Positions 1 through 33,094 of a stretch of DNA of 33,094 bases are shown here, one piece after another. The first letter of the stretch is position 1, and each line of letters opens with the position of its first letter. The notes beneath the pieces were generated by a model. It saw only the letters and a list, made by a program, of their open reading frames with translations. It made no database searches and had not been told where the DNA came from. Source of the DNA: Planctomycetota bacterium (lineage in GTDB: Bacteria; Planctomycetota; Phycisphaerae; Phycisphaerales; UBA1924); NCBI GenBank assembly GCA_003696725.1, contig RFGI01000125.1, forward strand, positions 1 to 33,094, given 5' to 3'. Both the position numbers and the translations under genes were made by a program.

Positions 1-5
1 AACCC

Positions 6-45
6 CCCCTCACCCCGGCCCTCTCCCGAGGGGAGAGGGGGTGAG
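6..45. repeat. Dispersed palindromic repeat, copy A
   Basis: A 40-base element beginning CCCCTCACCCCGGCCC and ending GAGAGGGGGTGAG. The two arms (CTCACCCC..CTCTCCC and GGGAGAG..GGGGTGAG) are largely complementary around a short GAG centre, so it can form a hairpin. It is identical over 40 bases to the copy at 189-228. This is the type of dispersed element whose chance translation reads LTPALSRGERG in many high-GC bacterial genomes. It is not coding. Confidence 0.8.
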
Positions 46-102
46 TGAAGCGAGCCGTGCGAGGGACTGAGTTAAGCCGCTCGCTGCATTCCATTCCCGA
101 TA

Positions 103-154
103 CCCCTCTCCCTGCGGGAGAGGGTGGCGCCGCGCAGCGGCGGCGGGTGAGGGG
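103..154. repeat. Related dispersed palindromic repeat, variant copy
   Basis: This variant begins CCCCTCTCCCTGCGGGAGAGGG and continues through a GGCGCCGCGCAGCGGCGGCGGGTGAGGGG-like arm. The inner stem CTCTCCC/GGGAGAG is perfect around a TGC loop. It lies between the two identical copies at 6-45 and 189-228, so the stretch 1-230 is a cluster of related hairpin elements. I see no gene in 1-432. Confidence 0.7.
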
Positions 155-188
155 GCCCGCCTCACTCTGCCCGATCAACCGACATCTT

Positions 189-228
189 CCCCTCACCCCG
201 GCCCTCTCCCGAGGGGAGAGGGGGTGAG
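189..228. repeat. Dispersed palindromic repeat, copy B
   Basis: Identical over 40 bases to 6-45 and in the same orientation, with CTCTCCC/GGGAGAG arms. The rest of the stretch up to the gene at 433 (229-417) holds nothing else I can support beyond the ribosome binding site GAAGGAG at 418-424. Confidence 0.8.
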
Positions 229-432
229 CTGGTTCAGCCCTTGTGCATCGGCGATGTCGCGTAACGCCTCGGCGCCGGCTTGCCTACCTCACCCACAGCC
301 GCCCGGCGCAGTGTCGGCGGACTTCCCGGACCCATCAGCGGGCGTCGGGGCGTGCGAGCCGGGATGTCCACCCGCCCGGCTCGGCGCCCGACGCCGACGA
401 CTCCGAATCACCCCGCAGAAGGAGCCCCCGCC

Positions 433-1401
433 ATGCGAACCCTGACCCTGACCGCCCCGGCCGTCCTCTTCGCCGGCGTCGCTCTGGCGCCGACCGCCTC
501 GGCGAGCCCGTTCGACGCCCGCCTCGTCGCCGCCGACGCCGGCTGGGTGATCCATGTCGATGTGACCGCGGCGCTGGAGTCGGAGATCGGGCATTTCATG
601 CTCGACCACATGCACGAGTTCGGCGCGGACATGGACGACCTGAAGCAGATCCACGACTGGCTGCACTTCGATCCGTTCGAGGCGATCTACGGCGTGACGC
701 TGTACGGCTTCGACGAGCCGGGCGATGACTTCGTGGCGATCGTCATCGGCTCGGACGACATCGCCGAGGGCCTCGCCGAGGCCGCAGAGGAGGACGGCTC
801 GCCCGTCGAGCGGGTGCGCGGCGGCTTCATGATCGGCGACGACGTGCGCGTCCACGTCGTCGAGGGCCGGCGGGCGAACCTGTACGTGTTCGCCGAGGAG
901 GAGGACCTGGCGCGCGACGCGCTGAAGGTGCTCGACGGCCGAACGAGCAACATGGCCGAAGCCGACTGGGGCGGGATCGAGGCCCCCGACGAGCCGGGCG
1001 TCCTGGCGTTCGTCGCGTTCGCGGGCAGCCTGACCGACCTGATGGACGAGGACGACCTCGAGGACCTGAGCCATCTGGGCCCGGCCGAGCGGTTCATCGC
1101 CGGCGCATCGGACTTCAGCGCGTTCATCGCCGAGAGCCGGGGCGAGTTCACGCTCGGCGTGCGGTTCTACGCCGAGAACGAGGCCGAGGCCGAGGGCTTC
1201 GAGCAGCTCCTGCACGGGCTGGTCGGGATGGCGCACGGCATCGCGGCGATGAACCAGGACGCCGAGATGGACGAGGAATTCGCGATGTTCATGGACCTGC
1301 TCGCGGGCGTGCGCATCGACTCCGAGGACCGGCTGGTGACCGTCGGCCTGACCTACGATGTCGAGGACGTGCTCGAGCTGATCGAGGAGGCGGACTTCTG
1401 A
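433..1401 (+). CDS. Secreted acidic protein of unknown function, upstream of ECF sigma factor
   Basis: A 322-residue protein that I do not recognise. The start at ATG 433 is chosen because GAAGGAG at 418-424 sits 8 bases upstream and the protein then opens with a typical signal peptide (short basic start, hydrophobic LTAPAVLFAGVALAP, cleavage near ASA-SP around residue 24). The in-frame ATG at 280 would add a proline/arginine-rich segment that hides the signal peptide. The mature part is strongly acidic, with clusters such as DMDDLKQ, EEEDLARD and MDEDDLEDL, and has no membrane segment after the signal. Export to the periplasm is inferred. The sigma-factor gene starts about 20 bases downstream on the same strand, so the protein may be co-transcribed with it. 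A sensor or target role in that sigma pathway is only a guess from position. Confidence 0.8.
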   Translation: MRTLTLTAPAVLFAGVALAPTASASPFDARLVAADAGWVIHVDVTAALESEIGHFMLDHMHEFGADMDDLKQIHDWLHFDPFEAIYGVTLYGFDEPGDDFVAIVIGSDDIAEGLAEAAEEDGSPVERVRGGFMIGDDVRVHVVEGRRANLYVFAEEEDLARDALKVLDGRTSNMAEADWGGIEAPDEPGVLAFVAFAGSLTDLMDEDDLEDLSHLGPAERFIAGASDFSAFIAESRGEFTLGVRFYAENEAEAEGFEQLLHGLVGMAHGIAAMNQDAEMDEEFAMFMDLLAGVRIDSEDRLVTVGLTYDVEDVLELIEEADF

Positions 1402-1421
1402 GCGCACCGGGCGCCACCACC

Positions 1422-2021
1422 GTGCCGCGCGGCGTCGAGCCACCGGCGATCCCGCTCAACGAGCGCTCGGACGAGGCGCTGGCGCGGTCCGCACGCGCCG
1501 GCGCCCCGGCCGCGTTGGAGACCCTCGTCGCCCGGTTCGAGCCCAGGCTGATGGCGTTCTTCCGGTCGCGCGGGGTGGGCCGGCACGCCGCCGAGGACCT
1601 CTTCCAGGAGACCGTGCTCCAGATGTGGCGACGGCTCGACCAGTACGACGCCTCCCGGCCCCTGGCGCCGTGGCTCTTCACCATCGCCGCGCGGCTGATG
1701 CACAAGGACGGCGCCCGCCGCCGGCGTCGGCGACAGCGCGAAGCCGTCGCCGCGGCGCGACGCGATCACACCAACGGAGCCCACGCCGATCCATCCGGCG
1801 ACGCCCCGCTGTGGCGGCTCGCGTCGCGCGTGCTCAATGATGAGGCCCACACCGCGCTGTGGCTGCGGTACGCGGAGGACATGCAGCCGCAACACATCGC
1901 GGCGGTCCTGGGCAAGAGGCCGGGCGCCGTGCGCGTGCTGCTGCACCGGGCCCGGCGGCGGCTCGCCGAGGCCCTCGCCGAACCCGCCCAGCCGGCGGCG
2001 CGCGAAGGAGTCAACGCATGA
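1422..2021 (+). CDS. ECF-type RNA polymerase sigma factor
   Basis: A 199-residue sigma-70 family protein of the extracytoplasmic function class. Region 2 spans about residues 25-95 and includes the AAEDLFQETVLQMWRRL segment (the usual DxxQxxFxxxW core-binding helix) and the RPLAPWLFTIAARLMHK segment. Region 4 lies at about 130-185, ending in the helix-turn-helix HIAAVLGKRPGAVRVLLHRARRRL. There is no region 3, as expected for ECF factors. The start is uncertain. GTG 1422 has no clear SD. A CTG at 1398, overlapping the stop of the preceding gene and 7 bases after AGGAGG (1385-1390), would add eight residues and couple the two genes. The stop overlaps the next gene's start (ATGA at 2018-2021), so the next protein is probably its regulatory partner. 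Confidence 0.9.
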   Translation: MPRGVEPPAIPLNERSDEALARSARAGAPAALETLVARFEPRLMAFFRSRGVGRHAAEDLFQETVLQMWRRLDQYDASRPLAPWLFTIAARLMHKDGARRRRRRQREAVAAARRDHTNGAHADPSGDAPLWRLASRVLNDEAHTALWLRYAEDMQPQHIAAVLGKRPGAVRVLLHRARRRLAEALAEPAQPAAREGVNA

Positions 2022-2545
2022 CTCATCGGAACGACGACACCACGGCTCTGGCCCGGCGTCTGGCCGACGAGGCCGAGCGGCTGCTCGAGCCCGGCGACCC
2101 CGACCGGGTGTCGCGCGCGGTCGAGGCGGCGCGCAGCTCGCCGATGCTCTTCGAACGCGGACACGCGGCCCGCTGGCGGACGGCGGCGCTGCCGGTCCTG
2201 GCGGCGGCGTCGCTGGCGCTGGCGGTGTCGTTCCTCGCGTTCATGCACGCCCGATCGCCGACGCCCGCGCCCGCGGGCCCCGACCCGGCTGACCTGGTGG
2301 CCGATGCGTTCGACGGCTTGCACGCCCCCGAGCGGCTCGTCGAGCCCCTGAGCGATGCCCAGCGGCTGGCGCGGCTGGCGACGCCCGAGGGGCTGGCCCG
2401 CGGGGCCCGCGCGCTCCTGGCCGAGGGCGCCCGCGTCGCCGAGCGCCTGCCCATCGCCCGCCCGGTGCGGCTGCTGCGCGACGCGGCCGGCGCTTTGCGT
2501 CAAGGGTCCGACGACGCGCCGTCGCCCGCGCCCACCGGCGCCTGA
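2018..2545 (+). CDS. Single-pass membrane protein in anti-sigma position
   Basis: A 175-residue protein whose ATG (2018) overlaps the sigma-factor stop as ATGA; the SD GAAGGAG lies at 2004-2010. About 47 cytoplasmic residues come first (DDTTALARRLADEAERLL), then one membrane helix (roughly residues 50-72, PVLAAASLALAVSFLAFM), then a helical, alanine/arginine-rich extracytoplasmic part. This topology and the translational coupling to an ECF sigma gene fit an anti-sigma factor. However, the HxxxCxxC zinc motif of the common ZAS anti-sigma domain is absent, so the role is inferred from context. The last 46 bases overlap the end of the convergent hydrolase gene on the other strand. Confidence 0.75.
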   Translation: MTHRNDDTTALARRLADEAERLLEPGDPDRVSRAVEAARSSPMLFERGHAARWRTAALPVLAAASLALAVSFLAFMHARSPTPAPAGPDPADLVADAFDGLHAPERLVEPLSDAQRLARLATPEGLARGARALLAEGARVAERLPIARPVRLLRDAAGALRQGSDDAPSPAPTGA

Positions 2546-3414
2546 GCCAGCGACGCCGCCCGGAGGATCGCCTCGCGCACCGACGCCTCGTGGTTCCACG
2601 GCAGGAAGTGATCGCCCGCGTCGAACGTCATCACCTCGACCGCAGCCGCGTTGGTGAACGCGCCGAGCATGTAGGCCACGTTCGCATACGGCACGAGCCG
2701 GTCGTCCCGCGCGTGCACGATCACCACCGGGCAGGTGACGCGGCCGAGCGCACCGGCCAGGTCGGTCAGTTCGCGCTTCAGCGGGATCAGCTCCCGGTTG
2801 GCGACCCGCAGGTGGCTCGGCAGCAGGCTCGAGACCGGGAACATCGCGCCGAGCCTCTGCACGAAGAGCACGCGCTCCAGCGCCGGGTCCAGCGAGCCGG
2901 CGATGATGACCAGCGCCCCGACCCGGCCCGGCCACTGCGCCGCGACGCGCGCCACGATCGGACCGCCCAGCGAATGCCCCACCAGGATCGGTTTGGGCCC
3001 CGGCGAATCCGCATCGGGCAGCAGCGGCTCGATCGCACGGGCCTGCTCGGCCAGCGACGGGAGGGCTCGGCGGGGCGTCGATTGGCCGAAGCCGGGCCGG
3101 TCGATCGCGACCATCTCCAGCCCGTCGATCGGCCGGGCGAGGTATCGGCGCCAGGCCGCAGCGCTGCCCGGCGTGCCGTGCACGAAGATCACGTCCGGCG
3201 CCGAGGGCTCGCCCGCGCGATAGACGGGGATCGACCACAGCCGATCGGGCTCGAGTTCGACGCGCAGCGTCTGACGCCGGATCGCGAGCCCTTCGTCGTT
3301 CAGCCCGCCGCGCCCCCCGGCGCAGCCCGCCGCCGACAGCGCCGCGGCCAGGATCGCCACGCCGGTCACGAACCGGCGCACAAAACCGGCCACGGGCGAG
3401 CGGGGAGGCGTCAT
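2500..3414 (-). CDS. Alpha/beta-fold hydrolase, predicted lipoprotein
   Basis: A 304-residue alpha/beta hydrolase. The N-terminus (MTPPRSPVAGFVRRF, then VAILAAALSAAGC) is a lipoprotein signal with lipobox SAAGC and the lipidated cysteine at about residue 31. Hydrolase landmarks follow in order: oxyanion-loop VHGTPGS, nucleophile elbow GHSLGG (serine), acid segment HARDDRLVP and catalytic histidine in GDHFLPW. The substrate cannot be told; esterase, lipase or haloperoxidase-like relatives all carry this set. The start at 3414 is preferred because longer reading runs into the upstream membrane-protein gene, whose stop is only 23 bases away, so the two genes probably form an operon. The 3' end overlaps the convergent gene by 46 bases. 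Confidence 0.87.
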   Translation of the reverse strand: MTPPRSPVAGFVRRFVTGVAILAAALSAAGCAGGRGGLNDEGLAIRRQTLRVELEPDRLWSIPVYRAGEPSAPDVIFVHGTPGSAAAWRRYLARPIDGLEMVAIDRPGFGQSTPRRALPSLAEQARAIEPLLPDADSPGPKPILVGHSLGGPIVARVAAQWPGRVGALVIIAGSLDPALERVLFVQRLGAMFPVSSLLPSHLRVANRELIPLKRELTDLAGALGRVTCPVVIVHARDDRLVPYANVAYMLGAFTNAAAVEVMTFDAGDHFLPWNHEASVREAILRAASLAQAPVGAGDGASSDP

Positions 3415-3437
3415 GCCGGGATCGTACGCGCCGCGGG

Positions 3438-4043
3438 TCAGGGCGAGGGCGCGGCGCCCGGGACGGCGTCGGTCGCGGCCTGGGCGGCGGGCCAGAGCCA
3501 CCCGAAGATCCCGCCGGTCAGGAGCGCCACCGCGAGCCCGTCGGCGACGTCGTACGCCATGCTCTTGATCGGCTTGCCGAACCAGATCCCGCCGGGGATC
3601 AGGGCGAAGGTGTAGGCCAGGAACGCCGCCGCCCCGGTGATCTGGAAGACCTTGAGGTAGTCGACGCCGGGCCTCTCGAGCGCCTCCCACGCGAGGTACG
3701 CGACGCTCACGCTGGCGGCGAGGTTGAACACGAACGACCAGGCCATGCACGCGCCCATCGACCGGCGCCCGGCCCACAGGTGGAGCGTGCCCAGCGGCGG
3801 CTCGTTCATCTTCTTATGAAACTCGGCGTCCTTGGCCTTGGACGGGTCGTCGCACCACGGGAACATGTAGTACCCGGGCTCGAGGTTGAACCCGCGGATC
3901 GCCGCCTTGAAGGCGTCGTCGTCGCCGACCTTGCGCCACTCTTTCTTGCGGTGCGGCATGACCGTCCAGACGATCGCCTGCACGATCCACGCGGCGACCG
4001 CCGAGACCAGGATCGGGATCCACAGTTCGGTGATGAAACCCAT
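3438..4043 (-). CDS. Four-helix membrane protein of unknown function
   Basis: A 201-residue integral membrane protein without a function I can name. Predicted membrane helices are at about residues 5-28 (LWIPILVSAVAAWIVQAIVW), 100-120, 132-152 and 162-184. Between helices 1 and 2 is a hydrophilic loop of about 70 residues containing MPHRKKEWRKVGDDDAF and EPGYYMFPWCDDP. The start is well supported: GGGAGG lies 6 bases before ATG 4043. It is transcribed away from the B12 riboswitch promoter and towards the hydrolase gene, with which it shares an operon-like 23-base gap. Proteins with an MPH-K/R-x-x-W-x-x-x-x-DDD loop occur as uncharacterised membrane proteins in several phyla, by memory only. 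Confidence 0.8.
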   Translation of the reverse strand: MGFITELWIPILVSAVAAWIVQAIVWTVMPHRKKEWRKVGDDDAFKAAIRGFNLEPGYYMFPWCDDPSKAKDAEFHKKMNEPPLGTLHLWAGRRSMGACMAWSFVFNLAASVSVAYLAWEALERPGVDYLKVFQITGAAAFLAYTFALIPGGIWFGKPIKSMAYDVADGLAVALLTGGIFGWLWPAAQAATDAVPGAAPSP

Positions 4044-4146
4044 GCGAGCCTCCCGGGCGCGACCGCGCCCTGATCGGCGCCGACTCCGCCGGACGCGACG
4101 CGCGCCCGGAGCCCCGACTCATCGGCCGGCGCGGGGTTCGCTCCGG

Positions 4147-4176
4147 TTGACAGGGTATCGCCCCGGGCGGTAGTGT
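4147..4176 (+). promoter_or_regulatory. Sigma-70-type promoter of the B12 riboswitch operon
   Basis: A perfect -35 box TTGACA (4147-4152), an 18-base spacer and a -10-like TAGTGT (4171-4176). The predicted transcription start, about 4183, falls just before the riboswitch aptamer. This is the best promoter match in the window. Confidence 0.75.
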
Positions 4177-4182
4177 GCGATG

Positions 4183-4362
4183 GTCAAGGGTCCCCCGCCG
4201 CGCCGCGCCCGCGACGCCGGGGTGAAAAGGGAAAGCGGTGAGAATCCGCTGCGGACGCGCCGCCGTGTAGGGCGCCGACGCGGGTCACGAGACGCCACTG
4301 TCGCCCGTCGCGATGGGAAGGCCGACCCGCCGAGCCCGAAGCCGGAAGACCTGCCCCTGACG
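4183..4362 (+). promoter_or_regulatory. Cobalamin (adenosylcobalamin-class) riboswitch
   Basis: The conserved core elements of the cobalamin aptamer appear in the right order: GGGAAAGCGGTGAGAATCCG (4229-4248), GACGCGCCGCCGTGT-like arm (4254-4268), CCACTG (4295-4300), GATGGGAAGG (4312-4321) and a perfect B12 box AAGCCGGAAGACCTGCC (4339-4355). The outer ends are approximate. It lies in the 477-base gap between the divergent genes at 4043 and 4521, downstream of a good promoter. Between the aptamer and the start codon are about 158 bases containing a 7-bp hairpin (4480-4500) and a small stem (CGGA 4506-4509 with TCCG 4515-4518) that covers the SD GGAG. This points to control of translation initiation rather than termination, since no U-run follows. 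Expected behaviour by family: high B12 represses the downstream operon. Confidence 0.93.
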
Positions 4363-4479
4363 CACGTGTGGTCGCCCCCGCGGCATCCGGGGCGGCCGGC
4401 GGCGTCGCCGCGCGCTCCCCGCGGACCACCCGGCGCCCCGGCGTTTCCCCGCCGCGACGGGCACGCTGAGGGCGGGAGC

Positions 4480-4518
4480 CGCTCCGCGCGACTCGGAGCG
4501 AACGTCGGAGACCTTCCG
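4480..4518 (+). promoter_or_regulatory. Candidate expression platform with SD-occluding stem
   Basis: CGCTCCG (4480-4486) pairs perfectly with CGGAGCG (4494-4500). Immediately after it, CGGA (4506-4509) can pair with TCCG (4515-4518), burying the GGAG (4507-4510) that serves ATG 4521. No T-tract follows, so an intrinsic terminator is unlikely. The link between B12 binding and these stems is inferred. Confidence 0.5.
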
Positions 4519-4520
4519 TC

Positions 4521-5726
4521 ATGATGTCTTGTGAGTTGACGGCGCGTGTCGTGCGCGCCGCGGCGCTGGCCGCGCTGGTGTCCCCCGCCGCGATCGGCGC
4601 GGATCTGTTCGATCACTACGGCGGCGTGGTCCACGTGGTCACCCCACCGCCGACGGCGCCGGGGTCCTTCGGCGTGGCGGCCGACGCCCTGCCCGACGGC
4701 CGACTCGTGGCCCTGACCGGCTCGACCGTCTTTGTCGAGACGGGCGTCGGCGCGGGCGTGTTCGCCCCCGCGGCGATCCTCGGCGCCTCGCTCCTGGCCG
4801 GGCCGACGGACCCGGGCTTCATCCGCGTCAGCCCCGGCGGGACGCGCGTCGCGATCGGTGCGGGGTTCGGCCTGCCGATCATCGTGTTCGACGCCGCCGC
4901 CCTGGACCCGCTGGCGCCGACCACTCTGACCCCGGCCAACGCCGCCCGGTTCGAGGTCGGCCACTTCGACGCCGCCTGGCTCGACGAGACACGGCTGGCG
5001 ATCGCCGCGGGGGCGTTCGGCTCTCCGTCGATCGTGACGATGCTGGACGTGACGAGCGACCCCTCGGCGCCGGTGAACCCCGTCATCGTCTCCAACATCG
5101 CCGGCGCCTCGGGCGGGGTGGCGTTCGACTCGGACGGCGCGCTCTACACCGGCAACGGGTTCGACCTGACGCCCGCAACGCCGCGCACCAGCCGCACCGG
5201 CGCGATCAAGAGGTTTACGCCCGGCGAATGGTCCGCGGGCGCGGACTTCGAGACAGGCGGGCGGCCCGTCCTGGAACTGTTGTCGGCCGGCCCGCTGGCG
5301 TTCGACGCCGACGGCGACCTGCTCGTGGGCGGCGGGGACTTTGCGCAGGGCCAGACCGGGTTCGTCGGTGTGGTCCGGGCGGGCGTGCTGGCCGGCGTGA
5401 TCGCCGGGCCTCTTACGGTGAATCCAAACAACCCGGCGCACGTGCGTCGGCTCGATCCGATCGGCGACGGGAGCGGGTTTCTCGGCGCCCGGGCGATCCG
5501 CGCCACCGACGAACTGCTCATCACCGGCGGGCCCGTGTGGTTCACCACCTCCGGGCGCCGGCCGGGCGACGCCACCGGCGACGGGCTCGTCACCGGCGCG
5601 GACCTCACGGCCGTCTTGAACGCCTTCAGCACGACGAACCGCCTGGCGGATCTGACGGGCGACGGTGTCGTCAACGGCGCCGACCTCACCGTCGTCCTGA
5701 ATAGCTGGACGGGGGCCGCGCCGTGA
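4521..5726 (+). CDS. Secreted propeller-like protein with dockerin-like tail, first gene of B12 operon
   Basis: A 401-residue exported protein under the cobalamin riboswitch. A signal peptide covers about residues 1-27 (RVVRAAALAALVSPAAIGA). The body has repeated short beta-rich motifs typical of bladed propellers: GVAADALPDGRLVALTG, RVSPGGTRVAIGAG, WLDETRLAIAAGA, GVAFDSDGALYTGNG and LAFDADGDLLVGGG. The C-terminal 55 residues contain two dockerin-like calcium loops, GDATGDGLVTGADLTAVLN and ADLTGDGVVNGADLTVVLN. A propeller under B12 control suggests a surface cobalamin-binding protein with a role like that of BtuG; I do not see BtuG-specific sequence, so this is an inference from fold-like pattern and context. 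ATG 4521 is followed by a second ATG at 4524. The stop overlaps the next start as GTGA (5723-5726). Confidence 0.82.
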   Translation: MMSCELTARVVRAAALAALVSPAAIGADLFDHYGGVVHVVTPPPTAPGSFGVAADALPDGRLVALTGSTVFVETGVGAGVFAPAAILGASLLAGPTDPGFIRVSPGGTRVAIGAGFGLPIIVFDAAALDPLAPTTLTPANAARFEVGHFDAAWLDETRLAIAAGAFGSPSIVTMLDVTSDPSAPVNPVIVSNIAGASGGVAFDSDGALYTGNGFDLTPATPRTSRTGAIKRFTPGEWSAGADFETGGRPVLELLSAGPLAFDADGDLLVGGGDFAQGQTGFVGVVRAGVLAGVIAGPLTVNPNNPAHVRRLDPIGDGSGFLGARAIRATDELLITGGPVWFTTSGRRPGDATGDGLVTGADLTAVLNAFSTTNRLADLTGDGVVNGADLTVVLNSWTGAAP

Positions 5727-6859
5727 GACGCCGCATCGCGCCCGTCGCCGCGGCGCTCGCCGCGAGCCTGCTGATCCAGCCCGCCGCGGGCGCGGGCGAC
5801 TTCGCCTCGGTCGTGCTCGCGTACGCCCCCGCGCCGGGGCAGTTCGTCAACGCCCCGGCGTTCAACGACCCGTCGCGCGCTCTGGGCCCGCCGACCGGGG
5901 GCGGATCGGCCTCGCCGGACAACTCCGGGCTGGTGACGCTGGGCGGCTTCGGCGGCTCCATCACGCTGGCGTTCGACCGCCCCGTCCTCGACGACCCGCG
6001 CAACGCGATGGGCCTGGACTGCATCGTCTTCGGCAATGCGTTCTGGCCCAGCGGGGACCCGACCGCGCGCGCCGCCGAGGCCGGCGTCATCGAGATCGCC
6101 CTGGACGCCAACGGCAACGGGATCGCGGACGACGCGTGGTATCTGATCCCCGGCTCGCACCTGGCGCCGCCCGTCGCGCGGCAGGACGAGACGTGGGACG
6201 ACGACCCGGCCACGCCGACGCCCCCGGCGGTCGTCTCCTGGTTCCCCGCTGGCGCGACCAGCCCTATGACGACGGCGGCGTTCCGCCTGCCCGCGGTCTT
6301 CGAGTCAGCGTTCCTCATCAGCGAGGGCGCGCCGGCCGAGACGTTCGCCGGCTACGCGGACCTCAGCCCCACGCTGATTTTGGGCGACATGACCGGCGCC
6401 GACGGCTCGCCCGGCGACAACAGCCTCGCCGACCCCGAGGACGACCCCGCGATCGACCCCAGCGTCTTCTACACCACGCCCGACGACCCGCTCACCGTGG
6501 GGATCGATCCCGGCTCGGGCGGGGGCGACGCCTTCGACATCGCCTGGGCCGTCGAGCCCGCGACGGGCGCTCCGGCGAACCTGCCCGGCTTCCACTTCAT
6601 CCGCATCTCGACGGGCGTCCACGCGATCGCGGGCCCGCTGGGCGAGGTCTCGACGGAGATCGACGCCGTCGCGGACGTGCGCCCGGCCGTCGCCCTGCCT
6701 GAAGACCTCACGGGCGACGGCGCCGTCGATGGGCGCGACATCACCGTGGTCCTGAACCTGTGGGGCGCGAGAGTCTCGTTCGCCGACCTCAACGGCGACG
6801 GGACGGTCAACGGCGCCGACATCACCGCGATCCTCAACGCCTGGCGCCCGGCGCCGTGA
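5723..6859 (+). CDS. Surface protein of GNAF/NGNG type with dockerin-like tail, second gene of B12 operon
   Basis: A 378-residue exported protein translationally coupled to the preceding gene (GTGA overlap). The signal peptide ends near PAAGAG (about residue 24). The body carries a recognisable series: VLAYAPAPGQFVN, FNDPSRALGPPTGGG, VTLGGFGGSITLAFD, CIVFGNAFW, GVIEIALDANGNGIADD and WYLIPGS. From memory this matches a family annotated simply as cell surface protein, best known from B12-regulated surface loci of Bacteroidetes. A later conserved part reads GGGDAFDIAWAVE and GFHFIRIST. The C-terminus has two dockerin-like loops (EDLTGDGAVDGRDITVVLN and ADLNGDGTVNGADITAILN). I infer a cell-surface or cell-wall cobalamin-binding or cobalamin-acquisition protein working with its neighbour. 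Confidence 0.82.
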   Translation: MRRRIAPVAAALAASLLIQPAAGAGDFASVVLAYAPAPGQFVNAPAFNDPSRALGPPTGGGSASPDNSGLVTLGGFGGSITLAFDRPVLDDPRNAMGLDCIVFGNAFWPSGDPTARAAEAGVIEIALDANGNGIADDAWYLIPGSHLAPPVARQDETWDDDPATPTPPAVVSWFPAGATSPMTTAAFRLPAVFESAFLISEGAPAETFAGYADLSPTLILGDMTGADGSPGDNSLADPEDDPAIDPSVFYTTPDDPLTVGIDPGSGGGDAFDIAWAVEPATGAPANLPGFHFIRISTGVHAIAGPLGEVSTEIDAVADVRPAVALPEDLTGDGAVDGRDITVVLNLWGARVSFADLNGDGTVNGADITAILNAWRPAP

Positions 6860-7692
6860 CGCGCCCGGCGAACCATCGTGCGACCCGGCGGGCGTTCACG
6901 CTGCTCGAGACGCTCGTCGCGATGTCCGTGATCGGGGCGCTGGTGGGCGTGCTGCTCCCCGCGCTGGCGTCGGCGCGAGGGGCGGCGCAGCGGGCCGTGT
7001 GCGCCTCGAACCTCCGGCAGGTGCAGCTGGCCAACGACTATTACGCCAACGACCACGCCGGACGGCTGCTGCCCGCCGCGATCGGCATCGCGACGACGAA
7101 CCTGCACCGCTGGCACGGGACGCGATCGACTCCCGCCGAGCCCTTCGATCCCGCGGACGGGCCGATCACGCCGTACTTGGAGGACGGCGCCGCGAGTGTC
7201 CGCGCCCGCGCGTGCCCGACGTTCGAGCCCGTGCTAGCGGCGCTGGAGGGATCCGGGCGCGGGTTCGAGGCCGGCGCCGGGGGCTACGGGTACAACGCGG
7301 CGTTCGCGGGCGTGGTCCGCCGGCCCGCCGCGGGCGGCGCGTGGGTGATCGAGCGCGACGACCTGGGCAGCCTGCGGTCGCGCTTCGCCGATCCCTCCTC
7401 GACGGTCGCGTTCGCCGACGCGGCCTTCGCCGACCGCCGGGGCGTCGGCGGGCTCATCGAGTACTCCTTCGCCGAGCCCCGCTTCTGGCCCGACTTCCCC
7501 GGCGCCAGGCCCAACCCGTCGATCCACTTCAGGCACGGCGGGAGCGCGAACACCGCCTGGCTCGACGGGCACGTCACCGCCGAGCGGCGCAGCCACACCT
7601 GGGCGGGGATCGGCTTCGGCGTCGATGCGGGGGCCGTCGGGCTCGGGTGGTTCGGCCGCGGCGACGGCAACGATCTGTTCGATTACGACTAG
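6856..7692 (+). CDS. Pseudopilin-like protein with H-x9-DG motif, third gene of B12 operon
   Basis: A 278-residue protein starting at GTG 6856, which overlaps the previous stop as GTGA. The N-terminus has a type IV prepilin signal, RRA-FTLLETLVAMSVIGAL, with phenylalanine at +1 and glutamate at +5 of the predicted mature protein, followed by a hydrophobic helix. The C-terminal region contains HGGSANTAWLDGHV, the H-x9-DG motif frequent in planctomycete pseudopilin-like proteins. It also has the CASNLRQVQLANDYYANDH segment that follows the pilin helix in that group. By family it would be cleaved by a prepilin peptidase and assembled by, or attached to, a type II secretion/type IV pilus-like machine. 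Its place at the end of a cobalamin-controlled, translationally coupled operon is unusual and suggests it helps export or display the two surface proteins. Confidence 0.87.
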   Translation: MTRPANHRATRRAFTLLETLVAMSVIGALVGVLLPALASARGAAQRAVCASNLRQVQLANDYYANDHAGRLLPAAIGIATTNLHRWHGTRSTPAEPFDPADGPITPYLEDGAASVRARACPTFEPVLAALEGSGRGFEAGAGGYGYNAAFAGVVRRPAAGGAWVIERDDLGSLRSRFADPSSTVAFADAAFADRRGVGGLIEYSFAEPRFWPDFPGARPNPSIHFRHGGSANTAWLDGHVTAERRSHTWAGIGFGVDAGAVGLGWFGRGDGNDLFDYD

Positions 7693-7777
7693 GATCTGTT
7701 CGGCGGATTGCTCAGGTGTCACCCGAGACGGGGGCAGCCGGTGGAACGGCCGTCTCAGCCGTATTCTGTGCCAACCA

Positions 7778-7801
7778 AGACGGGCGAGACGCCCGTCCCA
7801 C
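7778..7801. repeat. Dispersed GACGGGC/GCCCGTC palindrome in convergent gap
   Basis: GACGGGCG (7779-7786) and CGCCCGTC (7790-7797) form a perfect 8-bp stem around AGA, followed by CCAC. It sits between two converging genes (stops at 7692 and 7820). A closely similar element occurs at 23298-23321 inside a gene, in the opposite orientation. In this position it may help end transcription in both directions, but it has no T-tract. Confidence 0.65.
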
Positions 7802-7819
7802 TGATCCGTCAAACAGGAC

Positions 7820-8845
7820 CTAGCGCCGCGCCGGCGGGGACGGGCCCAGCAGCTCGTCGAGCCAACCGTCGAGCCCGTCCGGGCGCCCGGGCGCCGGCCC
7901 GTGCGCCACGCCCGAGGCCCGCCACCGCGCGACGACCGCGCGCGATCGCGCGTCCACGACGGCGACGTGCGCCTCCCACCGCGTCAGGCGCAGGTCCGGA
8001 CGGAAGGCGACGGCGGGTTCGGCCCGACGCTCGACCACCAGCACCAGGGCCGGGTCGCGCGGGTCGAGGACGGCGCCGCGCGCGATCAGCCCCGCCTCGA
8101 GGTCGTGCGCCAGGTCGGCGTCGGTGTCGGCGCGCACCGCGAAGGTGACGGCCCGCCGGGCGTCGGCGAGCGCGCGGTCCGCGCGGCGGGTCAGCTCGTC
8201 GAGCCGCCGACGCCGGGGCGCGTCGTCGCCTACGATCGCCCGGCGCGTGTCCAGCGCCGCCCGCGCCCGCTCGACCGCCCGGTCGGCTCGCCGCGCCGTC
8301 CGCAGCCGCGCCAGCGCCCCGTCGGCCGGCCGGGTGAGGGCCCGCGCCGCCTCGTCGAGGGCGCGATCGGCTTCATCGGCCAGGGCCCGCGACGCCGACG
8401 CCCGGTCCAGCGTCACCCGCGCGTGGAAGACGCCGGCGGCTCGGTCGCGCCAGACCTGCGCGACGCGCACGCCGGGCAAGTCGACCGCGCTGGAGAGGCG
8501 CACAAGGCTCGCGGTCGAGGCTCGGCCGGTCCCCGTGACGCCGTGGTGTGATCCCGTTTGCGTGGTCCCGCTCGACGCCGCGACCTCGACCGCGTCGACG
8601 CGGACGCGTATGGACTGCGCCAGCCGGGCCATCGCGGCGTCGATCGCCTCGGCGCGCGTCGTGCCGGCCCCCGCGGCGGCGAGCGTCCCGGCGGGCGACT
8701 CGCTCGGCCGGCTAACCCACGCGGGCGGCTGACCGGACGCCGGGCCCGGGCTCGAGCACGCCGCGAGCCCCATAACCGCGCAGGCGACGCCGACGGCGCC
8801 GGCTCGGGCCGGGCGTCTGAGCCGGGGGCGGGCTGCGGGGCTCAT
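7820..8845 (-). CDS. LPP20-like lipoprotein
   Basis: A 341-residue predicted lipoprotein. The signal (GAVGVACAVMGLAAC) has lipobox LAAC with cysteine at about residue 30. The mature start, PPAWVSRPSESPAGTLAAAGAGTTRAEAIDAAM, followed by ARLAQSIRVRVDAVE, resembles the LPP20 family pattern (PxWV..P, a glycine/alanine-rich turn, then a helix of AxxxAxxxLA). A long arginine/alanine-rich helical region follows (about residues 150-240), probably coiled coil, then a beta-rich end (ALVLVVERRAEPAV, RWEAHVAVVDARSRAVV). The start could also be ATG at 8878, eleven residues upstream. It is transcribed divergently from a second, shorter LPP20-like lipoprotein 67 bases away; the two may be related by duplication and may act together in the envelope. 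Function unknown. Confidence 0.78.
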   Translation of the reverse strand: MSPAARPRLRRPARAGAVGVACAVMGLAACSSPGPASGQPPAWVSRPSESPAGTLAAAGAGTTRAEAIDAAMARLAQSIRVRVDAVEVAASSGTTQTGSHHGVTGTGRASTASLVRLSSAVDLPGVRVAQVWRDRAAGVFHARVTLDRASASRALADEADRALDEAARALTRPADGALARLRTARRADRAVERARAALDTRRAIVGDDAPRRRRLDELTRRADRALADARRAVTFAVRADTDADLAHDLEAGLIARGAVLDPRDPALVLVVERRAEPAVAFRPDLRLTRWEAHVAVVDARSRAVVARWRASGVAHGPAPGRPDGLDGWLDELLGPSPPARR

Positions 8846-8912
8846 GGGCACGGGGGCGATCTCCGATAGCCGATTCATCGGACCATCGGCGCCAGATCAG
8901 GAGGCCGCGGCC

Positions 8913-9581
8913 ATGTCGCACGTCGTGTACGCCCGTTCAACCGGTCTCGCATGCCGACTCGGCGTCGCGGCGCTGGCGCTGGCCGCCGCGGGCTGCCAGG
9001 CCAATCGGGTCAAGCCGCCGAAGGTGCTCCCCGAGCGCACCGAGGTGACGCGGATCTTCACGCCCGAGTGGTACGAGGTCGACCCGTCCGAGGCCGACGG
9101 CCGATTCATCGCCACGGCCCAGGCCGTGGGCGCGACCCCGACCATGTCCGAGGCGCTGGCCGTCAACCAGGCCCGGCAGTCGCTGGCCCTGACGATCCAA
9201 TCGCGGGTGGACGTGCTCCAGCGAAACTTCCAGGAGCAGATCGAGGCCGCCGGCGACCTGCGCCTCCTCCAGCGGTTCCAGGACGTCAACGCCGTCGTCG
9301 CCAGCCAGTCGCTGCGCGGGTCGGTGGTTCGGCGCAAGGAGACCTACGTCGAACCGGACGGGACGTACCGCACGTTCGTGCTGATGGAGCTGGACAACCG
9401 CGTCGTCGACGCCGCGTACCTCGACCGGCTCCGGCAGGCCGACGAACTGGAGACGCGGCTGCGCTCGGGCGAGGCGTGGGCGGAGCTCGAGCGCCGGGCG
9501 CGCGAGCTCCGAGAGGAGCGGGCCCGCGGCGGGATGCCCCCGATGACCGACCGCGAGATCATGGGCGGCTCGGGCGGCTGA
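8913..9581 (+). CDS. LPP20-like lipoprotein, short divergent partner
   Basis: A 222-residue predicted lipoprotein. ATG 8913 is chosen because CAGGAGG (8898-8904) lies 8 bases upstream; the longer reading frame from 8844 would overlap the divergent gene's start. The signal ends in LALAAAGC with cysteine at about residue 28. The mature part contains PEWYEVDPSEADGRFIATA and MSEALAVNQARQSLALTIQ, the LPP20-type pattern, then SRVDVLQRNFQEQIEAAG and a beta segment VVRRKETYVEPDGTYRTF that ends VLMELDNRVVDAAY. A charged C-terminal helix (ELERRARELREERARGG) follows. Likely anchored to a membrane; role unknown. Confidence 0.82.
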   Translation: MSHVVYARSTGLACRLGVAALALAAAGCQANRVKPPKVLPERTEVTRIFTPEWYEVDPSEADGRFIATAQAVGATPTMSEALAVNQARQSLALTIQSRVDVLQRNFQEQIEAAGDLRLLQRFQDVNAVVASQSLRGSVVRRKETYVEPDGTYRTFVLMELDNRVVDAAYLDRLRQADELETRLRSGEAWAELERRARELREERARGGMPPMTDREIMGGSGG

Positions 9582-9604
9582 GCCGGCGGCCGCGCGCCGC
9601 TCGC

Positions 9605-9610
9605 TATCTT
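9605..9610 (+). promoter_or_regulatory. -10-like box, leaderless start candidate for MazG-like gene
   Basis: TATCTT ends 7 bases before ATG 9618, with no SD between. A start site 6-7 bases downstream of the -10 would fall on the start codon. No convincing -35 was found. Confidence 0.5.
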
Positions 9611-9617
9611 CGAGCGC

Positions 9618-9941
9618 ATGGCCGAGCCCGCCGGCGCCCCGGACATCACGGTCCGCGACCTTCAGCGGCTGATCCGCGCGCGGTACCACGAGACGGACTC
9701 GGCCCGCGGCGTGCCCGGCACGTTCATGTGGCTGATCGAGGAGGTCGGGGAGCTGGCGACGGCCCTGCACGAGAACGCGCCGGACCGCGCGCCGACGCCC
9801 GAGCAGCGGGCCAATCTCGCCGAGGAGTTCGCCGACGTCCTGGCCTGGCTGACGACGCTGGCCAACGTCGCGGGCGTGGACCTCGCCGAGGCGCTGACCA
9901 AGTACACCGACGCGGGGCGGGTCAAGGGCGTCAAGCCGTGA
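9618..9941 (+). CDS. MazG-like nucleotide pyrophosphohydrolase
   Basis: A 107-residue protein of the all-alpha NTP pyrophosphatase (MazG) superfamily, short single-domain type. The metal-binding motif EEVGELATAL (ExxE-type, about residues 41-50) is followed by EEFADVLAWLTTLAN (ExxD, about 69-83), as in the family. It would hydrolyse a nucleoside triphosphate or related nucleotide to the monophosphate and pyrophosphate, using magnesium; the exact substrate is not readable. There is no SD, but a -10-like TATCTT ends 7 bases before ATG 9618. The stop overlaps the trpA start as GTGA (9938-9941), so the two are co-translated, although no metabolic link is evident. Confidence 0.9.
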   Translation: MAEPAGAPDITVRDLQRLIRARYHETDSARGVPGTFMWLIEEVGELATALHENAPDRAPTPEQRANLAEEFADVLAWLTTLANVAGVDLAEALTKYTDAGRVKGVKP

Positions 9942-10747
9942 GCCGGGTGGCCGAGGCGTTCGACCGGCTGCGCGCCGAGGGCCGGCGAGGGCTGGCGCCG
10001 TTCGTCGTCGCGGGTCGGCCCGGGCTGGACCGGCTGGGCGAGACGCTCGAGGCGCTGGAGGGCGCCGGCGCCACGATGGTCGAACTGGGCGTGCCCTTCA
10101 GCGACCCGATCGCCGACGGGCCGGTGATCGCGGCGGCCATGCACCGGGCCCTGACCGACGGAGGCGTCCGGCCGCACGCCATCCTGGACGCGGTGGCGCA
10201 AGCCCGCGGGCGGGTCACGATCCCGCTGGTGGCGATGGTGAGCGTGTCGATCGTGCATCGGCTGGGGCCGGCGGCGTTCTGCCGGGACGCCGCGGCGGCG
10301 GGGCTCGACGGGCTGATCGTGCCCGACGCGCCGGTGGACGAGGCCGCCCCGATCCGTGCCGAGGCCGCCGGCGCGGGCCTGACGTTCAGCCACCTGGTCG
10401 GGCCGCAGACCACCGGTGACAGGCTGGCGCGGACCGTCGGGGCGTCGACGGGGTTCGTGTACCTCTTGGCGCGGGCGGGCGTCACCGGCGAGCGCGCCGA
10501 CGCGCCGGACATCGCCGGCCGGGTCGCCGCGATCCGGACCCAGACGGACCTGCCCGTGGCGTGCGGGTTCGGGATCTCGACGCCGGAGCAGGTCCGCGCC
10601 GTGGTGCGGCATGCGGACGCGGCGATCGTGGGGTCGGCGCTGGTACGCCGGATCGAGGATGCGATCCTGGCCGGCCGCGACCCCGTCGCCGACGCCGCCG
10701 ACGCCGTGGCGGACCTTGCCCGGGGGCTCGATCCGGCCGATGGGTAG
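9938..10747 (+). CDS. trpA: Tryptophan synthase alpha subunit
   Basis: A 269-residue TIM-barrel enzyme that cleaves indole-3-glycerol phosphate to indole and glyceraldehyde 3-phosphate, the next-to-last step of tryptophan synthesis, acting with TrpB in the cytoplasm. The catalytic pair is in [16 protein letters not shown]: Glu49 and Asp60, the same numbers as in the E. coli enzyme. The phosphate-binding side shows [23 protein letters not shown] and AAIVGSALV. Length is normal for the family. GTG 9938 overlaps the MazG-like stop. No trpB or other trp gene lies in this window, so trpA here is apart from at least part of the pathway, or trpB lies outside. Confidence 0.97.
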
Positions 10748-10775
10748 GCGGGGCCGGGTCCGGCGTGCGGGCCGG

Positions 10776-10803
10776 TTGCAGCCGACCCCGCCGGCGGGAG
10801 AAT
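10776..10803 (+). promoter_or_regulatory. Possible promoter for glutamine synthetase gene
   Basis: TTGCAG (10776-10781), a 16-base spacer and GAGAAT (10798-10803), giving a leader of roughly 38 bases before GTG 10848. The boxes are partial matches to the sigma-70 consensus. Confidence 0.4.
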
Positions 10804-10847
10804 GGGCCCGTCCCGCGCCCGGCGGGACGCATCGAGGGAGCCGACCC

Positions 10848-13064
10848 GTGACCACCGAGACTCTCACCGCCCCGCGCACCAGCGCCGTGGCTCGCATCGC
10901 CGAGAACGGCTGGGAGACGCACGCCATGCCCGAGGACGCCGGCGCCACGTCCATCGAGTCGATCTTCGGCCGGGACGTGTTCAGCGAGCGCGTCATGCGC
11001 CAGCGCCTGCCCAAGGACGTCTTCCGCGCGCTGCAGAACACCATCCGCCGCGGCGACCCCTTGGACCCGGCCGTCGCCGACACCATCGCCAACGCGATGA
11101 AGGACTGGGCGATCGAGCGCGGCGCGACGCACTACACGCACTGGTTCCAGCCGCTGACCGGGCTGACCGCGGAGAAGCACGACTCCTTCGTCCACCCGGA
11201 CGGCGCCGGGGGCGCGATCGTCGAGTTCTCCGGCGAGCAGCTCGTCCAGGGCGAGCCCGACGCCTCTTCGTTCCCCTCCGGCGGGATGCGCGCCACCTTC
11301 GAGGCCCGCGGCTACACCGCCTGGGATGCCACCAGCTGCGTCTTCCTCAACCGCACCGGCGCCAGCGTCACGCTGTGCATCCCCACCGTCTTCGTCTCCT
11401 GGACCGGCGAAGCGCTGGACAAGAAGACCCCGCTGCTGCGCTCCATCGAGGCGCTCAGCGCCCAGGCCCTGCGGGTGCTGCGGCTGTTCGGCGCGGCCGA
11501 GGGCGTGTCCCGCGTCAACACGACCGTCGGCGCCGAGCAGGAGTACTTCCTCATCGACCGGCGCTTCCACCTGGCCAGGCCCGACCTGATGATGTGCGGG
11601 CGGACGCTCGTCGGCGCCAAGCCCCCAAAGGACCAGCAGCTGGAGGACCACTACTTCGGCGCCATCCCGCCCAGGGTGCTGGCGTTCATGAGCGAGGTCG
11701 ACCGTGAGCTGTACGCCTTGGGCGTGCCGGTCAAGACCCGGCACAACGAGGTCGCCCCCGGGCAGTACGAAATCGCTGCGACCTTCGAGGGCGCCAACAC
11801 GGCCATCGACCACCAGATGCTGGTGATGGAAACCCTCCGCCGGGTCGCGCCCCGGCACGGGCTGGAGTGCCTGCTGCACGAGAAGCCCTTCGCGGGGATG
11901 AACGGCTCGGGCAAGCACAACAACTGGTCCCTGGCGACCGACACGGGCGTGAACCTGCTGGACCCGCGCGACGAGGCGCACAGCAACCTGCAATTCCTCA
12001 CCTTCTTGTGCGCCGTGATCCGCGCCGTCGATCGGCACGCGGCGCTGCTGCGGGCCAGCGTCGCCAGCGCGGGCAACGACCACCGCCTGGGCGCCAACGA
12101 GGCCCCGCCGGCGATCATCTCCATCTTCCTGGGCGACATGCTCTCGGACATCGTGGCCCAGCTCGAGTCCGGGCCCGCGACCAGCACCCGCTCGGGCGGG
12201 GCGCTGGACCTGGGGGCCCGCAGCCTGCCGCAGATCCCGCGCCACGCCGGCGACCGCAACCGCACCAGCCCGTTCGCGTTCACGGGCAACAAGTTCGAGT
12301 TCCGCGCCGTCGGGTCGAGCCAGTCGATCGCGTGGCCCAACACGGTGCTCAACACCATCGTCGCCGAGTCGCTGGCGGACCTCGCCGACCAGATCGAGGC
12401 CGCGTGCGGCCCGGCCCCCGACCCCGACGCCCTGCGCGGCGCGGTCCTGCCGATCCTTCAGTCCATCGTCAAAGCGCACAAGCGCGTGATCTTCGACGGG
12501 GACAACTACTCGAAGGCGTGGCGCGCCGAGGCCCAGCGCCGCGGCCTGCCGCACCTGCCGAACACGCCCGCGGCGCTGCCGGCCGTCACGGCGGAGACGA
12601 CCGTCGCCGCGTTCGAGCGGTTGGGCGTCCTGAGCCGCGCCGAACTCACCGCCCGTCAGACCATCTTCTTCGAGCAGTTCTGCAAGCAGATCGACATCGA
12701 GGCCGCCACCCTCAGCCGCCTGTGCCGGCAGTTCATCCTGCCCTCGGCCCAGCGCGCCCAACGGGCCCTGGCCGAGACCGTCGCCGCCACCGAGGCGCTC
12801 GACCAGGACTGCCCCGAGCTGCGCGGCGCCCTGGAGGAATACGCCGACCTCGTCGGGCGATTCATCGCGGCGCTGCGCGCCCTGGATGACGTGCGCGGCT
12901 CGGACGCCCACGCCGGCGACCCCGCCGCCCACGCGGCGTTCCTTCAGGAGTCGCTCCGCCCGCTCATGGACGACGTGCGCGAGCTGGCCGACCGGCTCGA
13001 AGCCGACACGCCCGATGACCTGTGGTCGCTGCCGGCTTACCGCGAGATGCTGTTCATCAAGTGA
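10848..13064 (+). CDS. glnN: Glutamine synthetase type III
   Basis: A 738-residue type III glutamine synthetase, the long form (about 720-740 residues) that makes glutamine from glutamate, ammonia and ATP. Landmarks in order: N-terminal [19 protein letters not shown], the ATP/metal segment [14 protein letters not shown] (about 224-238), [11 protein letters not shown] (about 301-311), [17 protein letters not shown] (about 345-361), and [20 protein letters not shown] (about 471-490). The long C-terminal helical part (about 600-738) is typical of type III. The GTG at 10848 is preferred because GAGGGAG lies 7 bases upstream and the reading frame further up is antisense-like. It stands alone, with a possible promoter at 10776-10803. 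Type III enzymes are common in Planctomycetota, Bacteroidetes and cyanobacteria. Confidence 0.97.
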
Positions 13065-13228
13065 CGCGTCCGGGCGCCACGGCGGCCCGTGTTTCTCCCA
13101 CCGGCGATCGCCGTGCGCAGAACTTCGCGCACGGGCACGCGGATACGCGCCCGACCTCGATCGCGCCGCGCGCCGAGGCCGTCGCGCGTCAGTAGATTTG
13201 CGTATTCCCGAGGCATACAAGAAACATC

Positions 13229-13257
13229 TTGAACGTGTCGGGCCCGGGATGTATGCT
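13229..13257 (+). promoter_or_regulatory. Sigma-70-type promoter for PEP-CTERM-like gene
   Basis: TTGAAC (13229-13234), an exact 17-base spacer and TATGCT (13252-13257). It lies in the locally AT-richer stretch 13190-13260 between the glutamine synthetase stop and the gene at 13344, and would give a leader of about 80 bases. The rest of 13065-13343 shows no gene or clear terminator. Confidence 0.65.
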
Positions 13258-13343
13258 CATGCGAGGTGACGGGCCGGCCTCCCCGCGGCCGAATATCAAG
13301 CCTCGACCCGGCCGGCGCCGGCCCTTTGAAGGAGGGTCATCTC

Positions 13344-14291
13344 ATGATACGGATCAAGCCCGTGTCGGTTGCTGTGGCGTCGTGCGCGCTGTGGACGGGC
13401 GTCGCAGCGACGCAGGGGGCGCTACTAAACCTCGGCGGGACGGGGGTCGTGGTGTTCGGCGTGGCGCCGATCGGCGGGCCCCCGAACCCCGGCGGCCCGG
13501 TGTTCATCCACAACAACCTGACCGACCGCTTCGACATCCTCTCGAGCCCGGGCAACGGCTGGCTCACCGCCGACACCAGCCTCACGAACAACATCCAGGA
13601 GAACGGCGGCCCGCTGCCCGGATTCGCGTTCCGAGTCGGGGGCGGCAACGTCAACGGGCCGTTCGGCGCCGGGGTCGCGACCATCGACGCCTTCGGGAAC
13701 GTGGGCTTTGCGATCTCCGACGCCGCGCCCGCCGGCGGCTCGGGGTCCTACCTGATCGCCTCGTCGATCACTCAGTACCAGAGTGTCGGCAACACGGTCG
13801 GCGCGGTCACCGCCGCCCTCGGGATCGCCGGCCGGCTGGCGTCCCCGCTGTCGTCGCTCGCCGTCTCCCTGCGCATCGAGATCCTGGACACCGCGAACGT
13901 GTTCCTGGGCGTCAACTCCCCACCACAGGTGCTCGCCGTCGGCGGCGGGCTCAACGACGTCGCGCTGGGCGACTTCTGGGCCACCCAGTTCAACCCGCTC
14001 ACCGGCGACTTCCTCGGGCTGTCGATCGACACCACGCCGGTCCTGAACATCCCCAACGGCGACATCCTCACGGTGCGCACGACGCTCACCGCGATCGGCG
14101 ACCCCTCGACTATCTCCTCGCTGGGCCTGGACGACCCGCTGCTGGCCCCCCTGCTGGCCCAGAGCGGCGCCACGATCGGGGACCTCGTGCTGTCGCAGTC
14201 CGTCGGCGCCCCGCCGATCCCCGCGCCGGCAACCGCGGCGATCGTCGCGACGCTCTTCGCCGGGGCCCTGCGCCGGCGCCGGGCCGCCTGA
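13344..14291 (+). CDS. Secreted protein with PAP-type PEP-CTERM-like sorting tail
   Basis: A 315-residue exported protein. The start at ATG 13344 is fixed by a very strong SD, TGAAGGAGG (13327-13335), and by the signal peptide that follows (KPVSVAVASCALWTGVAATQGA). The body is glycine/asparagine-rich and beta-like, with few charged residues and no enzyme motif I recognise. The C-terminus is a sorting signal: PIPAPATAA, a hydrophobic helix IVATLFAGAL, then RRRR, the planctomycete-like PAP variant of PEP-CTERM. By family, such tails are recognised by an exosortase-type transpeptidase and the protein ends up outside the cell. No exosortase gene is in this window. It has its own promoter (13229-13257). 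Confidence 0.83.
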   Translation: MIRIKPVSVAVASCALWTGVAATQGALLNLGGTGVVVFGVAPIGGPPNPGGPVFIHNNLTDRFDILSSPGNGWLTADTSLTNNIQENGGPLPGFAFRVGGGNVNGPFGAGVATIDAFGNVGFAISDAAPAGGSGSYLIASSITQYQSVGNTVGAVTAALGIAGRLASPLSSLAVSLRIEILDTANVFLGVNSPPQVLAVGGGLNDVALGDFWATQFNPLTGDFLGLSIDTTPVLNIPNGDILTVRTTLTAIGDPSTISSLGLDDPLLAPLLAQSGATIGDLVLSQSVGAPPIPAPATAAIVATLFAGALRRRRAA

Positions 14292-14381
14292 CCAGACCCG
14301 CGGGCCAACGCGCGCCAGACCCACGCGACTGACCTGGACGCGCCGCTCGTGCGCTCGGGATCCGCGCCGGCGACGCCGGGG

Positions 14382-14387
14382 TACGAT
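14382..14387 (+). promoter_or_regulatory. -10-like box upstream of tRNA
   Basis: TACGAT ends 13 bases before the first base of the tRNA at 14401. No clear -35 partner is visible. Confidence 0.45.
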
Positions 14388-14400
14388 GCCGGTCCGCATC

Positions 14401-14473
14401 GGCCCCGTAGCTCAGCGGTAGAGCGCCCGACTCATAATCGGCGCGGTCGTTGGTTCGAATCCAACCGGGGCCA
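14401..14473 (+). tRNA. tRNA with anticodon CAT, most like tRNA-Ile2 (lysidine type)
   Basis: A full cloverleaf can be drawn: acceptor GGCCCCG/CGGGGCC, D-arm GCTC-AGCGGTA-GAGC, anticodon loop CTCATAA with anticodon CAT at 14433-14435, T-arm GTTGG-TTCGAAT-CCAAC, discriminator A. The 3' CCA is not encoded. The GGCCCC acceptor, CGACTCATAATCG anticodon arm and GGTCG variable/T-stem junction resemble bacterial tRNA-Ile2, whose C34 is changed to lysidine by TilS so that it reads AUA, more than elongator tRNA-Met. The basal pair of the anticodon stem is a C-C mismatch (14426/14442), and the variable region is then 6 bases. Confidence 0.93.
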
Positions 14474-14498
14474 GTCGCGCGGGCGCGTCGCCGTGTGC

Positions 14499-14504
14499 CA
14501 TACT
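14499..14504 (+). promoter_or_regulatory. -10-like box, leaderless start candidate
   Basis: CATACT ends 6 bases before GTG 14511. No SD lies between the tRNA end and the start codon. The spacing would place the transcription start on the GTG. Confidence 0.4.
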
Positions 14505-14510
14505 GAGCCG

Positions 14511-15536
14511 GTGGCGCCGACGAGGATCATCATCGCCGCCGTGTGCGCCGCGGCGGGGTTCGCGCTGGCCGCGGTCGGGGGCTGCGCCGTTGGGCGTCAT
14601 CGAGACGCCGACGCCGCGCCCGACGCCGGCCCGTTCGTCGTCGTGCTCGGCGTGGCGCAGGACGCGGGGGCGCCGCAAGCCGGGGCGGACGCGCACCCGG
14701 GGTGGGAGGACCCGTCCAAGCGCCTGCGCGCCGCGTGCCTGGGGCTGGTGGACCCGCGGTCGGGGAGGTATTGGCTGTTCGAGGCGACGCCGGACTTCCG
14801 GTCGCAGCTGCACGATCTGCACCGCGCTGCGGCCGAAGCATCGGCGCCGGGCGTCGAGCCCGCGCTGGCGGGCATCTTCATCACGCACGCGCACATCGGG
14901 CACTACACCGGGCTGATGTTCCTCGGGCACGAGTCGATGGGCGCGTCGGGCGTGCCGGTGTACGCGGCGGCGAGGATGGCCCGGTTCCTGCGCACCAACG
15001 GGCCTTGGGATCAACTCGTGCGGTACGGGAACATCCGGCTGCAGGAGATCGCGCCGGGGCGGGAGATCGCCTTGGCGCCGTCGCTGCTCGTCGGGGCCGT
15101 CCCCGTCCCGCACCGTCAGGAGTATTCAGAGGTCGTCGCGTTCATCCTCGAGGGGCCGTCGCGGCGCGTGCTGTTCCTGCCCGACGTGGACTCGTGGGAC
15201 GACATGGACGCCGCCGGGACCCCGATCGAGTCGCTGCTGGCGGGCGTCGACGTGGCGTACCTCGACGGGACGTTCTTCGGCGACGGCGAGGTCCCCGGCC
15301 GCGACATGACCGGCTTCCCCCACCCGCGCATCAGGGACAGCGTCCGTCGGCTGGGCCGGCTGCCGGCGTCGGACCGGCCGTCGATCCGGTTCATCCATCT
15401 GAATCACACCAACCCGGCGCAGTTCCCCGGGTCGGCTGCGCGTCGAGAGGTGGAGGCCGCCGGATTCCGGGTCGCGCGCCGGGGCGAGCGCGTGGAACTG
15501 GCGCCGGCGGGCGACACCGGCGCCGGGCCCGGTTGA
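14511..15536 (+). CDS. PqqB-like metallo-beta-lactamase-fold protein, predicted lipoprotein
   Basis: A 341-residue protein. The N-terminus (RIIIAAVCAAAGFALAAVGGC) is a lipoprotein signal with lipobox VGGC. The body has the PqqB-like metallo-beta-lactamase pattern: VVVLGVAQDAGAPQ, then THAHIGHYTGLMFLG in place of the usual HxHxDH metal motif, RFLRTNGPWDQLV, PHRQEYSE, LFLPDVDSWDDMD, YLDGTFF and FIHLNHTNP. In the first motif the aspartate of HxHxDH is glycine; this seems to be a trait of the subfamily rather than damage, by memory. It does not imply PQQ synthesis, as no other pqq gene is near. The GTG at 14511 is the only start that keeps the lipobox and avoids the tRNA. Confidence 0.87.
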   Translation: MAPTRIIIAAVCAAAGFALAAVGGCAVGRHRDADAAPDAGPFVVVLGVAQDAGAPQAGADAHPGWEDPSKRLRAACLGLVDPRSGRYWLFEATPDFRSQLHDLHRAAAEASAPGVEPALAGIFITHAHIGHYTGLMFLGHESMGASGVPVYAAARMARFLRTNGPWDQLVRYGNIRLQEIAPGREIALAPSLLVGAVPVPHRQEYSEVVAFILEGPSRRVLFLPDVDSWDDMDAAGTPIESLLAGVDVAYLDGTFFGDGEVPGRDMTGFPHPRIRDSVRRLGRLPASDRPSIRFIHLNHTNPAQFPGSAARREVEAAGFRVARRGERVELAPAGDTGAGPG

Positions 15537-15539
15537 ACG

Positions 15540-15545
15540 TAGACT
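15540..15545 (+). promoter_or_regulatory. -10-like box, leaderless start candidate for channel operon
   Basis: TAGACT ends 6 bases before GTG 15552 and there is no SD. It lies in the 15-base gap after the previous stop. No good -35 is visible. Confidence 0.5.
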
Positions 15546-15551
15546 GGCCGT

Positions 15552-18500
15552 GTGTTCTTCCGTCGTCGGGCGAGAACGGGTCAACGGCTGGCGCTCGCGT
15601 CGCTGATCGCATCGGCGGCGGCGATCGGGGCGCGCGGGCAGCCGCCGACCGCGCCCGCACAAGGAGGCGCGCCGCAGGCCGAGCAGACCGCGGCGCCGGC
15701 GTCCTGGCCCACGCTCGAGGGCCTGCGGTCGGCGCGCGACGCCGCGCAGAGCGCGCCCGATCTTGACCAGGCGACGCGAGACTCAATCGTGTCGACCTAC
15801 GCGCAGGCGATCGCCATGCTGGAGGCCGCCGAGGCCGCCACCACGCAGGCGGCGGCGTTCGACGCGGACCGGGAGGCGGCGCCGGGCCGGCTGGCGGAGG
15901 TCCGGGCGGCGATCGACGCGCTGGGCTCGTCATCGGCTCAGGCGGACCTGACCGGCGCGCTGGAGGCGCTGGACGCGCGCCTCACCGAGCGCCGGGCCGA
16001 ACTCGAACGGTGGCGGAGCGAGCGGGAGTCCCTCGCCGCCGAGGCGGCCCGCCGGGCGTCGCGACTCGCGGAGCTGCCGGCGCTGATCGCCAAGGCGCGC
16101 GAGGAGGCGGCGGCAGCCGGCGACGGGGCCGTCGCGGCGCCGGCGGAGGTGCTGACGATCGCGGCGGCCGAGCGGGCCCTGGCCGAGGCTCGCCGCCGTC
16201 GCGCCCAATCGGAACTGCGGTTGCTGACGGCGGAACAGGCGAGCTACGCCGCCCGGGCGGACCTGTTGACGGCTCGGCGCGAGCGCGCCGACCGGATGGT
16301 GGCGGTGCTGACGCGGGAGGTGGAGGCGCTGCAGCAGGAGGTCGCCCGGCGGCGGGCCGCCGCCGCCGACGCCCAAGCCGAGCAGTCCCGCGAGCAGGCG
16401 ACCGACCTCCCGCCGGCGCTGGCCTCGGCGGCGACAGCCAACGCGGCCCTCGCCGAGGAGTTGGCCTCGATCCAGCGCCGGCTGGCCGAGGCGCAGCAGG
16501 ACGCGGCCGCGGCGCGCGAACGCGCCAGCGCGCAGGCGCCGCGGCTGGAGGAGATCCGCGCCCGGGCGTCGGCGGGCGAGGGGCCGTGGGTCGGCGTGCA
16601 GCTGCGCACGGAACTGCAGCGGCTCCCGGATCCCACGGAGTTGGCGCGCGAGCACCGCCGGCTGGCGCGGGCCATCAACGCCGCCCGACGCCGACAGATC
16701 GAGATCGAGTCGGAGATCGTGGCGCTGGGCGCGTCGCCGGAGGACGCGGCCGACGCGCTGGTGTCGTCGGTCGACGACCCCGGGCGCTGGCGGGCGCGGG
16801 CCGAGTCGCTCCTGCGGGATCGTCTCGAGACGCTGCGCAGCCTGAGCAGCGCGACGAACGACCTGCTCGGGGCGCTGAGCGAGCACGCAACGGCCGTCAC
16901 GACCTTGGCCAACGACGCCCGGCGGCTGCGGCGGTTCATCGAGGAACGCATCTTGTGGGTCCGCTCCTCGGACGCCGTCACGGGCGAAGCGCCGGCCCGG
17001 CTGGTGAGGGAGCTGCGCGCGGAGCTGGCGCCGGCGATCTGGGCCCGGGCGCCGGCGGCGGCGCGGGAGGAATGGCTCGCCAGGCCCGTGCGGCACACGG
17101 CGGCGGCGATCGCGGCGCTGGCGCTGATCGCGCTGGCCAGGCGGTCCAGGTGGATCGAATCACGGATCCGGGGGCGCGGGGCCAAGCCCGGTCGGCATGA
17201 TGCGAAGACGGCCCTGGCCGGGGTGGGGCTGGCGGGTGTGCGGGCGGCCGCCTGGGCCGGTCCTCTGGCGGTCGGGTCGGAGTTTTTCGGGTCGATCGGG
17301 CCGGGGTGGGGCCCGGGCAAGCCGCTGGCCGCGGCGCTGTGGGCGTCGGCGTGGTTCACGTTTGTCGCGCGGCTGGTGTGGCTGCTGTGCCGCGAGGGCG
17401 GCGTGGGCGAGCGCGACTTCCGCTGGCCGGCCGACGCCCGCCGGGCCGTGCGCGCCACGCTTCGGTGGTGGGCCGTCCCCGCGGGCGCGGCGCTGGCGGC
17501 GACGGCGTTCGCCGAGACGTCGGAGGCCGCCCCGGGCTCGACGGAGCTCTTGCGGGTCTTCCTCGTGGTGTCGCAGATTTTATTGATCGCGCTGGTTTGG
17601 CGGGTGGGTCGGCGCCGGTCGCCGGTGATGCGCGCCTTCTGGGGGCCGGACCGATCGGGCTGGCTCTATCGCGTCTGGCCGGCGTTGCACGTGGGGCTGC
17701 TGACGGCTGGGGCGTCTCTGGTCGCGGCGGCGCTGGCCGGGTACGTCTACACCGCGGCGCGGCTGACCGAGCGGGTGTGGCTCAGCGCGGGGGCGCTGGT
17801 CGGCGTCGTGACCCTGCGGGCGCTGGTGCGGCGGTGGGCGGTGCTCCAGCGGCGGGCGCTGGCGGTGGAGCAGCTGCGGGCCGAACAAGCGCGGCAGGGC
17901 GCGGCGCCGGGCGATGCCGCCCCCCCGATCGAGCCCGACGCCATCGACGCCGGCGCGGTCGGCGCGCAGACGCTGCGGCTGGTGCGCGCGGTGGTCGTGG
18001 TGACGGCGGTGGCGGCGCTGGCGGCGATCTGGTCGGGCGTGGCGCCGGCGCTGGGAGCGCTGGACCGCGTGCGGGCGCCGGGGCTCGGCGTGTCGGTCGT
18101 CGAACTGGGGGCGGCGGCGCTGGCCGTCGTGGTGACGGTGATCCTGGCGCGGAACCTGCCCGGGTTGCTCGAGGCGTTGGTCATCCGCCGGCTGCCCATC
18201 GACGCGGGCGCGCGGTACGCAATCACCATGCTGGTGCGCTACGCCCTGCTGGTCGCGGGGATCCTGGCGGCCAGCGGCGCGGTGGGGCTGCGCTGGTCGC
18301 AGGTGCAGTGGCTCGCCGCTGCCGCGACGGTCGGGCTGGGGTTCGGGCTGCAGGAGATCTTCGCGAACTTCGTCTCGGGGCTCATCATCCTCTTCGAGCG
18401 GCCCGTGCGCCTCGGCGACACCGTCACCGTCGGCAACCTCACCGGCACGGTGACGCGCATCCGCATGCGCGCGACGACCATCCTCGACTGGGACCGCAAG

Positions 18501-18926
18501 GAGATCATCATCCCCAACAAGGAGTTCATCACGACGCAGCTGGTGAACTGGACGCTGACGGACTCGGTCCTACGGATCATCTGCCCGGTGGGGATCGCGT
18601 ACGGATCGGACACCGCCCTGGCCGAGCGGCTGCTGTACGAGGTCGCCGCCGAGGTCCCGCGGGTCCTGGACGACCCTCCGCCCAAGGTGATCTTCCAGGG
18701 GTTCGGCGACAGCACGCTGAACTTCGAGCTGCGCGCGTACATCGACAGCATCGAGTGGTTCGTCTCCATCCGGCACGAGATCAACAACCTGATCGACCGG
18801 AAGTTCCGCGAGCACGGGATCGAGATCGCCTTCCCGCAGCGCGACCTGCACGTGCGCAGCATCCCGAGGCCCGTGGCCGAGGCGCTGGCCAGAAGCGCCG
18901 GGCGAGGCGGGGGCGTGTCGCCGTGA
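15552..18926 (+). CDS. Large MscK-like mechanosensitive channel
   Basis: A 1124-residue MscS-superfamily channel of the large MscK/KefA-like type, which opens under membrane tension and lets ions and small solutes out. It begins with a signal-like segment (about 1-35). A long alanine/glutamate/arginine-rich periplasmic coiled-coil region follows (about 60-490). Many membrane helices lie at about 510-910. The MscS core holds the pore helix VGLGFGLQEIFANFVSGL (about 925-945) and ERPVRLGDTVTVGNLTG, then IIIPNKEFITTQLVNW, and the C-terminal domain ends in RKFREHGIEIAFPQRDLHV. GTG 15552 has no SD but follows a -10-like TAGACT by 6 bases. The stop overlaps the next start as GTGA, so the channel is translated together with the protease/RimK/AstE-like genes, an unusual pairing. 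Confidence 0.93.
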   Translation: MFFRRRARTGQRLALASLIASAAAIGARGQPPTAPAQGGAPQAEQTAAPASWPTLEGLRSARDAAQSAPDLDQATRDSIVSTYAQAIAMLEAAEAATTQAAAFDADREAAPGRLAEVRAAIDALGSSSAQADLTGALEALDARLTERRAELERWRSERESLAAEAARRASRLAELPALIAKAREEAAAAGDGAVAAPAEVLTIAAAERALAEARRRRAQSELRLLTAEQASYAARADLLTARRERADRMVAVLTREVEALQQEVARRRAAAADAQAEQSREQATDLPPALASAATANAALAEELASIQRRLAEAQQDAAAARERASAQAPRLEEIRARASAGEGPWVGVQLRTELQRLPDPTELAREHRRLARAINAARRRQIEIESEIVALGASPEDAADALVSSVDDPGRWRARAESLLRDRLETLRSLSSATNDLLGALSEHATAVTTLANDARRLRRFIEERILWVRSSDAVTGEAPARLVRELRAELAPAIWARAPAAAREEWLARPVRHTAAAIAALALIALARRSRWIESRIRGRGAKPGRHDAKTALAGVGLAGVRAAAWAGPLAVGSEFFGSIGPGWGPGKPLAAALWASAWFTFVARLVWLLCREGGVGERDFRWPADARRAVRATLRWWAVPAGAALAATAFAETSEAAPGSTELLRVFLVVSQILLIALVWRVGRRRSPVMRAFWGPDRSGWLYRVWPALHVGLLTAGASLVAAALAGYVYTAARLTERVWLSAGALVGVVTLRALVRRWAVLQRRALAVEQLRAEQARQGAAPGDAAPPIEPDAIDAGAVGAQTLRLVRAVVVVTAVAALAAIWSGVAPALGALDRVRAPGLGVSVVELGAAALAVVVTVILARNLPGLLEALVIRRLPIDAGARYAITMLVRYALLVAGILAASGAVGLRWSQVQWLAAAATVGLGFGLQEIFANFVSGLIILFERPVRLGDTVTVGNLTGTVTRIRMRATTILDWDRKEIIIPNKEFITTQLVNWTLTDSVLRIICPVGIAYGSDTALAERLLYEVAAEVPRVLDDPPPKVIFQGFGDSTLNFELRAYIDSIEWFVSIRHEINNLIDRKFREHGIEIAFPQRDLHVRSIPRPVAEALARSAGRGGGVSP

Positions 18927-19399
18927 CCGGCCCGCCCGAACCCAGCAAGACGGTGATCGGCTGGAAGGAGCGGGTGACGCTCCCCGAGTGGGGCGTCGAG
19001 GGGATCGTCGCCAAGGCCGACACCGGGGCGCGGACCGGGGCGATCGACGTCGCGTCGATCGAGGAGCGGCCCGGCGGGCGCGTGCGCTTCGGCCTGGTGC
19101 TGGCGCGGGCGTCGCGCGGGGGCGACGGCGCCGAGGTCCGCACGATCGAGACGGCCGTGACGCGCCGGTCGCGGGTGCGCTCGAGTTTCGGCGCCAGCCA
19201 CGACCGGCTGTTCGTGGAGACGGAGGTCCGGCTGGGCGGGCTGTCCAAGCGCATCGAGTTGGGCCTGGTGTGCCGAAAGAACATGCTGTGCCGGATGCTG
19301 CTGGGGCGTGCGGCGCTGGCGCCGGAGTTCATCGTGGACCCGGCCCGGCGGCGGACGCTCGGGCGCGGACGGCGCGGGCGCCGGGAGGAGAAGGCATGA
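18923..19399 (+). CDS. Retropepsin-like zinc protease, RimB/COG4067 type
   Basis: A 158-residue protein of the family called ATP-dependent zinc protease or RimB, which has a retropepsin-like aspartic protease fold. The active-site loop is KADTGARTGAIDV (Asp33-Thr34-Gly35), preceded by IGWKERVTLPEWG, which is typical of the family. The C-terminal family segment is KRIELGLVCRKNMLCRMLLGR. The last 20 residues are arginine-rich. It overlaps the channel gene (GTGA at 18923-18926) and the RimK-like gene (ATGA at 19396-19399). By the known rim operon, it is expected to act on the peptide product or the target of the neighbouring ATP-grasp ligase; the real substrate is unknown. Confidence 0.9.
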   Translation: MTGPPEPSKTVIGWKERVTLPEWGVEGIVAKADTGARTGAIDVASIEERPGGRVRFGLVLARASRGGDGAEVRTIETAVTRRSRVRSSFGASHDRLFVETEVRLGGLSKRIELGLVCRKNMLCRMLLGRAALAPEFIVDPARRRTLGRGRRGRREEKA

Positions 19400-20586
19400 A
19401 GATCGCGATCCTGTCGCGCTCGCCGCGGTGCTACAGCACGAAGCGGCTGCGCCAGGCGGCCGAGTCCCGCGGGCACCGGGTGCGTGTGATGGACACGCTG
19501 CGGTTCTCGATCGGGCTTCAGACGCGGGCGCCGGAGCTGTACTACAAGGGCCGGCCCGCGCCGGCGGCGGACGCGATCATCCCGAGGATCGGGGCGTCGA
19601 TCACGTTCTACGGGACGGCGGTGGTCCGGCAGTTCGAGCAGATGGGCGTGTTCACGCTCTCGGCGTCGCACGCGATCAGCGTGTCGCGGGACAAGCTGCG
19701 GTCGATGCAGGCGCTGAGCCGGCACGAGATCGGGCTCCCGGCGACGGCGTTCGTGCGCGACCGGGCGGAGATCCTGCCGGCGATCGAGCGCGTGGGCGGG
19801 GCGCCCGTGATCATCAAGCTGCTGGAGGGCACGCAGGGCATCGGCGTGATCCTCGCCGACACGGTGAAGGTCGCCGAGGCGATCATCGAAACGCTCCAGG
19901 GCGCGCGGCAGAACGTCCTCATCCAGAAGTTCGTCGCCGAGAGCAAGGGCCGGGACGTGCGCGCCTTCGTGGTGGGCGACCGCGTGGTCGCGGCGATGCG
20001 GCGTGTGGCGGCGGGGCAGGAGTTCCGTTCCAACGTCCACCGGGGCGGGTCCGCCGAGGCCCTCGACCTCGACCCGGCCTACGAGCGCACCGCGGTGCAC
20101 GCGGCGCAGATCCTGGGCCTGCGCGTCGCGGGCGTGGACATGCTCGAGGGCGCCGACGGCCCGCAGGTCATGGAGGTCAACTCGTCGCCGGGGCTCGAAG
20201 GCATCGAGGGCGCCACCGGCGCCGACATCGCGGGCGACATCATCGCCCTGCTCGAGCGGCAGGCGCAGTTCCCCGACGTGGACCTCAGGCAGAGGCTGTC
20301 GCTGGCGCGGGGCTACGGCGTGGCGGAGTTCGTCGTCGCGCCGGAATCCCCCCTCGTGGACCGGACGCTCGCGTCGCTGGACCTCCGGCAGCGCGACATC
20401 CTGGTGCTGTCCATCACCCGCTCGGGCGTCGTGATCCCCAACCCGCGGGGCGACGAGCGGATCCTCGCCGGCGACACGCTGCTGTGCTACGGCAAGCTGC
20501 TGACGCTCGAGGGCCTGCTCCCGCCGACGAGGCCGCGCCGCCGAACCAAAAAGACGCCCGGCGCCCGCCGGCCCGCCGGCGAGTGA
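19396..20586 (+). CDS. rimK: RimK-like ATP-grasp ligase fused to a TrkA-C (RCK-C) domain
   Basis: A 396-residue protein. Residues about 1-290 are a RimK-family ATP-grasp ligase: MKIAILSRSPRCYSTKRL, SVSRDKLRSMQALSRHEIG, the ATP-binding lysine segment VIIKLLEGTQGIGV (about 137-150), LIQKFVAESKGRDVRAFVVG, and the magnesium site VAGVDMLEG...QVMEVNSSPGLEGIE (about 236-273). RimK adds glutamate residues to ribosomal protein S6 or makes poly-alpha-glutamate. Residues about 312-375 (AEFVVAPESPLVDRTLASL, through ILAGDTLLCYG) match the TrkA-C/RCK-C domain known from potassium channel regulation, followed by a basic tail. SD GGAGGAGAAGG precedes ATG 19396. The fusion suggests that ligase activity answers to a small ligand or ion status; this is an inference. 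Confidence 0.92.
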   Translation: MKIAILSRSPRCYSTKRLRQAAESRGHRVRVMDTLRFSIGLQTRAPELYYKGRPAPAADAIIPRIGASITFYGTAVVRQFEQMGVFTLSASHAISVSRDKLRSMQALSRHEIGLPATAFVRDRAEILPAIERVGGAPVIIKLLEGTQGIGVILADTVKVAEAIIETLQGARQNVLIQKFVAESKGRDVRAFVVGDRVVAAMRRVAAGQEFRSNVHRGGSAEALDLDPAYERTAVHAAQILGLRVAGVDMLEGADGPQVMEVNSSPGLEGIEGATGADIAGDIIALLERQAQFPDVDLRQRLSLARGYGVAEFVVAPESPLVDRTLASLDLRQRDILVLSITRSGVVIPNPRGDERILAGDTLLCYGKLLTLEGLLPPTRPRRRTKKTPGARRPAGE

Positions 20587-20590
20587 CCGC

Positions 20591-21652
20591 ATGGCCCGCC
20601 GATCCCCCATCGTGATCGCCGGCCAGCGCGTCGGCCCGGGCCAGACGCGGACCATCGACCTGCCGGTCTCGGAGACGTACCACGGCGAGGCGGTCGTCAC
20701 CCCCGTGCGCGTGGTGCGGGCGCGGCGGCCGGGCCCGAGGCTGCTGATCACCGCGGCGGTCCACGGCGACGAACTCAACGGGCTGGGCATCGTGCGCGAG
20801 CTGATGTTCGATGAGAACCTGCGTCCCTCGGCGGGCACGCTCATGTGCGTACCGGTGGTGAACATGCCGGCGGTCGAGAGCCAGTCGCGGTACGTGCCGG
20901 ATCGGCGGGACCTGAACCGGTCGTTCCCGGGCTCGCCCGCGGGCAGCATGGCCGCCCGGATCGCGCACACCATCTTCCACGGGGTGGTCCGGCAGGCGGA
21001 TTTCTGCGTGGACCTGCACACCGCCGCGGTCCAGCGCACGAACTACCCGAACGTCCGCGCGGACCTCCGCAACCCGGGCGCCCGGCGGCTGGCGACGGCG
21101 TTCGGGTGCGAGCTGATCGTCAGCGGCAAAGGCCCCGAGGGCTCCCTGCGCCGCTGCGCGTGCGAGGCGGGCGTGCCCACGATCATCCTCGAGGCCGGCG
21201 AGGTGTGGAAGATCGAGCCGAGCGTCGTCGAGATCGGGGTGCGCGGCGTGCGCAACGTGATGATCGAACTGGGCATGCTCCAGGGCGAACCCGCCCGACC
21301 GGTCTACCAGACGCGCGTCGAGAAGACCACGTGGGCGCGGGCGACCCTGGGCGGGCTGCTGTGGTTCCACGTGGCGCCGGGCGATCTGGTCGAGGCGGGC
21401 CAGCCCCTGGCGACGAACTCGAGCGTCTTCGGCGAGGGGCGGGCCGTGCTGATCGCGCCGTGCGACGGGATCGTCCTGGGCATGACCACGCTGCCGGCGG
21501 TTCGGCCCGGCGAGCCCGTGTGCCACATCGCCCAGCCCACGCGGTCGCTGGCGAGCATCCGGCGGGCGCTCGAACGCCGCGGCGATTCACTGGCGCGTCG
21601 CCTGCGCCGCGACCTCTCCACGAGCGTGCACGTGACCGAACCCGAGGCGTGA
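20591..21652 (+). CDS. AstE/aspartoacylase-family zinc carboxypeptidase-like protein
   Basis: A 353-residue protein of the succinylglutamate desuccinylase/aspartoacylase family (M14-like, COG3608 type). The zinc ligands are in AAVHGDELNGLG (His58, Glu61) and CVDLHTAA (His about 143). The catalytic glutamate is probably in PTIILEAGEVWK (about 197-208). The C-terminal part is beta-rich, with GLLWFHVAPGDLVEAGQPL and CDGIVLGMTTLPAVRPGEP, resembling a biotinyl/lipoyl-like beta-barrel as in this COG. It starts 4 bases after the RimK-like stop, without its own SD, so it is translationally coupled. Protease, RimK-like ligase and AstE-like peptidase form a known trio; its presumed job is to trim or recycle amidoligase products. 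Confidence 0.92.
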   Translation: MARRSPIVIAGQRVGPGQTRTIDLPVSETYHGEAVVTPVRVVRARRPGPRLLITAAVHGDELNGLGIVRELMFDENLRPSAGTLMCVPVVNMPAVESQSRYVPDRRDLNRSFPGSPAGSMAARIAHTIFHGVVRQADFCVDLHTAAVQRTNYPNVRADLRNPGARRLATAFGCELIVSGKGPEGSLRRCACEAGVPTIILEAGEVWKIEPSVVEIGVRGVRNVMIELGMLQGEPARPVYQTRVEKTTWARATLGGLLWFHVAPGDLVEAGQPLATNSSVFGEGRAVLIAPCDGIVLGMTTLPAVRPGEPVCHIAQPTRSLASIRRALERRGDSLARRLRRDLSTSVHVTEPEA

Positions 21653-21682
21653 CGCCGCCCACGCGGCCGCCCGCCACTCGTC

Positions 21683-22984
<1,302 letters not shown>

Positions 22985-23021
22985 GACTTGGGTCCTCCTG
23001 TGTGCGTCGAAGGCTCCCTCC

Positions 23022-23027
23022 AGTGTA
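23022..23027 (-). promoter_or_regulatory. -10 box upstream of TlpA-like gene
   Basis: Reads TACACT on the minus strand, giving a leader of about 30 bases that contains the SD AGGAGG. The -35 region is weak. Confidence 0.5.
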
Positions 23028-23139
23028 TCACCCCGCGGCCGGATCGAGAGCCCGCGCGTCCGGAGTTGACGCTCGCGCGGCGCACGGTCGGGGCCGGCGC
23101 CTGGGTCGATCAGATTCGTACGGCGCCCGCTGTCGCGAC

Positions 23140-23970
23140 TCAAAGCCACCGGCGGAAGAACTCGACCTGAAGATTCTTCGCGTCGTTGGCGAATCGGCCG
23201 AAGCCGGCGTGCTCGTTGGGCGCGCCGGTCTGGGGCCAGGTGACCAGCCGGACCGTCTCCTCGACCGACGCCGGCGTCTGGCCCGTCTGCGCCGACGGTG
23301 GGACGGGCGCCGGGCCCGTCTGCGCGCAGCGCTCACGCACGGCATCGACGAAGTTCCGCATCCCCTGCGCGGGCGCCCACTGGTCCCGCTCCGAGTGCAG
23401 CGCCAACAGCGGGACGCACCGCCAGCCGTCCAGGTGTCGGATCGGGTCGAGCCGGTCGATCAGGTCTGGCGTGAAGCGTTCGCGGTACGGCATGACGGAG
23501 AAGTCCCCCACGGTGGACTCGACCGCGACGGCGCGGAAGGGGTGATCGTCGCAGCAGCGGCGCAGGGCGGCCATCCCGCCGGCGCTCATCCCGCCGACGC
23601 CGAGACGCTCGCGGTCGAACGCGCCGCCCCACCGGCGCTCGGCGAGGGCGTCGACGACGCCGTCGATCTCGGCGATCATCCGCTCGACGACGTAAAGCGT
23701 GTGCTCGGGCCCGTGCAGGCGCGGGCCGGGCCGCTCGCCGTGCCCGGGCAGGTCCACGGCGCAGGCGGCGATCCCCGCGCGGATCCAGCGGAGGTACCGC
23801 CCCGGGTCGAGGGTCTTGTCGACGGTCCGGCCGTGCATCCACAGGACCGTCGGCGCCGGGGTTGACCAGTCCGGGTGGGCCAGCAGGGCGGGGACCTCGG
23901 CGGGCCCGAGCCGGACCAGCCGCGACGCGGACTTCAGGGCCGACGGCAGCTGCGCGAAGCGTTCGATCAT
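23140..23970 (-). CDS. Alpha/beta hydrolase, dienelactone hydrolase/esterase-like
   Basis: A 276-residue cytoplasmic alpha/beta hydrolase without a signal peptide. Landmarks: TVLWMHGRTVDKT (oxyanion loop), VDLPGHGER, nucleophile elbow GGMSAGGM (serine), acid in LLALHSERDQWAP and catalytic histidine in PNEHAGFG. It begins 9 bases after the stop of the M20 dipeptidase gene on the same strand, so they are probably one operon. Between the acid and the histidine is an odd insertion, CAQTGPAPVPPSAQTGQTPAS (about residues 212-233), encoded by two copies of the dispersed AGACGGGC repeat seen in intergenic DNA at 7778. The frame is kept, so the protein may still be active. Substrate unknown. Confidence 0.87.
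   Translation of the reverse strand: MIERFAQLPSALKSASRLVRLGPAEVPALLAHPDWSTPAPTVLWMHGRTVDKTLDPGRYLRWIRAGIAACAVDLPGHGERPGPRLHGPEHTLYVVERMIAEIDGVVDALAERRWGGAFDRERLGVGGMSAGGMAALRRCCDDHPFRAVAVESTVGDFSVMPYRERFTPDLIDRLDPIRHLDGWRCVPLLALHSERDQWAPAQGMRNFVDAVRERCAQTGPAPVPPSAQTGQTPASVEETVRLVTWPQTGAPNEHAGFGRFANDAKNLQVEFFRRWL
23265..23321 (-). repeat. Two dispersed-repeat copies inside the hydrolase gene
   Basis: On the minus strand, 23321-23298 reads AGACGGGC, a CCGG loop, then CGCCCGTCCCAC. It matches 7778-7801 in 20 of 24 positions outside the loop, or better. A second, more diverged copy begins AGACGGGCCAGACGCC (23288-23265). Both are read in the same frame, giving AQTGPAPVPPS and AQTGQTPAS. Confidence 0.65.
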
Positions 23971-23979
23971 CGGTCGCGC

Positions 23980-25410
23980 TCAGTCGGCGCCGGCGAACTC
24001 ACCGATGAGCCGCGTGTGGGCGCGTCGGCCCAGCCGCCAGCAGTCGAGCTCGAACTTCTCGTTGGGCGAGTGGACGCGGTCGTCGTCCAGCCCGAACCCC
24101 ATAAGGATGGTGTCCAGGCCGAGCTTCTCCTTGAGCATCCCGACGACGGGGATGGACCCGCCGGACTTGATGAGGACGGGCTCGGTCCCGCCGGCGGCGC
24201 CGGCCAGCGCCCGACGCGCGGCTTGCAGGTGCGCCGAGTCGCGGGCAACGTTGCCCGGGGGCCCCCCGCCGTGGTCGACGAACTCCCACCGGCAGCCTTT
24301 GGGCGTGCACTCGGTGAGCCAAGCGAAGAAGGCGTCGCGGATCCGTTCCGGGCGCTGGTCGGCGACGAGCCGGAAGGAGACCTTCGCGCCGGCGACCGCG
24401 GGGATGACCGTCTTGGCGCCGGGGCCGGTGTACCCGCCGCTGATCCCGTTGATCTCGGCGGTGGGCCGGGCCCACTCGCGCTCGATGGCGCTATAGCCGG
24501 CCTCGCCGACGTCCGCCTCGGGCCCGAGGCCGATCTTGCGGAGGGCCTCGACCTGATCGAAGCCCAGGCGGCGCCACTCCTCTCGCTCTTCATCAGCAAG
24601 CGGGAGCACATCGTCATAGAACCCGGGGATGGTGACGCGGTAGTCATCGTCCCACAGTTGGGCGAGGACCTTGACGAGTTCGGAGTTGGGGTTCGGCGCC
24701 CGGCCGCCCCAGAGCCCCGAGTGCAGGTCCTGGTCGGCGCCGTGCAGGAAGATCTCGGTGTAGACCAGCCCGCGCATGCCGTAGGTGATCCCGGGCTGGG
24801 TGGGCGAGGGCATGCCGGTGTCGCTGATGAGGGCGACGTCGCATTGCTTCAGATCGCTCGCGCGCGACTCGATGAAGCGTTCGAGGTTGACGGAGCCGGA
24901 CTCCTCCTCGCCCTCGATGAGGACGGTGAACCGCACGGGCACGCCGCCGGCGGCCTCCTTCCACGCGCGCACGGCGTCGAGGAAGGTCGAGACCTGGCCC
25001 TTGTCGTCGACCGCGCCGCGCGCCACGACGCGCTCGCCGGGGCCCCCGGGCTCGGCGGGCTTGACGACCGGCTCAAACGGCGGGCTCTCCCAGAGGTCCA
25101 ACGGGTCCGGGGGCTGCACGTCGTAATGCCCGTAGAACAAGACGTGCGGGCCCGCGTACCCGGGCGCGCCCGCGTGCTGGGCCCAGACCACCGGGGCGCC
25201 GGGCTTGTCGGGCGTCCCGGTCTCCTCGACGGTCGCGTCGATCCCGGCCTCGCGCAGCCGGTCGGCGCACCACCGGGCGGCGCGGCGGGTGTCCTCGGCG
25301 TGGGCGGGATCGGTCGCAACCGAGGGGATGCGGAGCCAGTCCATGAGCCGGTCGAGACCCGCCTTCTCATCTGCCTCGAGGCGAGCGAGCACGTCGTCAA
25401 GTCTGGGCAT
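23980..25410 (-). CDS. M20-family dipeptidase/peptidase
   Basis: A 476-residue zinc peptidase of family M20 (ArgE/DapE/CPG2/CNDP-like). Metal and catalytic motifs are all present: FYGHYDVQPPDPLDLW (histidine ligand and nearby aspartate, about 94-109), ARGAVDDKGQV (bridging aspartate, about 131-141), IEGEEESGSVN (catalytic and ligand glutamates, about 165-175), and the dimerisation-domain start TYGMRGLVYTEI. The length and the GHYDVQPPDPL form fit the cytosolic dipeptidase group that cleaves dipeptides and acylated amino acids. The ATG at 25410 is followed by an in-frame protein of normal family length. It probably shares an operon with the downstream alpha/beta hydrolase (9-base gap). The zinc-ribbon gene lies 63 bases upstream on the same strand. 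Confidence 0.94.
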   Translation of the reverse strand: MPRLDDVLARLEADEKAGLDRLMDWLRIPSVATDPAHAEDTRRAARWCADRLREAGIDATVEETGTPDKPGAPVVWAQHAGAPGYAGPHVLFYGHYDVQPPDPLDLWESPPFEPVVKPAEPGGPGERVVARGAVDDKGQVSTFLDAVRAWKEAAGGVPVRFTVLIEGEEESGSVNLERFIESRASDLKQCDVALISDTGMPSPTQPGITYGMRGLVYTEIFLHGADQDLHSGLWGGRAPNPNSELVKVLAQLWDDDYRVTIPGFYDDVLPLADEEREEWRRLGFDQVEALRKIGLGPEADVGEAGYSAIEREWARPTAEINGISGGYTGPGAKTVIPAVAGAKVSFRLVADQRPERIRDAFFAWLTECTPKGCRWEFVDHGGGPPGNVARDSAHLQAARRALAGAAGGTEPVLIKSGGSIPVVGMLKEKLGLDTILMGFGLDDDRVHSPNEKFELDCWRLGRRAHTRLIGEFAGAD

Positions 25411-25473
25411 GGGTATCGCTCCGCGGGGCGCGCGGCTCGATGGCGGACCGAGAGGACCGGCGCGCGGGGAGCG

Positions 25474-25818
25474 TCAGAATACGAGCAACGCCGCCGCGGC
25501 GCACACGCCCGCGATCAGGAAAAAAAATCCCGCCCGGCGCACCGCCCGGGCCGGGTCCGGCGCCGGTCGCATCGGCCGGCTGATCCCCGGCGTCTGCGCG
25601 GGCCGGCTCGCCCAGCGCTGGCGCACGCCGGCGACCTCGACGATGCCCTCCATCTCGGCGTAGGAACGGGGCGGCCGGGCGCACAGGTCGGCGCCGCAGG
25701 ACGGGCACCGGCGCGTCGTCAGCCCCGCGGACCCCTGCAACGCCGGGCCTTGGTGACCGCACGCCAGGCACGTGCGGCGGGTCAGTCGGCGGCTGAGCGC
25801 GGGGCGGAGGTGCGGCAT
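25474..25818 (-). CDS. Small zinc-ribbon protein with C-terminal membrane helix
   Basis: A 114-residue protein. A zinc ribbon is formed by CLACGHQ (Cys17, Cys20) and RCPSCGADLC (Cys38, Cys41). A linker with repeated proline follows, and the C-terminus is a single membrane helix (GFFFLIAGVCAAAALLVF, about 97-114), so it is probably tail-anchored with the ribbon in the cytoplasm. The FFF segment is encoded by an eight-T run (25520-25527 on the opposite strand as A8), rare in such GC-rich DNA. There is no SD. Instead TATAGT ends 8 bases before ATG 25818, suggesting a leaderless or nearly leaderless transcript. Function unknown. Confidence 0.78.
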   Translation of the reverse strand: MPHLRPALSRRLTRRTCLACGHQGPALQGSAGLTTRRCPSCGADLCARPPRSYAEMEGIVEVAGVRQRWASRPAQTPGISRPMRPAPDPARAVRRAGFFFLIAGVCAAAALLVF

Positions 25819-25826
25819 ACCCTGTC

Positions 25827-25832
25827 ACTATA
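25827..25832 (-). promoter_or_regulatory. -10 box of zinc-ribbon gene
   Basis: TATAGT on the minus strand, a 5/6 match to consensus, ending 8 bases before ATG 25818. It lies 37 bases from the palindrome at 25869-25888, which is placed to affect this promoter or a divergent one. Confidence 0.55.
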
Positions 25833-25868
25833 CCGGGGCGGGGCGCAATCCCGGCGCATCGAATCGTA

Positions 25869-25888
25869 AACACAGTGTTCACAACACT
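25869..25888. promoter_or_regulatory. Operator-like palindrome in divergent gap
   Basis: AGTGTT-CAC-AACACT (25874-25888) is a perfect 6-3-6 inverted repeat. It overlaps a second one, AACAC-A-GTGTT (25869-25879). The AT-rich base content stands out from the surroundings. It overlaps the first codons of the plus-strand gene if that gene starts at GTG 25875. A dimeric repressor site is the simplest reading; the regulator is unknown. Confidence 0.5.
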
Positions 25889-26486
25889 TTCGGAACATGC
25901 CGCCGAGGTCGATCGCTGGGCGAGGATGCTCGACGCGACGGCCTCGACGACCGAGAACCCGCCGCCGCCGACCCTGGCCCCCTGGTTCCTCTTCGCCCGC
26001 GGGGTCGGGCCTAAGCCGGACCGGGTCCCGACCGGCCCGGACGAGGCGCTGTGGCGTCTGGTCGCCGGCGGTCGAGGGGATTGGCGTCAGGCGCTGCCGC
26101 ACCCGGCGCCGGCCGGCGAGGCGCCCCTGCACCCGCACGCCCCGGACACCGCGATCGAGGTCTGGACGGAGCGTGACCTGTCGGCGATCCACGCCGCCAG
26201 CCGGCTGCTGGCGCGGTCGCCCGACGAGGCGCTGCATGCGCGGGTGGAGTCGGCCGTCGCGTGGCACCTGGCCTACACCGAGCCGGACAACGCCACGGGC
26301 CGGCCCTGGGCGGCGCACGTCTTCGCGGCGCGGTCGATCGTCCTGCGCGACGCGGGCGCCCGGCTCTACGCCGAGCACCTCCTGCACGCCTGCCAGGTGC
26401 TCGAGGCCAGGCCCGACGCCCTGAGCGCCGAGATCCTCCGCGACGCGGCCGAGACCCTGCGCGCCGCGTCAGCCGCGCGCGCGTGA
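25875..26486 (+). CDS. Soluble protein of unknown function
   Basis: A 203-residue protein that I do not recognise. There is no signal peptide or membrane helix. It is helical, with tryptophan-rich N-terminal half (DRWARML, APWFLFARGVGPK, ALWRLVAGGRGDWRQ) and a C-terminal part HLAYTEPDNATGRPWAAHVFAARS followed by leucine-rich helices. GTG 25875 is the first start but lies inside the palindrome at 25869-25888 and has no SD; ATG 25926 is the next candidate, also without SD. The coding pattern is clearly real, with third-position GC bias. Its last 18 bases overlap the end of the convergent corA gene. Confidence 0.7.
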   Translation: MFTTLSEHAAEVDRWARMLDATASTTENPPPPTLAPWFLFARGVGPKPDRVPTGPDEALWRLVAGGRGDWRQALPHPAPAGEAPLHPHAPDTAIEVWTERDLSAIHAASRLLARSPDEALHARVESAVAWHLAYTEPDNATGRPWAAHVFAARSIVLRDAGARLYAEHLLHACQVLEARPDALSAEILRDAAETLRAASAARA

Positions 26487-27590
26487 ACCGAGCCAGCCCA
26501 GCCGCCGGGCCACGAGCAGCATCACGGCCGCGATCGCGGCGCACACGCCCCAGAAGAACAGGTACCCGAAACGCCAGGAGAGTTCCGGCATGTTGGCAGG
26601 GCTGGAGGTGTCGAAGTTCATGCCGTACACGCCCGCGACGAACGTGATGGGGATGAAGATCGTGGCCACGACAGTCAGCACGCGCATCACCTCGTTGGTG
26701 CGGTTGGCGACGCTGGAGAGGTACACGTCGATGTAGGACTGGGCCAGCTCGCGGTAGGTCTCGGTGATGTCCACGATCTGGATCACGTGGTCGGCGACGT
26801 CGCGCAGGTAGGGCGCCACCGGCGGCTCGATGAGCGGGTGCCCCTCCCGCATGAGCGACGCGAGCATCTCCCGCTGCGGCCAGATCGACCGGCGCACGGC
26901 CATCAGGTCGCGCTTGGCGGCGAAGATCTCGTGCAGCAGGCTCTGATCGGGGCGTTCGAGCAGCCGCCGCTCGATCTCTTCGAGCCGCTCGCCGTAGGCT
27001 TCCAGGACAGGGAAGTAGCCGTCGGTGATGGCGTCGAGCACCATCACGGCGAGGTACCCGGCGCCGGAGCGACGCAGCCGCGACCCCTCCGTGCGGATTC
27101 GCGCGCGGATGGGGTCCAGACAATCGCCGGCCCGCTCCTGGACGGTGACGACCAGCCCGTCGCTGGCCCAGAGCGAGACCTGCTCGACGTCGGGGGCGCC
27201 GGCGTCGGTCAGCCGGGCCATGCGGGTGACCGCGAACAGGGCGCCGCCGTAGGCCTCGGCCTTGGGGCGCTGCCCGACGTTGGCGATGTCCGCGAGGGCC
27301 AGCGGGTGGACGCCGAAGGCCTCGCCCAGGCGGGTCAGGGCGTCGTGGTCGCTCACGCCGTGGGCGTCGACCCAGACCACGGCGCCGGGCTCGAGGACGC
27401 CAGCGAGGTCCTCGGGCCGGGCGTCGAACGCCTCGCAGCGGTCCGGTCGGTAACGCATCACCCGGAGGGTCATGGGCTCGCGGCTTTCGGCCGGGGCGAA
27501 CGCGCCCGGGGGCGCGCCGACGGGCGCGGCCCGCCGGCGCACCAGCCCGCGGACGTGGAGCCTCGGTCGTCTGGATCGTGACCCGGGCAT
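26469..27590 (-). CDS. corA: CorA-family magnesium/cobalt transporter
   Basis: A 373-residue CorA-family channel for magnesium, and in some members cobalt or nickel. The cytoplasmic funnel domain covers about residues 40-300 (GAVVWVDAHGVSDHDAL, IANVGQRPKAEAYGGALF, SLWASDGLVVTVQER). Two C-terminal membrane helices flank the diagnostic YGMNF motif (VATIFIPITFVAGVYGMNF), as in the family. The start at 27590 includes a basic N-terminus (PGSRSRRPRLHVRG) usual for bacterial relatives, with GGAGG 10 bases upstream; ATG at about 27473 (MTLRVMRYRPD) is the shorter alternative. A 7-bp GC hairpin with GATG loop (27613-27630) lies just upstream of the start. It converges on the unknown gene with an 18-base overlap. 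Confidence 0.95.
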   Translation of the reverse strand: MPGSRSRRPRLHVRGLVRRRAAPVGAPPGAFAPAESREPMTLRVMRYRPDRCEAFDARPEDLAGVLEPGAVVWVDAHGVSDHDALTRLGEAFGVHPLALADIANVGQRPKAEAYGGALFAVTRMARLTDAGAPDVEQVSLWASDGLVVTVQERAGDCLDPIRARIRTEGSRLRRSGAGYLAVMVLDAITDGYFPVLEAYGERLEEIERRLLERPDQSLLHEIFAAKRDLMAVRRSIWPQREMLASLMREGHPLIEPPVAPYLRDVADHVIQIVDITETYRELAQSYIDVYLSSVANRTNEVMRVLTVVATIFIPITFVAGVYGMNFDTSSPANMPELSWRFGYLFFWGVCAAIAAVMLLVARRLGWLGSRARG

Positions 27591-27612
27591 GCGGCGATGG
27601 CCTCCGGCGCCG

Positions 27613-27630
27613 GCCCCCGGATGCGGGGGC
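27613..27630 (-). promoter_or_regulatory. Hairpin in corA leader
   Basis: GCCCCCG-GATG-CGGGGGC on the plus strand, a perfect 7-bp stem with a 4-base loop, 22 bases upstream of ATG 27590. A possible -10 (GATACT on the minus strand, 27639-27644) lies just outside it, so the hairpin would be at the start of the transcript. No M-box riboswitch was recognised. Confidence 0.35.
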
Positions 27631-27701
27631 GCGGCAGAAGTATCGGCCCGGCCGCGCCCCGCGGGCCAACCCGGCCCCGGCGTCGGGCGGCGCGCGGTCG
27701 G

Positions 27702-27707
27702 TAGGAT
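27702..27707 (+). promoter_or_regulatory. -10-like box, near-leaderless start candidate for kinase gene
   Basis: TAGGAT ends 9 bases before GTG 27717 and no SD lies between them. Confidence 0.45.
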
Positions 27708-27716
27708 CGTCGCCCC

Positions 27717-28457
27717 GTGCCCAGACGAACGACCCCACGCCTGACGACCTTCGCCCTGCCCGCCGGCCGGCTGATCGCGGGCAAGTACGTCGTCGAGTCG
27801 CGCCTGGGCTCGGGCTACGAGGGCGAGGTCTACAAGGTGGTCGAGCGCAAGACCGGCGCCCCGCGGGCGGCCAAGCTCTTCTTCCCGCACCGCAACGCCG
27901 GCGACCGCGCCGTGACCACCTACGCCAAGCGCATGGAGCGGCTGCGCCGCTGCCCGATCATCCTCAAGTACCACCACTCCGAGGAGATCGAGGCCCGCGG
28001 CGTGTGGACCACGGTCATGGTCAGCGAGTTCGTCGAGGGTGTGCTGCTCGAGCGGTTCGCGCGGGCCCAGCCGGGGGGCCGGCTGCGGCCCTTCGAGGCG
28101 CTATCGCTGATGCACGAGATCGCCGCCGGGCTCGAGTGCGTCCACCGCATGGGCGAGTACCACGGCGACATGCACGTGGGGAATGTGCTGGTGCGGCGCG
28201 TGGGCGTGCGCTTCGACGTGCGGCTGGTGGACATGTACGACTGGGGCCGGCCCAGCGCGGCGAACATCCGCGAGGACGTCTTCAACCTGGTGCGCATCCT
28301 GTACGACATCACCGGCGGGCCTCGGTGGTACGCGAAGCAGCCGCCGGAGGTCAAGGCGATCTGCCTGGGGCTCAAGCGCACGCTCATCGCGCGGCGGTTC
28401 CCGACGACCCGGGCCCTGCGCGAGCACCTCGAATCCTTCGAGTGGTCCGACGCCTAG
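27717..28457 (+). CDS. Small Hanks-like protein kinase
   Basis: A 246-residue protein-kinase-fold protein without membrane helix. Visible landmarks: glycine-rich loop SRLGSGYEGEVYKV (about 28-41), ATP-binding lysine in RAAKLFF (about 54-60), the catalytic loop EYHGDMHVGNVLV (about 146-158) in place of HRDLKxxN, and LVDMYDWG (about 168-175) in place of DFG. It keeps the catalytic aspartate, the asparagine and a metal aspartate, so it may be active, but the loop form resembles the aminoglycoside/lipopolysaccharide-kinase side of the superfamily more than classic Ser/Thr kinases. The C-terminal lobe is short. It converges on a PP2C phosphatase gene; the two stop codons share the tetranucleotide CTAG at 28454-28457. 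Confidence 0.87.
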   Translation: MPRRTTPRLTTFALPAGRLIAGKYVVESRLGSGYEGEVYKVVERKTGAPRAAKLFFPHRNAGDRAVTTYAKRMERLRRCPIILKYHHSEEIEARGVWTTVMVSEFVEGVLLERFARAQPGGRLRPFEALSLMHEIAAGLECVHRMGEYHGDMHVGNVLVRRVGVRFDVRLVDMYDWGRPSAANIREDVFNLVRILYDITGGPRWYAKQPPEVKAICLGLKRTLIARRFPTTRALREHLESFEWSDA

Positions 28458-29290
28458 CGCGGGCGGGCCGGGCGGTACAGGACGAAGGTGAGGTCGTCGG
28501 GCTTGCCGGGCTCGCCGGGCTGGGGGTTGGTCATGCGCCGGTGCGCCGCGTCGCGAAGCCGGCGGGCGGCGGCGTCGACGGGGCCCGTGCGGATCAGGTC
28601 CGCGATCTCGCGCGTGCGGAGGTTGTCCGTCACGCCGTCGGACGCGAGGATCAGCGTGTCGCGCGCGGCCAGGGGCACGGCCGCCCCGACCTCGATCCGC
28701 ATCTCGGCCGAGCCGAGCAGATTCGAGATCAGCGAGCGGTCCTCGTGGTGCATGGCGTCGCGCGGGTCGATCACGCCCGCCTCGACGCCGTAGGCCACCG
28801 GCGCGTGCGCCAGCGTCTGGAGCTTGACCCGCCCGCGCTGCCCGATCAGCAGGATTTCAGAATCGCCCGCGTGGTAGGCGCGGACGGCGCCGGCGTCGAC
28901 AATGGCCACCGCGAGGGTGGTCCCGGCGCCGACGCCCAGGCCCGTGATGGCCTCGTTGGCCCGCTCGAAGGCGTCGAGCACCGCGCCGCGGGCCTCCCCC
29001 TCGCCGGGCTGGTGGAGGCACTCGAAGAGCGTGCGGATGGCGATCTGGGCCGCCTGTTCGCCGGCGGCGTGCCCGCCGCAGCCGTCCGCCACCGCCAAGG
29101 CCACACCCCCGCCGATCAGGGGGATCACGGCCGCGGCGTCCTCGTTGGGCGGGTCCTTGATCGGGCTCCGCTCGGACACCACCGCCGCGACGCCCGTCCC
29201 GGCGGCGACCACCGCCGGTTCCGACAGGGACCCGTCGAAGACCCCGGTCGCGTCGTTCGGCAACGTGCTGGTTGGTGCGCTCGTCGGCAT
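28454..29290 (-). CDS. PP2C-family protein phosphatase
   Basis: A PPM/PP2C-type metal-dependent Ser/Thr phosphatase. Motifs in order: PPNEDAAAV, ADGCGGHAAGE, GAGTTLAVAIV, AYHAGDSEILLI, ILASDGVTDNL and GKPDDLTFVLY, which together supply the two-metal aspartates. There is no membrane helix, so it is cytoplasmic. The start is uncertain: ATG 29290 gives 278 residues and is preceded by GTG 29293 and, 13 bases away, by a -10-like TACGAT; ATG 29338 would give 294 residues but has no SD and lies upstream of that promoter-like box. It ends tail-to-tail with the kinase gene, and the pair probably controls the same phosphoproteins. Confidence 0.9.
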   Translation of the reverse strand: MPTSAPTSTLPNDATGVFDGSLSEPAVVAAGTGVAAVVSERSPIKDPPNEDAAAVIPLIGGGVALAVADGCGGHAAGEQAAQIAIRTLFECLHQPGEGEARGAVLDAFERANEAITGLGVGAGTTLAVAIVDAGAVRAYHAGDSEILLIGQRGRVKLQTLAHAPVAYGVEAGVIDPRDAMHHEDRSLISNLLGSAEMRIEVGAAVPLAARDTLILASDGVTDNLRTREIADLIRTGPVDAAARRLRDAAHRRMTNPQPGEPGKPDDLTFVLYRPARPR

Positions 29291-29461
29291 CACGCCCTGT
29301 CGGATCGTAGGGTCCTGCTCCCGGCCCGCACTCACCATCGGGCTCAGACCGCCGGCGGATCGACCGATGGGCCCGGGATCGGCGCCTCAAACGGGGCGAA
29401 CAGACCGGCTGCGTCGGCCGCCACGCCAGCGGCCCGTGTCGGTCGGGCCCGGCGAGAGCCG

Positions 29462-30130
29462 ATGGTGAGTGGGATGACCCCGACCCGGGCGCCAAGCCGA
29501 GCCCCCGCCCGCCCGGGCGGCGCCGCCCGAACCCTGGTCGCGGTCGGGGGCGTCCTGGCCACCCTAGGCCTGTCGGCCGTGCTCACGGTTCGCACGATCA
29601 ACGCGACCCTCAGCCGGGCCGAGTCCGCCCGAGCCGAGGCCGCCCGCCTCAGCGCCGACCTCCAGACCCTCCGCGAGCGGTACGAGGCCCTGGCCGACCG
29701 CTACGACGCCGCCGTGAGCCGCACCGCGGTGACGGAGCTCGATGTGAGCGAGGACGGCTCGGTGGCCGTCATCGTCCGCGACGCGGCCGGTCCGCTGCGC
29801 CGGATACAGACGCCGTTCAACGCGGCGGACGAGATCTACGTGGATTATGCCGTGATCGACGGCCGGCTCTGGATCCGCCGCGTCTTCGACGCCCACACCC
29901 CGCCGGGCAGCGCCGTCGTCGTGGATCCCATCGTGGAGACGATCGACTGGGACCAGCGACCGGGCGGGTTCGGCCAAGCCGTCTACCGCAGCCTCGCGCC
30001 CGGCCGATGGGTGGTCACGGTGACCGGCAACGGCTCGCTGGGCCTGGCCCGCGCCGACGAGCCGGTGGACCTCCGCCACCGCCCCATCGTCGAGCCGTTC
30101 GGCGAGGTCGCCGGCGCTGCGGGCCGCTGA
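29462..30130 (+). CDS. Single-pass membrane protein with coiled coil
   Basis: A 222-residue protein that I do not recognise. After a basic, proline-rich N-terminus comes one membrane helix (about 27-46, VAVGGVLATLGLSAVLTV), then a coiled coil (about 50-93, LSRAESARAEAARLSADLQ and LRERYEALADRYDAAV), and a beta-rich C-terminal domain (ELDVSEDGSVAVIVRD, DGRLWIRRVFDAHTPPG, YRSLAPGRWVVTVTGNGSL). ATG 29462 and ATG 29474 are both possible starts; neither has a strong SD. It is divergent from the PP2C gene (about 120-170 bases) and is followed on the same strand by the sulfotransferase fusion gene 41 bases later. The outward domain suggests an envelope role. Confidence 0.75.
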   Translation: MVSGMTPTRAPSRAPARPGGAARTLVAVGGVLATLGLSAVLTVRTINATLSRAESARAEAARLSADLQTLRERYEALADRYDAAVSRTAVTELDVSEDGSVAVIVRDAAGPLRRIQTPFNAADEIYVDYAVIDGRLWIRRVFDAHTPPGSAVVVDPIVETIDWDQRPGGFGQAVYRSLAPGRWVVTVTGNGSLGLARADEPVDLRHRPIVEPFGEVAGAAGR

Positions 30131-30159
30131 GCCCCAAGGCGCCGGCCCGCGCCCGACGC

Positions 30160-30165
30160 CACAAT
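30160..30165 (+). promoter_or_regulatory. -10-like box, leaderless start candidate
   Basis: CACAAT ends 6 bases before GTG 30172 in the 41-base gap after the previous gene. There is no SD. Confidence 0.4.
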
Positions 30166-30171
30166 CCGGCG

Positions 30172-32157
30172 GTGCTCGATCGGCTCGGCATCTGGACGCT
30201 CGCCCGACAGGGGCCCGTCGTGCGGCTAACGCTGTGGCTGGGGCTGGCGCTCGCGGCCGGGGGCGCGCTGCACGGGGCCCTTCTCCTGGCGGGCGACGGC
30301 CTGTCGCCCAAGTCCGCCCGCACGGCGGTGAATCTGCTGCTCTTCGCGTCGGCGCTGCTGGTCATGAGCCGGAGCGAGCGGCCGGCGTCGGCGTTCGGGC
30401 TGGCGATCGGGGACCGGTGGGCGCCGCACGCGCTGCTCGGCCTGGCGCTGGGCGCCGGCGCCCTCGTGTTCCAAGCCGCCCTCGCCGTGACCGTCGGCGG
30501 GTGGTCGGTCAACCACAACGGCGAGTATCTCGGCGCGATCGGCAAGGCCATGGCGGGCGTCCCGATCGCCGTGCCCGCGGCCGTCGTGTACGCCGGGTTT
30601 GTCGCCGGGTCGCTCCGCGAGCGCCTCGGTCCGGGCGCCGCGTCGGTCCTGGCCGGGCTGGCGGCGTTCATCGTCCACGCGGCGCTGGCCGACCCGTCGG
30701 CGCCGGGCGAGCCGGTGTGGTCCGCCGCGTCGATCGGGCTGGCGATCGCGCTGGCGGCGCGAGCGCGGTTTATCACCGGGGACATCGCGCTGGGCGCCGG
30801 CCTGCTGGCGGGCGTCCTGGTCGTCGAGCGGTTCGTGCGCAAGGCGCCCGTGCTCACGGGGGTGGGCTCGGCGGTTCTCGCCCCCGATCGGGTGCTGCTG
30901 CCGGCGCCGGCGCTGGTCGCGTCGCTCGCCGAGGCGCTGGTCGCGCTGACGGCGCTGGCCCCCGCGGAGCGCGCCGAACCCGGCCGCGCCCGGCTCTCGC
31001 CCGCGTTCCTGCGCGCGTACCCCTTCGCCACCATGGGCGCCCTGGCGCCGATCGACCTGTGGCTGCGCGTCCTGACCCGGGCCCGCTGGCGCGTGGGCGC
31101 CGTGTACATCCCGCGCCTGGTGGTCACGCTCGGTCTCTCGGCGATCAACTCGGCGCTGTCGCTGCCCGAGCGGCTGCTGGCGCCGATCCTGACGCGACGC
31201 CGGCGGATCCCGCCCCCGGTGTTCATCCTCGGCGCGCACCGCTCCGGCACGACGCACCTGCACAACCTGATGTCGCTGGACCCGGCGTTCTGGGCGCCGA
31301 CGGCCTGGCAGGTCATGAACCCGCACGGGTTCCTGGTCTCGGGCTGGATCGTGCGCCCGATCTTTGCGCTGTTTGCGCCCTGGCGCCGGCCGCAGGACGC
31401 TGTGGCGTTCGGCCTGTCCGCCCCCGCGGAGGAGGAGTACGCCGTCGCCAACACGACGGACCTCTCGCCCGACTGGTCGGTGCGCCTGCCGCGCGAGCAT
31501 CACCGCTACGACCGGTTCTGTTTCCCCGACCGGATGACGAAGCGCCAGCGCGACCGGTTCGGTGCGGCGCACCGGGCGTTCCTTCGGCGCGCGACGGTCG
31601 GCGCCCGCGGCCGCACACCCCTGCTCAAGAGCCCGCACAACACGGGCCGGCTGGCGCTGCTCGCCTCGCTGTACCCGGGCGCGCGGTTCGTGCACATCCG
31701 CCGCGACCCTGAGGCCGTCTACCGCTCGAACATCGGCATGCAGGAGACGGCGCACCGGCTGTTCCAGCTCCAAGACCCGCCGACCGGCGGGACCTACGCC
31801 GACCGCTTCCCCGGCCTGTACGCGCAGATGGAGACCCGCTTCTACGCCGACGCCGACGCCCGCGGCTGGGCCGGCGTCGCCGAGGTCCGGTACGAGGACC
31901 TCGCCGCCGACCCCCGCGCCGCCCTGGGCCGCATCTACGACGCCCTCGGCCTGACCTGGACGGAGGCGTTCGACCGCCGGCTCTCGGCGTATCTCGGGCG
32001 CATCGCCGGGTACACGCCCTCGGGGCACGCGCCGCTGGCCGAGGACCACAGGCGGGCCCTCGCTGACGCCCTGGGCCCGTTGCTGGACCGCTTACGCGAC
32101 GCGGACGCCCGCCCCGCGGGGCGGCCCGGCCCGGCGCCCGCCGCCGACCGGTTGTAA
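30172..32157 (+). CDS. Membrane domain fused to a sulfotransferase
   Basis: A 661-residue two-part protein. Residues about 1-270 hold around eight hydrophobic segments (LTLWLGLALAAGGALHGALL, ALLGLALGAGALVFQAAL, and so on), an arrangement like CPBP (CAAX protease-like) membrane domains, but without the EExxxR motif: the matching place reads AGFVAGSLRERLG. Residues about 350-640 are a sulfotransferase of the large Sulfotransfer_3 type: the 5'-phosphosulfate loop FILGAHRSGTTHLHNLM (about 350-366), TPLLKSPHNTGRL, the 3'-phosphate segment FVHIRRDPEAVYRSNIGM, and VRYEDLAADPRAALGRIYD. It would move sulfate from PAPS to an alcohol or amine, probably at the inner membrane, perhaps on a lipid or sugar. 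GTG 30172 has no SD but a -10-like box 6 bases upstream. Confidence 0.87.
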   Translation: MLDRLGIWTLARQGPVVRLTLWLGLALAAGGALHGALLLAGDGLSPKSARTAVNLLLFASALLVMSRSERPASAFGLAIGDRWAPHALLGLALGAGALVFQAALAVTVGGWSVNHNGEYLGAIGKAMAGVPIAVPAAVVYAGFVAGSLRERLGPGAASVLAGLAAFIVHAALADPSAPGEPVWSAASIGLAIALAARARFITGDIALGAGLLAGVLVVERFVRKAPVLTGVGSAVLAPDRVLLPAPALVASLAEALVALTALAPAERAEPGRARLSPAFLRAYPFATMGALAPIDLWLRVLTRARWRVGAVYIPRLVVTLGLSAINSALSLPERLLAPILTRRRRIPPPVFILGAHRSGTTHLHNLMSLDPAFWAPTAWQVMNPHGFLVSGWIVRPIFALFAPWRRPQDAVAFGLSAPAEEEYAVANTTDLSPDWSVRLPREHHRYDRFCFPDRMTKRQRDRFGAAHRAFLRRATVGARGRTPLLKSPHNTGRLALLASLYPGARFVHIRRDPEAVYRSNIGMQETAHRLFQLQDPPTGGTYADRFPGLYAQMETRFYADADARGWAGVAEVRYEDLAADPRAALGRIYDALGLTWTEAFDRRLSAYLGRIAGYTPSGHAPLAEDHRRALADALGPLLDRLRDADARPAGRPGPAPAADRL

Positions 32158-32174
32158 GGGCCCGCCGCCCGGTC

Positions 32175-32180
32175 TAGGCT
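32175..32180 (+). promoter_or_regulatory. -10-like box for YfgM-like gene
   Basis: TAGGCT, 48 bases before ATG 32229, predicting a leader of about 42 bases that contains a weak SD (GAGAG at 32216-32220). Confidence 0.35.
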
Positions 32181-32228
32181 TGTCCGTTCGGCTCGCGTCG
32201 AGCACAGACCGCAACGAGAGCGACTCCC

Positions 32229-33094
32229 ATGGACAGACGGCACGGCGAGATCGTCGAGGGCGCGGGCCTCGAAGAGTCAAAGATCAACACCGACTTTGTT
32301 GATTGGCTCAAGCGCTGGGGCACGCCGATCCTCTTCGCGGTGCTGGCCCTGGCCGTCGCCTACCGCGGGTGGACGTACTGGCAGGAGCATCAGACACGGC
32401 AGCTGGACTCGGCGTACCTGGACCTGACGGCCGCCGTCCAGGCCGCCAACCCCGATGCGATCGTCCAGGTCGCCGAGGACTGGTCGGGCCAGACCGCGAT
32501 TTCGTCGCAGGCGCGCCTCGCCGCGGCGGACCTGTACCTGCTGGCGTATTCGCGCAACCTCCGGCCCGGCGGGACGCCCGGCGCCGCCGAGGACATCCCG
32601 ACGCCGCAGGAGCGCGAGGGGTACCTCGCCCAGGCCGAGCGGCTGTACCGGCGCGTCGCCGACGACACCGAGGGCGTCGCCAGCCGCATCGTCCCGCACC
32701 TGCGCGCCCTGAGCGGGTTGGCGTCGGTGCAGGCCAGTCGAGGCCAGTTCGACGAAGCCGCCGGGATCCTCCGCGCCGCCGCGACCCTCGCCGACGAAGC
32801 CTCGTTCCCCGCGCTGGCGCAGGCCCTGCGTGACCGGGCCGACCGGCTTGAGGCCGGGCTGCCCCCCATCACCTTCCCGAAGGCCGACGAGTTGCCCGCA
32901 CCCCCGGCGCCCGAGCCCGCCGACAGCGGCGAGTTCCTCACGCCAGAGGAACTCCTCAACCAGCCGGGGTCCCAGATCGGCCCGGTCGCGCCCGAGGAGA
33001 CCACGCCGGCGACCGAGCCCCCCGCTGGACCCGCCGGGCCCGATCAGGAGCCACCGGTCGAGCCGGCGCCCGAGGCCCCGGCCCGGTCCAATCC
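32229..33094 (+). CDS. YfgM-like membrane-anchored TPR protein (3' end missing)
   Basis: At least 288 residues, open at the window edge. A short cytoplasmic start (EESKINTDFVDWLKRWG) is followed by one membrane helix (about 32-46, TPILFAVLALAVAYRGW) and YWQEHQTRQLDSAYLDL, the arrangement of the YfgM/TPR_21 family of single-pass proteins with extracytoplasmic tetratricopeptide repeats. TPR-like helices follow (IVQVAEDWSGQTAISSQARL, YLAQAERLYRRVADDTEG, LSGLASVQASRGQFDEAAG). The last about 65 visible residues are a proline/glutamate-rich, probably unstructured tail. E. coli YfgM works with the Sec translocon and periplasmic chaperones; the same role here is only possible. No stop codon occurs before the end of the window. 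Confidence 0.8.
   Translation, partial: MDRRHGEIVEGAGLEESKINTDFVDWLKRWGTPILFAVLALAVAYRGWTYWQEHQTRQLDSAYLDLTAAVQAANPDAIVQVAEDWSGQTAISSQARLAAADLYLLAYSRNLRPGGTPGAAEDIPTPQEREGYLAQAERLYRRVADDTEGVASRIVPHLRALSGLASVQASRGQFDEAAGILRAAATLADEASFPALAQALRDRADRLEAGLPPITFPKADELPAPPAPEPADSGEFLTPEELLNQPGSQIGPVAPEETTPATEPPAGPAGPDQEPPVEPAPEAPARSN

Follow-up and report, generated by a model that had tools for sequence, protein, structure and literature searches.

We identified, in the Phycisphaerales, a protein in which a predicted membrane domain – probably a catalytically dead relative of the CPBP (Rce1-like) proteases – is joined in one chain to a PF13469 sulfotransferase. Our preferred reading, to which we assign a probability of roughly 0.5, is that the sulfotransferase is cytosolic and that the dead CPBP domain holds it against an acceptor embedded in the membrane. 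The encoding gene lies in a stretch of 33,094 nucleotides (the window) from contig RFGI01000125.1 of a Planctomycetota bacterium, where the relevant features are as follows.

29429..30130, + strand: upstream gene, encoding a TM segment, a coiled coil and a conserved domain; stops 41 bases before the fusion gene.
30172..32157, + strand: fusion gene, CPBP-like membrane domain plus PF13469 sulfotransferase; 661 aa, GTG start, stop at 32157.
30172..30999, + strand: N-terminal membrane domain (residues 1-276), putatively degenerate CPBP-like, with about eight hydrophobic helices; from profile comparison, AlphaFold confidence low.
30577..30594, + strand: AAVVYA (residues 136-141) at the position of the CPBP motif EExxxR; register set by eye around FRG/YAG.
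31018..32118, + strand: sulfotransferase domain (residues 283-649), STF9/STF1-like fold; from Pfam and predicted structure.
31231..31254, + strand: 5'-phosphosulfate-binding loop GAHRSGTT (residues 354-361); from sequence and alignment of relatives.
31702..31728, + strand: 3'-phosphate-binding segment RDPEAVYRS (R511...S519); from sequence and alignment of relatives.

All 661 residues are encoded by a single uninterrupted open frame. Its GTG start at 30172 agrees with the starts of both full-length homologues and is preferred because an in-frame ATG at 30007 sits inside the upstream gene, which ends at 30130. Matches of any kind to the fusion protein were found in 53 of the 101 genomes searched, and two of these besides the window's own encode near-full-length copies: G040 (49% identity over residues 9-648) and G022 (38% identity over residues 44-653). 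The search for the same fusion in other planctomycetes that a first-pass annotation of the window had suggested thus yielded two further genera, and the fusion is present in three Phycisphaerales genera. It is rare – among the family's 163 genomes, a profile search with the N-terminal domain recovered it in 3, with one false match, and the same search of the order (400 genomes) returned the same three fusions and weak false matches. The family and order searches gave four weak matches in total, all rejected as relatives: L065 is a TPR protein, and L182, L183 and L184 were set aside from the look of their long frames, which we take to be dehydrogenase-like plus PurQ-like, threonyl-tRNA-synthetase-like and GspE-like.

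An artefact in which a frameshift, read-through or misassembly joins two genes has almost no chance of explaining these observations. The source genome is a draft (2.46 Mb, 215 contigs, 94% complete), and both homologous contigs come from metagenome-assembled genomes, but the uninterrupted frame, the full-length homologues on unrelated contigs in three genera and a gene order common to two of them refute such an origin. Because three genera, unrelated contigs and a single frame agree, assembly error is excluded and the fusion is genuine. The first-pass annotation had allowed for homologues that would prove to be two separate proteins, with a frameshift here; instead, they too are fused.

The order CorA, kinase, PP2C, hypothetical protein and fusion is common to the window and G040. 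In the window, CorA, a short kinase-like protein and a PP2C phosphatase occupy positions 26469-29338, ordered as in G040. The upstream-gene protein is 55% identical to the same-position neighbour in G040, and a Pfam scan of the gene (29429-30130) returned no family. We considered this gene as a specific partner of the fusion and rejected it, since it occurs in 29 of 61 genomes searched. The G022 fusion gene directly follows a tRNA-Met, and its other neighbours are unlike those in the window.

Evidence for the identity of the enzyme part comes from both sequence and predicted structure. Pfam places residues 349-598 in PF13469 (Sulfotransfer_3) with an E-value of 1.6e-29 and 104.2 bits against a cut-off of 27. 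The complete PAPS-binding set that had been described earlier is borne out: the PAPS-site motifs GAHRSGTTHLHN and HIRRDPEAVYRSN are present in the fusion protein, the window copy carries the P-loop RxGTT and the 3'-phosphate R/S residues, and G354, R357, G359, T360, T361, E420, K486, R511 and S519 show no variation across 56 aligned proteins (53 of 88 non-redundant relatives plus the three fusions, with rows picked for a readable P-loop pattern). Given this constancy, in the P-loop as well as at E420, K486, R511 and S519, the fusion is likely to have sulfotransferase activity. By analogy with tyrosylprotein sulfotransferase, E420 may, we assume, act as the base. An APS kinase was found in all three fusion genomes. 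The window's genome also encodes a second sulfotransferase on one small contig with an APS kinase about 7 kb away (L224, G000:C157; 5571-6740 and 12840-13469); a sulfation locus around this second enzyme was considered and rejected, with none of six scanned frames supporting it.

AlphaFold models residues 290-645 confidently, with pLDDT above 90 over most of the sulfotransferase domain. Structure comparison matched the model to STF9 of Mycobacterium avium (2Z6V; Z 26.6 over 336 residues) and STF1 of Mycobacterium tuberculosis (2ZQ5; Z 24.7 over 315 residues), with the next-best match at Z 15.7 and all other sulfotransferases listed at or below that value. STF9 and STF1 have the same fold as the fusion over residues 294-645 and are its best PDB sequence matches, but their identity to it is 16-18% and their solved chains (365 and 392 residues) are without such a membrane domain. 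The structure prediction that the first-pass annotation had suggested is thus confident for the sulfotransferase and poor for the N-terminal fold (pLDDT about 50 in the full model and 46 for the G022 copy alone), and the full model places the two parts relative to each other with low confidence.

The N-terminal part was earlier described as a multi-helix domain resembling CPBP proteins but lacking EExxxR. Both points hold: the window copy has about eight hydrophobic helices, and in the three copies the place of EExxxR is occupied by AAVVYA, ATITFA and ISGWLY when read by eye. The motif 3 histidine is likewise absent from all three, and a histidine near motif 2 (H169) is kept in the window and G040 copies and absent from that of G022, with both readings made by eye. 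Family models gave little: residues 1-343 of the window copy match nothing in Pfam at E<=1, its N-terminus has no Pfam or NCBIfam match, and that of G040 has no PF02517 match. PF02517 is the best match of the G022 N-terminus, over the motif region, at E 1.5 and 9.6 bits against a cut-off of 22.4. Across the window's genome, the PF02517 model picks out six CPBP genes, the fusion not among them.

The resemblance emerges from profile comparison. Using hhalign, we found that the three-row N-terminal alignment matches 19 CPBP proteins with a score of 35.6 (P 2.5e-4, probability 43%); these proteins are from the same genomes and were limited to L146-L181 frames in which an EE..R pattern could be read, one of 20 candidates (L147, minus strand) having been dropped before alignment as a wrong frame. 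The reversed alignment scores 15.5, and the best of 100 shuffles (within 15-column blocks) and the best of 123 non-CPBP multi-helix membrane frames each score 24.6. When the comparison was made with 21 non-self membrane-protein clusters, the four best were CPBP clusters matching in the motif region, and some more distant CPBP clusters did not rise above the others. Single rows score 23.7 (window), 37.0 (G040) and 19.6 (G022), and the pair of G040 and G022 reaches a probability of 83% (P 9.1e-6). The window row by itself does not stand out, being no better than the best unrelated frame; its copy is assigned to CPBP because of its homology to the G040 copy.

Structural searches with this domain were less informative. 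Foldseek with the G022 N-terminus model gave a best E of 3.3 and nothing significant. Two of its 19 rows are APH-1B of gamma-secretase (E 3.3 and 9.0, from this low-confidence model), whose sister subunit APH-1A is called CPBP-like in the available portion of PMC7387801; at such E-values we gave these rows no weight. The PDB structure list for the full model, in which the N-terminal region is barely probed, shows no CPBP chain.

The domain could instead belong to an undescribed helical membrane family. The missing Pfam and NCBIfam matches, the low-pLDDT model with its lack of significant Foldseek matches, the 43% three-row probability and the unexceptional window row all leave room for this. 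We nevertheless consider it quite improbable, given that the three-row score exceeds all shuffles and unrelated membrane frames, that the four best clusters are all CPBP in the motif region and that the G040 and G022 pair scores as it does. On this profile evidence the N-terminal domain is probably a CPBP pseudoenzyme, and its CPBP ancestry is supported but not proven. It shares with CPBP and Rce1-like proteases (PF02517) a profile similarity over the motif region and about eight helices, but differs in having lost EExxxR and the third-motif histidine, in falling below the family cut-off and in being joined to an enzyme. The CPBP resemblance claimed by the first-pass annotation therefore survives as a profile score above controls and is weak by sequence, no family cut-off being reached; the other known family that it had allowed for did not materialize, with no other family matching.

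Relatives of the enzyme place the fusion among membrane-associated forms. By architecture, 144 relatives comprise 102 free enzymes, 39 with a C-terminal membrane module (defined by about 130 or more extra C-terminal residues with predicted membrane helices) and the three fused as here. In a tree of these 144 rows (quick method, midpoint root; leaving out one frame truncated by its contig and three in which no P-loop pattern could be read), a single branch separates each architecture label from the rest. The three fusions group at support 99 and are sister to the 39 C-terminal forms (support 100), and the 42 membrane-tied forms together split from the free ones at support 99.

The C-terminal-module loci (e.g., L014 and L060) are commoner than the fusion and nearly all from Phycisphaerales. 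Their enzymes are like that of the fusion, at 33-42% identity in the enzyme part, and a hydrophobic stretch before the P-loop is common to both forms, but their membrane module is at the C-terminus and about 130 aa long. The module (L060:2596-3051, alignment A4) contains W, G and R residues that never vary and often ends in RPPG; it matches no named Pfam family, with no family found in more than three of the 30 members scanned among the 39. At E 1e-30 the enzyme is present in 61 of the 163 genomes of the family, in one copy each except in the window's genome, where the second copy is distant and free. The architecture was read in 35 of those 61 genomes (3 fused, 32 C-terminal), and genomes appear to carry either the fused or the C-terminal form, not both.

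Judging from these architectures, the family has two kinds of membrane tie, a result that reinforces the tie first suggested for the window's enzyme. That two different ties exist is our strongest reason to think that proximity to the membrane is under selection. It is also the best case for the N-terminal domain being a membrane anchor only, one that binds no substrate and whose CPBP likeness reflects ancestry without function: the sister clade is tied by an unrelated-looking module at the other end, free relatives have none, and the N-terminus of the other two copies is less conserved relative to the window (38% and 29% identity) than the sulfotransferase part (58% and 44%). Against this, one helix suffices for an anchor and eight are present, and the basic residues R149, R151, R199, R220, R223 and K224 are invariant across the three genera, albeit in three rows only. 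We regard a mere anchor as possible but doubtful, and continue to favour a dead CPBP domain that would hold the enzyme against its acceptor.

Hints to the nature of that acceptor come from the neighbours of relatives. Of the 20 C-terminal-module loci examined, 12 (L226, L227, L228, L231, L234, L235, L236, L239, L241, L242, L243 and L244) have a radical SAM gene of the MqnE/CofH family, often in divergent orientation, no more than 7 kb away; the MqnE-like match is above the CofH-family cut-off and below the MqnE equivalog cut-off. DnaK is near 10 of the same 20 loci, so simple conserved gene order is a possible explanation of these neighbours.

A contig scan of the genome collection found no relative with the fusion protein as single query and listed 80 loci with the protein alignment (A1) as query. 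Among the 80 listed, HMG-CoA reductase is close to 12, and 15 carry one or more genes of a prenyl-lipid-like cluster. Free relatives there adjoin HMG-CoA reductase, a UbiA prenyltransferase, a PEP-synthase-like protein and DUF3419 (PF11899) (L114:1-9047, L087, L093, L097, L108, L111, L112, L118, L121, L125, L127, L129, L137, L138 and L139). Their hosts are mostly Rhodobacteraceae and allies, with Verrucomicrobiota and one member of the Planctomycetales. No HMG-CoA reductase lies within the stretch examined at L108, L125 (a weak, distant match) or L137. From its gene content, the cluster resembles a pathway to a prenyl lipid that includes a sulfation step.

At the three fusion loci themselves, none of these isoprenoid genes (MqnE-like, HMG-CoA reductase, UbiA) turned up next to the fusion in our tests, nor did a partner gene or a chemistry for it emerge. 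The mqnE-like genes of the fusion genomes are on other contigs, and HMG-CoA reductase was found in none of eight genomes searched, the three fusion genomes included; we rejected an HMG-CoA-reductase linkage for the fusion genomes on this count. To our knowledge, no membrane fusion of the sulfomenaquinone synthase Stf3 has been described. Stf3 is comparable to the fusion, by description rather than by sequence, as a bacterial sulfotransferase acting on a membrane isoprenoid: the accessible text of PMC7404182 has it sulfating menaquinone in M. tuberculosis. Because MqnE-like and HMG-CoA reductase genes neighbour relatives and because Stf3 provides an analogy, an isoprenoid acceptor for the fusion enzyme is reasonable.

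An envelope glycan or lipid-linked sugar might be the substrate instead, with the domain holding an undecaprenyl-linked intermediate. Many sulfotransferases act on sugars. The CPBP pseudoenzyme SpdC, moreover, acts with a peptidoglycan hydrolase in the portion of PMC10581084 available. Sugar sulfotransferases, however, reach only Z 14-15 or so against the model, compared with 25-27 for STF9 and STF1, and the flanking frames scanned (5 in the window, 10 in L066 and 9 in L067) include no glycosyltransferase or polymerase. We consider a glycan substrate unlikely, and the neighbours of relatives hint, indirectly, at isoprenoid lipids rather than glycans.

We propose that a PAPS-dependent sulfotransferase of the STF9/STF1 type works at the cytosolic face of the membrane, anchored by the covalently joined and catalytically dead CPBP domain. 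PAPS is made in the cytosol. The cytosolic placement of the sulfotransferase domain is supported but not proven, on the grounds of eight hydrophobic segments, a basic N-terminus and a basic C-terminal linker. The CPBP domain would hold a membrane-embedded acceptor at the PAPS site, where the sulfotransferase would then modify it; this acceptor may be a lipid of the membrane, with an isoprenoid (a hydroxylated quinone, for instance, or a polyprenol) as one candidate. The interpretation offered by the first-pass annotation, in which the membrane part may bring enzyme and substrate together and the product may be a sulfated envelope lipid or glycan, is supported in part, by the fusion, the CPBP-like domain lacking its glutamates, the complete PAPS site and the membrane tie.

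A presenting role is suggested because dead CPBP relatives, SpdC and LnsB, act as helpers. As far as the available text goes, SpdC (LyrA) of Staphylococcus aureus is a CPBP relative without key catalytic residues (PMC10581084, PMC7387801) that scaffolds and orients SagB, a peptidoglycan hydrolase, at the membrane (PMC10581084). Lipoprotein acylation depends on LnsB as well as LnsA, and comparison with APH-1 has led to the proposal that LnsB serves as a non-catalytic chaperone; the same partial text gives many CPBP proteins poorly defined roles (PMC7387801). The fusion would resemble SpdC and SagB in that a dead CPBP relative orients a second enzyme at the membrane, but SpdC and SagB are separate proteins with a hydrolase as partner, whereas the fusion is one chain with a sulfotransferase.

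In the open-access literature, we found no paper on a CPBP or CAAX protease joined to a sulfotransferase or on fused transmembrane sulfotransferases, and nothing relevant on planctomycete sulfolipid sulfotransferases or on an HMG-CoA reductase, UbiA and sulfotransferase linkage. The parts are of known kinds; their combination is not found in print there. At its fullest and most speculative, a version we think unlikely to hold as a whole, the finding would mean that a CAAX-protease domain, now dead, serves anew as an isoprenoid-binding module and presents a prenyl lipid (either hydroxylated menaquinone or polyprenol) to the sulfotransferase fused to it, and that Phycisphaerales make a sulfated isoprenoid membrane lipid with a single enzyme family whose two ties to the membrane are independent. 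The dead CPBP proteins in the available portions of PMC7387801 and PMC10581084 act with separate partners, whereas a covalent fusion names the partner. The fusion thus makes the idea that the CPBP fold presents membrane substrates directly testable, and it gives reason to look for sulfated membrane lipids in planctomycetes.
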